Shown: one piece after another, positions 1-50,034 of the stretch | Layout: each line of letters opens with the position of its first letter | Numbering within the stretch: the stretch's first letter is position 1 | Source: Verrucomicrobiota bacterium | GTDB taxonomy: Bacteria; Verrucomicrobiota; Verrucomicrobiia; Limisphaerales; SXTU01 | Direction: 5' to 3' | NCBI GenBank assembly: GCA_016871445.1 | Contig: VHDH01000012.1 | Span: 1 to 50,034 of the forward strand | DNA: 50,034 nucleotides | The notes under the pieces: model-generated | What the model was told of the DNA's origin: nothing | Database searches by the model: none | What the model saw: the letters and a program-made list of their open reading frames with translations, nothing else | Program-made: the position numbers and the translations under genes

Positions 1-54
1 AGTGCCTTGAAGCAAGCCAATGGCAAACTGATTTGTGGGGTAACAAGGCGGTAG

Positions 55-90
55 AAACAAAAAACCCCTGCCGGTTACCCGGCAGGGGGT
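55..90 (-). terminator. Rho-independent terminator of the porin gene
   Basis: A perfect 10-bp GC-rich stem (arms 65-74 and 79-88) with a 4-nt loop is followed, reading the minus strand, by a T-rich tail (TTTTTTGTTT, 64-55). It lies 21 bp past the porin stop codon, which is the expected place for an intrinsic terminator. It is the only textbook terminator I see in the window. Confidence 0.92.
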
Positions 91-110
91 GTTACTGAGC
101 GAGGCTCAGA

Positions 111-1298
111 TTAGAACTTGTAAACCAAGCTCAACGCAACCAAGTGGGCGTTGTTGTTACCCACGCCGACGGCGCCGCTGTTCACGTTGCCGGGAAGGCT
201 ACGGCCAGCACTGCAATCGTGATCCCAGCGATACTCGAGGCGGCTGAGGACGTTAGCCCAGAGCTGGTAGTCAGCCGTGATGGTGGTGGCGAGGATTTCA
301 GCGCCAGCCGCAGAGGCGGCGACACCACCGAGAGCGAGTCCGCCACCGCCATTATCGAAGTATTCAACGCGGGTGTTGAGCGACAGCTTCTCGATGCCAA
401 CGTTTTTGAACGTCAGGTAAGCAGCCAGAGAGGCAGTGTCGGCTGCATTCTCCCTGCGGATGAGGTCGTAAGCGACTCCGAGTTTGACGCTCTCCGAGAA
501 AGTCGGGAGCGAGCCGCTCACGTGAATGTTTTGGAAGCTTTGAGCAGCGGCAGCAGCGGCGCCAGTCTGTCCAGTGACGACGCCGGCGTTGAGCGTGGCG
601 CCCTTCAGGAAGCCAAAGCTGTCCGGAGCGGTGAGGCTCACGCTGCCCAGGTAGGTCTTTTGTGATTGAACGGTGCGGCGGAAGCCAAGACCAGTGTTTT
701 GGGCGTTAACGACACCACCCTGGATGCTCATCACGTCGTTCACCTTGTAGCTGGCCAAGATGCCTTCGTGCTGGAAGGGGCCAACGGTGTAGGCGTAGCT
801 GCGGCTGTAGTTCGGGTTGTCAGGGCTGTTATTGCCTTCGTAACCAACGATGGTGTTGAAGGTGCCGACCTTGACGGTGAGACCATTGCCCACAGGGACG
901 TTCAAGGCGATGTAGCCCTGAGCGAGCGAAATATTGCCCGCCGTGCCACCGCCGCCCAGCGTGTTGCCGAGCACACCAGCATCTGGACCCATCCAAATTT
1001 CAGCGAGGTAACCGGCAGACCATTCACCCTCATCAAGGGGCTTCTGAATGGTGAGTTGGATTACGTCCAGGTTAAAACCATCGCCCTTGCCAGCGAGGTA
1101 GGAAGAACCGGCCGCACCGGCGAAGCCAGTGGATTGACCCGGGTTCCAGTGAACCGACGTGCTAACGTAACCGCTGATTTGCGTGCCGGAGATGGCCGTG
1201 AGCACTTGGTTCGACGGCTTTTCTTCCGCTTGAGCAACCGCGCCGAAGCTGATCACGCCTGCGGCGGCCAGCCCCATTGTCCATTGATTGACTTTCAT
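111..1298 (-). CDS. Outer-membrane beta-barrel porin (OmpL-like / BBP2 type)
   Basis: A 395-residue secreted protein. Residues 1-24 form a signal peptide ending in AQA. The mature part is rich in Gly, aromatic and alternating polar/apolar residues typical of beta strands, and it ends in Phe (LVYKF), the C-terminal aromatic signature of outer-membrane barrels. It resembles the 'putative beta-barrel porin 2' family common in Verrucomicrobiota and Planctomycetota; substrate unknown. The open frame runs 82 codons further upstream, but I chose the ATG at 1298 because it begins the signal peptide and has a strong Shine-Dalgarno (AGAGGA) about 9 bp before it. It is the last gene on this strand after the Mla-type transport genes and has its own terminator, so it may be both co-transcribed and separately expressed from the 190-bp gap. 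Confidence 0.88.
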   Translation of the reverse strand: MKVNQWTMGLAAAGVISFGAVAQAEEKPSNQVLTAISGTQISGYVSTSVHWNPGQSTGFAGAAGSSYLAGKGDGFNLDVIQLTIQKPLDEGEWSAGYLAEIWMGPDAGVLGNTLGGGGTAGNISLAQGYIALNVPVGNGLTVKVGTFNTIVGYEGNNSPDNPNYSRSYAYTVGPFQHEGILASYKVNDVMSIQGGVVNAQNTGLGFRRTVQSQKTYLGSVSLTAPDSFGFLKGATLNAGVVTGQTGAAAAAAQSFQNIHVSGSLPTFSESVKLGVAYDLIRRENAADTASLAAYLTFKNVGIEKLSLNTRVEYFDNGGGGLALGGVAASAAGAEILATTITADYQLWANVLSRLEYRWDHDCSAGRSLPGNVNSGAVGVGNNNAHLVALSLVYKF

Positions 1299-1354
1299 TT
1301 TTGTTAGTTCCTCTTTCGAGTTGTTGACTGTTAGTTTCTTTGCGTTTTGCTTGC

Positions 1355-1373
1355 GGGCAAAAACCGTTTGCCC
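1355..1373. promoter_or_regulatory. Inverted repeat in the porin leader
   Basis: GGGCAAA (1355-1361) and TTTGCCC (1367-1373) form a perfect 7-bp inverted repeat with a 5-nt spacer, 57 bp upstream of the porin start. It could be an operator for a dimeric regulator or a hairpin in the 5' leader of the porin mRNA. No regulator can be assigned from the sequence. Confidence 0.4.
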
Positions 1374-1432
1374 ACACACCAAGAACGGTGCATTGGGGAG
1401 GAAATTAGCAATCAGCCGGGGTTTGGCAACTG

Positions 1433-1471
1433 TTTTTTTTGTTTTTTTTGCCCCCCCCCGGCGGGGCAAAA
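1433..1471. repeat. Homopolymer tracts and hairpin between mlaD-like and porin genes
   Basis: Two runs of eight T (1433-1440, 1442-1449) are followed by nine C (1451-1459). Arms TTTTGCCCC (1446-1454) and GGGGCAAAA (1463-1471) can form a 9-bp hairpin. It lies about 20 bp past the stop of the MCE protein on the minus strand. The tail on that strand is A-rich, not T-rich, so it is not a canonical terminator there. Tracts like these are prone to slippage. Confidence 0.5.
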
Positions 1472-1489
1472 GGTTGCGTCCAGGGGAGA

Positions 1490-2704
1490 TCACTTGGCCG
1501 GCTTGGAGGGGGGCTTTTCCTTGAAAGTCGAGCGCAGCAGCCAATGGCGCTTGAGGCCCTGCACCAAGTCGTCCGTGTGGATGATAGCGGAGGAAATCTC
1601 GGTCAGCAGGTTGGTGTTGGCGGCCACTTGGGCATTCAGATTGCTGGTGAGGTTGGCGAGGTTGGATAGCGAAAGGTCCAAGTTCAGGGCGAGCTTGGTG
1701 AAGTTGGTGTCGGCCTGAGCTAAGGTGCCGTCGGCGGTTTGCATGAGGCGGCGCGTCTCGGCGAGGGTGGAATTGGCGTTGCTAAAGGTGGTGCGGGCCT
1801 CGGCCAGCGTGGCGCGGACCGAGGCCAGCGTTTGATCGGCAGCGGTGTTCAGGTTCGTCGGCAGCAGCCAGGTGCCGAGCGAGCCGGCGGGGTTGGTAAG
1901 GTTGGCGGTGATGCGGTGAACGTTCGCGCTGACGGGGTGGAAACTGGCAACCAGGTGGTTGGCATTGCTGGCGATGGGCTGCAGCTCAGCGATGCGCGTG
2001 TCGAGGTTTGAGAGGGTGCGCGTGGTGGTGGCCAGCAGCGCGACGACTTGGTTGGTGAGGCTCAGAATGTTGGGCAAGGCGGCCTCAGCCTGCGTGACGA
2101 GCTTTTCCGCACGCTGAGCGAATGCGGGCGATTCGTTGGCGATGATGTGATACGGCGCGGAACCGGCGGACCAGTTGGTGTAAGTGGCGGCCGGTTCGTG
2201 CCAGATCCGGGTGATGAGCTTGCCTTTTATCTCGTAGGCGGCGCGCAAGTTCTTCTTGGAGCCGTCCGAGTTGGTATAGCCGTTCCAGCCGCCGGGCATG
2301 ATCTCCAAATAACGCCCACTGAGCAGATCCGCGCCCACGCGCACGCGCGAATCATTCCAGATGTAACCAATGGAGTGGCTGCGGACGATGAATTCCACAT
2401 ACACGAAATGTCCTTCGTAGTATTCGCCGGAGTCCGGCGGCACCGGGCGGATGCGCGTGATCTCACCGGCATCAAAGCCCATCAGCTTGATCTTGTCGCC
2501 CTCCTTGAGGCCCGCCGCGCTGTCGACATAGGTGTAAAACGGCGCGCGCAAGTCGAACCAGCCCCGGTTTTCCGCCGTGTGATAGAGGTAATAGCCAAAG
2601 CCGGAGAGCAGCAGCACGGTGGCGAGGATGACAAACACGCCAACGGCGTGCTCCACGCGGCCAAGCCGGGTGCGGAGTTGCGGGGTGAGGTCTTGCAGTG
2701 CCAT
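1490..2704 (-). CDS. mlaD: MlaD family (MCE domain) lipid transport protein
   Basis: A 404-residue inner-membrane-anchored MCE protein, expected to bind phospholipid for a MlaEF-type transporter. One membrane helix spans about residues 20-41. The MCE domain follows (about 48-150), with the typical 'aGLkeGdkV...G...G.I' pattern (AAGLKEGDKIKLMGFDAGEI). It has a longer loop than E. coli MlaD, with the LLSGRYLEI core at about 128-137. Residues 190-380 are a long alpha-helical, Asn/Leu/Thr-rich region resembling the tunnel-forming helical tails of longer MCE proteins. It starts 34 bp after the stop of the ATPase gene and is the third gene of the mlaE-ATPase-mlaD operon. The symbol is by family only. 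Confidence 0.88.
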   Translation of the reverse strand: MALQDLTPQLRTRLGRVEHAVGVFVILATVLLLSGFGYYLYHTAENRGWFDLRAPFYTYVDSAAGLKEGDKIKLMGFDAGEITRIRPVPPDSGEYYEGHFVYVEFIVRSHSIGYIWNDSRVRVGADLLSGRYLEIMPGGWNGYTNSDGSKKNLRAAYEIKGKLITRIWHEPAATYTNWSAGSAPYHIIANESPAFAQRAEKLVTQAEAALPNILSLTNQVVALLATTTRTLSNLDTRIAELQPIASNANHLVASFHPVSANVHRITANLTNPAGSLGTWLLPTNLNTAADQTLASVRATLAEARTTFSNANSTLAETRRLMQTADGTLAQADTNFTKLALNLDLSLSNLANLTSNLNAQVAANTNLLTEISSAIIHTDDLVQGLKRHWLLRSTFKEKPPSKPAK

Positions 2705-2738
2705 GGCTAATTAGGGGACGGAGATGTTTGTGCGGCGC

Positions 2739-3524
2739 TCATGCAGCCAGAAATTCGCGGATAGTGGATTCCTCGCTGGCGATTAGTTCCGTGCGTCCGC
2801 CCAACGACAACCACCGACGGCCTTGCAACAAGGCGAACTGTCGCGCTTGGTCGCGCCACAGGCGCAAGTCATCCGTCGTGGCCACGATGGCAAGTGGACG
2901 TCCGCCCAGCCAGGCGTGGCCGGCGTTGAACGCGGCCAACGTGTCGAGCCACCAACGGACCTGGCGCGGGTCAAGGCCAGCCAATGGGTTGTCTAGCAAC
3001 AGCACTTCGGGCCGAAGCACGAGCGCGCGGGCGAGGGCGACGCGCTGTCGCCATCCGCGATTAAGCTGGCCCGCCAGCTGCGGCGCGGAGTCCGCCAGGC
3101 CCGTGAGCGCCAGCACGGTCTCGACGGCCTCGTTGGTTTCCTCGGCCGGGCAGTTGCGATGATAGCGCAGGGGCAGCGCGATGTTCTCCCGCACGGTCAT
3201 CTGCGGGAACAGCCGCCCGCCGTTTTCAAACACCACGCCCATCCGCAGCCGTGCCGCCACCAACTCCGGTTGCGTCATCACCGTGATGTCCTCACCAAAG
3301 AGCAAATGCTGCCCGCCTGACGGATGCTGCAAGCCGGCCACCGTCGTTAGCCAATCGCTTTTTCCCGACCAATGCCAGCCGCCGACCGCCCAATATTCGC
3401 CCGGCCGCAACTGCCAACTTACCCGCTCAACCAGGGCCACGTCAGGCTCCAGCACGGCTGCAATGTCCGCCTGCACCAACTCGATTAGCGGCGCAGCAGC
3501 ATCGATGGAGGCAGGCGTATTCAC
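2739..3524 (-). CDS. Mla-type ABC transporter ATP-binding protein with degenerate catalytic motifs
   Basis: A 261-residue ABC ATPase-like subunit in the MlaF position. Translation most likely starts at GTG 3524, which overlaps the permease stop by 4 nt; the open frame continues upstream only antiparallel to the permease gene's own frame. Walker A is present but odd (GWHWSGKSD, about 49-57). Expected catalytic positions differ from the family norm: Glu100 where the Q-loop Gln should be (VFENGGRLFP), LNRGW (154-158) in place of LSGGQ, Asp178-Asn179 in Walker B where the catalytic Glu should follow Asp, and Thr217 at the H-loop His. Walker B Asp, D-loop (LAGLD) and the fold pattern are intact, so the gene is not broken. 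It may hydrolyse ATP poorly or only bind it, or use a second subunit. Confidence 0.87.
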   Translation of the reverse strand: MNTPASIDAAAPLIELVQADIAAVLEPDVALVERVSWQLRPGEYWAVGGWHWSGKSDWLTTVAGLQHPSGGQHLLFGEDITVMTQPELVAARLRMGVVFENGGRLFPQMTVRENIALPLRYHRNCPAEETNEAVETVLALTGLADSAPQLAGQLNRGWRQRVALARALVLRPEVLLLDNPLAGLDPRQVRWWLDTLAAFNAGHAWLGGRPLAIVATTDDLRLWRDQARQFALLQGRRWLSLGGRTELIASEESTIREFLAA

Positions 3525-4381
3525 ATCACAACATAGACCAAGATGAACAAGGCGTCCGCCGCCACACAACCCGCCACGCTCTGCGCCACCGCGCGCGTGG
3601 TCGCATCGGACACATCCTCCAACCGCAACGGTTGCGCCAGCCCTTGAAAACAGGTCACCGTCGCGATGATTGCCCCGAACGTCGCCGTTTTCAACGCGAG
3701 CAACGCAAAATCTTCCCACCGCAAAGCGCGGGCGATTTGGTTGAAGTAATCTCCCGGCGTCAACGGCACATCTTGGAGAAAAATGAACAGGTAACCGCTG
3801 AACACCGCCACCAAGATCAAATACACCGTCAGCGAGAAAATCGCCGCCGCCAACCCTATCACGCGCGGCATCACCAAGTAATGCACGGGGTCAATGCCCA
3901 ATGCCTCTAGGGCTTCCACCTCGCCCTGTGCACGGCTGAGGCCCAACTCCACCACGATGGCCGTACCCACGCGCGCCAACACCAACAGGGCCGTCGCCAA
4001 CGGCCCCAGCTCTCGAATCAGCACGGTCACCATCACTGTCCCCGCATATTGCTCTGCCCCAACGCGTTGCAACAGCGAAACTGTCTGCGCCACGATCACC
4101 AACCCCAGTGCCAACCCGAAAAACACCACACCCGGCAGCAGCCGAACGCCGGCGCGGTCAATTTGCGTGCGGATGAGCGGGTGTGTGACCCGCCACGCCG
4201 CGTTGAACTTGGTAAACGTGACGCCAAGGGTGATAAGCGCGAACGCGCCGACGCCCTGAATGGTTTGCAGCAGCCGGAAAATCTGCTGCCCCACGAAGTT
4301 GAGGTAACTGCGGGGCAGTGCCAGCCCGCTTGCCTGTAGCGGCGGTGCGGCGGGCTTGGCGGAGTCTTGATCCACGCGCAC
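3521..4381 (-). CDS. mlaE: MlaE family ABC transporter permease
   Basis: A 286-residue integral membrane permease of the MlaE family, partner of the ATPase and MCE protein downstream. Five to six hydrophobic helices are visible. Family motifs include the coupling-helix region around RELGPLATALLVLARVG (about 128-144) and a GxEVEALEALGIDP-like segment (QGEVEALEALGIDPVHYLV, about 151-169), the signature of the family. The start is a GTG at 4381; no Shine-Dalgarno is evident, and a second GTG six bases downstream is possible. The stop overlaps the ATPase start, indicating translational coupling. It is first in the operon; the promoter should lie in 4382-4510. Confidence 0.93.
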   Translation of the reverse strand: MRVDQDSAKPAAPPLQASGLALPRSYLNFVGQQIFRLLQTIQGVGAFALITLGVTFTKFNAAWRVTHPLIRTQIDRAGVRLLPGVVFFGLALGLVIVAQTVSLLQRVGAEQYAGTVMVTVLIRELGPLATALLVLARVGTAIVVELGLSRAQGEVEALEALGIDPVHYLVMPRVIGLAAAIFSLTVYLILVAVFSGYLFIFLQDVPLTPGDYFNQIARALRWEDFALLALKTATFGAIIATVTCFQGLAQPLRLEDVSDATTRAVAQSVAGCVAADALFILVYVVM

Positions 4382-4510
4382 AGCTTAGGCGGCGCGGGAA
4401 GCGGGGGACAACGAGATTTTGCGTGGCCAGAAAATCCCCAGCGGAAAGCGCCAGCCATGGCACGGGAGACTCGCTGGGCGCTAGGACGATTGGCACACTC
4501 CGCACCTCGC

Positions 4511-5350
4511 TCAGTAATCCTTCAACGCTCCCTTGCGCAGCGCGTCCTTCTCTGGCTCGGGCAGCCCCCGGTTGTAGCGGTAAATCGAATCCTCAAAGTC
4601 ACCATAAAGCGGGTTCGGCAGCACGATGAAGCGTCGACCAAATTCCTTCGCCAGCCGGTCCACCTCGGCAATGCGCGTGGCCGCATCCTTTCCATCGAAG
4701 GCTTCGCTGAAATCATTTAGATTATCGCCCAGCAACAGCACGATCTCGTGCGTCGCGCTGACCGCGGCACGGCGCTTGGCCTTACTACCCTCGGTGGTGC
4801 GCAGCAACAGGTGCGCGTCGTCCGCATTGGGGAATCCCTTTGCCCGTAAATTCGCCAAGGTACCCGCCTGCTCTTCAATGCGGCGATTTGAAACGTAAAA
4901 CACCTCCACCCCGCGCGCCGCGGCGTGCGTGAGAAACTCCACCGCCCCCGCCAGCGCCTCGGCACGGGCGAGATCCACCCACTGCCGCCACGTCGCGGGC
5001 GCGTAACTCTGCCGCGTCTTGACGAGCCGCGCCTGATACGGGCTGTTGTCGAGCACGGTTTCATCCACATCCACGACCACGGCGCGTTTCTTGGGCGCAG
5101 GATTCGCCTTCAACTCCTCGTCCAGCACGCGGCGCGCGAGGTTAAAGGCCTGGTGACACAGCGCGCGATATTCACCCGAACGCTGCACCCACAGCACGGC
5201 TTGTACGGTGTGTTCGTTAGTCGGGTAGCTGGTGGTGGGCGGGGAGGGGGCAAGTTGTGGCGGGGGGCTGGGCCGAGGACATATGCAGGCCGTCAACGCG
5301 CCAGCCAGAAGCGCAAGAACCAAAGCGCGCGAGAAAAGGGTGCCCCTCAT
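4511..5350 (-). CDS. 5'-nucleotidase / acid phosphatase, lipoprotein e(P4) family
   Basis: A 279-residue HAD-superfamily phosphatase. From the ATG at 5350, residues 1-22 are a lipoprotein signal peptide with lipobox LTAC, so the mature protein should be anchored by its Cys to the membrane. The catalytic HAD motif DVDETVLDN (about 98-106) matches the class C acid phosphatase / e(P4) family, which removes phosphate from nucleotides and other monoesters outside the cytoplasm. Motif III-IV appears as LLLGDNLNDF near residue 210. The frame is open 12 codons further upstream, but that start would overlap the preceding gene. The chosen ATG is 4 nt after its stop, so the two are co-transcribed. Confidence 0.9.
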   Translation of the reverse strand: MRGTLFSRALVLALLAGALTACICPRPSPPPQLAPSPPTTSYPTNEHTVQAVLWVQRSGEYRALCHQAFNLARRVLDEELKANPAPKKRAVVVDVDETVLDNSPYQARLVKTRQSYAPATWRQWVDLARAEALAGAVEFLTHAAARGVEVFYVSNRRIEEQAGTLANLRAKGFPNADDAHLLLRTTEGSKAKRRAAVSATHEIVLLLGDNLNDFSEAFDGKDAATRIAEVDRLAKEFGRRFIVLPNPLYGDFEDSIYRYNRGLPEPEKDALRKGALKDY

Positions 5351-5354
5351 TGGT

Positions 5355-6194
5355 TCACTTGCGTTGGTGAGACAGAAACCATTCATAGAGCTTCGGCTGG
5401 TTGTAGGTCACCGTCCACGAATCATGGCCCGCCTCGGGATAGACCGTGAGTTGCACGTCCTTCAGCCCGATTCTTTTGAGCAACGCAGCCAAGCGCTCAG
5501 ATTCCGAGAGCAACACCACCGGGTCTTTCGCACCGTGAAACGCCCAGACCGGCGTGGCCCGCAGCGCCGCCGCCTTGCCGCGCGCGGGCAAGAGAAAATC
5601 AATTGTGTTGCCGCCGCCACAAATGGGCGCAACGGCCGCAAAGCGCTCCGGGGCCTTCGCCAGCAGCGCCCAAGCGCCGTAGCCGCCCATGCTTAGGCCG
5701 GTCAGGTATACGCGGTTCGCATCGACCTGGTGCGCCGCGAGCACGCTGTCGAGCAGGCCGAGGACCGCGTCGCAGTCCCAGGACTGGTCAGCGGGGCATT
5801 GCGGCGAGACGACAATGAACTTCTCCGCGAGCAACATGGTCGCCGCCTCGCGATCCGCGCGGGCAGCGTCGGGCTCGTTCTTTGGCGCAGACGGATTCTT
5901 CTTCACCAGCTTGGGCGGGCCGTGGACGGAAACTTGCGCGAGGTTCGTGCCTCGCTCGCCGGAGCCATGGAGGAAGAGGATGAGTGGCCACCGCTTCGCC
6001 GCCTTTGCATCGTAGCCGGGCGGGAGGTAAAGCAAGTAGTTGAGTTCGGCCTGTCGACTAAACTGGCCGGAATATTTATGACGAGTTTGCATGAGTTCAG
6101 AATCGGGAGCCTGGGCGATGGCAGCGGTCGCGGCGGCGAACAAAAGCACGAAAACGAGCGAGCGCGGGAGGCGGTAAGGGCGGTGCGATGTCAT
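5355..6194 (-). CDS. Secreted alpha/beta-hydrolase esterase
   Basis: A 279-residue protein with a signal peptide (about 1-28, ending AIAQA) and an alpha/beta-hydrolase fold. Visible pieces are the oxyanion-hole segment LFLHGSGERGTN (about 73-84), the nucleophile elbow GLSMGG (Ser about 168), the acid GAKDPV (Asp about 220) and AGHDSW with the catalytic His (about 254). This is the pattern of dienelactone hydrolase/PHB-depolymerase-like esterases, which in Verrucomicrobiota often cleave esters on polysaccharides; substrate unknown. It is upstream of and co-transcribed with the acid phosphatase, and divergent from the RfaH-like gene with 99 bp between. Confidence 0.87.
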   Translation of the reverse strand: MTSHRPYRLPRSLVFVLLFAAATAAIAQAPDSELMQTRHKYSGQFSRQAELNYLLYLPPGYDAKAAKRWPLILFLHGSGERGTNLAQVSVHGPPKLVKKNPSAPKNEPDAARADREAATMLLAEKFIVVSPQCPADQSWDCDAVLGLLDSVLAAHQVDANRVYLTGLSMGGYGAWALLAKAPERFAAVAPICGGGNTIDFLLPARGKAAALRATPVWAFHGAKDPVVLLSESERLAALLKRIGLKDVQLTVYPEAGHDSWTVTYNQPKLYEWFLSHQRK

Positions 6195-6293
6195 AGGAAC
6201 GGATGGAGTATGGCTACGCGCCGCAACCGAGGCAAGCCGCCGGCCTGCAAATGTCTTGTGACGTTGAAATGGGCCGCGTTACGTTGGGCGGGC

Positions 6294-6830
6294 ATGACTG
6301 ATGGTTTGGCAGACGCACCGGCGTGGTATTGCGTGCGGTCGCAGATCAAGCATGAGCACATTGCCGCCGGCCACCTGCGGCAGTTGCCCGGCCTGGAAGT
6401 GTTTTGCCCGCGTGTGCGTTTCCAGCGTGCGACCCGACGTGGCAAGGTGTGGTTCACTGAGGCGATGTTCCCGAATTACCTCTTCGCGCACTTCGCATTG
6501 CGAAACTTGCGCATCATCCAAGCCGCGCACGGCGTGGCGGGAGTAGTGCATTTCGGCAACCACTTCGCCCCGGTGCCCGACGAGGTCATCAGTGATTTAC
6601 GCGAGCACTTGGATGAAACCGACCTGAAAGTTTTCCCCGAGGCAGTTCAGCCCGGCGACGAGGTGGTCATCGCGGACGGCACGTTTATGGGCATCACGGC
6701 AGTGGTGCAACGACTCATGCCCGCGAAGGATCGTGTACGCGTGCTGCTCGAGTTTCTCGGCCGGCCCGTGGAAACCGAACTCGCTTCCGCCAGTCTCGTT
6801 AAAACCGGCGTCAACCCGCGCCTGGTCTAA
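6294..6830 (+). CDS. NusG/RfaH-like transcription antitermination protein
   Basis: A 178-residue NusG paralogue. The N-terminal NGN domain (about 8-110) begins with AWYCVRSQIKHEHIAAGHL and contains EVFCPRVRF and the MFPNYLFAHF core typical of RfaH/UpxY-type factors. A KOW domain follows (about 123-178), with PGDEVVIADGTFMG. Such specialised NusG proteins load onto RNA polymerase to let it read through long polysaccharide operons. The open frame extends far upstream, but the NGN domain begins just after ATG 6294, which has a weak GGGCGGG ahead. It is 14 bp from the sugar aminotransferase gene, which supports a polysaccharide role. Confidence 0.9.
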   Translation: MTDGLADAPAWYCVRSQIKHEHIAAGHLRQLPGLEVFCPRVRFQRATRRGKVWFTEAMFPNYLFAHFALRNLRIIQAAHGVAGVVHFGNHFAPVPDEVISDLREHLDETDLKVFPEAVQPGDEVVIADGTFMGITAVVQRLMPAKDRVRVLLEFLGRPVETELASASLVKTGVNPRLV

Positions 6831-6844
6831 CCTCCTTATTCCTC

Positions 6845-7978
6845 ATGGCCGTCCCGCTCTTTGACATCAAGCCCCAGAACCAAGCCCTCGCCGAGGATCT
6901 ACAGGCCGCGTTCACGCGCGTGCTTGCATCCGGCCAGTTCATCCTCGGTCCCGAGGTACAGAACTTTGAGCGGCAATGCGCGGAATACCTCCAGGTGCGG
7001 CACGCACTGGGGATTTCCTCCGGCACGGACGCCATTCTGCTCGCGCTCATGGCGCTGGGGATTGGACCGGGCGACGAGGTAATCTGCCCGAGCTTCACGT
7101 TTTTCGCCACCGCTGGCTGCGTCGCACGCACCGGCGCAACCCCGGTCTTCTGCGACGTGCGAGCAGACACCTTCAACCTCGACGTGGCCGACGCCGCGCG
7201 CCGCATCACGCCGCGCACGAAGGCCATCATGCCGGTGCATCTGTACGGGCAAGCGGCGGACATGGCGGCCGTGAACGAACTCGCTTGCCGACATGGCCTT
7301 AAAGTTATCGAGGACGCTGCACAGGCAGTCGGGGCTACGCAAGGCGGCCAACACATCGGCAGCCTCGGTCACTGCGGCGCGTTTAGCTTTTTCCCGACCA
7401 AAAATCTTGGCGCGTTTGGCGATGCTGGCCTGTTTACGACGAACGATGACGCGCTCGCCGAGCACGCCCGGCTCCTGCGTATGCACGGGGCGTATCCGAA
7501 GTATTACCACCGGTGGATCGGAGGAAATTTCCGGCTCGACGCCGTGCACGCCGCATTATTGGCGGTCAAGCTGCCGCATCTGGACGGCTTTGCCCGGCGA
7601 CGCGCGGCAAACGCGGCGCGTTACACGGAATATTTCGCCAAGCTGCCCAGCATCGGCGCACGGCTTATTCTCCCGGCAGCCCAGCCCGGCAATGGCCACA
7701 CGTGGAATCAATACACGGTGCGCGTTCCCGGCGCGGGCCGGCGTGACGCGCTGCGCGACTGGCTCGCCGCGCGGCAAATCGGCACAGAGATTTACTACCC
7801 CGTGCCACTGCACGCGCAGGCGTGCTTCGCGGCACTCGGGCAGACCGACGCGGATCTGCCAGTGTCTGCACGGCTGGCGAGCGAGGCCTTGAGCATCCCC
7901 ATTTTTCCCGAGTTGACCACAACTCAGCAAGACGAGGTGATCGGGGCAGTCACTGAGTTCATCGGGGCGGGGAGGTGA
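6845..7978 (+). CDS. DegT/DnrJ/EryC1/StrS family sugar aminotransferase
   Basis: A 377-residue PLP-dependent aminotransferase of the sensory/sugar type, which aminates nucleotide-linked keto-sugars for surface glycans. Visible motifs are FILGPEVQNFE (about 32-42), SSGTDAILLAL (about 58-68), PSFTFFATA (about 84-92), PVHLYGQAADM (about 129-139), EDAAQAVGA (about 156-164) and the PLP-lysine segment FFPTKNLGAFGDAG (Lys about 185). Length is normal for the family. Together with the RfaH-like gene it forms a two-gene unit separated from the main polysaccharide cluster (40-49 kb). The precise sugar cannot be deduced; it resembles the QdtB/FdtB group (3-amino-3,6-dideoxyhexose). Confidence 0.93.
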   Translation: MAVPLFDIKPQNQALAEDLQAAFTRVLASGQFILGPEVQNFERQCAEYLQVRHALGISSGTDAILLALMALGIGPGDEVICPSFTFFATAGCVARTGATPVFCDVRADTFNLDVADAARRITPRTKAIMPVHLYGQAADMAAVNELACRHGLKVIEDAAQAVGATQGGQHIGSLGHCGAFSFFPTKNLGAFGDAGLFTTNDDALAEHARLLRMHGAYPKYYHRWIGGNFRLDAVHAALLAVKLPHLDGFARRRAANAARYTEYFAKLPSIGARLILPAAQPGNGHTWNQYTVRVPGAGRRDALRDWLAARQIGTEIYYPVPLHAQACFAALGQTDADLPVSARLASEALSIPIFPELTTTQQDEVIGAVTEFIGAGR

Positions 7979-8212
7979 GGAACCTTCGCAGGCGAAAAGC
8001 GCAGGGCAGCATAGAAAGCCATGCTCTCAGAGAGCGCGGATGTTGAGCAACGGGGCTGTCGCGCCGCAGCCGCAAAATCCCGCATAACTCATGAGTTCAA
8101 ACTTCGCGCCCAGGGCCAGTGGCCCACTGAACGTCCGAGGCTGAAGCGAGAGCATTGGGCAAGCGTCAGTAAACCGAAGCAAAATTTTACCTACTCTCAC
8201 CCATCCCCATCT

Positions 8213-9250
8213 ATGACCATGCAATCCACATCGCAAATCTGCCCCGAGTGCTCCGCAAACGTCGCTCCCATCTCGGGGCTTGCCCGTCGCGACTTCATCC
8301 GCGCGGTGGGCGTGATGGGCGGAGCGGCCCTGCTCCCGACCGGCGCGAAGGCGGCCCCGGCCGACAAGCCCCGCGCAGCAAAACCGGCCGAGTCGCTCGT
8401 GCGCGAGTTCCACGCCACGCTGACCGATGAGCAAAAGAAGGCAATGGTCCTGCCGTGGAACCACGGCGCGGAAAAGGGCGGCCAGCCAACGCGGCTCAAG
8501 ACCCACAACGCCGCGCCGCTGGGCAAGAAGCTCGGCGAGCAGTTCACCAAACCGCAGCAAGACCTCATCCGCACCACCTTTAAGGCAATCCTCTCTGGCG
8601 AGGACGCCTATGCGCGCATCAGCCGCAAGGGCACATGGGACAGCTCCGGGTCGTTCGAGGGTAACGGCGTTGCCATCTTTGGCGACCCCACAGGCAAAGA
8701 GCCGTTCTCGTGGGTCTTCGCTGGACACCACCTCACGCTGCGCTGCGACGGTAACTCCCAGCCCAACACCGCGTTTGGCGGACCGATGTATTACGGCCAC
8801 TCCGCCAACGGCCACAGCGATGCGAATGTTTACAACTATCAAACCCGGCAGGTCATGAGCGTTTTCACCATGCTCAACGGGCAGCAACAGAAGCAGGCAG
8901 TCATCATCGGCGACCCCGGCGACGGTGCGGCGGCGCTCAAGGCCAAGCTCGTAGCGCAGCCGCCCACAGGCATCGCCTACGCGGAGTTGGACCAGGCTCA
9001 ACAAGCCTTGGTCACCGGTGTCATGCGCACGCTCATCAGCCCGTTCCGGCAGGAGGATGGCGACGAGGTGATGCAACTCATCAAAACTAACGGCGGCATG
9101 GAGAAAGTGCGCCTGGCCTTTTACAAAGAGAAAGCCGAGCAGAGCAACGACCGCTGGGACTACTGGCGGCTCGAAGGCCCCGGCTTTGTCTGGAACTACC
9201 GCGTGCTGCCGCACGTGCACTGCTTCGTCAACGTCGTCGGCCAGGCTTAG
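8213..9250 (+). CDS. Tat-exported DUF3500 protein
   Basis: A 345-residue protein recognisable as a DUF3500 family member, function unknown. After a short N-terminal stretch with a CPEC cysteine pair it has a twin-arginine signal (ARRDFIRAVGVMGGAALLP, about 23-41), so it is predicted to be folded in the cytoplasm and exported by Tat. The DUF3500 region covers most of the rest, with WVFAGHHLTLRC and FGGPMYYGH recognisable in the middle. I chose ATG 8213; the frame is open 64 codons further upstream, but that part lacks protein-like character. ATG 8219 is also possible. The 15-bp gap to the cytochrome gene suggests an operon with the next two genes. Confidence 0.8.
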   Translation: MTMQSTSQICPECSANVAPISGLARRDFIRAVGVMGGAALLPTGAKAAPADKPRAAKPAESLVREFHATLTDEQKKAMVLPWNHGAEKGGQPTRLKTHNAAPLGKKLGEQFTKPQQDLIRTTFKAILSGEDAYARISRKGTWDSSGSFEGNGVAIFGDPTGKEPFSWVFAGHHLTLRCDGNSQPNTAFGGPMYYGHSANGHSDANVYNYQTRQVMSVFTMLNGQQQKQAVIIGDPGDGAAALKAKLVAQPPTGIAYAELDQAQQALVTGVMRTLISPFRQEDGDEVMQLIKTNGGMEKVRLAFYKEKAEQSNDRWDYWRLEGPGFVWNYRVLPHVHCFVNVVGQA

Positions 9251-9265
9251 CCCGCGTAACCCATC

Positions 9266-9643
9266 ATGCGGCTCCGAATCCTAGGTGTGCTCGGCGGGCT
9301 GCTGCTCTGCTTTGCCGGCGCGGAGGAGGGTGCCGCAGCGGATAAACTTGAATTCCAACGCGACGTACTGCCCATCTTTGAGACGAAATGCCTTCGCTGC
9401 CATGGTGAGAAGAAGCGCGACGGCAAGCTCGACCTGCGGACAGTGGACGCGATGCTCAAGGGTGGCGTGACCAGCCCCGTCATCCAACCTGGTAACGCCC
9501 AAAAGAGCCTCCTCATCGAGTTGCTCCATTACAACGAGATGCCGCCGAAGAAGGAGAACCCACGCGTCACCAAAGAAGAACTGGAACTGCTGCGCAAGTG
9601 GATCAACGCGATGCCGGTTCCGCCCACCGCCTCGCCCAAGTAG
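9266..9643 (+). CDS. Small secreted c-type cytochrome (PSC1 type)
   Basis: A 125-residue protein with a signal peptide (about 1-25) and one heme-binding motif CLRCH (Cys42-Cys45-His46). It is followed by the [13 protein letters not shown] and [13 protein letters not shown] segments typical of the planctomycete-type cytochrome C domain (PSC1). The EMPPKK motif near residue 97 supplies the likely axial Met. Such domains are usually fused to larger DUF1553/DUF1587 or dehydrogenase proteins; here one stands alone. It probably accepts electrons in the periplasm. It sits between a DUF3500 and a DUF1080 gene with gaps of 15 and 7 bp, so the three are probably one operon. Confidence 0.9.
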
Positions 9644-9650
9644 TTTTGCC

Positions 9651-10379
9651 ATGAAAGCCACTTACTTTGTCCTGACATCAGTCTTCCTTCCGTTCCTCGT
9701 CGCCGCGCAGACGAACACGCCGCCCGCCGGCTTCCGCGACCTCTTTAACGGCAAGGACCTCGCCGGCTGGGTGGACGTGAACACCAGCAAGGACACTTGG
9801 GCCGTGCGCGACGGCCTGCTGGTGTGCAGCGGCAAGCCCATTGGCGTCATGCGCTCGGAGAAGCAGTATGAAAACTTCATTCTCCACATCGAGTGGCGAC
9901 ACATGCAGGCCGGCGGCAACTCCGGCGTGTTCATCTGGAGCGAAGGCACCGTGCCCGAGGGCCGGCGGCTACCGAAGGGCATGGAAGTGCAGATGCTCGA
10001 ATTGCAGTGGCCCGTCTTGAACCCGGACAAGGACGGCAAGCCGCGCCCGCAGGGCTACGTCTCCGGCGAGCTGTTCGGCGCAAACGGGCTCAAGACCACG
10101 CCCGACAACCCGCGCGGCAATCGCAGCCAATCGATCGAGATGCGTTGCAAGGGCCAGGGCGAGTGGAACACCTACGATGTTGTGGCCGTGGACGGCGTGG
10201 TGAAGCTCGCCATCAACGGCAAGTTCGTCAACGGCGTGAGCCAGGCCTCCGTGAAAAAAGGCTATCTCTGCCTGGAATCCGAGGGCGCGGAAATCCACTT
10301 CCGCAACATTCGCATTATCGAACTTCCGCCCGGCTTGACCACCCCAGAGCAGACCGCACCTGAAGTTCAGAAACGATAA
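9651..10379 (+). CDS. Secreted DUF1080 protein (3-keto-disaccharide hydrolase-like)
   Basis: A 242-residue protein: signal peptide (about 1-19) and a single DUF1080 domain (about 27-228). Family marks are [17 protein letters not shown] (27-43), a [12 protein letters not shown] strand, [18 protein letters not shown] (about 82-99) and [12 protein letters not shown] near 167. The fold is a concanavalin-like beta-sandwich. Some members cleave 3-keto-glycosides; the catalytic role here is inferred from family only. Third gene of the DUF3500-cytochrome-DUF1080 unit. A second DUF1080 domain is in the giant fusion at 15322. Confidence 0.9.
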
Positions 10380-10483
10380 CCGCCAGCGCAGGCACTGCCC
10401 GGTTTAGTCCCGCTAAAAAGCAAGATGCCTTGCCGGGGTAAAACCACAGCTTCCTCGGCGGGGTGTTGGCTGGCTGCGCCTGC

Positions 10484-11410
10484 TCACTTATCCCGGGTCA
10501 AAAGATAGTGCGCGAGCGCTTTGAGCGCCGCGGCCCGGCCTTGGAACGGCTGCAGTGCAGCGAAGGCCTGCCGGGTTAGGCGTTGCGCGATCCGCCGGCT
10601 TTTTTCCAAACCCACGATGCTCGGATATGTCGCCTTTTGCGCGGCAACGTCCTTGCCAGCTGTCTTACCGAGCTGCTCGCTGGTTTGCGTCACATCCAAG
10701 ATGTCGTCAATGACTTGGAACGCGAGGCCGACATGGTAACCAAAGTCCGTGAGGGCCTGAAGCTGCCTGGGCGTGCAGTTAGCGCTCATGCCGCCCAGCC
10801 GCACGGCGCAACATAGCAACGCGCTGGTCTTCCGCTCGTGGATGTAGCGAAGTTCCGCGACGCCCAGCTTTTTACCTTCGCCCTCCAAATCCGCCACTTG
10901 GCCCGCGATGAGTTGCAACGAGCCGCTGGCCTTCGCCACTTCCAGCACGAGGTCGCGATGCGAATAGCGCGGCCAGCCCTTGGCCAACGCGGTGATTTCA
11001 AATGCCTGTGTGAGCAGCGCGTCGCCCGCCAGCACGGCGATACCTTCGCCGAAGACCTTGTGGTTTGTGGGCTTGCCGCGCCGGAAATCATCGTTGTCCA
11101 TTGCCGGCAAGTCATCATGGATAAGTGAGTAGGTGTGGATGCACTCGACGGCGCACGCGAGCGGGAGGGCGTTCACCTCGCGCCCGCCGCATGCCTCCGC
11201 CGCTGCGAGCGTGAGCGCGGGGCGCATGCGCTTGCCGCCGGCGAAGAGCGAGTATCGCATCGCCTTGTGAATGGTGGCGGGCTTGGCCTTCTCTGGTGGG
11301 AGCAGCGCGTCCAGCGCTTCATTGACGGCAGCGCTCCGCGCGTCAAGCCAGGCGGACAAGTCAAACGCAGTTTGGTGACGCGCTCCGGTGCGCGTGGCAG
11401 TCGTCGGCAT
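10484..11410 (-). CDS. ispA: Polyprenyl (farnesyl/geranylgeranyl) diphosphate synthase
   Basis: A 308-residue trans-isoprenyl diphosphate synthase that condenses isopentenyl diphosphate onto allylic diphosphates. The first Asp-rich motif DDLPAMDND (about 101-109), the substrate-binding GGKRMRP segment (about 59-65) and the second Asp-rich motif DDILD (about 224-228) are intact, as is GKTAGKD. Length and motifs fit IspA-like short-chain enzymes. The start is uncertain: ATG 11410 is used, and an in-frame ATG at 11461 would add 17 residues. It is monocistronic and convergent with the DUF1080 gene. A nearby squalene-cyclase-repeat protein is not evidence of a terpene pathway. Confidence 0.92.
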   Translation of the reverse strand: MPTTATRTGARHQTAFDLSAWLDARSAAVNEALDALLPPEKAKPATIHKAMRYSLFAGGKRMRPALTLAAAEACGGREVNALPLACAVECIHTYSLIHDDLPAMDNDDFRRGKPTNHKVFGEGIAVLAGDALLTQAFEITALAKGWPRYSHRDLVLEVAKASGSLQLIAGQVADLEGEGKKLGVAELRYIHERKTSALLCCAVRLGGMSANCTPRQLQALTDFGYHVGLAFQVIDDILDVTQTSEQLGKTAGKDVAAQKATYPSIVGLEKSRRIAQRLTRQAFAALQPFQGRAAALKALAHYLLTRDK

Positions 11411-11559
11411 GGCGGTGGTTGTAGGAGAAGGGTGCAGGCGGCGCAAGGCGGAGTTGCCCATTAGAGACGACGTGCGACGAGTGGCGCGGTAGTAAGAGAG
11501 CGTTAGTGAGGCGGGAGAAAAAGGGTTGAAAGGAGATTGCTCGCCCCTAGTATGCGCCC

Positions 11560-11581
11560 GCCTTTCCGCCTGCGGAAAGGC
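11560..11581. repeat. Strong 10-bp hairpin just upstream of tRNA-Pro
   Basis: GCCTTTCCGC (11560-11569) and GCGGAAAGGC (11572-11581) form a perfect 10-bp inverted repeat with a 2-nt loop, ending 9 bp before the tRNA. There is no T-run on either side, so it is not a classical terminator. It could be a protein-binding site, an RNA processing signal or a mobile repeat remnant. Confidence 0.6.
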
Positions 11582-11590
11582 ACGATGGTT

Positions 11591-11667
11591 CGGGACGTAG
11601 CGTAGCTTGGTAGCGCGTCTGAATGGGGTTCAGAAGGTCGTGAGTTCAAATCTCACCGTCCCGACCA
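11591..11667 (+). tRNA. tRNA-Pro (anticodon GGG)
   Basis: A 77-nt cloverleaf. Acceptor arms CGGGACG (11591-11597) and CGTCCCG (11657-11663) pair fully, followed by discriminator A and an encoded CCA. The anticodon stem TCTGA/TCAGA encloses loop ATGGGGT with anticodon GGG, which reads CCC and CCU proline codons. The T arm carries GTTCAAATC. CCA encoded in the gene and the C1-G72 pair are typical of bacterial tRNA-Pro. A T-rich stretch (11668-11672) follows immediately. Confidence 0.97.
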
Positions 11668-11821
11668 TTTTCTTCCCCTGGTCCGCCGGGCAAATTTCTC
11701 CGAACCAAACTGGCGTGCGCGGCGTTAAACTCCTTGAACGGTCCGCCGTCCTTCGAGTCGAACACGTAAAGTCCTTGCTCCGCCAACTTTAAAACCTCGC
11801 GCCCACCGCGCACCGCTGACG

Positions 11822-12484
11822 ATGTCGCCCTCTTCCCCAGTGCCTCCCGCGACGGACGAGCAGGCGATGTGGCGCGTGCAGGCACACGACGACCCGGAGG
11901 CGTTCGCCGCGATCGTCGGGCGCTGGCAGGGTCCGATCCGCAACCTTTGCCTGCGCATGACCGGTGACCTGCACCGCGCCGAGGATCTCGCGCAGGAAAC
12001 CTTTGCCCGGCTCCACGCGCGGCGGCGCGAGTGGCAACCCACGGCCAAGCTCTCAACCTACCTCTGGCGCATAGCGCTTAACCTTTGCCACGATGAGAAC
12101 CGTCGCCGCACCCGCCACGGCGAAGTGCCTCTGGAGATCGGCGCGGATGGCGAGCACGCGCCGTGCATCAGCGTCTTCCACCCTACGCCGCATGAGGAAC
12201 TGGAAACCGCGGAGCGCGCCGACCAGGTGAGCGCGGCGTTGCAGCGCGTGACCGAGCCGTTCCGCACCGTGCTCGTGCTACGACACTACGAGGGTCTCAA
12301 GTTTCGTGAAATCGCCGACGTGCTCGGCGTGCCCGAGGGAACCGTGAAGTCCCGCATGGTCGAGGGCCTAAGCCAGCTCACGCGTCTGCTGCAACCGGCC
12401 TTGAACAATTCTCCCGCCGCAAACGCCCCGGCACCGGCGATAGCGGCCTGGCAACCACGTCCGCAAACCAAAGCCCGCCTATGA
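11822..12484 (+). CDS. ECF-type RNA polymerase sigma factor
   Basis: A 220-residue sigma-70 family factor. Region 2 spans about 24-95 (DPEAFAAIVGRW, then RAEDLAQETFARLHARRREW and LSTYLWRIALNLCHDENRR). Region 4 spans about 135-195 (LQRVTEPFRTVLVLRHYEGLKFREIADVLGVPEGTVKSRMVEGL), with a clear helix-turn-helix. There is no region 1 or 3, the ECF pattern. About 25 Ala/Pro-rich residues follow region 4. The stop overlaps the anti-sigma start by 4 nt (ATGA at 12481), the usual coupling that keeps the pair in balance. It probably autoregulates a promoter in the 154-bp gap after the tRNA. Confidence 0.95.
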   Translation: MSPSSPVPPATDEQAMWRVQAHDDPEAFAAIVGRWQGPIRNLCLRMTGDLHRAEDLAQETFARLHARRREWQPTAKLSTYLWRIALNLCHDENRRRTRHGEVPLEIGADGEHAPCISVFHPTPHEELETAERADQVSAALQRVTEPFRTVLVLRHYEGLKFREIADVLGVPEGTVKSRMVEGLSQLTRLLQPALNNSPAANAPAPAIAAWQPRPQTKARL

Positions 12485-13014
12485 ACCACCCGACCCACGA
12501 AGACCTAGTCGCCCACCTTTACGGCGAACTGCCACCTGAGCAGCAGGCTGAAATCACCGCGCATCTCAATGCATGTGCGGATTGTCGCCAACTCGCGACT
12601 AATTGGCACAAGACAATGAGGGAACTAGACGCGTGGAAACTTCCCGCGCCGTTGCCGTCGCGTTCGCGCGCGCCGCAAACCGCGGTTTACGCGCCATTCC
12701 TTAAGTGGGCCATCGCCGCCTGCTTGGCGGTGGGCTTCGGCTTCCTCGGCGGCCGGCTGTCCGCGCCCGCGCCGGACACGATCGCTGTGCGCGCGGAGTT
12801 CGCCGCCGATTTGCGAAAGCTCGCGGTGGCGCTCGAAACTCAACGCACCGAAGACCGCCTCGCGTTGACCCAGATTCTCCAAACCATGCAAGGACAACGC
12901 GCCGAAGACTACGCCACCCTGCGCCGCGAGTTGGAAACCCTGGCGGTGAACACCGAAGACGGCTTGTCAACCGTCGTGCAACTCGCCGCCGCCACCGAAC
13001 CAAACGCACGCTGA
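12481..13014 (+). CDS. Anti-sigma factor with zinc-finger-like N-terminus
   Basis: A 177-residue membrane protein. Residues 1-50 carry the ZAS pattern HLNACADC (His28, Cys32, Cys35), which binds Zn and the sigma factor. A membrane helix follows at about 75-92 (WAIAACLAVGFGFLGG). The remaining part, beyond the membrane, is a charged helical segment with regular heptad spacing (LAVALETQRTEDRLALTQIL...), a likely coiled coil in the periplasm. It is translationally coupled to the ECF sigma gene. It should hold the sigma at the membrane until a signal releases it; the nature of the signal is not visible. Confidence 0.9.
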   Translation: MNHPTHEDLVAHLYGELPPEQQAEITAHLNACADCRQLATNWHKTMRELDAWKLPAPLPSRSRAPQTAVYAPFLKWAIAACLAVGFGFLGGRLSAPAPDTIAVRAEFAADLRKLAVALETQRTEDRLALTQILQTMQGQRAEDYATLRRELETLAVNTEDGLSTVVQLAAATEPNAR

Positions 13015-13066
13015 ACCCGTTCAATCTCCGAAACTGCACCCCACAAATCCACCACGGCTCCCGCTC

Positions 13067-14113
13067 ATGAAAGCAACCACACTCCAACTCCTCACGCTTG
13101 TCACCGTCGCCGCGCCTCTGCTCGCGCAGGAACCGCCGCGTCCCGTTGGACCACCGCCCGGCGCCTCCGAACGCAAAGGCGAAAGCCGGTCGGGCTTCTC
13201 CACGGGTGGCGGCGGTGCCGGTGGCAGCGGCGGCTCGCGCAGCGGCGGGTTCGGTGGCGGTTCGGCGGGCGGCTTCGGAGGCAATGACCACAGCCGCGAG
13301 ATGATGATGTTCGACATGGGCCGCGCCCGCGCCCTCAAACCCATCATCGCCAGCACCCGGCCGCTCGACCCCAAAGATCGCGCCGCCGCCGAGGAAGACC
13401 TCGCCATCATGGCGCGCCTGCTTGAGAAGGACCTCGACCGCGCCAGCGGCAGCGGCCAGCCCAACGCCATGGGCATTGCTCTTACTTGGGTCGATGGCCG
13501 CGGCTCCTCCGCCCTGCTACTCGACGGTCACGGGGCTGTCTTCACATTGCACACGCGCCTGCCGCTCACCCCGCAGCCCGGCCGGCCCGCGGAGAATGGC
13601 AAGCCAGCCACCACGCCGGAATCCCCGTGGGAACGCACGCAACGCGAGCTCTTCGGCCCGGGTGGCGGTGCGGGCCCACGCGATCAGCGCCCCGGCGGAA
13701 TGCCCGGCGTTGGCGCGGGCCATCCGCAGAACACGCCCGCGTTTGACACCAGCCGCGTCGAAGCTCTCAAGAAATCACTCCTCGAAACCCTCAAGCACGC
13801 CAGCCAGATCCGCGCACTCAAGAGCGATGAACAGGTGACCGTCGTGGTGCAAAGCATGAGCGGGAACAACAGCTTTGGTGGCCCAGCGATGGGAGGACAC
13901 AGCTATTCCGAAACCCGCACCACCGTCAGCACGCGCGTCAACGGCGAGCCTCCGAAAGTGGAAACGCGCACGAGCCGCGACGGTGGCCCGATCGGCGAAT
14001 CCCGCTCCGCCACGCTCACGCTCCGGGCGAAGAAATCTGACTGTGAGGACTTCGCGAAAGGGAAGCTCACCGCGGACCAGTTCGCGAAAAAGGCCTTGGT
14101 CAATCTGCAATGA
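13067..14113 (+). CDS. Secreted Gly-rich protein of unknown function in the sigma/anti-sigma operon
   Basis: A 348-residue protein that I do not recognise. It has a signal peptide (about 1-20, LLAQE), then a Pro-rich stretch and a Gly/Ser-rich segment (about 42-70) with GGFGGG repeats. The central part (85-160) is an ordered-looking domain with alternating charged helices (KDRAAAEEDLAIMARLLEKDLDRA). A second low-complexity Pro/Gly stretch (170-225) precedes a C-terminal domain with a beta-strand pattern (QVTVVVQSM...ATLTLRAKKSDCEDF). It follows the anti-sigma gene by 52 bp and looks like the third member of the operon, so it is a candidate target or signal-sensing partner of this ECF system. 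No family assignment made. Confidence 0.75.
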   Translation: MKATTLQLLTLVTVAAPLLAQEPPRPVGPPPGASERKGESRSGFSTGGGGAGGSGGSRSGGFGGGSAGGFGGNDHSREMMMFDMGRARALKPIIASTRPLDPKDRAAAEEDLAIMARLLEKDLDRASGSGQPNAMGIALTWVDGRGSSALLLDGHGAVFTLHTRLPLTPQPGRPAENGKPATTPESPWERTQRELFGPGGGAGPRDQRPGGMPGVGAGHPQNTPAFDTSRVEALKKSLLETLKHASQIRALKSDEQVTVVVQSMSGNNSFGGPAMGGHSYSETRTTVSTRVNGEPPKVETRTSRDGGPIGESRSATLTLRAKKSDCEDFAKGKLTADQFAKKALVNLQ

Positions 14114-14220
14114 ACCGCGAGCTAGCGGACTAGGATTAGGCTCAAGTTCACGAGCAGGAGGACGGTGCTAGTCGCTTGCTGCTCATTGTCCCAAGACGAA
14201 TCCTGATGCTTCTTTTGGCC

Positions 14221-15219
14221 CTACCGCTTCTGCCCTTTATCTGTGATGACCTTGGGCGTAAGTGCTGACGTGGGCACGATCTTCTTCTCCGCGCCATCCA
14301 CACTCCAAGCGAGCTTCGCCACGGCGAAGCCGCTGTTCTCGTAATACTCCATCACCACGTCGTAGCTCTGGCCGGCTTCGAGCTTCAGTTCGCCCTTGTA
14401 CTCGGTCGCGCCTTGATCCACCCAAGCGTCCACGAGCTTCTGGCCATTGACCCACAGCCGCACGCCATCGTCGGCCTCAGCGATGAAGGTGTAAGTGCCG
14501 GACTTCTCCGCCTTCACCTGCCCGGTCCAACGCACGCAGAAATCGTCGTCGGCGCCCACGCGCACGCCTGGCCCGCCGTCGCCCCAGTCGAAGGCAATCT
14601 CCTTGTCCAAGCGCAGCAACGGCTTGCCCGCGAAGTCCCGGCCTTTGAAATAGTGGCCCACGAGGCCACGCGTGTCTGGCGGAAGCTTGGCCACATCGAG
14701 TTCGTCGGGCGGCGCGAGTTCCTTGGGGGTAAGGCGAAAGCTGGGAATGAGTTGCTTTAAAGTTGAGGGCCCGCTCCACATGAGCTTGGCCGCCGCGCCG
14801 CCGCCGTTCTCATACATCTCCATCACGATGTCGTAGCGCTTGCCGTCCTCCATCATGATTTCCGGGCTCTTGTCCTCTGAGGGCGCGTGGTCGGTCCAAT
14901 TGTCAATGAGCAGCTTGCCATCCACCCACAGCCGCACCCCATCGTCCGACTCGGTGGTAAAAGTGAACCTTCCCGTGGCGGGTGACTGCACCGTGCCACT
15001 CCAGCGCACGCTGAACTGGTCGGCCGGCAAGCCGTCACCAGGTGTTTCTGGCCAGTCAAAATTGACCTGCGCGTCCACCCGCTTGAGCGCAGGCGGACCG
15101 GTGAGCGTCAGGTTCTTGAAATATTGGCCGAGCAAGCCAGTCTTGGTTACATTTTGAGCCTGAGCTCCCGGTCGCGCCAGCAAGGCGGCAAGCACTACAG
15201 TGAACGCAATGCGATTCAT
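14221..15219 (-). CDS. Secreted protein with two PA14 domains
   Basis: A 332-residue protein: signal peptide (about 1-21) and two tandem PA14 domains (about 30-160 and 185-320). Each repeats GLLGQYF/GLVGHYF, FSVRWSGTV/FCVRWTGQV, an FTFTTESDDGVRLWVDG/YTFIAEADDGVRLWVNG block and a YDIVMEMYENGGGAAAKLMWS/YDVVMEYYENSGFAVAKLAWS block. PA14 is a carbohydrate-binding beta-barrel usually fused to glycosidases. No catalytic domain is present, so this may be a free sugar-binding module or an extracellular adhesin. Start ATG 15219 chosen by the signal peptide; the frame is open far upstream without protein-like character. Divergent from the giant fusion with 102 bp between. Confidence 0.9.
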   Translation of the reverse strand: MNRIAFTVVLAALLARPGAQAQNVTKTGLLGQYFKNLTLTGPPALKRVDAQVNFDWPETPGDGLPADQFSVRWSGTVQSPATGRFTFTTESDDGVRLWVDGKLLIDNWTDHAPSEDKSPEIMMEDGKRYDIVMEMYENGGGAAAKLMWSGPSTLKQLIPSFRLTPKELAPPDELDVAKLPPDTRGLVGHYFKGRDFAGKPLLRLDKEIAFDWGDGGPGVRVGADDDFCVRWTGQVKAEKSGTYTFIAEADDGVRLWVNGQKLVDAWVDQGATEYKGELKLEAGQSYDVVMEYYENSGFAVAKLAWSVDGAEKKIVPTSALTPKVITDKGQKR

Positions 15220-15321
15220 AACTTGTGACCCAGACGCTACCGAGACGCACGGCACGTGGCAATCTGCGACGGTTATGCGGACTTGCCTTCGATCCGGCAG
15301 GTATGAAATCTCCTCCCACTC

Positions 15322-18300
15322 ATGAAATCGTTGCTTGGCCTCGCAGTACTCACGACGGGTTTGCTTTCCACCACCTCCGCCGCGCCTGTCCCGCTCTTTG
15401 ACGGCAAATCCCTCGCCGGGTGGGAGGGCGAGACGAACAAAGTCTGGCGCGTCCGCGAGGGCGTCATTGTTGGCGGGTCGCTGGAGGGGAATCCGCGCAA
15501 TGAGTTCCTCGCCACGCGCAAGAGCTACAAGAATTTCCACCTCCGCTTCGAATACAAGCTGGTCGGCACGCAGGGCTTTGTGAACGGCGGCGTGCAGTTC
15601 CGCAGCAAGCGCATCCCGAATCCGCCGAACGAAATGTCGGGTTACCAAGCGGACATCGGCGCGGGCTTCTCGGGCTGCCTTTACGATGAGTCCCGGCGGA
15701 ACAAAGTCCTCGCACAGGCGGACACGAACTTCGTGGCGCGGCTCGAAAAGCCCGGCGAATGGAACAGCTACGAGGTCGTGGCCAGCGGCGCGCAAATCCT
15801 TCTCTTCATCAACGGTCAGCGCACCGCCATCTGGGTCGAGTCGGAGAAAGGCATCGAGGACGCCGGCGTCATCGCGCTGCAAATCCATGGGAACTGCAAG
15901 GCGGAGATTTCCTTCCGCAATCTCACGATTGATGAGTTGCCGGCTTCGGCCATCCCGCCCGAGGCGGAGATTCTCAGCCGGTTCGGCACCGCGCAGCCGG
16001 GCGTGCCAGTCGGACCGTTTGCGGACGGCAAATTCGCGCTGGGCGCAAATGAAGTCGTCGTGTTCGTCGGGCAGGAGAACTTCGTGCGCGAGTCGAAGGC
16101 GGGTGAACTCGAGGCGCTGCTGGCGTCGGCCTTCGCCGCGAAAGCCCCGCGCTTCCGCTCAATGGCATGGGAGGCGGACACGGTTTACGAGCAGTGGCGC
16201 GACTTGAACTTCGGCTCGTGGGCGCGGCAGCTCGAAGCGGCGGGCGCGACCATCGTGGTGGCGCAGTTCGGGCAGATGGAGGCGCTCGACGGCGTGGCGC
16301 GGCTGCCGGAGTTCACGGCGGCGTATCACCGGCTGCTGGACCAGTTCGCGACGCGCACGCGCAAGGTGGTGCTGGTCTCGCCGGTGCCGTTTGAGAAGCC
16401 GCTCGCGTCGCACGCGCCGGATCTGACGAAGCGCAACGGCGACGTGCGGGCCTACGCGGACGCGGTGCGCGACATCGCCAAGCAGCGCGGGGCGGTTTTC
16501 GTGGATGTGTTCACGCCGCTCGCTGTCCGCGCGCCTGGCCAGCGACTCACCGAAGACGGGATTCACCATACGAGCGACGGGTTGCGGGAGTTCGCCTCGC
16601 TAGCGGCGCGGCAGCTCGGGGCAGAGGCGAAATTGTCCGCCGAGTTGGAACCGCTGCGCGCCGCTATCTTGCGAAAGAACCAGCTGTGGTTTGACGCGTG
16701 GCGGCCGGCGAACTGGTCGTTCGTCTATGGCGACCGCGTCAACCAGATGTTCGGCAAGGCCGGCGGCTCGGAGCCGTCGCTGAAGGAATCGTTTGAGCGC
16801 CAGCGCCCGCTGGTGAACGCGGCGGACGCGCGGATTCACGCGCTCGCCAAAGGAGCGGCACCCCACCCCTCACCCGCCCTTCGGGCACCCTCTCCCCTCC
16901 TCGGAGGAGGGGAGAGGGATGGGGTGAGGGGTAGTCTCCCGGATGCAAAGGCACCTGCTCCGGCACTTTCCCCCGAGGAACAACTCGCGACCTTCACCGT
17001 TGCCGCGGGCTACCAAGTAAACCTCTTTGCCTCTGAGCGCGACGGTGTGGTGAAGCCGACCCAATTCGCGTGGGACGAGAAAGGCCGTCTCTTCGTGGCC
17101 TGCTCGCCCACGTATCCGCAGACGCTCGCGAGCGCGCCACCCGCCGACTACATCCTTGTGTTGGAAGACACTGACGGCGACGGCAAGGCGGACAAGTCGT
17201 GGCGTTTCGCCGAGGGACTAACGATGGTGCAGGGCGTCGAGCCCGGCGCAGGCGGCCTCTACGTTTGCGACTTTGACCAGCTCCTCCACCTGCGCGACAC
17301 GAATGGCGACGGCAAGGCGGACCAACGCAAAATTATCTACGGCGGCTTCGGCGTCGGCGACACGCACCAACTCATCAACAGCATCTGCCACGGGCCGGAC
17401 GGCAGCCTGTGGTTTTCGCAAGGGCTGCACGCATTCTCGCGCGTCGAGACGCCGTGGGGCATCGCGCGGCTGGACCGCGCGGCGGTGTGGCGCTTGAACC
17501 CCCGCACGCTGCGGCTGGAGGGTTTCTTCGGCGGCGGCATGGCGGGCGCAAACTGCTGGGGCGTGGCCTTCGACGACTTCAACCAGGTCTTCCACAAGTC
17601 CGGCGACCGTCCGCACGGCTACTGGAGCGTGCCCGGCTTGGTGCGCGGCGCGAGTCCCAGCGGCAGCAGCGTGGCGACGGAAGCAAACTCCGCGTATCGC
17701 AACTCACCCGAGCAATACCATTCCGTCGGCCCCCTTTTCGACACGTCGCCGAAGACCACTTCGCTCGACATCGTCGGCACGCGCGCGCTGCCGGATGACG
17801 TTCAAGGTGCGGCGCTCATTGGCGGTTACTTTGGCGCGGTGGTCGAGCTGCACAAGTTCGAGGACGCCGGCTCGGGCTTCAAGACCACGCAGCTGCCCAA
17901 GCTGCTCAAGTCGTCGAACGCCGCGTTTCGCCCGGTGGACGTGAGCGTCGGCCCGGACGGCGCAATGTATGCGGCGGACTGGTTTAACCCCATCATCGGC
18001 CACTATCAGGCCAGCTACGCCGACCCGCGCCGCGACAAAGCCCACGGCCGCATCTGGCGCATCACCGCGAAGGACCGCCCGACCGTTAAACAGCCGAACC
18101 TGGCCGCGATGAAGCCCGCCGAACTGCTCGGACAACTCAAGTCGCCTGAGCGCTGGACGCGCTACCAAGCCAAGCGCCTGCTCTTTGACAAGCCGGCGAA
18201 TGAAGTGCTGAAGGCGGCGGATGAGTTCGTGGCGAAGCTTCCGTCGGCGACGCCCGCCGACGAGCGCGTGTTGCTCGAGGTCATTGGCATCTTCGAGGCG

Positions 18301-19068
18301 CACGAGTCGCCGCGCCCGGCGTTGCTTGCGAAGTTGCTCGCTGCAAAGGACGCCCGCGTCCGCGCCTACGGAGCGCGCGTGGCCGGGATGTGGGCGGACC
18401 GCTTGCCAAACAACGCGCTTCTGCTGACCGAGTGCGCGAAGGACGAGAACGCCCGCGTGCGCTTGGAGGCGGTCGTGGCCGCGAGCTACCTCGCTGGCCC
18501 GAGCGCGGCCAGCGTGGCGCTCACGGCGTTGGACAAGCCGACGGACAAGTTTCTCGACTACGCGCTGCGCCAGAGCACGCGCGCGACGCAGTTGGCGTGG
18601 GCGAAGCCGTTCGCGGCCGGCCAGCTCCAGCTCGCGAGCGCCGCGCAAGGCGAATACTTGCGGAAGCTCCTCAGCGCCGCGCCAAAGACGGCGTCGCCGG
18701 GCGAACAGCTTTACGAGATGGCCTGCCTGCCGTGCCACCAGCCTGAGGGCAAAGGATTGCCCGGCGTTTATCCGCCGCTGGCCGGCAGCGACTGGGTGCG
18801 CGGCGACAAGGCCCGCATCATCAAGGTGATTCTCCACGGCCTCACCGGCCCCGTGACCGTCGCGGGCCAGAACTTCGGCCACTTGCCCAGCTCCGTCCCC
18901 ATGCCGGCACTCGGCGGCCTGACCGACGAGCAAATCGCCGACGTGCTGACCTTCGTGCGCGCGAGCTACGGCCAGCAGGCGTCACCGGTGACAGCGGCAG
19001 AGGTGAAGTCCGTTCGCGATGCAAACGCCAAACGCGAACAGCCATGGACTGCGGCGGAGTTGAAGTAA
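15322..19068 (+). CDS. Giant fusion: DUF1080 - SGNH-like - PVC-type dehydrogenase - HEAT - cytochrome c
   Basis: A 1248-residue secreted multidomain protein. Signal peptide about 1-20; DUF1080 about 22-210; an SGNH/GDSL-like domain about 240-440; a low-complexity linker about 500-550, part of which is encoded by a nested palindrome; a PVC-type membrane-bound dehydrogenase beta-propeller about 555-920, with two DTDGDGKAD/DTNGDGKAD Ca-binding-like motifs; HEAT-like helical repeats about 930-1110; and a cytochrome c domain with CLPCH (Cys1135, Cys1138, His1139). In the SGNH part the usual GDS nucleophile is replaced by VGQENF (about 247-252), while DGIHHT near 412 keeps the His, so hydrolase activity is doubtful. 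Probably a periplasmic sugar-oxidising protein that passes electrons to its own heme; this is inference. A perfect 7-bp hairpin starts right after the stop. Confidence 0.93.
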   Translation: MKSLLGLAVLTTGLLSTTSAAPVPLFDGKSLAGWEGETNKVWRVREGVIVGGSLEGNPRNEFLATRKSYKNFHLRFEYKLVGTQGFVNGGVQFRSKRIPNPPNEMSGYQADIGAGFSGCLYDESRRNKVLAQADTNFVARLEKPGEWNSYEVVASGAQILLFINGQRTAIWVESEKGIEDAGVIALQIHGNCKAEISFRNLTIDELPASAIPPEAEILSRFGTAQPGVPVGPFADGKFALGANEVVVFVGQENFVRESKAGELEALLASAFAAKAPRFRSMAWEADTVYEQWRDLNFGSWARQLEAAGATIVVAQFGQMEALDGVARLPEFTAAYHRLLDQFATRTRKVVLVSPVPFEKPLASHAPDLTKRNGDVRAYADAVRDIAKQRGAVFVDVFTPLAVRAPGQRLTEDGIHHTSDGLREFASLAARQLGAEAKLSAELEPLRAAILRKNQLWFDAWRPANWSFVYGDRVNQMFGKAGGSEPSLKESFERQRPLVNAADARIHALAKGAAPHPSPALRAPSPLLGGGERDGVRGSLPDAKAPAPALSPEEQLATFTVAAGYQVNLFASERDGVVKPTQFAWDEKGRLFVACSPTYPQTLASAPPADYILVLEDTDGDGKADKSWRFAEGLTMVQGVEPGAGGLYVCDFDQLLHLRDTNGDGKADQRKIIYGGFGVGDTHQLINSICHGPDGSLWFSQGLHAFSRVETPWGIARLDRAAVWRLNPRTLRLEGFFGGGMAGANCWGVAFDDFNQVFHKSGDRPHGYWSVPGLVRGASPSGSSVATEANSAYRNSPEQYHSVGPLFDTSPKTTSLDIVGTRALPDDVQGAALIGGYFGAVVELHKFEDAGSGFKTTQLPKLLKSSNAAFRPVDVSVGPDGAMYAADWFNPIIGHYQASYADPRRDKAHGRIWRITAKDRPTVKQPNLAAMKPAELLGQLKSPERWTRYQAKRLLFDKPANEVLKAADEFVAKLPSATPADERVLLEVIGIFEAHESPRPALLAKLLAAKDARVRAYGARVAGMWADRLPNNALLLTECAKDENARVRLEAVVAASYLAGPSAASVALTALDKPTDKFLDYALRQSTRATQLAWAKPFAAGQLQLASAAQGEYLRKLLSAAPKTASPGEQLYEMACLPCHQPEGKGLPGVYPPLAGSDWVRGDKARIIKVILHGLTGPVTVAGQNFGHLPSSVPMPALGGLTDEQIADVLTFVRASYGQQASPVTAAEVKSVRDANAKREQPWTAAELK
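16865..16932. repeat. Nested palindromic repeat inside the giant fusion CDS
   Basis: Outer arms 16865-16875 and 16922-16932 (ACCCCTCACCC / GGGTGAGGGGT) enclose inner arms 16888-16902 and 16904-16918 (15-bp perfect stem, 1-nt centre) and a small GCCC-TTC-GGGC hairpin (16876-16886). It is 68 bp of almost pure purine/pyrimidine strand asymmetry, quite unlike the coding sequence on either side. It keeps the reading frame open and encodes about residues 515-537 of the fusion, in the linker between the SGNH-like and dehydrogenase domains. Similar sequences are common in intergenic regions of environmental genomes. Confidence 0.85.
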
Positions 19069-19087
19069 CTCGACATTCCATGTCGAG
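19069..19087 (+). terminator. Hairpin directly after the giant fusion gene
   Basis: CTCGACA (19069-19075), loop TTCCA, TGTCGAG (19081-19087) form a perfect 7-bp stem starting on the base after the TAA stop. No T-run follows, so if it ends transcription it would be a non-canonical or Rho-assisted signal. It may instead protect the 3' end of the mRNA. It also lies beyond the 3' end of the convergent DUF4956 gene. Confidence 0.45.
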
Positions 19088-19158
19088 CGGTTGCGCGCGC
19101 GGCGGGCGAGCGGGACTAGAGCGAGCAACCAAAAGCGACAAGCAATGTCGCACTTGGA

Positions 19159-19848
19159 TTACAACTCTGACTCGTCCTCGGCCTTGAGCGTGGTGACTTG
19201 CGAGGCGCCTTCGAGGGAGTTCACTTCGTTTATTAGCTCATCCACGCGGTTGGGATCGCGTAGCAGCAAACGGAAAGAGAAGTCCGCGCCTTCGTAGCCG
19301 GTGTGCGTGCGCTGGCTGGCGAGGTGGACCTTGCGCGAGTGACGGTTTAGCAGGTGGCTTAATTCCATCAATTCACCGGGCGAGCGCGCCCAGTGCAGGT
19401 TAAGGATCAGGTCATAGCGATGCCGTGCACCAAAGTTGGTGAACCACAGATAGACCATCAGCCCGAAGACGATCAGCGCACCAACGACTGTGGTGGAAAA
19501 CTTTTGCGTGCCGCAACCCATGCCGATGAAGATGGACGTGAGGACGAAGGTGGTGTCGAGCGTGTCGCGCAGGATGTTACGAAAGCGGACAATGGCAAAC
19601 ACAGCCATCATGCCGAAAGCGGTGACGATATTGTTCGAGAGCACGGTCATCACCAGCGATACGATGACAGGCGTGACCACGAGCGCGTTCACAAAGGAAC
19701 GCGAATAACTCAGGCCCGCGTGGGTAAGCATGTAGGTCCACGCCAGCGTCTGGCCAAGAATGAAGGAGAGTAACAAGCCGAGGACGACGGCGGGGATATT
19801 TGGCGGAGCCAGCGAAGTGTCACCTTGGAAAAAAATCCACTCGTTCAT
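19159..19848 (-). CDS. DUF4956 membrane protein
   Basis: A 229-residue inner-membrane protein of the DUF4956 family, with four or five helices in the first 140 residues (about 19-40, 53-72, 75-92, 98-118, 120-138). The conserved MMAVFAIVRFRNILRDTLDTTFVL segment (about 80-103) is the family signature. The C-terminal 80 residues are cytoplasmic and ACT/ferredoxin-like in pattern (RYDLILNLHW...DFSFRLLLRDPNRVDELINEV). Elsewhere the family often sits beside VTC polyphosphate polymerase and CotH genes, but neither is visible here. Function unknown. Convergent with the giant fusion. Confidence 0.85.
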   Translation of the reverse strand: MNEWIFFQGDTSLAPPNIPAVVLGLLLSFILGQTLAWTYMLTHAGLSYSRSFVNALVVTPVIVSLVMTVLSNNIVTAFGMMAVFAIVRFRNILRDTLDTTFVLTSIFIGMGCGTQKFSTTVVGALIVFGLMVYLWFTNFGARHRYDLILNLHWARSPGELMELSHLLNRHSRKVHLASQRTHTGYEGADFSFRLLLRDPNRVDELINEVNSLEGASQVTTLKAEDESEL

Positions 19849-19964
19849 GCGGGTTAAATGTTTGGGTTAGGTCTGGGAAGAAATATTGAGAACAAGAGCT
19901 TGAATTACGAGAAAAAAACCTGTGGCGGCGCACTTTCCTGATGAATTTGTTTTTTGATCGGTGC

Positions 19965-21026
19965 TTACCGCTGATACAGCGGGATGTAGTGATAAGGCAT
20001 CGCTAAAATCATCGTATAAACCGCCGTGCAGAAAGTTGGGCCCACGCCTCCACGGCCGCGAGCCTCCCAGTATGCCAGGTCGCCTTGCTTAACAACCTGT
20101 GACAGCAAGATGTTCTTGGTCTTTGGATACCATTTCTGCCAGGTATCACCGCCAATCATATATTGGGCGCAGGCGGCGTAAAAATTCCCATAGGTGAACC
20201 ACTCGTGATCCTCGCGAAGATTGTCGAATAGATAAGCAGAACCCTTCTTCACCATTGGGTCGTCGTAGAGTCCGCAGACTTGCAGGGAGTAAATCGCAGC
20301 CGCTGTGCGCGCGAAGCCCGGGTCACGATTGGGCTGGTAGCAAAAACCGCCGGTGCGCTCGTCTTGGCAGCGCTTCACGTAAAGGACCGCCTCATCAATG
20401 GTACGCTGCGGGACTTCCAACCCGCCGTTCTTCGCCGCGCGGATGGCCACCAGCGAGAGTACCGTAACGGATATATCGGCGTCCTTTGCGATTGGCCGGT
20501 AGCGCCAGCCACCCTCGTGACCTGGCTCGCTGGCCTGCGCGCTGATGATGACTTTCACAGCCTTGGTGAGCTTGGGCAGCATGAGCGGAGACTTGGTCTG
20601 CCCGTATAGCTCCGCAAGCGCAATGGTAGCGATGCCATGCGAATACATGTATTGGCCGTCGCTCCGCATGTTGTAAAGGCCGTCAGGTCCGATGGAATCG
20701 AGGAGGTAATTCATCCCTGCCGTGACGTTCTGACCGAACTCGCCCTCCCCAGGAAGATGGCCGGCGGCCTGAAAGGCCATTAACGTATAGCCGGTCATGG
20801 CGACCTGCCGGCGCTGTTCATCGCCGCTGAAACCCCACGCGCCGGAGGGTTGCTGCTTCGAGGCGAGATACTTGAGCCCGCCCTTAATCACAGCCTCAGT
20901 CTTGGCATCCACGATCACCGTGTCCTTGGGTCGCGCGGCGGAGCCGGGCGCGCCGGCAGCAAGGGCGGAGAAAGTGAATGCACCGCAGTAGAGCGCAACA
21001 ACAATGGCGGAGAGCAACGATTTCAC
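19965..21026 (-). CDS. Secreted prenyltransferase/squalene-oxidase repeat protein
   Basis: A 353-residue protein with a signal peptide (about 1-23) and alpha/alpha-toroid repeats of the prenyltransferase/squalene-cyclase type (repeats near 44-75, 100-125, 140-165, 195-230, 255-285). They show the QQPSGAWGF and RTGGFCYQP QW-like motifs. It lacks a DXDD catalytic motif of squalene-hopene cyclase and is exported, so it is not expected to make terpenes. Proteins of this kind are numerous in Planctomycetota/Verrucomicrobiota with unknown role. Start codon GTG 21026. Divergent from the Gfo/Idh/MocA gene with 186 bp between. Confidence 0.86.
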   Translation of the reverse strand: MKSLLSAIVVALYCGAFTFSALAAGAPGSAARPKDTVIVDAKTEAVIKGGLKYLASKQQPSGAWGFSGDEQRRQVAMTGYTLMAFQAAGHLPGEGEFGQNVTAGMNYLLDSIGPDGLYNMRSDGQYMYSHGIATIALAELYGQTKSPLMLPKLTKAVKVIISAQASEPGHEGGWRYRPIAKDADISVTVLSLVAIRAAKNGGLEVPQRTIDEAVLYVKRCQDERTGGFCYQPNRDPGFARTAAAIYSLQVCGLYDDPMVKKGSAYLFDNLREDHEWFTYGNFYAACAQYMIGGDTWQKWYPKTKNILLSQVVKQGDLAYWEARGRGGVGPTFCTAVYTMILAMPYHYIPLYQR

Positions 21027-21212
21027 AATGCAATAACCCAGTAGCCGACGCTGTAAGGTTCACGAAAAATTCATGCGAAGGCGACGGAAAATGAAATGCG
21101 TCGGTCAGTGACACCGCCGATCGAAGCTAAGAAAACTGTGGGTTCCTGTCACACGGATCGCGGGTCACTTGCGTTTGGGGACTAGGCCTTCATAATCACA
21201 CCCACGTTGCGC

Positions 21213-22289
21213 ATGAGTAAAATTAACTTCGCCATCATCGGCACCGGCGGCATCACGCTCCAAAACCACCTGCCCGGCCTCGCGCTTTGCCGGGACGTAA
21301 AGGTTCACGCACTGTGCGATGCGAATCCGACCACGCTCGAAACCGCCCGCCAACAGACCGGTGCGCCCGTTACCTCGACGAACTGGGAAGACATCGTCAA
21401 GCGCGATGACATCCATGCGCTCATTATCGCGACACCGAACGCGTTTCACCCGCCCGTGGCCATCGCCGCTGCGCGCACGGGCAAACACATCCTGTGCGAG
21501 AAGCCGCTCGCGCTCAATGCCGCCGACGCGCACGCGATGGCCGACGCCGCAGACCAGGCGAAGGTCCGCCACATGACCGCATTTACCTACCGTTTCGTCC
21601 CGGCGATGCGTTACCTAAAACATCTCGTGGACCAAGGCGAATTGGGCCGGCCATACCACTACCGCTCGTGCCGCCTCCAAGACTGGGGCACGCGCAACGT
21701 CGGCTGGCGGCAGCGGAAGCAGTTGGCGGGCACAGGCGAGATCGGCGACATGCTTTCGCATCGCATTGACTTCGCGCACCATCTCATCGGCCCGATGGCG
21801 CGGCTGGTGGCGAATTTAAAAAACCTTACGCCGATGCGCGACGGCGCGCCGAACGACACGGACGACTGGGTGGCAATCCTCTCCGAGTTTAAATGTGGCG
21901 CGAGCGGCGTGCTGGAGAGTTCGAAGCTCGCCAGTGGCACGAACGAAAGTTGGCGCAGTCCTGACCGCGTGGAAATCAACGGCAGCGAGAGCAGCTTCAG
22001 CTTCACCACGGGCTCTTGGAACGAACTGCAACACGGTAAAACCGGCGGCCCAGGATTGAAGCCGGTCACGATTCCGCGTGAGTTTTACACTTGGCCCGGC
22101 TCGCCGCGCGACCCAAGCGCAGGCGATCCGCTAGTGAGCTTCCGTTACGACCAAGCAGTCGAATTTGTAAACGCCATTCGCGAGCAGCGCTCGTGTAGCG
22201 TGACCTTCCACGATGGCGCACGAATGCAGGACGTGACGGATGCGGCATTACGATCCGCTGAGACACGGCAGTGGGTAGAGTTGGCATGA
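21213..22289 (+). CDS. Gfo/Idh/MocA family oxidoreductase
   Basis: A 358-residue NAD(P)-dependent sugar dehydrogenase. The N-terminal Rossmann fold begins with INFAIIGTGGITLQNH (GxGG pattern, about 3-18) and includes ALIIATPNAFH (about 70-80) and the family CEKPLALN (about 95-102, Lys97). The C-terminal alpha/beta domain includes GEIGDMLSHRIDFAHHLIGP (about 177-196), with the conserved Asp/His expected in the active site. Related enzymes oxidise sugars at C3 or inositols. I chose ATG 21213; a TTG two codons upstream is less likely. It leads a run of sugar-related genes on the same strand. Confidence 0.93.
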   Translation: MSKINFAIIGTGGITLQNHLPGLALCRDVKVHALCDANPTTLETARQQTGAPVTSTNWEDIVKRDDIHALIIATPNAFHPPVAIAAARTGKHILCEKPLALNAADAHAMADAADQAKVRHMTAFTYRFVPAMRYLKHLVDQGELGRPYHYRSCRLQDWGTRNVGWRQRKQLAGTGEIGDMLSHRIDFAHHLIGPMARLVANLKNLTPMRDGAPNDTDDWVAILSEFKCGASGVLESSKLASGTNESWRSPDRVEINGSESSFSFTTGSWNELQHGKTGGPGLKPVTIPREFYTWPGSPRDPSAGDPLVSFRYDQAVEFVNAIREQRSCSVTFHDGARMQDVTDAALRSAETRQWVELA

Positions 22290-22600
22290 GCACGCGGCGA
22301 GGGTAACTGAATTTAGGATATCCATTGCTCAAGGCCTACGGGCATAATTTGGATAATTTTGACCTGATCTTGTCTTAACACAGCTCCCGCTCGCCGTTCA
22401 TTTGACCCTAGTTCAACCGCGGCAACCACTAACACATTCGCCAACTCCCAAGCCGGTCATTGCCGCGCCCGCGCGGCCCACGTCAATTTTTACCCGCTTG
22501 CGGCTTGCCTTCGCCTACATTCCCGGCAGACATTTCATGGCGCAATTGTCATCTGGCGACCATCCAGCGCGATGAACGCGGAACGAAACGGCTTTTGATT
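22290..22600. other. 311-bp gap between Gfo/Idh/MocA and aldo/keto reductase genes
   Basis: No gene, repeat or RNA seen. An AT-rich stretch at about 22305-22380 could hold a promoter for the aldo/keto reductase. The reductase reading frame is open upstream to 22460, but that part lacks family similarity. Confidence 0.5.
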
Positions 22601-23740
22601 ATGGAACTGACACGCACTGCTTACGGCACTTGGAGCGGGGGCCGTTACATGCACTTCGGCGAGGCGCTCAGCGAGGAGCGTTACCTGAGCTGCATCCGGC
22701 ACGCCTATGAGAAGGGCATTCGCACTTTCATGACGGCGGACGTTTACAGCAACGGCGAGGCCGACACGATGCTGGGCCGCGCGTTGCAAGGCGTTTCCCG
22801 CGACAACTACTGCCTCATCGGCATCATCGGCCACGACATTTACCCCGGCAAACGCGATGGCGCAAAAGGCTTCCTCCGCTTTACCGACCCGCGCCTACGC
22901 AAGCCCGACCAATACGCCGGTTACCTCCGAATGGCCGCTGAAAAGTCGCTCGAGCGCATTGGCACCAATCGCTTCGACGCGCTGTTCCTGCACAATCCCG
23001 ACTCCATCGGGTACTCGAACGATGCAGCATGGAAAGGCATGGAGGCGCTCAAAACCGCCAAGCTCACCAGCCGCCTCGGTATCGCGCCGGGGCCGGCAAA
23101 CGGTTTCTCCCTCGATATCATCCAGTGCTTCGAGCGCTTCCGTGGGCTGGTGGACGAAGCGATGATCATTCTTGGCCCAATGGAGCCCTGGCCCGGCGGC
23201 TACGTGCTTCCCGCCGCGGAGAAAAATGGCGTCAAGCTCATCGCGCGCGTGGTGGATTACGGCGGGTTGTTCCACGACGACGTAAAGCCCGGCCACACTT
23301 TTGGCCACGGCGACCACCGCACGTTTCGGCCGGCCGGCTGGGTCGAGGCGGGCAATGCAAAGATCGAGCAAATGCGACCCATCGCCCAGAAATACGGACT
23401 TTCCCTGCTGCAACTAGCCTGCCTCTGGACGCTTGCGCAAAAGGCGGTAAAAAGCGTCATTCCCACGCATATCCAAGAGGTTGGCGCGAACAACAAACCG
23501 ATCGAAGCGAAGATTAGCGAGCTGGCCACGCTGCCAGAGATCAGCCTGACCGCCGATGAAATCGAAACCATTCGCCGCATCGGCGACAACAAGGGCTGCA
23601 TGAACCTCAAGGGCGCGCACCCTGAATTCCTAGGCGAAGCCCAGCCCGACCAATGGCCGCTGACGCCCGAGTTGGAAGCCGTTGCTCGGCGATGGGGCGT
23701 GGACCCCAAGCGAGACCTGACTTACGCCCACGCGGCTTGA
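22601..23740 (+). CDS. Aldo/keto reductase family protein
   Basis: A 379-residue TIM-barrel protein of the aldo/keto reductase superfamily. The N-terminus has AYGTWSGG and FMTADVYSNGEADTMLGRAL (about 45-64), which corresponds to the AKR D..Y catalytic region. FDALFLHNPD (about 125-134) carries the expected His, and the C-terminal part shows the usual LACLWTLAQKAVKSVIPT (about 269-286) cofactor segment. The protein is longer than typical AKRs (about 320) because of an insertion around residues 70-115 and a C-terminal tail. ATG 22601 was chosen because the AKR fold starts there. Possibly reduces or isomerises sugar-derived aldehydes with neighbours Gfo/Idh/MocA and ThuA. Confidence 0.88.
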   Translation: MELTRTAYGTWSGGRYMHFGEALSEERYLSCIRHAYEKGIRTFMTADVYSNGEADTMLGRALQGVSRDNYCLIGIIGHDIYPGKRDGAKGFLRFTDPRLRKPDQYAGYLRMAAEKSLERIGTNRFDALFLHNPDSIGYSNDAAWKGMEALKTAKLTSRLGIAPGPANGFSLDIIQCFERFRGLVDEAMIILGPMEPWPGGYVLPAAEKNGVKLIARVVDYGGLFHDDVKPGHTFGHGDHRTFRPAGWVEAGNAKIEQMRPIAQKYGLSLLQLACLWTLAQKAVKSVIPTHIQEVGANNKPIEAKISELATLPEISLTADEIETIRRIGDNKGCMNLKGAHPEFLGEAQPDQWPLTPELEAVARRWGVDPKRDLTYAHAA

Positions 23741-23887
23741 GTCAACAGAGTGCAGTCGCAGCGTAAAGCGCTTGGAGCCGCTCTGGGTTTTGGACTTAGG
23801 TGCTGGGCCTTGGTTGTTGCCCAAAATTGAATGCACTCGGCCGCCTGCCAGTCACTTTCCCTCATCACTAACCCCCAATCCACACCT

Positions 23888-24985
23888 ATGAAACTTCGTT
23901 CCCTGTTTGCCGCAACCGCCGCCCTGGCCCTCGCGACCGCGAGCACCGAGGCGGCCGCCAAGAAGCTCCTCGTTATCACGCAATCCAAGGGCTTCATGCA
24001 CAACCCCGTCAAACGCCCCGCGCCCGACCAGCTCTGCCTCGTCGAGCAACAGTTGAAGGAACTGGGCGAGCAATCCGGCGTCTTCACGACCGCGAATTCA
24101 CAAGACTCCATCACCGCGCTCACGAAGGAAAACCTCGCCAAGTTCGACGGCGTGTTCTTCTACACCACCGGCATCCTCGTGCCAACGGGTGGGCCGCGCG
24201 AAGCGCTCACGGACTTTGTGAAGTCGGGCAAGGCTTTCATGGGCGCGCACAGCGCCACCGACACCTTCCACGGCGGCAAGGACGCCTTCACCGAATACGT
24301 GCAAATGGTCAACGGCAGTTTTGCCGGACATCCGTGGGGTAGCGGCACGCTCTGCACGTTCGTGAACCACGAGCCGAAGCACCCAGTCGTGGCCATGTTC
24401 AGCCCGGAGTTCCAGTGGAAAGACGAGATCTACCAATACAACAACTACAATCCCCAGTCTGTGCGCGTTCTTTTCAGCCTCGACATGAGCAAGACAAACC
24501 CAAAGCGCCCTTACCTGGTGCCGGTTTGTTGGGTGCGCGAGTTCGGCTCCGGCCGGCTCTTCTACACGAACCTTGGCCACAACGACGCGACTTGGAAGGA
24601 CGCGAAGTTTCACGAGCACCTGCTGGCCGGCTTCAAGTGGGCGTTTAAGCTAATTGACGGCCCGGCGACCCCGAACCCGGACGTGCAAGCGGCGCACCAC
24701 AACCACTCCGTCGTCGCTTTCGCTGCCGCGCTCGTGGGCAAGGACGCCAGCGCCTACGTCGCCAAGGCCAAGTCGAATCCCCAGTGGCTCGCCGACGTGA
24801 CCGCCGCCGCGAACAATGTGAGCAAAGCTCAGGACGCCGTCGGAGCCGTGCGCGACCCCGACGCGAAGAAGACCAAGCCCGAGGAGCTCGACGCCCAGAA
24901 AGCCGCCGCGAAGACCAAGCGCGCGGAATTGCAGGCAAAGTTCGAGGAAGAGAAGAAAAAGCTCGCCGCCGCGCTGGAGAAGTAA
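23888..24985 (+). CDS. Secreted ThuA domain protein
   Basis: A 365-residue protein: signal peptide (about 1-23) followed by a ThuA-like class I glutamine amidotransferase-type fold (about 25-265). Typical segments are KKLLVITQSKGFMH (about 24-37), KFDGVFFYTTG (about 78-88), FMGAHSATDTFHGG (about 113-126) and EFGSGRLFYTNLGHNDATW (about 217-235). ThuA enzymes act on 3-keto-trehalose and similar sugars. The C-terminal 100 residues are Ala/Lys-rich and helical (repeated AAAKTKRAELQAKFEEEKKK), perhaps a coiled coil. The first methionine of the longer frame (23831) lacks a signal, so ATG 23888 is used. Confidence 0.9.
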   Translation: MKLRSLFAATAALALATASTEAAAKKLLVITQSKGFMHNPVKRPAPDQLCLVEQQLKELGEQSGVFTTANSQDSITALTKENLAKFDGVFFYTTGILVPTGGPREALTDFVKSGKAFMGAHSATDTFHGGKDAFTEYVQMVNGSFAGHPWGSGTLCTFVNHEPKHPVVAMFSPEFQWKDEIYQYNNYNPQSVRVLFSLDMSKTNPKRPYLVPVCWVREFGSGRLFYTNLGHNDATWKDAKFHEHLLAGFKWAFKLIDGPATPNPDVQAAHHNHSVVAFAAALVGKDASAYVAKAKSNPQWLADVTAAANNVSKAQDAVGAVRDPDAKKTKPEELDAQKAAAKTKRAELQAKFEEEKKKLAAALEK

Positions 24986-25027
24986 CTGTCCGCCTTCACT
25001 CCGATACTCCGCCACTCCATTATCCCG

Positions 25028-26290
25028 GTGAAATCAATCCTGACCCTCCTCGCCGCGCTGACCCTCACCGCCATCGCCGGTGATTCAGCCCACTGGTGGC
25101 GTGGCAATCTGCACTCGCATTCCTACTGGAGCGACGGGGATGACTTTCCTGAGAGCATCGCCGAGCTTTACAAGACCAACGGCTACCATTTCCTTGCGTT
25201 TACCGACCACAACACGCTGCACCTCACCAACAAGTGGGTGAACACCGAGACGGGCAAGAGCGCAAAAGTCGCCTTTTCGAAATACGCTGCGCGCTGGCCG
25301 AAGGAGTGGCTGGAGACGCGCGAGGGCAAGGATGGCAAGACCGAGGTGCGGCTGAAGTTCTTGGCCGAGTATCGCGGCAAATTTGAAGAGCCAGATCGAT
25401 TTCTCATCCTGCAAAGCGAGGAGATCACCGACCGCTGGAAGACCGCGCCCATCCACATGAACGCCCACAACCTGCGCGAGGTGATCAAGCCGCGGGGCGG
25501 CGACAGCGTGACGCAGACAATCTCTAACAACGTCGCCGCCGTGCTGGAGCAGCGTCAGCGTACCGGCCAGCCCATATTCCTGCACGTTAACCACCCGAAC
25601 TTCGGCTCCGCCATCACGCCCGAGGAGCTGTTGCAGGTGCGCGACGCCCGGTTCTTCGAGCTGTTCAACGGCCACCCGACCGTCTGGAACAACGGCAACT
25701 CCACCAACCGCACGCCCAGCATGGACCGCCTGTGGGACATCGTGCTCACCCGCCGCCTCGCCGAGTTGAAGTATCCGGTCATGTATGGCCTCGGCACCGA
25801 TGACGGCCACAACTACCACACCAACCGGGTCGGGGCGAGCAACCCGCTGCGCGGCTGGGTCTGGGTTCGCTCGGCCAAGCTCACGCCTGAAAGCCTCATC
25901 GCCGCGCTTGAAGCCGGGGACTTTTACTCCAGCTCCGGCGTGAAGCTCCGCGAGCTGCGCCAGGACGCAAAGGGCATCAGCCTCGAAATCGAGGCCCAGC
26001 CCGGCGTGACCTACACCACCCAATTCATCGGCACGCGGCGCGGCTACGACGCCCGCAACGAGCCGGTGCGCAACGCCGCCGGCGACGCGCTCCGCGTTTC
26101 GCACACTTACAGCAAGGATGTTGGCGCGGTGCTCGCCGAGGTGAAGGGGGCCAAGGCCAGCTACACGCCCAAGGGCGACGAAATCTACGTCCGCGCGAAG
26201 ATCATCTCCTCGAAACCGCATCCGAATCCACCCCAGACGGGCGATGTAGAAATCGCTTGGACGCAGCCCATCGTACCGACTGCGCAATAG
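25028..26290 (+). CDS. Secreted PHP-domain metal-dependent phosphoesterase-like protein
   Basis: A 420-residue protein with a signal peptide (about 1-18) and a PHP domain: NLHSHSYWSDG (His29, His31, Asp36), AFTDHN (about 57-62), and later metal ligands in LHVNHPNFG (about 181-189) and GLGTDDGHNYH (about 256-266). The PHP fold binds up to three metals and cleaves phosphoesters; similar exported proteins are found beside carbohydrate genes in PVC bacteria. The C-terminal 120 residues form a beta-rich domain (GVTYTTQFIGT..., EIYVRAKIISS). Starts with GTG 25028. It follows the ThuA gene by 42 bp and is likely in the same operon. Confidence 0.85.
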   Translation: MKSILTLLAALTLTAIAGDSAHWWRGNLHSHSYWSDGDDFPESIAELYKTNGYHFLAFTDHNTLHLTNKWVNTETGKSAKVAFSKYAARWPKEWLETREGKDGKTEVRLKFLAEYRGKFEEPDRFLILQSEEITDRWKTAPIHMNAHNLREVIKPRGGDSVTQTISNNVAAVLEQRQRTGQPIFLHVNHPNFGSAITPEELLQVRDARFFELFNGHPTVWNNGNSTNRTPSMDRLWDIVLTRRLAELKYPVMYGLGTDDGHNYHTNRVGASNPLRGWVWVRSAKLTPESLIAALEAGDFYSSSGVKLRELRQDAKGISLEIEAQPGVTYTTQFIGTRRGYDARNEPVRNAAGDALRVSHTYSKDVGAVLAEVKGAKASYTPKGDEIYVRAKIISSKPHPNPPQTGDVEIAWTQPIVPTAQ

Positions 26291-26300
26291 CGCGCATTCC

Positions 26301-26846
26301 TTAACGGGCCGGAGAATTTACAGGCTCAGAATCCTCCTCCGGCCGCTTACGCCGCAGCAGGCCCGCGACCGCCGCCGCGAGGGCTAGCCCCACCAACACC
26401 TTGCCAATGGGATCCATTAGCAGCTGGAAAAGCAACTCCTGCGACGCCGTCGCGATGGCTTCCGGCCGGTGCAAATCCCGCTCCTTCGCCCCGCCCGCGA
26501 TCAACGCCGCCTTCTGCCATTCCCAACCGCGCTGCAGCCAGCCGGGGTTGAGCACGCGACTGTAAAACGCTGTGAACGCGCCGTTGAGGAACGCCGCCAC
26601 CGCACAAGCCACCAGCGCTGACTCGAACCCCTCGGCAAAGTTGATCCAGCCGTCCTGCCGCCCACGCCGCGCCCGAACCGCCAGCCAAATGCCCGCTACC
26701 GTCAGCACTAAAGCAACCTTTTTGCCGTGCTGCGCATTAGTGAAGTCGCGCTCGTGCCAACCGAGTTGCCACGCCAGTAAAGTCCACGCTGCTAACCCGA
26801 GAGCCGTGAGCACACCAAAACCAATTTCTGACTTAAACCGCATCAT
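26301..26846 (-). CDS. DUF4199-like membrane protein
   Basis: A 181-residue protein with four predicted membrane helices (about 8-26, 40-58, 70-95, 155-172). The middle (GFESALVACAVAAFLNGAFTAFYSRVLNP, about 72-100) resembles the DUF4199 family, where a glycine-rich helix pair precedes an FxxxYxxxxNP motif. Function unknown. Two adjacent ATG codons (26846 and 26843) are equally good starts; the frame extends further upstream without support. The 3' end is 10 bp from that of the convergent PHP gene. Confidence 0.7.
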   Translation of the reverse strand: MMRFKSEIGFGVLTALGLAAWTLLAWQLGWHERDFTNAQHGKKVALVLTVAGIWLAVRARRGRQDGWINFAEGFESALVACAVAAFLNGAFTAFYSRVLNPGWLQRGWEWQKAALIAGGAKERDLHRPEAIATASQELLFQLLMDPIGKVLVGLALAAAVAGLLRRKRPEEDSEPVNSPAR

Positions 26847-26959
26847 CAACGTTATAATAACCCGCCCCACCGAGCCGGCAAAGCGACATTCGCTGTGAAC
26901 ACGATTAGCGATCCTAGGCATCGCTAACGTGCCAAAATTGCAGAGCTTGGTTGACTCCG

Positions 26960-28660
26960 CTACTTCTTCGCTTTCACACCGAGCGCCAGTAGGCCGTCCA
27001 ACTCACACGGTAAAACGGCTAGGTTCGGGAACAGCTTCTTAAGCGCGGGGGTGGTACGGGCTGTTATCTCGACCTCTCGCTCGCCAACCTTTGCCTTGCC
27101 AATCAAGCGGAATGGAATGATCGATCCGGGCACGGCGGTGTCGGGTAGCGTCACCTTGAGTGTGCTGTTGACAGCTTTTTCCTTGATCACTTCTTCGAGG
27201 AGGGACACGCCGTCCAACCCAGCGACGGTCAGAGTGATGGGGCCGGTGAAGTCGCGGCGCGTAACGTTTACTTTGAGGGTGAAACTGCCACCGGGCGCGG
27301 CTTCGACTTTGTCCACTTCGGTCGCCAGCGTAAAGCCAGGCGACACTAATTCGACTTCAACACGATATGCGTGCTGCGGGCCTCCGCGACGAATGAGTTC
27401 ATCCACAACGAGAAAGTAAGTGCCGTCGGCGGGTATTGTATTTGTAACCGCGCCTTCGCCCGCGTCGTTCGGTGAAGAATTGGCGATGGCGGCACCCTTT
27501 GCATCGCGAAGTTGTAGAATTACTTCACTAGCGGAGCCGAGACTGCGGGTTTGCGCCGTGAAGAGAACGCGCTGGTTCTTCTTTGCGTCAAATCTCCAGA
27601 AGTCGCGTTCTTGGGGCTTGAGGAAGCGCCCATTCAACCCGGCGGGTGGATTGAAGGGTGTGGCGGTCTCGGCGGTTTGGTTAAGCTCAGTTTCAGAAAG
27701 CTCCGGCAAGGCAGTTACGCGGGCGGCAACGAAAGCGGTGTTTTTTCCGCCAGGAGTTTTCACCGTCAGTGGCAGGTGCGTCGCTCCGGCGGGCGCGGTA
27801 GTGGCAATGGGCTTGAGTTTGTCTACCTGCGGACCAACGAAGTCGAAGGTGGCAGACTTGCCCGCCTGAACAGCGGCCGGAAACGGCAGGCTGACGAGCG
27901 GAAAATCGCCTATGCGGAGGCGAAAGCGATATTCCGGGCCGCCAACGTAGTTGATATCGCGCACTTCGAGAAAGTAATCACCGGCCGCCACAAAGTTGTA
28001 AGCAAACCGACAGTCACCATTGAGGCCGGACTCGTCATCGCAAAATGCCAACTCGCGCCCGCGTGGGTCCAACAAACGCAGCACCGGGTCAAGCTTCGAG
28101 CCGAGCCGCTGTGCGAAAACTTCAAATGCGAGGCGGTCACCCTTCTTCACTGTGAGGCGGTAGAACTTATAGCCGAGCGACACCGTTAGCCCATCCACAG
28201 CCACGGGCCATGCGAGGCGCTGCGCGTTGGCGAGGCTGGTGTTCGGGCCAGCGTCAGCCACGCTGGGCAGGTCATCCACCATTAACAAAAACGGCGCGGA
28301 AAGGCCGCCCACCGAGGCTACGCGCACCGCATGGATGCCAACGGGTGCAGCGGCAGGAAGGGAAACTTGAAACCGCGCCGCGCCCGCGTTGGTGGCGACA
28401 GCGGTAAGCACCTTTGCTTGCACGCCCGTCCAAAGATTCGTCGCGCCGACCAGGTTGGCTCCGTGAAAAGTTACTTCCTCCATCTTGCCGGGTGCGAGTG
28501 CGCCGGGTGTGGTGTGGGTGAAACTTGGGCTTTGAGCAAAAGCGGTGCTGAACGTCGTGCAGGTGACAAAGGCGAATCCCCAAGAGCGACCACGCAGAAG
28601 CACTTGGGAGCCGAAGAGCCGGCAGGTCATGCGAGACCAGATTGGAAAGGCCCACGGCAT
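26960..28660 (-). CDS. Secreted protein with prepeptidase C-terminal (PPC) domains
   Basis: A 566-residue exported protein. The N-terminus (signal about 1-43) is long; a start at ATG 28630 would give a shorter signal peptide and is also plausible. An IPT/TIG-like domain appears at about 45-128 (PGALAPGKMEEVTFHGANLVGATNLW). Two PPC-like beta-sandwiches follow: about 150-255 with RLTVKKGDRLAFEVFAQRLGS and GDYFLEVRD, and about 335-440 with FWRFDAKKNQRVLFTAQTRSLGS and ADGTYFLVVDE. A C-terminal Ig-like domain is at about 450-545. No peptidase domain is present. Probably binds surface or extracellular substrates. A small possible gene ends 5 bp upstream. Confidence 0.85.
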   Translation of the reverse strand: MPWAFPIWSRMTCRLFGSQVLLRGRSWGFAFVTCTTFSTAFAQSPSFTHTTPGALAPGKMEEVTFHGANLVGATNLWTGVQAKVLTAVATNAGAARFQVSLPAAAPVGIHAVRVASVGGLSAPFLLMVDDLPSVADAGPNTSLANAQRLAWPVAVDGLTVSLGYKFYRLTVKKGDRLAFEVFAQRLGSKLDPVLRLLDPRGRELAFCDDESGLNGDCRFAYNFVAAGDYFLEVRDINYVGGPEYRFRLRIGDFPLVSLPFPAAVQAGKSATFDFVGPQVDKLKPIATTAPAGATHLPLTVKTPGGKNTAFVAARVTALPELSETELNQTAETATPFNPPAGLNGRFLKPQERDFWRFDAKKNQRVLFTAQTRSLGSASEVILQLRDAKGAAIANSSPNDAGEGAVTNTIPADGTYFLVVDELIRRGGPQHAYRVEVELVSPGFTLATEVDKVEAAPGGSFTLKVNVTRRDFTGPITLTVAGLDGVSLLEEVIKEKAVNSTLKVTLPDTAVPGSIIPFRLIGKAKVGEREVEITARTTPALKKLFPNLAVLPCELDGLLALGVKAKK

Positions 28661-28665
28661 GGGAA

Positions 28666-28830
28666 CTAAACGGTCTGGTGAAAGCGATCGTGCCCGGCGG
28701 TGATGGCTTGAAGCACTTTGTTCCGCTGGGCTTTCGCTGCCTCTGCAAGTTTGCTTTGGTCCAAGAAGAATTTTCCCTGTGTAGCGGGAAGCTTACGTAC
28801 CGCCACAAAGATTTTCTGCATCACGCTCAT
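28666..28830 (-). CDS. Possible small protein (54 aa)
   Basis: An open frame of 55 codons starting ATG 28830 and ending TAG 28666, just 5 nt before the ATG of the PPC protein. The predicted peptide is Lys/Ala-rich with a helical middle (LAEAAKAQRNKVLQAI) and a basic N-terminus (MSVMQKIFVAVRK). It has no recognisable family and no Shine-Dalgarno. Close spacing to the next start suggests coupling, but it could be chance. Treat as tentative. Confidence 0.3.
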   Translation of the reverse strand: MSVMQKIFVAVRKLPATQGKFFLDQSKLAEAAKAQRNKVLQAITAGHDRFHQTV

Positions 28831-29034
28831 GGATTTAAGCTAAGCAACGACTCAGCGAGGATCAAGGCTGGCAGCATACGAGGCTGTTTTGATGCATCGG
28901 CCGGTGGCGATGGCGTCAGGCGGCCGTCCACGGCGGCGGCTGTGTGTGAGGGTTGATGCCCAACAGGTGATTGCTCATTGCAACGAGACGTTGCGTCGCC
29001 GTCAGCAAGTTCGCAAGCTGACGGCGGCAATCAC

Positions 29035-30057
29035 ATGAGCGATTCCGCCCCAGTCGAAATCCTGCCCACGCACACGCCCGCGCTCTTCGCGACGGCAGTG
29101 CGGCGCACGGCGGAATTGCTCCGCGCCGGCGAAGTGGTGGCATTGCCCACAGAGACGGTCTATGGACTCGCAGCTAACGCGCTTGACCCGCGGGCCGTTG
29201 CGAAGATTTTTTCGCTCAAGGGCCGGCCAGCACAAAATCCCGTCATCGTCCATGTGGACGGGCTGGAGATGGGGCGGCGATGCGTAGGGGAGTGGCCCTT
29301 GACGGCGGAGCTTCTAGCGGGCGCATTCTGGCCGGGGCCGCTGACCCTCGTGTTACCTCGTGCGGCGGGGATTCCCGACTCGGTCACGGCCGGCGGCGAT
29401 ACCGTGGGCGTGCGCTGGCCGCAGCATCCATTCATGCGTGAGGTTATTCGCGCGTGTGGCTTCCCACTGGCCGCACCGAGCGCGAACTTGTCCAACCAGA
29501 TTTCCCCCACCAATGCCGAACACGTCCGCAAGCAACTTGGCGACCAACTGCAGCTCATCGTGGACGGCGGCGACTCAAATGTGGGCATTGAAAGCACGGT
29601 AGTGGATTTGACAACAAACCCGCCACGCGTGCTGCGGCCAGGAATGGTGCACCACGAATCACTCGCGGCCGCGCTAGGTGGAGAGATCGAAGATGGAAGA
29701 TCGGTGGTTAGGGAGGGCGCGCTGCGCAGCCCGGGGTTGTTGCCGAAGCATTACTCACCCCAAGCTCGCTTATTGGTGCTGGCTTGGCGGGATGAAGCGG
29801 AGTTGAAGGCGCAACTTGCACAGCTTGGCTTGCCCCCAAAGCACGCGTGGGTGCTGGCGCATTCCCATGTGCCTCTCGGCGACGATTTCGGGGCGGTATC
29901 AGTGATCCCGCACGACGCGGAGGCCTACGCGCGGGCGCTCTACGGTGAACTACATCGCTGCGATGAGCAGGGCGCAGCTTGCATCGTGGCGGAGGCTCCG
30001 CCCGACGCGCCGGAGTGGCGGGGCATCGCCGACCGGTTGCGCCGCGCGGCGACTTAA
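29035..30057 (+). CDS. sua5: L-threonylcarbamoyladenylate synthase (Sua5 type)
   Basis: A 340-residue enzyme that makes threonylcarbamoyl-AMP for t6A37 of ANN-decoding tRNAs. The YrdC domain (about 15-205) shows PTETVYGLAANA (about 39-50), FSLKGRPAQNPVIVHV (about 60-75) and APSANLSNQISPTNA (about 148-162). The C-terminal Sua5 domain is about 235-340, beginning with LRSPGLLPKHYSPQARL (KHYSP is a family mark). The linker (about 217-223) is encoded by a 7-bp tandem repeat. ATG 29035 is used; a TTG upstream (28978) is less likely. Housekeeping. Confidence 0.95.
   Translation: MSDSAPVEILPTHTPALFATAVRRTAELLRAGEVVALPTETVYGLAANALDPRAVAKIFSLKGRPAQNPVIVHVDGLEMGRRCVGEWPLTAELLAGAFWPGPLTLVLPRAAGIPDSVTAGGDTVGVRWPQHPFMREVIRACGFPLAAPSANLSNQISPTNAEHVRKQLGDQLQLIVDGGDSNVGIESTVVDLTTNPPRVLRPGMVHHESLAAALGGEIEDGRSVVREGALRSPGLLPKHYSPQARLLVLAWRDEAELKAQLAQLGLPPKHAWVLAHSHVPLGDDFGAVSVIPHDAEAYARALYGELHRCDEQGAACIVAEAPPDAPEWRGIADRLRRAAT
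29684..29704. repeat. Heptanucleotide tandem array in the Sua5 linker
   Basis: AGATCGA (29684-29690), AGATGGA (29691-29697) and AGATCGG (29698-29704) are three 7-bp tandem units. Together they are 21 bp, exactly seven codons, and lie between the YrdC and Sua5 domains, so the reading frame is kept. Confidence 0.7.
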
Positions 30058-30135
30058 GCGGGACCCTTGCAGGCTTCCGTTCAACCCCAAAGCGCAGGAA
30101 GTCTTGGAGGCGTTGGCTGGAATAAATCGGCGCGC

Positions 30136-30507
30136 TTACTTCGCGGCGACTAGACCCGACTCCTTTTCCTTCACGGCGGTCGCGCCTTTGCCGATGCGCT
30201 TTCGCAGGTAGGTGAGTTTGGCGCGGCGCACGCGACCCTCGCGCTCAACCTCAATCTTGTCCACGCGGGGGGAGTTCACCGGGAAGACACGCTCGACGCC
30301 CTCGCCGTAGCTGATGCGGCGGACAGTGAAGGACTCCTCCAAACCGCGGCCACGCTTGCCGATGACAACGCCGCTGAAGATCTGGATGCGCTCTTTGTCG
30401 CCCTCCACGACCTTGGTGTGGACCTTAACGGTGTCGCCAACGTTAAACTTGGCGTTGTCCTTGCGGAGCTGTTCGCCGTGGATTTTATCGAGTAGTGCCT
30501 GGTTCAT
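30136..30507 (-). CDS. rplS: 50S ribosomal protein L19
   Basis: A 123-residue ribosomal protein at the 30S-50S interface. Family-defining stretches are [27 protein letters not shown] (about 20-46), [31 protein letters not shown] (about 47-77) and [12 protein letters not shown] near the end. Slightly longer than E. coli L19 because of a C-terminal tail. Last gene of the rpsP-khpA-trmD-rplS cluster on this strand. No Shine-Dalgarno is visible upstream. Confidence 0.97.
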
Positions 30508-30564
30508 AAATTGTCTTATTGGTGTCGGGGGTTAATTACCACCGGTTTTTAGTTTCGTTCGGAC

Positions 30565-30581
30565 GGCGGTCATTGACCGCC
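30565..30581. repeat. Palindrome between trmD and rplS
   Basis: GGCGGTCA (30565-30572), one T, TGACCGCC (30574-30581) is a perfect 8-bp inverted repeat just 9 bp past the trmD stop. No T-run follows on the minus strand. It may be a weak attenuation point or a dispersed intergenic repeat. Confidence 0.55.
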
Positions 30582-30590
30582 ACTACAGTT

Positions 30591-31268
30591 TCAGTTTTGA
30601 CCATCGAGCAAGTCGGGGCGGCGTTCGCGCGTGCGCTGTTGCGCTTGCTCACGCCGCCATTTTTCTATCTCCGCATGATTGCCGGAAAGGAGTACGTCGG
30701 GCACCTTCATGCCTCGGAACTCCGCCGGCCGCGTGTAGTGTGGATACTCCAGCAGCCCGTGGCTGAAAGATTCATCCGCCGCACTTTCGTCGTCGCCCAA
30801 CACGCCGGGTAGCAGCCGCGTCACGCAGTCCACGATGACCATTGCCGGCAGCGCCCCGTTGGTCAGGACGTAGTCGCCGATGGACAGTTCGTCATGCGCG
30901 AGCGCCTGTCGGACGCGTTCGTCGTAACCCTCGTAACTGCCCGAGATGAGGAGCAAATGCTCTTGCCTCGCCAGTTCGCGGGCAACGGCTTGGGTGAACG
31001 GCCGGCCAGCCGGGCCCAGCAGAATCACCCGCGTCGTCGCGGTCTTCAGTTGCTCAACAGCTTCAAAGAGCGGTTCGGGCTTCAACAGCATTCCCGGTCC
31101 ACCGCCGAAAGGACGGTCGTCCACCGTGCGGTGCCGGTCGTGCGTGTAGTCCCGCAAATTACGGATGCGCAGGTCCAGCTTGCCCGCCTCGCGCGCGCGC
31201 CGGACAATGCTCTCGTCCAGCGGCCCCGCGAACATCCCCGGAAACAAGGTGAGCACATCAATCTTCAT
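30591..31268 (-). CDS. trmD: tRNA (guanine-N1)-methyltransferase
   Basis: A 225-residue SPOUT methyltransferase that methylates G37 of tRNAs reading CUN, CCN and CGG, including the tRNA-Pro(GGG) in this window. Visible are [13 protein letters not shown] at the N-terminus, [12 protein letters not shown] (about 56-67), the knot motifs [10 protein letters not shown] and [17 protein letters not shown] (about 132-148) and the C-terminal [23 protein letters not shown]. Length fits the family. In many bacteria rimM precedes trmD, but here khpA is directly upstream (45 bp). Confidence 0.97.
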
Positions 31269-31313
31269 GCTCGGTGACGCGCGGTTCCGGTCGCGCTTCG
31301 GCCCTCCGGCCGG

Positions 31314-31547
31314 TCAGTCTTCGATAATTTCTACCGTGCAACGCTGCCCGCACTTGGCGGCGCCCACTTGCGTCAGCGCGCGAATGGCTTGAATGGTCGC
31401 GCCCTGCTTGCCGATGATTTTACCTACATCGGTCGGGTGCAGGCGCAACTCATAAAGCGTCTGGCCAGCCTGCTCGACGGGGGTAACCGTCACTGCATCG
31501 GGCCGGTCCACGAGGCCCCTCAAGACGTATTCGAGAAAGGCCTGCAT
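31314..31547 (-). CDS. khpA: KH-domain RNA-binding protein KhpA
   Basis: A 77-residue single KH domain protein (YlqC/KhpA family). It contains VTVTPVEQAGQTLYELRLHPTDVGKIIGKQGATIQAIRALT, where the GKQG loop (about 50-53) binds RNA. It usually sits between rpsP and rimM-trmD, as here minus rimM. Starts 8 bp after the rpsP stop, so it is co-transcribed. In Gram-positives KhpA partners KhpB (Jag); no partner is in this window. Confidence 0.95.
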   Translation of the reverse strand: MQAFLEYVLRGLVDRPDAVTVTPVEQAGQTLYELRLHPTDVGKIIGKQGATIQAIRALTQVGAAKCGQRCTVEIIED

Positions 31548-31555
31548 GATAGCGG

Positions 31556-31813
31556 TTACTTGGCGGCGGCAGCGGCGCGACGGGCCTTCTTAATGAAGCT
31601 CGCCACGGTGTCACTGGGCTGCGCGCCCTTGCTGACCCAGTAATCGGCGCGTTCGAGGTTGAGCTTGAAGTTATCGTCCTTCTTGCCCGGCAGGTAAGTG
31701 CCGATCTCCTCGATGAACTTGCCGTCACGCGGGCTGCGGCCATCGGCCACGACCACGCGGAACGCCGGCGAATTGCGCGCGCCGACTCGCTTCAAACGGA
31801 TTCTGACTGGCAT
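31556..31813 (-). CDS. rpsP: 30S ribosomal protein S16
   Basis: An 85-residue ribosomal protein with the family's N-terminus MPVRIRLKRVGARNSP and VVADGRSPRDGKFIEEIGTYLP (about 22-43). It ends in an Ala/Lys tail. A longer frame is open upstream, but the family start is at ATG 31813. First gene of the ribosomal cluster on this strand; its promoter should lie in 31814-31893. Confidence 0.97.
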   Translation of the reverse strand: MPVRIRLKRVGARNSPAFRVVVADGRSPRDGKFIEEIGTYLPGKKDDNFKLNLERADYWVSKGAQPSDTVASFIKKARRAAAAAK

Positions 31814-31893
31814 AAAATCGTTTCGTTTCGCCGCTGCGCCGCCCCAGCAGGGAGCGTTTCGCCACGGTTCCTTTATCAAAAAGGAGTGACATC

Positions 31894-33006
31894 CTAGGCA
31901 CGCCGTCGCGGCCCGCGCAAGAACTGATTTTTGCCCACGGCCCGACGCGCCAAAGGGATACGCCGACCCTCGGCGCTCGCCTGGAACACCGTGTCCATCA
32001 GCTTGAGGACGGCCAAGGTGGAAGCGGGCGTATTGCGGCATTCCCCGCGCTGGCCGCGCGCAACGGCGATCCAATCGCGAATCAACTCGCGACTGCGTGC
32101 GCCGCCATAGCCGGGCGTCTGGTCCAGCGGTAGGGAAAAGACTTCTTCCATCGCGTGGAACTGTGGCTGCGGGCCGTGAATCTCTAGCACACCAGACGTG
32201 CCGGTGCGGTTCGGGTCCCAATGCACCCAGCGCCGGCTGCCGCGCACGGCCCATCGCCATTCACCCGCCCAGCGCGGCAGCCAGTAACCGCCCGTGAGCG
32301 TCGCCAGCCCGCCGCCAGACAAATCGAAGATCGCCGTGCCGCCATCCTCGACGCCCAACCGCGTTTCGCCAAAGACACCAGTGCGCGCAGTCACGCTGAT
32401 TACAGACTGGCCGGTGACGTAAGCCAGCAGGTCAAGGTAGTGACAACCAAGCCAGTTGAAGAACCCGCCACCGCTCTGCTGGGGGTCAAAAAGGAAGTGC
32501 GAGGGGCCGCGCCGGTTTGCGTCGCTCGTCACCAAGGTCATCTCCACGCTGATGAGTTTCCCGAACCGGCCCTCGGCAATCATCGCCTTGAGCCGCTGCG
32601 CGCCCTCGTCGTAACGCCACAAGTAACCGGTCTGAAACGCCACCCCCGCCCGCTGTACCTTTTCCAGTGCGGGCCGCGCAGCGGCAGCGTTCACGCCGCA
32701 AGGCTTTTCGGCAAGGATGTGCTTGCCGGCGGCAGCCAGCTGTTCCAGCGCAGCGGGCACTCGCTCGTTGGGCAGGCAGATGACCGCGCCATCAAAGCTG
32801 CTGCCGCCCTTGGCGATTAATTCCGCAACGGTGGCAAAGCGCGGCACCCTAGCGAGGGTTTCCTCCAAGCTGGCTAACTCGCCTCCAAATCCCGGCACAA
32901 TGGCCGTGATGACAACTTCGCCCGCGAGATGGAGCAGCGATTCGCGCCACGCTGCGCCATGAGGATGGTCAACGCCGACGAACGCGACGCGGAAAGGCTG
33001 GCTCAT
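31894..33006 (-). CDS. Gfo/Idh/MocA-like oxidoreductase with an atypical nucleotide motif
   Basis: A 370-residue member of the Gfo/Idh/MocA superfamily. Family motifs: VICLPNERVP (about 75-84), the LAEKPCGVN segment (about 97-105) with the key Lys, and a C-terminal domain with GGFFNWLGCHYLDLLAYVTG (about 178-197). The N-terminal motif reads FVGVDHPHGAAWRE in place of GxGxxG, so NAD(P) binding may differ. Start ATG 33006 is the start of the fold; an upstream ATG at 33048 is possible. It lies between rpsP and erpA on the same strand with no obvious functional link. Confidence 0.88.
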   Translation of the reverse strand: MSQPFRVAFVGVDHPHGAAWRESLLHLAGEVVITAIVPGFGGELASLEETLARVPRFATVAELIAKGGSSFDGAVICLPNERVPAALEQLAAAGKHILAEKPCGVNAAAARPALEKVQRAGVAFQTGYLWRYDEGAQRLKAMIAEGRFGKLISVEMTLVTSDANRRGPSHFLFDPQQSGGGFFNWLGCHYLDLLAYVTGQSVISVTARTGVFGETRLGVEDGGTAIFDLSGGGLATLTGGYWLPRWAGEWRWAVRGSRRWVHWDPNRTGTSGVLEIHGPQPQFHAMEEVFSLPLDQTPGYGGARSRELIRDWIAVARGQRGECRNTPASTLAVLKLMDTVFQASAEGRRIPLARRAVGKNQFLRGPRRRA

Positions 33007-33135
33007 GGCGAAAGATTCGAGCTTCAAAGAATCCGGTTCAAGGCTCAAAAAAAACGCTCAACCGCGGGCGGAGGCAGGTGCAAACGGAAGCAGGATACCT
33101 CTGGGCGGGATCCCGAAACAAACAGGCACTACCGC

Positions 33136-33153
33136 AAAGCCCAGCTGGGCTTT
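33136..33153. repeat. 18-bp perfect palindrome
   Basis: AAAGCCCAG-CTGGGCTTT is an uninterrupted 18-bp palindrome in the gap between the ErpA-like gene and the second Gfo/Idh/MocA gene. It could form a GCCC-AGCT-GGGC hairpin with TTT after it on either strand, a weak terminator for the ErpA-like gene, or be a binding site for a dimeric regulator. Confidence 0.55.
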
Positions 33154-33182
33154 AATTCAACCTCGCCCGGTGTTTTACCTCG

Positions 33183-33533
33183 CTAAGCTTCAAACGACTT
33201 GCCGCAGCCGCAGCTTTGGCGGGCGTTGGGATTGGAAATTTTGAACCCGCCCCCGGTCAACTCATCCTTAAAGTCGATGACGCAGCCGCGCAACACCGCA
33301 GCACTGATAGGATCGGTGAGCACGCCTACACCATGGAACTCCCCGGCAAAATCGCCGTCGCGCTGTTGGTCGAATACCATGCCGTATTGCATCCCAGAGC
33401 AGCCGCCTTTCTCAACGTACACGCGGAGCCGCTTCCCCGCGCCGTCTTGCTCCTTGGCGAGCATTGCCCGCACCTGCTCGGCGGCGCTGAGCGTGAGGCT
33501 GATGACAGGATCGGCATGGTTAACGGTGTCCAT
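33183..33533 (-). CDS. erpA: Iron-sulfur cluster insertion protein, ErpA/IscA (HesB) type
   Basis: A 116-residue A-type carrier that delivers Fe-S clusters to apo-proteins. Three conserved Cys are present: one in VEKGGCSGMQYGM (about 45) and two in SCGCGKSF (about 108-110). Length fits the family. It has no adjacent isc/suf genes here. ATG 33533 is the family start. Confidence 0.94.
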   Translation of the reverse strand: MDTVNHADPVISLTLSAAEQVRAMLAKEQDGAGKRLRVYVEKGGCSGMQYGMVFDQQRDGDFAGEFHGVGVLTDPISAAVLRGCVIDFKDELTGGGFKISNPNARQSCGCGKSFEA

Positions 33534-33573
33534 TGAAAGATTACTGCGAAGCTAGTAGCGGTGCGAACGCGTG

Positions 33574-36210
<2,637 letters not shown>

Positions 36211-36457
36211 GACACCCGGGCCCGGCGGTTTGGCGGGCGCGGCGGCGGCGGCTGACGACGGGACAAGCATGAGTAGACTGACTTCATTAAGTTAGGTCGG
36301 GAGCGCGGCGGCGTCGAGTCCGTGCTCACCGCGCCGGGGAAATCCTTGTTCGTGATTCCGCACCCGAATTTTATCTTTGATCAAATGACGGCGTGCCGAC
36401 CGGCAGGAAAAGGATTACGGTTGTCTTTGTTAGCGAAACAAAAAATGGAAAAGCGTG

Positions 36458-37261
36458 ATGGGTAAATACTGGCACGTGCTCAACCTCGGGCTGCAAAACA
36501 CGATGGTGTATCGGCTGAACTTTCTGTTTCGCGCCACCTTAGGCCTCATCCCGCTCATGGCCATCATCTCGGTCTGGCGGGCCATCTACGCGGACAAGCC
36601 TGGCGGGCAAGTCGCCTCTTACGAACTGGCGCAGATGATCTCCTACTACCTCGTCATCACAATTGTGGACGCACTTACCGCCGTGACGGAAGACGACTGG
36701 CAGATCGCTGCCGACATCAAGGACGGCAACATCAGCCAATTCCTGCTCAAACCGCTCGACTACCTCGCCTACCGGTTCTGCCTCTTCAGCGCGGGTCGCC
36801 TCGTGTATGCCGCCTTTGCCGTAGTTCCCACCGCTGCCTTCATTTGGCTGCTGCGCGACCATTTCGTGCTCCCGCCCGATGCCGCGAGCGCCGTCGGTTT
36901 CGTCGTGTCGCTTGCGCTCACCGCGATGCTGCAATTTCTATTCAGCTTCACACTGGCATTGTTGGCGTTCTGGGTACTGGAGGTTGCCACGTTCATCTTT
37001 ATTGCGTTCGCCTTCGAATACGTGGCCGGCGGCCACCTGTTCCCGCTTGACCTCCTGCCGCCCGCCGTGGCCGGGGCGTTGGATTACACGCCGTTTCCTT
37101 ACATGCTTTTTTTCCCCGTGAGCGTGTGGCTTGGCCGCGTGTCCGGCGAAGCAATTTGGCTGGGCGTGCTGGTACAACTCCTCTGGGTGGCAGCCGCGTA
37201 TGCCGTGGCGCGAGGTGTGTGGCGGCGAGGCATCCGCAAATACTCAGCAGTGGGAGGCTAA
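36458..37261 (+). CDS. ABC-2 type permease (first of a pair)
   Basis: A 267-residue membrane protein with six predicted helices, matching the ABC-2 permease family 6 (PF06182 type). The N-terminus YWHVLNLGLQNTMVYRLNFLFRATLG is the family start, and SYYLVITIVDALT lies at about 63-75. The start is ATG 36458 with GGAAA 10 bp ahead; a GTG codon just before is not needed. Next gene begins 1 bp after its stop, so the two are coupled and should form a heterodimeric export channel. The ATPase that would power it is not adjacent. Confidence 0.9.
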   Translation: MGKYWHVLNLGLQNTMVYRLNFLFRATLGLIPLMAIISVWRAIYADKPGGQVASYELAQMISYYLVITIVDALTAVTEDDWQIAADIKDGNISQFLLKPLDYLAYRFCLFSAGRLVYAAFAVVPTAAFIWLLRDHFVLPPDAASAVGFVVSLALTAMLQFLFSFTLALLAFWVLEVATFIFIAFAFEYVAGGHLFPLDLLPPAVAGALDYTPFPYMLFFPVSVWLGRVSGEAIWLGVLVQLLWVAAAYAVARGVWRRGIRKYSAVGG

Positions 37262-37262
37262 A

Positions 37263-38129
37263 ATGAGTGACCGAGCACAAATGACGAAAGGCGTATCGGC
37301 TGGGTGCCAAGAAAACGATCCGCACTCCGCATACCGCGTTTCGCGTTATCTCTCGCTTTATGCGGCGCTGTGGCGCAACTCCGTCATCCGTGAGTTGGGC
37401 TTCAAGGTAAACTTCCTCATGTGGATTGTGGTGGAGGGCCTGTGGTTCGCGCTTCAACTCACATTCATCAGCGTGCTCTACCTACACACCGAACACATTG
37501 GTTCCTGGACCAAGTGGCAAGTTGTGGCGCTCGTTGGGGCCAGCCACCTTATCCAGCAACTCTTCACCGCGATTTTTCTGACCAATCTCGCCGCACTCTC
37601 CGAGCATATCCGCACCGGCAAGCTCGACTTCATGCTGCTGCTGCCGGTGAACACGCGGTTCCTCGTGAGCTTTCGGCAGGTAGACCTCGGCGGGTTCGTC
37701 AACGCCGCCGGAGCACTGTGCGTCATTGGCTATGCGCTACACCGGCTCAACCATGTGCCGGGCTTGACGCAGGTTGCGGGCTTTCTGCTGTTTGTGCTCG
37801 TGGGCGTACTTATCCACTCGTCTTTGATGCTCATGCTCGCAGCGACGAGCTTTTGGACCGTGCGCGCGCAGGGCATCGTGTGGGGCTATTATAATCTCTT
37901 CAACATCGCGCGCCTCCCGGACGAAGCGTTCCGCGGGCTTTTTAAGGCAGTCTTTACCTTCGTTCTGCCAATGCTGTTGGTCTCGAACGTGCCGGTGAAA
38001 ATGCTGGTAGACAAACTTAGCTCACCTCTGGAAATGCTACTGCTACTCGCGCTGGCCGCGCTCATCTGTGCCGCATCAGAACTGCTTTGGCGCATAGCAC
38101 TGCGCCGCTATACGAGCGCAAGTTCTTAA
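37263..38129 (+). CDS. ABC-2 type permease (second of a pair)
   Basis: A 288-residue membrane protein similar in layout to the preceding gene: a 40-residue cytoplasmic N-terminus followed by six helices, with SLYAALWRNSVIRELGFKVNFLMWIVVEGLW (about 31-61) marking the family start. It has TNLAALSEHIRTGKLDFMLLLPVNTRF (about 106-132), where the 'G.LD..LL.P.' block is typical of this permease group. ATG 37263 follows the first permease stop by one base. Substrate unknown. Confidence 0.9.
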   Translation: MSDRAQMTKGVSAGCQENDPHSAYRVSRYLSLYAALWRNSVIRELGFKVNFLMWIVVEGLWFALQLTFISVLYLHTEHIGSWTKWQVVALVGASHLIQQLFTAIFLTNLAALSEHIRTGKLDFMLLLPVNTRFLVSFRQVDLGGFVNAAGALCVIGYALHRLNHVPGLTQVAGFLLFVLVGVLIHSSLMLMLAATSFWTVRAQGIVWGYYNLFNIARLPDEAFRGLFKAVFTFVLPMLLVSNVPVKMLVDKLSSPLEMLLLLALAALICAASELLWRIALRRYTSASS

Positions 38130-38192
38130 CATAACACATAGCGCGAGGGACGAGAGAAGCCGGCCGCCAGCAATGTTTCCACCCGCCACGCA

Positions 38193-39137
38193 CTACGCCC
38201 CTCGTTCTCCCTCCCGCTCCGCCCGCCAACGCCACCAACCTGCCAGCAGGCTGCCAATGACCGAATGGAACACGCTTGATACCGCGCACGGCACCGGTAC
38301 GAGCGTGCCAGGGAAATGCAGTTTTGCCAGCGTGGCGCCTAGCCCAGAATTCTGCATCCCTACCTCGATGGCCATCGTGCGGCAAACCGGCCGGTCATAA
38401 CCAAACAGCTTCGCAAACCCGTAACCGAGTCCGAACCCGCCTGCGTGCAGGAGGAACACCGCCAGCAACAACACCCCACCCGACGCGCGGATGGGCCCCG
38501 CGCTCTGCCCAATAATACTCGCCACGATTAGCGTGATGAGCCCCACCGACACCACCGGTGCAACCGGTAGCACCCACGCCACCAGCCGGGGCGCATGATG
38601 GTGCAACACGAAGCCCAACAGCACTGGCGCAAGCACCACCTGAACCGTGCTCAAGAACAATCCCCAAGCGTCCACCGGCACCAGCGCACCGGCCAGCCAT
38701 TTGGTCAGCAGCGGCGTCATTATCACGGCCGCCAGCGTCGAACACATCGTCATCAACACCGACAACGGCACGTCCGCCCGTGCGAGAAAGGTAACGACGT
38801 TCGACGCCGTTCCTCCGGGACAGCACGCCACAAGAATAAGCCCCACAGCCAAGTGCTTCTCCAGCGGCAACACGCTTGCAATGGCCCAACCGAGGAACGG
38901 CATGATGGAATATTGCGCGATAAACCCGACAGCAATGGCCTTAGGCATCCTGAGCACGCGCTGAAAGTCCTCCACCCTTAAAGTGAGACCCATGCCAAGC
39001 ATGATGGCTGCAAGACCCCACACGATGAACCGCCCGCTAAACCAAGTGAACAGCTCCGGCTGCACCAGTGCCAGCCCGCCGCCCAACACGGCCCACAACG
39101 GGAAGAGATTCGTGAGCCAGTCAAACACACGTAACAT
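38193..39137 (-). CDS. Bile acid:sodium symporter (BASS) family transporter
   Basis: A 314-residue inner-membrane transporter with nine to ten hydrophobic helices. The BASS core appears as IMLGMGLTLRVEDFQRV (about 45-61), VACCPGGTASNVVTFLARADVPLSV (about 104-128, first discontinuous helix with the Na-site Gly/Asn) and IEVGMQNSGLGATLAKLHF (about 254-272, second crossing helix). Family members carry Na+-coupled organic anions such as bile acids or pantoate; substrate not deducible. Convergent with the ABC-2 permeases, divergent from the DCC-family gene. Confidence 0.93.
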   Translation of the reverse strand: MLRVFDWLTNLFPLWAVLGGGLALVQPELFTWFSGRFIVWGLAAIMLGMGLTLRVEDFQRVLRMPKAIAVGFIAQYSIMPFLGWAIASVLPLEKHLAVGLILVACCPGGTASNVVTFLARADVPLSVLMTMCSTLAAVIMTPLLTKWLAGALVPVDAWGLFLSTVQVVLAPVLLGFVLHHHAPRLVAWVLPVAPVVSVGLITLIVASIIGQSAGPIRASGGVLLLAVFLLHAGGFGLGYGFAKLFGYDRPVCRTMAIEVGMQNSGLGATLAKLHFPGTLVPVPCAVSSVFHSVIGSLLAGWWRWRAEREGERGA

Positions 39138-39250
39138 GACGCGCGGTTGTAGTCGCGCCCCAGCGGTGAACCAAGCGCGAACTCACACAAACCAGCCAAT
39201 GGTTCGGCACCACGTTTGACGATCCGCCGAGTTTATCCTTTACTATCGCC

Positions 39251-39667
39251 GTGTCTGCTTCTGATCGCCACCTTGTCCTCTACGACGGCGAATGCCCGCT
39301 TTGCACTTTCCAAATGAAGCTGCTGACGTGGCTGGATTGGTTTGACGCATTGCGGCTGCTGCCCATCGCAGATCCCGAGGTGGCCCGCGTCGCGCCCACG
39401 CTCACGCGCGAGGCATTGCTCGAGGCGATCCATTGCATCACCACGGAGAGCAAGATCCATCGTGGCGCGCGCTGCCTGCGGTTCGTTGGGCTGCGGATGC
39501 CACTGCTGGTGCCGCTGGCGCTGGTACTGTGGATTCCCGGCGTCATCTGGATCGCGGAGCACATCTACCGCCAGGTCAGCCGCAACCGCCACCTCCTCAG
39601 CCGCCTCTTCGGCTGCAAGGACGCCTGCGCCATCCTGCCCGCGCGACAGCGTCGCAGGAACGGCTGA
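39251..39667 (+). CDS. DCC-family (DUF393) thiol-disulfide oxidoreductase-like protein
   Basis: A 138-residue protein with the DUF393 signature YDGECPLC at about 11-18 (a CxxC redox pair), followed by MKLLTWLDWFDALRLLPIADPE. A membrane helix is likely at about 85-102 (LVPLALVLWIPGVIWIAEH). The C-terminus has another CKDAC pair. Family proteins are thioredoxin-fold-like, role poorly known. Starts with GTG 39251. Confidence 0.88.
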   Translation: MSASDRHLVLYDGECPLCTFQMKLLTWLDWFDALRLLPIADPEVARVAPTLTREALLEAIHCITTESKIHRGARCLRFVGLRMPLLVPLALVLWIPGVIWIAEHIYRQVSRNRHLLSRLFGCKDACAILPARQRRRNG

Positions 39668-40149
39668 CATGGCCCGGCTCGGCAATGTGTTTTTAATGGA
39701 AGCATAGCAGTCAACCGGAATTACCTGGAGTGCAAGCGCAGGCTGAAATCCGGTTTGGTCACGAGAAACTGTCCTCACAACCGCGCACTTGCCAAGTTGT
39801 GCCGGGCTCGAACCGAGGCCTCGATCGCCACAGCTGTTTTTGAGATGTATGAATCCATGCGGCTTTGAATTCCCTGACGTCGGCGGCTGCCACCTGACCG
39901 AGCGCAACGCCGGCGTGGCCGACGCGCTGGACATGAGCCGCGAAGTGCTCACCTGCCACTCGTCGAGGCAGCGAAATGGCCCCGTGAAATCGGACGTTAA
40001 CTGGAATGTGCAGCGGCCATCGGTGCGGCCGGCCGCCGCGTGCTGGCAGAGCACACGTGAGCCGCACGCATCTACCAACTGGGTGGATTGTTGAGATGAG
40101 GAGAAGTGTCCGTTGACTTCTCAGGTGTGGGCCGTTGAATTCAACCCGC
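39668..40149. other. 482-bp region without a gene
   Basis: No convincing gene, RNA or mobile element. Short frames here lack family similarity. The stretch 39880-39970 reads like protein-coding sequence in one plus-strand frame but is broken on both sides; it might be a decayed gene. A perfect inverted repeat GAGAAGT/ACTTCTC (40101-40107, 40116-40122) lies just upstream of the polysaccharide operon. Confidence 0.4.
40101..40122. promoter_or_regulatory. Inverted repeat upstream of the polysaccharide operon
   Basis: GAGAAGT (40101-40107) and ACTTCTC (40116-40122) form a perfect 7-bp inverted repeat with an 8-nt loop, about 28 bp before the first glycosyltransferase start. It could be a leader hairpin or an operator controlling the cluster. 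Confidence 0.35.
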
Positions 40150-41349
40150 ATGGCATCTACCGGCAACTGGCTGGCGGCAACGCCCCTGCCCTATGGCGAG
40201 AACCTGACGCATTGGGAGCGGGACGCGGGCCTAACCTGTCTGGGGTTGCGCGAGCTGGGACAGGACGCGCGGCTGGTCGCACAAGGCACGCCCGCAGTCA
40301 GGACAGATCCCCCCCTCATCCTAGGTAGCCTGAGGGATTTTCAAAACCCGGAGTGGTGGAGACGGACACGGGCCGAAGGCGTGATTCTGACTGCCGGAGG
40401 CGCGCCCCGGTATGCGCCGATTGCACACGCGATCCGCGACGCCGGTCTGCGCTTGATCGTGCGGCTGGATTCGGATGGCTACAAAAGCCCACGCACGGGC
40501 TTCCGTCGCTTTCTGGCTTGGCAGCATTGCTACTATCGAGATCAGGGTAAGCCTTTTCCACAGTTGCTAGCGCTGGCTAAGGCCCTTGTGTTCAGGGGCT
40601 TTAAATCCGCCCATGACGCTGGCCTGTGCGCGCATCTCGAGCATGCGGAGGTCATCACCATTGAGTCGCCAGGGGCGCGCGAGGTGTTGTGTCAGTTGCT
40701 GCGGTTTTTGGATCGCCTAGACCTGGCTGACCGCGTGCGGTTCGTGCCGCATCCGGTACCGGATTACTTTCGCTACGATTCCGCGCGGGCCCGGCGCAAA
40801 CAGTTGCTGGCCGCTGGCCGTTGGGATTCCTATTTCAAGGACACGCCCAAGCTGGCACGCGTGCTCGGTGAAGTGCTGTCGCGTGACCCAGAGTGCTCGG
40901 CCGTGGTCGCTGGTTCACGCGACGACCTGATGCGGGCTGAACTGGCCCGCCTGCCGCAGGAGGTCACCCGACGCGTGCAGGTGCTGGGCTATGTGCGTCA
41001 TGGCGAGCTGCTGACACTGTTGCAGGAATCGCAAGCCGTGCTCTGCACTTCGCGGTCGGAAAGCTTTCACCTCGTGGCGGCGCAGGGCCTATGCTGCGGC
41101 TGCTCGGTTGTCGGGCCGGCGGAGTTGCCTTCATTTGTGTATTTCGCCTCGCAGGATTCGGGAACGGTGGCCCCCGACCGGAGCGATTCCGCGATGGTCA
41201 CGGCAGCGCAGGCGGAATTGTCAGCGTGGGCAGCGGGCCGGCGGTCACCGGCCAGCATCAGCGCCATCTGGCGCGCTCAGTTGACGGCCCGAGCCATGGC
41301 CGGGGAGTTGATGCGCCTAGCGGGAGAGGTAGCCGGCCGGAGAGTTTGA
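40150..41349 (+). CDS. Glycosyltransferase, GT4-like
   Basis: A 399-residue cytoplasmic GT-B enzyme of glycosyltransferase family 4 type. The N-terminal half is less conserved; the C-terminal donor domain shows VRFVPHPVPDYFRYDSA (about 197-213), SAVVAGSRDDLM (about 252-263) and VLCTSRSESFHLVAAQGLCCGCSVVG (about 296-321), where the S.SESFhlv..Eg pattern is the usual nucleotide-sugar motif. The start is ATG 40150; a TTG 15 bp upstream is also in frame. First gene of the polysaccharide cluster, 139 bp before the FkbM gene. Confidence 0.85.
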   Translation: MASTGNWLAATPLPYGENLTHWERDAGLTCLGLRELGQDARLVAQGTPAVRTDPPLILGSLRDFQNPEWWRRTRAEGVILTAGGAPRYAPIAHAIRDAGLRLIVRLDSDGYKSPRTGFRRFLAWQHCYYRDQGKPFPQLLALAKALVFRGFKSAHDAGLCAHLEHAEVITIESPGAREVLCQLLRFLDRLDLADRVRFVPHPVPDYFRYDSARARRKQLLAAGRWDSYFKDTPKLARVLGEVLSRDPECSAVVAGSRDDLMRAELARLPQEVTRRVQVLGYVRHGELLTLLQESQAVLCTSRSESFHLVAAQGLCCGCSVVGPAELPSFVYFASQDSGTVAPDRSDSAMVTAAQAELSAWAAGRRSPASISAIWRAQLTARAMAGELMRLAGEVAGRRV

Positions 41350-41488
41350 TGCGGTTCGGCTGGCCGAGCTTGCCGTTGCGTAAGCCAGCGCTTATAACAG
41401 ACTAATCAGACTGCCCTCCGGGGCAAGAAGCCCGTTACTGGTCGGGACGGTTCTGGTGTAGCGACTCACTGCCGCATTGTCTCCTGCC

Positions 41489-42292
41489 ATGAAAATCAAG
41501 GAAACCATATGGTTTTTCATTCACCATCACCGGCGCAACCGCGTCGTGGCGCGGTTCGCGCGGCTGTGCAAGAATATCCATCGCGCCTCGGAGCATCCCA
41601 CCTACGACATCGCCCGCAATGGGGAGAGCGCCGTGTTCGCACGCGTGGTGGAAGGATCGGCTCCGACGCTCTTCGACGTGGGCGCGAACATCGGCGACTG
41701 GTCCGTGATGGCGCGCGAGCGGTTTCCCAAAGCCACCATCCACGCGTTTGAGCTGAACCCAGCCACGGCCACTCAGTTGACCGCGCGGCTGGGGGGACAG
41801 CCGGGGATGGAAATTCACGCACACGGGCTGGGCGCGACCACCGGTGAGGTGACGTTCTTCGCCTATTCCGGGGAGCAAAGTGTCTTGAGCGGGATGCGCG
41901 CCCCGCTGCACAGCAGCGTGCCGCACCGGGTGGAGCGTTCCCGGATCCGCACGGGGGACGAGTTCTGCAAGGAACGAGGCGTGGAGCGGATTGACTACTT
42001 AAAGGTGGACGCCGAGGGGGCGGACCACGAGGTGCTGTCGGGGTTTGGGGAAATGTTGAGTGCCCAACGAGTGGGGGCCGTGCAGTTTGAGCATGAGGGC
42101 GGACGGTTCCTGCGAGACTACTACGACCTACTGCGGCCCAAGGGCTATGTGCTTGGCAAACTCTACGCCAACTACGTGGATTTCCGTGAGCATGACATTG
42201 ATCAGGAGCATTTCCTCGGGCCGAACTATTTGGCCCTGCCGGCAGCCCGAAAGGATTTGATCCAGCGGCTTAAGGCCGGCTGGCTCGTTTGA
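41489..42292 (+). CDS. FkbM family methyltransferase (first)
   Basis: A 267-residue SAM-dependent O-methyltransferase. Motif I is LFDVGANIGDWSVMARERF (about 60-78), followed by ATIHAFELNP (about 82-91) with the acidic residue for SAM. IDYLKVDAEGADHEVLSGF (about 169-187) is the FkbM signature with the catalytic Asp. Such enzymes methylate sugars in surface glycans. ATG 41489. It precedes the flippase by 22 bp. A second FkbM gene is at 43722. Confidence 0.92.
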   Translation: MKIKETIWFFIHHHRRNRVVARFARLCKNIHRASEHPTYDIARNGESAVFARVVEGSAPTLFDVGANIGDWSVMARERFPKATIHAFELNPATATQLTARLGGQPGMEIHAHGLGATTGEVTFFAYSGEQSVLSGMRAPLHSSVPHRVERSRIRTGDEFCKERGVERIDYLKVDAEGADHEVLSGFGEMLSAQRVGAVQFEHEGGRFLRDYYDLLRPKGYVLGKLYANYVDFREHDIDQEHFLGPNYLALPAARKDLIQRLKAGWLV

Positions 42293-42314
42293 GACTTGGT
42301 GTTTCCCCACTAGA

Positions 42315-43712
42315 ATGACCCGGTTCCTCCCTCTCCTGCGTCAGGCGGCTCGCTCGGCCGTGGTGTGGTCATGGGGGATGAACGGGCTACGGCTGGGTTC
42401 AAGCCTGATCTTGTTGCCCCTGCTCGTGCATCGGCTGTCCAAAACCGATCTCGGGATGCATTACGTCTTGCTAAACTTGGGCGCACTAGCGGCGGTGTTG
42501 GACTTTGGCTTCAGTGGCGCGGTTTGGCGGGCAGTCGCCCATGCGTCGGCCGGCGGGAAGCAGATGTTGCAGTTTGGCGTGGACGAACCGCCGCCAGAGG
42601 GAAGCGAGCTTAACCGTGAGTTGATCTGGAACCTGATGGCGGCAGCGAGGCGGTTGTATGGCAGACTAGCGCTGGTGGCACTACTCCTGCTCGCCCCGCT
42701 GGGTACCCTGCTGGTGAATGTGGGCGTGGCGGAGACGAGCGCGCCCGCGCGGACTTGGTTGGCGTGGGGTGCGACCTTGGTGCTGGCCGTGTGGGAAGTT
42801 TATGCGAGCTGGTGGAATTCCTATCTCTTGGGGCTGAATCGGGTAGTTGCCTGCGCGCAGCTCAATTTCGCAGCCTACCTGATCAGGCTGGTCGGCAGCG
42901 CAGCTCTCCTCAGCATGGATGTCGGGCTGTTAAGCGTGCCGCTGGCCGGACTGGTGGCCGTATTGGTGCAGCGCACGCTGGCCCGGCGCGCGTGCCTCCA
43001 GTGCCTAGGGGAACCGCCGCCGACTCCAGTGGACCCTGCGGTGCCCCGCAACTTGATCGCCCACCTCTGGCCGAATGCGAGCCGGATCGGTTTCCTGAAC
43101 GTGAGCAGCTACTTGGGCGGGCAAGCAATGGCGTTCCTCTGCCTGACCAAGCTCGGCCTGGCCGCCAACGCCGAGTATGGCCTGTCCTTGCAGATCATGT
43201 CCGTCGCCCAAGGTATAGCCATCGTGTGGATCCAAGTGAAATGGCCAGCGATCGCGCAGATGCGCACGCAAGGCGATTTTGCGGCCATCCGGACCATTGT
43301 GCGGCAACGGCTCTGGCTGTCGGTAACGAGCTTCGTCTTGCTGGTCACGGCTGCCGTTCCCTTGGCCCCGCCGTTGCTGCACTGGCTCAACACTGACAAG
43401 GCCATCATGCCCAGTGCCTGGCTCTGGGTGATAGCGGTCCACACCCTGCTGGAAATGCATCTTTCCGTTTGGGGAATGCTGATCTACACGGACAACCGGG
43501 TGCCCTACCTGCGCCCGTTGCTCTTAGCGAACGGCGCGAGCCTGGGCCTAGCGATTGGCCTGCTGCATTTCACCGGCTTAGGCCTGGGCGCGCTGGTCCT
43601 CGCGCCGCTGCTGGCCGGGTTAGTTTACAACTACTGGCACTGGCCCCGAGTCGGCGGCGGACTGCTCCAAACCTCCTGGAGCCGGCTGATGTTTACCTGT
43701 CAGTCTGACTAA
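42315..43712 (+). CDS. Polysaccharide flippase (Wzx/MATE-like membrane protein)
   Basis: A 465-residue membrane protein with about twelve helices, of the polysaccharide biosynthesis/MOP exporter type. It starts with WSWGMNGLRLGSSLILLPLLVHRLSKTDLGMHYVLLNL (the lumen-facing helices 1-2 pattern ending in a KxxLGxY-like turn), and GFLNVSSYLGGQAMAFLCLTKLG (about 256-278) is the second-half equivalent. It would flip lipid-linked glycan units across the inner membrane. Located between two FkbM genes in the operon. Confidence 0.88.
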   Translation: MTRFLPLLRQAARSAVVWSWGMNGLRLGSSLILLPLLVHRLSKTDLGMHYVLLNLGALAAVLDFGFSGAVWRAVAHASAGGKQMLQFGVDEPPPEGSELNRELIWNLMAAARRLYGRLALVALLLLAPLGTLLVNVGVAETSAPARTWLAWGATLVLAVWEVYASWWNSYLLGLNRVVACAQLNFAAYLIRLVGSAALLSMDVGLLSVPLAGLVAVLVQRTLARRACLQCLGEPPPTPVDPAVPRNLIAHLWPNASRIGFLNVSSYLGGQAMAFLCLTKLGLAANAEYGLSLQIMSVAQGIAIVWIQVKWPAIAQMRTQGDFAAIRTIVRQRLWLSVTSFVLLVTAAVPLAPPLLHWLNTDKAIMPSAWLWVIAVHTLLEMHLSVWGMLIYTDNRVPYLRPLLLANGASLGLAIGLLHFTGLGLGALVLAPLLAGLVYNYWHWPRVGGGLLQTSWSRLMFTCQSD

Positions 43713-43721
43713 GACCCGGCC

Positions 43722-44618
43722 ATGAATCCGCTCAAGGTTTTTACGCGCCCAGAATACGCCTTCCGCCCCCGGCAGATTTTGACCCGCTTGCGCCGCGCGA
43801 TGTCGCCCAAGCCGGAATCGGCGGAGGTCACCTTGCCGTGGGGCGACACCGTGCGAGTGTGTCCGCGCGAAACCATCGGTGCGGGGATCTGGTATTGCGG
43901 CCTGTTTGATCTGCCGGTGGCCGAGACGCTCTGGCGGCTGCTCGACGCCGGGGAAACAGCGGTGGACGCGGGCGCGAACCTCGGGCAGATGACGAGCCTG
44001 CTGCGCTGTAAGGCCGGGCCGGCTGGCCGCGTGCTCGCGTTCGAGCCGCACCCACACCTTTTCAGCGCGCTACAGTTCCTGCGCGATGCCCCTGCCAACC
44101 AGCGACCGGGAGCGCCACTGGAGTTATTTCAGGCCGGGCTAAGTGACGCAGCCCGCACGGCTTGGCTGGACCCGGGCGAAGACTGGCAGACCAACCGAGG
44201 TCTGAGCCGGGTGACAACGACGGACACGGACGGACGCGCCGTGTCCATCCAACTCCGCACGCTAGATGAACTCCTGCCGCCGGGGTCGTTGGTGGGGGTG
44301 GCGAAGGTGGACGTGGAAGGTCACGAACTGGACGTGCTGCGCGGCGCGTCCCGGCTGCTGGGTGAACGGGCCGTGCGCGATTTAGTTTACGAAGATCTCG
44401 CCGCGCAACCGTCGCCGGTGTCAACCTTGCTGCGAGCGCACGGCTATTCTCTCTTCAAGTTGCAAGCGCGCTGGCGCGGGCCGGGCCTCCGGGCCAACGA
44501 CGCCCCGGTCGAGCCGGAGGACTTGCAGCACAACTTCCTTGCCACGCTCGGCCCGGCACGTGCGCAAGCCCGTCTGGCGGCTCCGGGTTGGCAGGTATTG
44601 TCCACCGGCGAAAAATGA
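43722..44618 (+). CDS. FkbM family methyltransferase (second)
   Basis: A 298-residue SAM-dependent methyltransferase, diverged from the one at 41489. Motif I is AVDAGANLGQMTSLLRCKAG (about 83-102), followed by GRVLAFEPHPHLFSAL (about 105-120). LVGVAKVDVEGHELDVLRGA (about 189-208) is the FkbM core. Its last codons overlap the next gene's start in ATGA (44615-44618), so translation is coupled. Presence of two such enzymes suggests two methylation sites in the glycan. Confidence 0.92.
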   Translation: MNPLKVFTRPEYAFRPRQILTRLRRAMSPKPESAEVTLPWGDTVRVCPRETIGAGIWYCGLFDLPVAETLWRLLDAGETAVDAGANLGQMTSLLRCKAGPAGRVLAFEPHPHLFSALQFLRDAPANQRPGAPLELFQAGLSDAARTAWLDPGEDWQTNRGLSRVTTTDTDGRAVSIQLRTLDELLPPGSLVGVAKVDVEGHELDVLRGASRLLGERAVRDLVYEDLAAQPSPVSTLLRAHGYSLFKLQARWRGPGLRANDAPVEPEDLQHNFLATLGPARAQARLAAPGWQVLSTGEK

Positions 44619-45733
44619 CCGAGCCTGCGCCCATGCGGGTTCTGCTCCTGCACAACGAAAGCCAATACTACGGCGGCACCGAGGTGCAATTGATCCGGCT
44701 CGTCGCCGGTCTGGCGGGCAGTACGGTCCACGCCACCGTGGCGTGTGTGGCCGGGAGTCCACTGGCGCGGGCACTGCCACCCGGAACCGCGATGCTGGCG
44801 TTGCCGGCCAACCAGCCGTTCTCGGTCGGCGGATTGCGCCGGCAGCTTCGTGCCGTGTCGGCAGATTTCGAGGTATTTCATGCTTGGGGTGCCCGAGCCT
44901 GGGAGTTGACCTGCTTAGCAGGTTGTGCGCGGCGGCGCCCGACGGTCGGAACGCTGCACGATCATCCATTCGCGGACTACATGACGGGGCGGCGGCAGAC
45001 GCTCCTGCGTTGGTGCGCCCGGTTCGGACTCGATCAGGTGACAGTGGTTTCCCACGCCCTGCGGGAAGCGTGTCTCCAAGCTGGCTGGCTCGCCCGAAAG
45101 CTGACTGTGATCCACAACGGCCTGTCCATCCCGTCGGAAACCCCGGCGGTGCGCAACGCCTCTGACCGGCTGAAGCTGGGCTTTCTTGGTTCCTTGTCCG
45201 AAGGCAAGGGGCTGAGGGATTTGTTGGCCACCGTGGCGGAGTTGGAGCAGCGCGCGGCCGGGCGCTGGGAATTGCACGTGGCGGGCGCAGCGCAGGACAC
45301 GGCGGGAGAGACTTTGAAGGGTGAATTGACCCGTGCCTACTCGGCTACCCCGTGGTGGTCTCGGGTGCATTGGCACGGCTGGGTGCGGGCGGATGAGTTC
45401 CTGCGCGGAATTGACGTGCTGGTGTTCCCCTCGCGGGCGTTCGAGACCTTCGGCCTGGCTCCGGCGGAGGCAGCACTGGCCGGAGTGCCCACCGTGGCCG
45501 CCCGCGTGGGGGCGGTGCCGGAGGTGGTGGTAGATAGTCGTAGTGGCTGGTTGTTTCAGCCCGGAGACGTGCCGGGCTGCGCCACGCTGCTCGAACGGCT
45601 GTTGACTCATCCTGAGATCGTGACCACCGCCGGCGCGGCGGCCCGCGCACATGTCGGCGCCAGCTTTCCCGCCGGGAAAATGGTTGCGGCCTACGCAGCC
45701 ATCTATTCTGCTCTTACCCACAATGGACGCTAG
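44615..45733 (+). CDS. Glycosyltransferase family 4
   Basis: A 372-residue GT-B enzyme. The N-terminal acceptor domain begins with MRVLLLHNESQYYGGTEVQLIRLVAG (about 7-32, GGTE motif). The C-terminal donor domain has LGFLGSLSEGKGLRDLL (about 188-204), LVFPSRAFETFGLAPAEAALAGVPTVA (about 269-295) with the retaining-type E-x7-E pattern, and AVPEVVVDSRSGWLFQPGD (about 300-318). It starts in ATGA overlap with the FkbM gene; a TTG 27 bp earlier is not needed. It ends 11 bp past the start of the polymerase gene, again coupled. Confidence 0.93.
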   Translation: MTEPAPMRVLLLHNESQYYGGTEVQLIRLVAGLAGSTVHATVACVAGSPLARALPPGTAMLALPANQPFSVGGLRRQLRAVSADFEVFHAWGARAWELTCLAGCARRRPTVGTLHDHPFADYMTGRRQTLLRWCARFGLDQVTVVSHALREACLQAGWLARKLTVIHNGLSIPSETPAVRNASDRLKLGFLGSLSEGKGLRDLLATVAELEQRAAGRWELHVAGAAQDTAGETLKGELTRAYSATPWWSRVHWHGWVRADEFLRGIDVLVFPSRAFETFGLAPAEAALAGVPTVAARVGAVPEVVVDSRSGWLFQPGDVPGCATLLERLLTHPEIVTTAGAAARAHVGASFPAGKMVAAYAAIYSALTHNGR

Positions 45734-47246
45734 CGCCAGCAATCTGCGCATGGCTCTGGTTTATGCCGTGGCCATGATCCTCAGCCTGTGGGTTGGCTTC
45801 GCAGTGGTCACGCCACAGTCGTTTCTGAGCATGGTCAGCGTAACCCTGATGCTGCTCGTGTTGAGCCTGCCGTTCCTGCTGCGCTGGCATCATGCGCTGG
45901 TCATCTGCACTTGGAATGCGGTGTTCATCAGTTTCTTCCTGCCTGGCAAGCCGCCCTTGTGGGTGGTGCTGGCCGGCTTGAGCCTAGGTATCGCCATCGT
46001 GACCCGGACCTTGCGCGCCAAGTCGGAGTTTCTTCATGTCCGCGCTGTCGCGCTGCCCTTGCTCCTGCTGGCGGCAGTGTTAGTGGTGACCATCAGCCTG
46101 CGCGGCTTCGGCGGGCGGGCCTTCGGTAGCGAACTCTGGGGGGGCAAGCGGTATCTGGGCGTGGTGGGCGCTATCCTTGGCTATTTCGCGTTGACCGCGC
46201 AACGTATCCCGCGAAATCGGGCTGAACTAATGACCAGCTTGTATTTTCTCTCGGGCACAACGGCGGTAATAAGCGACCTGGCGTTTGCCTTCGGCCCGGG
46301 GTTTTACTTCCTGTTCCTACTCGTGCCCACGGAGTTGGCCGTGGCGCAGGCATCCACACAGGATACGTTGATGCGCCTGACGGGCATCGCGTGGATGGCC
46401 CAAGCGGGCAACTGGTTCATGCTCATGCGGTATGGCATCCGTGGCATGCTGGAGGTGCGGCACGCCTGGCGGGCGGCGGTGTTCGTCACGCTCTTCCTGG
46501 CAGGCCTGTTCGGGGGGTTCCGCTCCTCGATCATCCTGATGTGCATTCTGTTTGCGACTCAGTTTTGGTTTGAGCGGCTGCTGCGAACAAAATTCTTCCC
46601 GATCGCGTTGGTGTGCGCGCTTTCAGTTGGGTTGTTCATCGTGGGCTATGCGGAAAAGCTGCCGTTGTCCGTGCAACGCAGCCTGAGCTTCCTGCCTATT
46701 GATGTGCATCCGACAGCCCGTCAGGACGCGTTGGGAACCTTGGACTGGCGCCTGCAGATGTGGCGGGTGGTGATTCAGGAAGTGCCGCAATACCTGCTGC
46801 TGGGCAAGGGCTACACCTTTAGTGGCACTGATTACTTGCTGATGCAGGAGTCCATCCGGCGGGGGATGTTCACAAGTTACGAGGACACGCTGGTCAGCGG
46901 CAATTACCACAACGGCATCCTGACCCTACTCGTGCCATTTGGGCTGCCCGGCGCGGTAGCGTTCGCGTGCTTCCTCTTCGCCAGCTGGCGCGTGCTACGG
47001 CGCAACTATCTTTACGGCGACGCCGACTTGAAAAACATCAACACTTTCCTCATCGCCTACTTCAGCGCTCGATTACTTTTTTACCTAAGCTTCTACGGCC
47101 AATTTGACTTGGACCTGATGGTATTCACCGGCGTCGTAGGCCTTAGTATTTCGATCAATGGCGGAGTAAAATCGCCCCCTAGCCAAGTCCCAACCAAGGC
47201 GCTGGCGAGTGTCCCCCAGCGCGAACCACAGGCAGCTTCGGTCTAG
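45723..47246 (+). CDS. O-antigen polymerase/ligase family membrane protein
   Basis: A 507-residue membrane protein with about eleven or twelve helices and a long periplasmic loop at about 300-400 that contains LDWRLQMWRVVIQEVPQYLLLGKGYTF. The R-x-x-x-W pattern and GKG turn in that loop, followed by YHNGILTLLVPFGLPG (His about 398), match the Wzy_C/WaaL family (O-antigen ligase-type). Either polymerase or ligase is possible. The stop is shared with the convergent GT9 gene in a CTAG. Confidence 0.88.
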   Translation: MDASASNLRMALVYAVAMILSLWVGFAVVTPQSFLSMVSVTLMLLVLSLPFLLRWHHALVICTWNAVFISFFLPGKPPLWVVLAGLSLGIAIVTRTLRAKSEFLHVRAVALPLLLLAAVLVVTISLRGFGGRAFGSELWGGKRYLGVVGAILGYFALTAQRIPRNRAELMTSLYFLSGTTAVISDLAFAFGPGFYFLFLLVPTELAVAQASTQDTLMRLTGIAWMAQAGNWFMLMRYGIRGMLEVRHAWRAAVFVTLFLAGLFGGFRSSIILMCILFATQFWFERLLRTKFFPIALVCALSVGLFIVGYAEKLPLSVQRSLSFLPIDVHPTARQDALGTLDWRLQMWRVVIQEVPQYLLLGKGYTFSGTDYLLMQESIRRGMFTSYEDTLVSGNYHNGILTLLVPFGLPGAVAFACFLFASWRVLRRNYLYGDADLKNINTFLIAYFSARLLFYLSFYGQFDLDLMVFTGVVGLSISINGGVKSPPSQVPTKALASVPQREPQAASV

Positions 47247-48391
47247 GGAGACGGCCGAGCGCACCTGATGAATTTCATCAGTGCGTCCACTACTGTGGTC
47301 GGCTGGATTTGGTCAAACCAATGCGCTTGCTCCGCTGGCGGAACGAACTCCACGGGCGGGGCCACATCCAGTTCCGTCGGGCAATACACACCGCTCTCGA
47401 CGCGGTTCACGTAGAGATTGCGCACGAACACCACCGGGACACCCGCCGCGTTGGCCAGATGGCGTGTGCCAGTGTCCGGCGCGAGCACGGCCGCGCACCG
47501 CGGCAGAAAACACACCAACGCACGCAGTGACAAATCGCCCGCCACCACCGGGCAAGTCAGACCAGCCAACGTCCGCACCCGTTCCAGCGCTACCCGATCG
47601 CCGGCAGAACCGCCCAGCAAGATCTGGCATCCTCCGCGCGCGGCCAACAGCCTCAGCGTCTCAGCGAACTTTGCCAGCGGCCATACACCGGTCGGCTGGC
47701 GGCTGGTGCAGAAGCACATCACCACTGGTGGGCCACTGGCGAGTCCCAGCCGTTCCCAGCACTCGGCCGCCGCCTGCCGGTCCGCGCCCGTGGGAAACAC
47801 CTGCGGGCGCACCGGGGCCGGCACGGGCCGCCCGGTGAGCTGGCTGACCAAGTCCCGGAAATAGAAGGGAAACGGCTGCGGATGCCGCAGCGCGATGGGA
47901 TGGGTGACCAGGCCGGAAAAGCCTTTGTGAATGTAACCCGCGCGGTTGGGGATACCCAGCCGGGCCAAGCGCAGTAGGTGCGGCCAGGCGCGGGTATGAC
48001 TGTAGCTAATCGCTGCGTCAAAGGGGCCAATGGCCGCGAGTTCGGCCCGTGCTTGCGCAAGCGGTACAGTGGTCACGTCCAACCGCACGCAGCCACGCAG
48101 GTGCGGATTGGTCTCCAGCACTTCACACGCCGGCGGCGGCGCAGCAATGAACCACTCACAATCCGGCAAGCCCGCGCGCAGGGCCGCAAAGCTCGGCGTG
48201 AGATAAAGACAGTCGCCAATGTGGTTCGATCCCACGAGCAGCCCACGCCGCCACGCGGTCGGCGGAGTCCGCGCACTTGGGCAACTCGCCCAAGCCCATC
48301 CCACGAGCGCGGGTCGGATCAACTCGCTCGCGCAGGCCAACCAGTAGTTTGCCGGCTTCTGAAACGCGGTGCGGTTGACTCGCGAAAACAT
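47243..48391 (-). CDS. Glycosyltransferase family 9 (heptosyltransferase-like)
   Basis: A 382-residue GT-B enzyme related to ADP-heptose:LPS heptosyltransferases. It shows GLLVGSNHIGDCLYLTPSFAALRAGLPDCEW (about 49-79), where the 'IGD.l..tP...aLr' block is the family start. The C-terminal part has VVMCFCTSRQPTGVWPLAKFAETL (about 225-248) and VLAPDTGTRHLANAAGVPVVFV (about 308-329), the donor-site pattern. ATG 48391 is used; a TTG at 48472 would add 27 residues of no family similarity. Opposite strand to the main operon, overlapping the polymerase stop by 4 bp. Confidence 0.9.
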   Translation of the reverse strand: MFSRVNRTAFQKPANYWLACASELIRPALVGWAWASCPSARTPPTAWRRGLLVGSNHIGDCLYLTPSFAALRAGLPDCEWFIAAPPPACEVLETNPHLRGCVRLDVTTVPLAQARAELAAIGPFDAAISYSHTRAWPHLLRLARLGIPNRAGYIHKGFSGLVTHPIALRHPQPFPFYFRDLVSQLTGRPVPAPVRPQVFPTGADRQAAAECWERLGLASGPPVVMCFCTSRQPTGVWPLAKFAETLRLLAARGGCQILLGGSAGDRVALERVRTLAGLTCPVVAGDLSLRALVCFLPRCAAVLAPDTGTRHLANAAGVPVVFVRNLYVNRVESGVYCPTELDVAPPVEFVPPAEQAHWFDQIQPTTVVDALMKFIRCARPSP

Positions 48392-48526
48392 CGTGACGCG
48401 CACAAGGCTGGCAGAACGGAGGCGGCCCGCAAGTCCAAGTCCGCTCGCGGGCGGCGCCGCCGGCTTCGTCAATGATTCATTGGCACACCCCGGCCCGCGT
48501 GATTACATCGCCGGACCAACCGTTCG

Positions 48527-49627
48527 ATGAACGCCCACCCGCTGACCCTCACTTGCTCGCTGGCGGACCAGCTGTTCGTGCAAACCAAGTCCGTCGGCAT
48601 CTTCAACTTGTCCCTCGGCCTCGTTAAGCAGTTCGCTAGGCGGCCCGAAATCTCACGCCTGACCGTGCTGGCGAATCGGACACTTGCCGACCGCCTACCT
48701 GAGAACCTCGACGTGCGCTGGCACAACGCCCCGTCGCGCGGACGCCTGGGCCGCATCTGGTGGGATCAGTGGGGCGTCTATTCCGCCGCCACCGGTGACG
48801 GCTGGCTTCTCCTGCCCAAGGGCTTCGCATCGTTCCTCCGGCCTCCACCTCAGCGGCTGGCGGTTTACATTCACGATGCGATGCACTGCTTCTACCGCCA
48901 GCATCATCCAAGAGCGGTGGGTCAATTGGAACTGGCTTACTTCACCCGGTCGCTGCAAGCATCGCTTCGGCATGCTAGTGTATGTTTTACAAACACGGAT
49001 TTTACCGCGCAGGAAATCCGCCGGTTGGCCGTGGAGGCCGGCATGCAGCCCCCGCACACAGTGGTGGCGGGCATCGGCTTTAAGCCGCCTGAAGCCCCGA
49101 CGGACATAAGGCGCAGCGGGTTACTTGTGCTCGCGAGTCCCTTCCCCCACAAACGCACCGCGCTGGCGGTCGAATGGCTCGCACATTGGCAGGAGCAGAC
49201 CGGCTTCTGCGAGGAGGTCCACTGGGTTGGCGAACTGCCGGAGCGGATGAACTGGCCGGACCGGATGAACTGGCGGCATCACCCACGTTTACCCGAGGGA
49301 GCTTTTCGAGACCGGCTCATCCGAGTGCGCGCGCTGGTGTTCTTCTCGGATTACGAAGGTTTCGGGATGCCGCCCGTGGAGGCGGCGCTCGCTGGCGCGT
49401 GCCCTGTGCTCTCGGACATTCCCGCCACACGCGAAGTGATGGGCGACTGCGGCTACTCGTTCAACAATATCAGTTACGAATCGTTCTGGGCGGCCTTGGA
49501 TTCAGCGCTGAAATGCCCGCCGCAGCAAATCGCTGCATGGGCGGACACGTTGCTGGCACGGCACAACTGGACGCGGGTGCTGGACCGATTCGTCGCGGGT
49601 TTGCAGGCAGCACCATCAGTAACCTAA
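48527..49627 (+). CDS. Glycosyltransferase family 4 (mannosyltransferase-like)
   Basis: A 366-residue GT-B enzyme. N-terminal segment VGIFNLSLGLVKQFAR (about 23-38) and LAVYIHDAMHCFYRQHHP (about 110-127) resemble the acceptor side. The donor side has LLVLASPFPHKRTALAVEWL (about 199-218), VFFSDYEGFGMPPVEAALAGACPVLSDIPATREV (about 271-304), the classical E-x7-E motif of retaining GT4. Divergent from the GT9 gene. Last gene of the polysaccharide region. Confidence 0.92.
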   Translation: MNAHPLTLTCSLADQLFVQTKSVGIFNLSLGLVKQFARRPEISRLTVLANRTLADRLPENLDVRWHNAPSRGRLGRIWWDQWGVYSAATGDGWLLLPKGFASFLRPPPQRLAVYIHDAMHCFYRQHHPRAVGQLELAYFTRSLQASLRHASVCFTNTDFTAQEIRRLAVEAGMQPPHTVVAGIGFKPPEAPTDIRRSGLLVLASPFPHKRTALAVEWLAHWQEQTGFCEEVHWVGELPERMNWPDRMNWRHHPRLPEGAFRDRLIRVRALVFFSDYEGFGMPPVEAALAGACPVLSDIPATREVMGDCGYSFNNISYESFWAALDSALKCPPQQIAAWADTLLARHNWTRVLDRFVAGLQAAPSVT

Positions 49628-49777
49628 CTTCGGCATGGAAAACTTCGACTTGCACCGGGTGGGTCGCATGAGTCGACCTCACGCCATAGGTCGCCGAAGC
49701 AACGGAAGTGGGTCAGCAAAAATTCCGGCGGCATGGGGATAATTGCAAAGCGGCGGAAAAGCGGCGCATTGGCCAAC

Positions 49778-49798
49778 ACTTTGCACTTTGAACTTTGG
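49778..49798. repeat. Heptanucleotide array upstream of cysS
   Basis: ACTTTGC, ACTTTGA, ACTTTGG (49778-49798) are three 7-bp units that differ only in the last base. They lie in the gap before cysS, followed by a GGGGC/GCCCC hairpin (49797-49809). Confidence 0.75.
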
Positions 49799-49829
49799 GG
49801 CTGCGCCCCTAGTTTCGCGCGCATTTCGC

Positions 49830-50034
49830 ATGGCGCTACAACTGTTCAACACGCTGACCCGCTCGGTGGAGAGGTTCGTTCCCTTGGATTCCGCCGGTAA
49901 ACGCGTGGGAATGTATTGCTGCGGGCCGACGGTCCACGACTTTGCGCACATCGGAAACTTCCGCACGTTCGTCTTCGCCGACCTGACGCGGCGCTATCTG
50001 GAGTTTCGCGGCTTCGCGGTGCTCCATGTGATGA
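49830..50034 (+). CDS. cysS: Cysteine--tRNA ligase, N-terminal part (cut by window end)
   Basis: The first 68 codons of cysteinyl-tRNA synthetase, running off the window edge. The start [20 protein letters not shown] and [32 protein letters not shown] show the class I HIGN motif (ATP binding) and the Zn-site Cys in YCCGPTV (about 29-35). No Shine-Dalgarno is visible; ATG 49830 is the family start. Confidence 0.95.

Follow-up and report, generated by a model that had tools for sequence, protein, structure and literature searches.

An MlaF-like protein without most canonical ATPase residues in a conserved MlaE–MCE gene unit of Verrucomicrobiota

Introduction

PqiABC and LetAB (YebST) are MCE bridges that function without an ABC ATPase and have a membrane subunit other than MlaE, and the Mce1 ATPase of M. 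smegmatis is, as judged from its family, a hydrolysing NBD.

In ABC proteins, each nucleotide site is built from Walker A and B, Q-loop and H-loop of one NBD and the signature of the other (PMC7756269). In E. coli MlaF, Lys47, Thr48 and Ser146 contact ATP, and the E170Q exchange alone lowers ATPase activity by about 80% (PMC7784689). E. coli complexes are reported to be capable of ATP-independent lipid transfer from MlaD to MlaC, which hydrolysis reportedly blocks (PMC10212509). Degenerate ABC sites are well known, but they are paired with a canonical site; in the degenerate site of Pdr5, Glu is changed to Asn, His to Tyr, and the signature is altered (PMC7756269).

Here, a gene unit composed of MlaE, NBD and MCE protein is described from a 50,034-nt stretch of DNA of a Verrucomicrobiota bacterium (the window). 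Unlike PqiABC and LetAB (YebST), this unit retains both MlaE and NBD. As in the degenerate sites of Pdr5, TAP and CFTR, its NBD has lost the catalytic Glu and the H-loop His, has an altered signature, and is selected rather than decayed; those proteins, however, keep one canonical site, whereas the single NBD gene of the window carries both degenerate halves (PMC7756269). The unit resembles the minimal MlaEFD of Veillonella parvula in having three genes, no MlaB in the operon and a long MlaD with a single MCE domain, for which a bridge across the envelope is predicted. It differs in that a close resemblance to the MlaF of model diderms is described for Veillonella MlaF and that Veillonella MlaD ends in a beta-barrel, which MlaD of the PVC bacteria lacks (PMC10665443).

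Results

Motifs of the ATPase

The ATPase gene (Table 1) was found where the sequence-only reading had placed it, and its 4-nt overlap with the permease gene was borne out. The product matches the ABC ATPase superfamily profile PF00005 with 80 bits (cut-off 25), and the NCBIfam MlaF model NF008809 yields 79.2 bits, which is below its cut-off of 441.

Table 1. Positions of the gene unit, the ATPase motifs and neighbouring features in the window.
Feature	Position	Strand	Basis or remark
BBP2/OmpL-like beta-barrel porin, directly downstream of MCE gene	111..~1301	minus	PF07642, 148 bits; start set at the signal-peptide Met (inferred)
MCE (MlaD-like) protein, 404 aa	1490..2704	minus	PF02470, 33.3 bits, cut-off 25.1
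N-terminal 14 residues of MCE protein	2663..2704	minus	
MlaF-like pseudo-ATPase (NBD), 261 aa	2739..3524	minus	PF00005, AlphaFold2, orthologues; GTG start at 3524, stop ends at 2739
H-loop position, Asp218 replacing His	2871..2873	minus	alignment
Walker B with Asp178 retained and Asn179 at the catalytic Glu	2988..2993	minus	alignment
Signature LNRGW (residues 154–158) replacing LSGGQ/LSGGM	3051..3065	minus	alignment
Q-loop position, Glu100 replacing Gln	3225..3227	minus	alignment
Walker A GWHWSGKS (residues 49–56)	3357..3380	minus	Lys55 and Ser56 retained; Trp in place of Gly at residue 52
Divergent MlaE-type permease, 286 aa, first gene of unit	3521..4381	minus	PF02405, 188 bits, cut-off 22.5
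HAD class IIIB acid-phosphatase-like protein	4511..5386	minus	just upstream of MlaE gene
1248-aa multidomain protein	15322..19068	plus	

Motifs were read from an alignment with E. coli MlaF and with canonical MlaF of the window's own genome and of relatives' genomes. The Walker A loop is altered with respect to the canonical GPSGSGKS/T, its Lys being kept together with the Walker B Asp. The alignment confirmed the Glu at the Q-loop, the LNRGW signature and the Asn after the Walker B Asp, all of which had been noticed from the letters alone. It also confirmed that the H-loop His is lost, but not that Thr stands in its place at about residue 217: Thr217 lies one position too early and aligns with the Thr or Ser preceding His in canonical MlaF. 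Where E. coli MlaF has its A-loop aromatic residue (Phe16), most members of the pseudo-ATPase family have Val or Ile; since the clade's canonical paralogues, too, mostly lack an aromatic residue in this column, its absence was not counted among the losses.

Predicted structure

The AlphaFold2 model of the window ATPase, built from alignment A1, reached a pLDDT of 93.0 and a pTM of 0.90. The best fold match in the PDB was E. coli MlaF (6xbd_I; TM 0.86, 2.0 Å), and all eleven top matches, with TM values of about 0.79–0.86, were MlaF or Mce1 ATPases, the latter (M. smegmatis, 8fed) being the second-best fold family. By this prediction, the closest solved structures are MCE-type ABC ATPases. The likeness to MlaF of MlaFEDB (E. 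coli, A. baumannii, P. aeruginosa; PDB 6xbd, 7d06, 7cha) covers the fold, the MlaE–NBD–MCE unit, the Walker A Lys and the Walker B Asp. In contrast to these proteins, the window ATPase lacks the Q-loop Gln, LSGG, the catalytic Glu, the H-loop His and the C-terminal extension, and identity in the fold alignment is about 27%.

Conservation of the altered motifs

The family sample comprised 75 members from the window's order and two neighbouring families, which were scored for six canonical residues (Q, S, G, G, E and H). None of the six was kept in 51 members, one in 22 and two, the maximum, in 2, whereas all six were present in 20 of 20 canonical MlaF. The Q-loop column contains Gln in 3 members, Glu in 43 and Asp in 12; in the signature, Ser is found in 10, Gly147 in none, with Arg in its place in 46, and Gly148 in 8; the catalytic Glu is kept in 3 and replaced by Asn in 57; and the H-loop column has His in 2, Asp in 46 and Glu in 10. 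Where a residue is fixed to 95% or more in canonical MlaF and has been lost in the family, its column mostly belongs to the Q-loop, signature, Walker A/B or H-loop. A transitional member with canonical residues was sought among the most divergent ones (L188 and L213–L232), and none was found.

These losses are not due to chance, because they are shared by 75 homologues and shown by none of the 20 canonical MlaF; an isolated mutation or an assembly error was ruled out by the same 75 members. The alignment of homologues, proposed earlier as a check, shows the altered motifs to be more widespread than the single gene from which they had been reported, and normal residues in close relatives, which would have refuted that report, were not seen.

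The retained residues bear on whether the NBD still binds nucleotide. If it were an inert scaffold that binds none and merely stabilises MlaE, loss of the signature, Q-loop and H-loop would be accommodated, as would the absence of the third Walker A Gly from about half of the members and the faster divergence of the NBD within the genus (65–74% identity, compared with 78–87% for MlaE and 74–79% for the MCE protein). Yet the Walker A Lys (72/75) and Ser/Thr (74/75) and the Walker B Asp (75/75) have stayed near-invariant while neighbouring motif residues drifted, and we regard an inert scaffold as unlikely, though a possibility to be kept in mind. Gly54 of Walker A is present in 75/75 members and the D-loop Asp in 53/75.

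A different catalytic arrangement, which the sequence-only reading had also considered, would mean that ATP is still hydrolysed, for example with Asp218 (H-loop position) or Glu100 (Q-loop position) acting as the base and Arg156 of the opposite signature loop contacting the gamma-phosphate. The near-invariant Walker A Lys and Walker B Asp are compatible with this, and so are the acidic residues that 56/75 members have at the H-loop position and 55/75 at the Q-loop position, and the Arg at signature position 156 in 46/75. The candidate residues are, however, variable (Ala, Thr, Ser, Gly or Asn in some members), unlike an essential active site, and the residues newly fixed in the family (W37, W45, W191, W192, W223, Y121, F76 and others) are all hydrophobic, aromatic or small. 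A search of the newly fixed columns for an invariant acid, His or Lys revealed none. As no new invariant acid or His was gained, this option is weakened to the point of being improbable, although it is not excluded.

Distribution, descent and selection

Identity of orthologues to the window ATPase falls from the in-genus values to about 29–53% across the order. In a draw of genomes from the class searched with profile A1, where no member scored below 178 bits and most other ABC proteins did not exceed 165, a member was found in 38 of 42 same-order genomes, in 5 genomes of family f57 and in 8 of family f59, and none in the class's other families that were part of the draw. No match at E 1e-50 was obtained in 288 other genomes drawn from the phylum. 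Among the matches listed in a scan of contigs beyond the clade, which were otherwise ordinary ABC proteins, there was at least one clear member, L063, from a MAG of uncultured Verrucomicrobia subdivision 3; from this naming, the host clade is inferred to be probably the Pedosphaera/Limisphaera group.

One same-order genome scored as lacking a member (G038) is an exception by score only, as its more divergent protein (L188, on contig C19) is also degenerate. Judged by its branch in the tree (2.5 changes per column), L188 is the most divergent member of all; its motifs are degenerate throughout, and it still adjoins the divergent MlaE.

The pseudo-ATPase family forms one clade (SH-aLRT 100). Its stem is long (1.11), and its placement relative to canonical MlaF is unsure in this long-branch tree. 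Pairwise dN/dS within the genus was about 0.07–0.41 at dS values of 0.4–1.4; the ratios are rough because dS is partly saturated. The gene is under purifying selection. A pseudogene, a sequencing error or an isolated mutation, for which nothing speaks except the unusual motifs themselves, is contradicted by intact reading frames in dozens of independent genomes, by dN/dS well below 1 and by the conserved gene order, and can for practical purposes be dismissed; the initial judgement that the gene is intact and not decaying was correct.

The gene unit and its neighbours

The coupling-helix region of the divergent MlaE (ELGLSRAQGEVEALEALGIDPVHYLVMPR) is conserved with canonical MlaE in the alignment, and the protein shares 47–87% identity with its orthologues across the order, being the best conserved of the three within the genus. 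The MCE gene begins 34 nt after the ATPase gene and encodes a conserved, presumably cytoplasmic N-terminus, a TM helix, one MCE domain and a long helical C-terminal region. In its model (pLDDT 61), the MCE region is confident and helices 195–393 are of low confidence; as predicted, it is in keeping with the envelope-bridging MlaD of Veillonella (PMC10665443).

In alignment A2, the MCE protein shows hardly any variation in its first residues, M[AP]LQDLTPQLRTRL. Across the order, near-invariance was observed for the N-terminal 14 residues (MALQDLTPQLRTRL), which by inference should face the cytoplasm before the TM helix and could contact the NBD. A comparable N-terminal extension is not known from E. 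coli MlaD.

The divergent MlaE gene lies upstream on the same strand in 80/80 loci (some genomes being counted twice), and an MCE gene lies downstream in 73/79, with none recognised in 6/79. At L053/L146, L156, L171, L221 and L230, MlaE and the pseudo-ATPase occur without a recognisable downstream MCE gene, which may be lost, located elsewhere or too divergent.

Genomes of relatives typically hold one or two further canonical MlaE, and the ATPases beside these have normal motifs. In the genome from which the window comes, there is one canonical MlaE (contig C13), and the ATPase adjoining it is normal over the part that the contig covers. A canonical MlaF of the same cell could pair with the degenerate NBD in a heterodimer with one degenerate site, like TAP or CFTR, and ABC heterodimers of this kind are common (PMC7756269). 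The unit itself has one NBD gene only and does not contain a second canonical NBD that would complete an active site. Since the NBD has lost both halves of the site, no fully canonical site would arise in a mixed dimer, nor in a homodimer; moreover, the partner MlaE belongs to a distinct divergent clade that is paired with the pseudo-ATPase at every locus counted. We therefore give such a heterodimer only a small chance.

The porin gene adjoins the unit only in the window and at L194–L196, all from the same genus, and was rejected as a core part of the unit; an outer-membrane partner role in this genus alone is possible. At L203, L205 and L210, from three other lineages, a TPR-repeat protein takes its place. 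On the upstream side, an acid-phosphatase-like gene precedes MlaE in the window, and no homologue was found beside the unit in the relatives examined. Elsewhere in the window, the 1248-aa protein combines 3-keto-disaccharide hydrolase, GDSL-lipase-like, DUF7133, HEAT and cytochrome c parts.

Discussion

We favour, with moderate confidence, the reading that the window ATPase serves as NBD in a third Mla/MCE complex, one specific to this lineage, and is a nucleotide-binding pseudo-ATPase, the complex probably being a passive or nucleotide-gated lipid conduit. The sequence-only reading had suggested ATP binding without normal hydrolysis and a lineage-specific form of lipid transporter; both ideas are supported by the clade-wide changes in a gene under purifying selection, the former also by the retained Walker A/B contacts, although binding and loss of hydrolysis are inferred without biochemistry.

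In the proposed mechanism, two copies of the NBD would bind the MlaE dimer through the intact coupling helices, as MlaF does; the homodimer and its stoichiometry are inferred, and the two-fold arrangement is assumed by analogy with MlaFEDB. Each copy would probably still bind Mg-nucleotide through Walker A and Walker B, which is argued from the retention of the Walker residues. With Gln, Glu, His and the glycines of LSGG missing together, both formation of the ATP sandwich and hydrolysis should be abolished. The NBD might then serve as a structural clamp, or one sensing nucleotide occupancy, that keeps MlaE open to the MCE tunnel. Lipid would move between the inner membrane and the bridge formed by the long helices of the MCE protein, either passively or by diffusion under nucleotide gating, its direction being a matter of inference. 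As ATP-free transfer from MlaD to MlaC is reported for E. coli, with hydrolysis blocking it, a hydrolysis-free version should act as a passive or gated conduit, and cells would have this in addition to their ordinary, ATP-driven Mla systems.

Against this nucleotide-binding pseudo-ATPase stands that a few members retain one or two canonical residues, and the acidic residues at the Q-loop and H-loop positions could in principle join catalysis. The low confidence of the C-terminal MCE helices and the 6 of 79 loci without a recognised MCE gene also weigh against the proposed complex. Held only tentatively is the wider view of a clade-wide MlaE/MCE conduit that has dispensed with hydrolysis and uses the NBD as a nucleotide-binding gate, that is, an ABC transporter turned into a lipid bridge.

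In the open-access literature searched, where absence is weak evidence, neither a published description of this pseudo-ATPase family nor an MlaF or MCE-type NBD with both sites necessarily degenerate was found. The family could have been missed, because in a phylogenomic study of Mla, MlaF was found by synteny and profile and its annotation was called uncertain (PMC10665443).

A homodimeric ABC unit with both nucleotide sites degenerate would be unusual among ABC transporters. The finding bears on a disputed point, namely whether ATP hydrolysis is required by Mla/MCE systems and which direction of lipid flow depends on it. Cells with this natural, selected Mla version, which looks hydrolysis-deficient, also have ordinary Mla systems, so that the point becomes testable by comparison. 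A gene that has been kept intact and under selection without almost all of the parts for burning ATP suggests that the lipid bridge may do without a motor of that kind.
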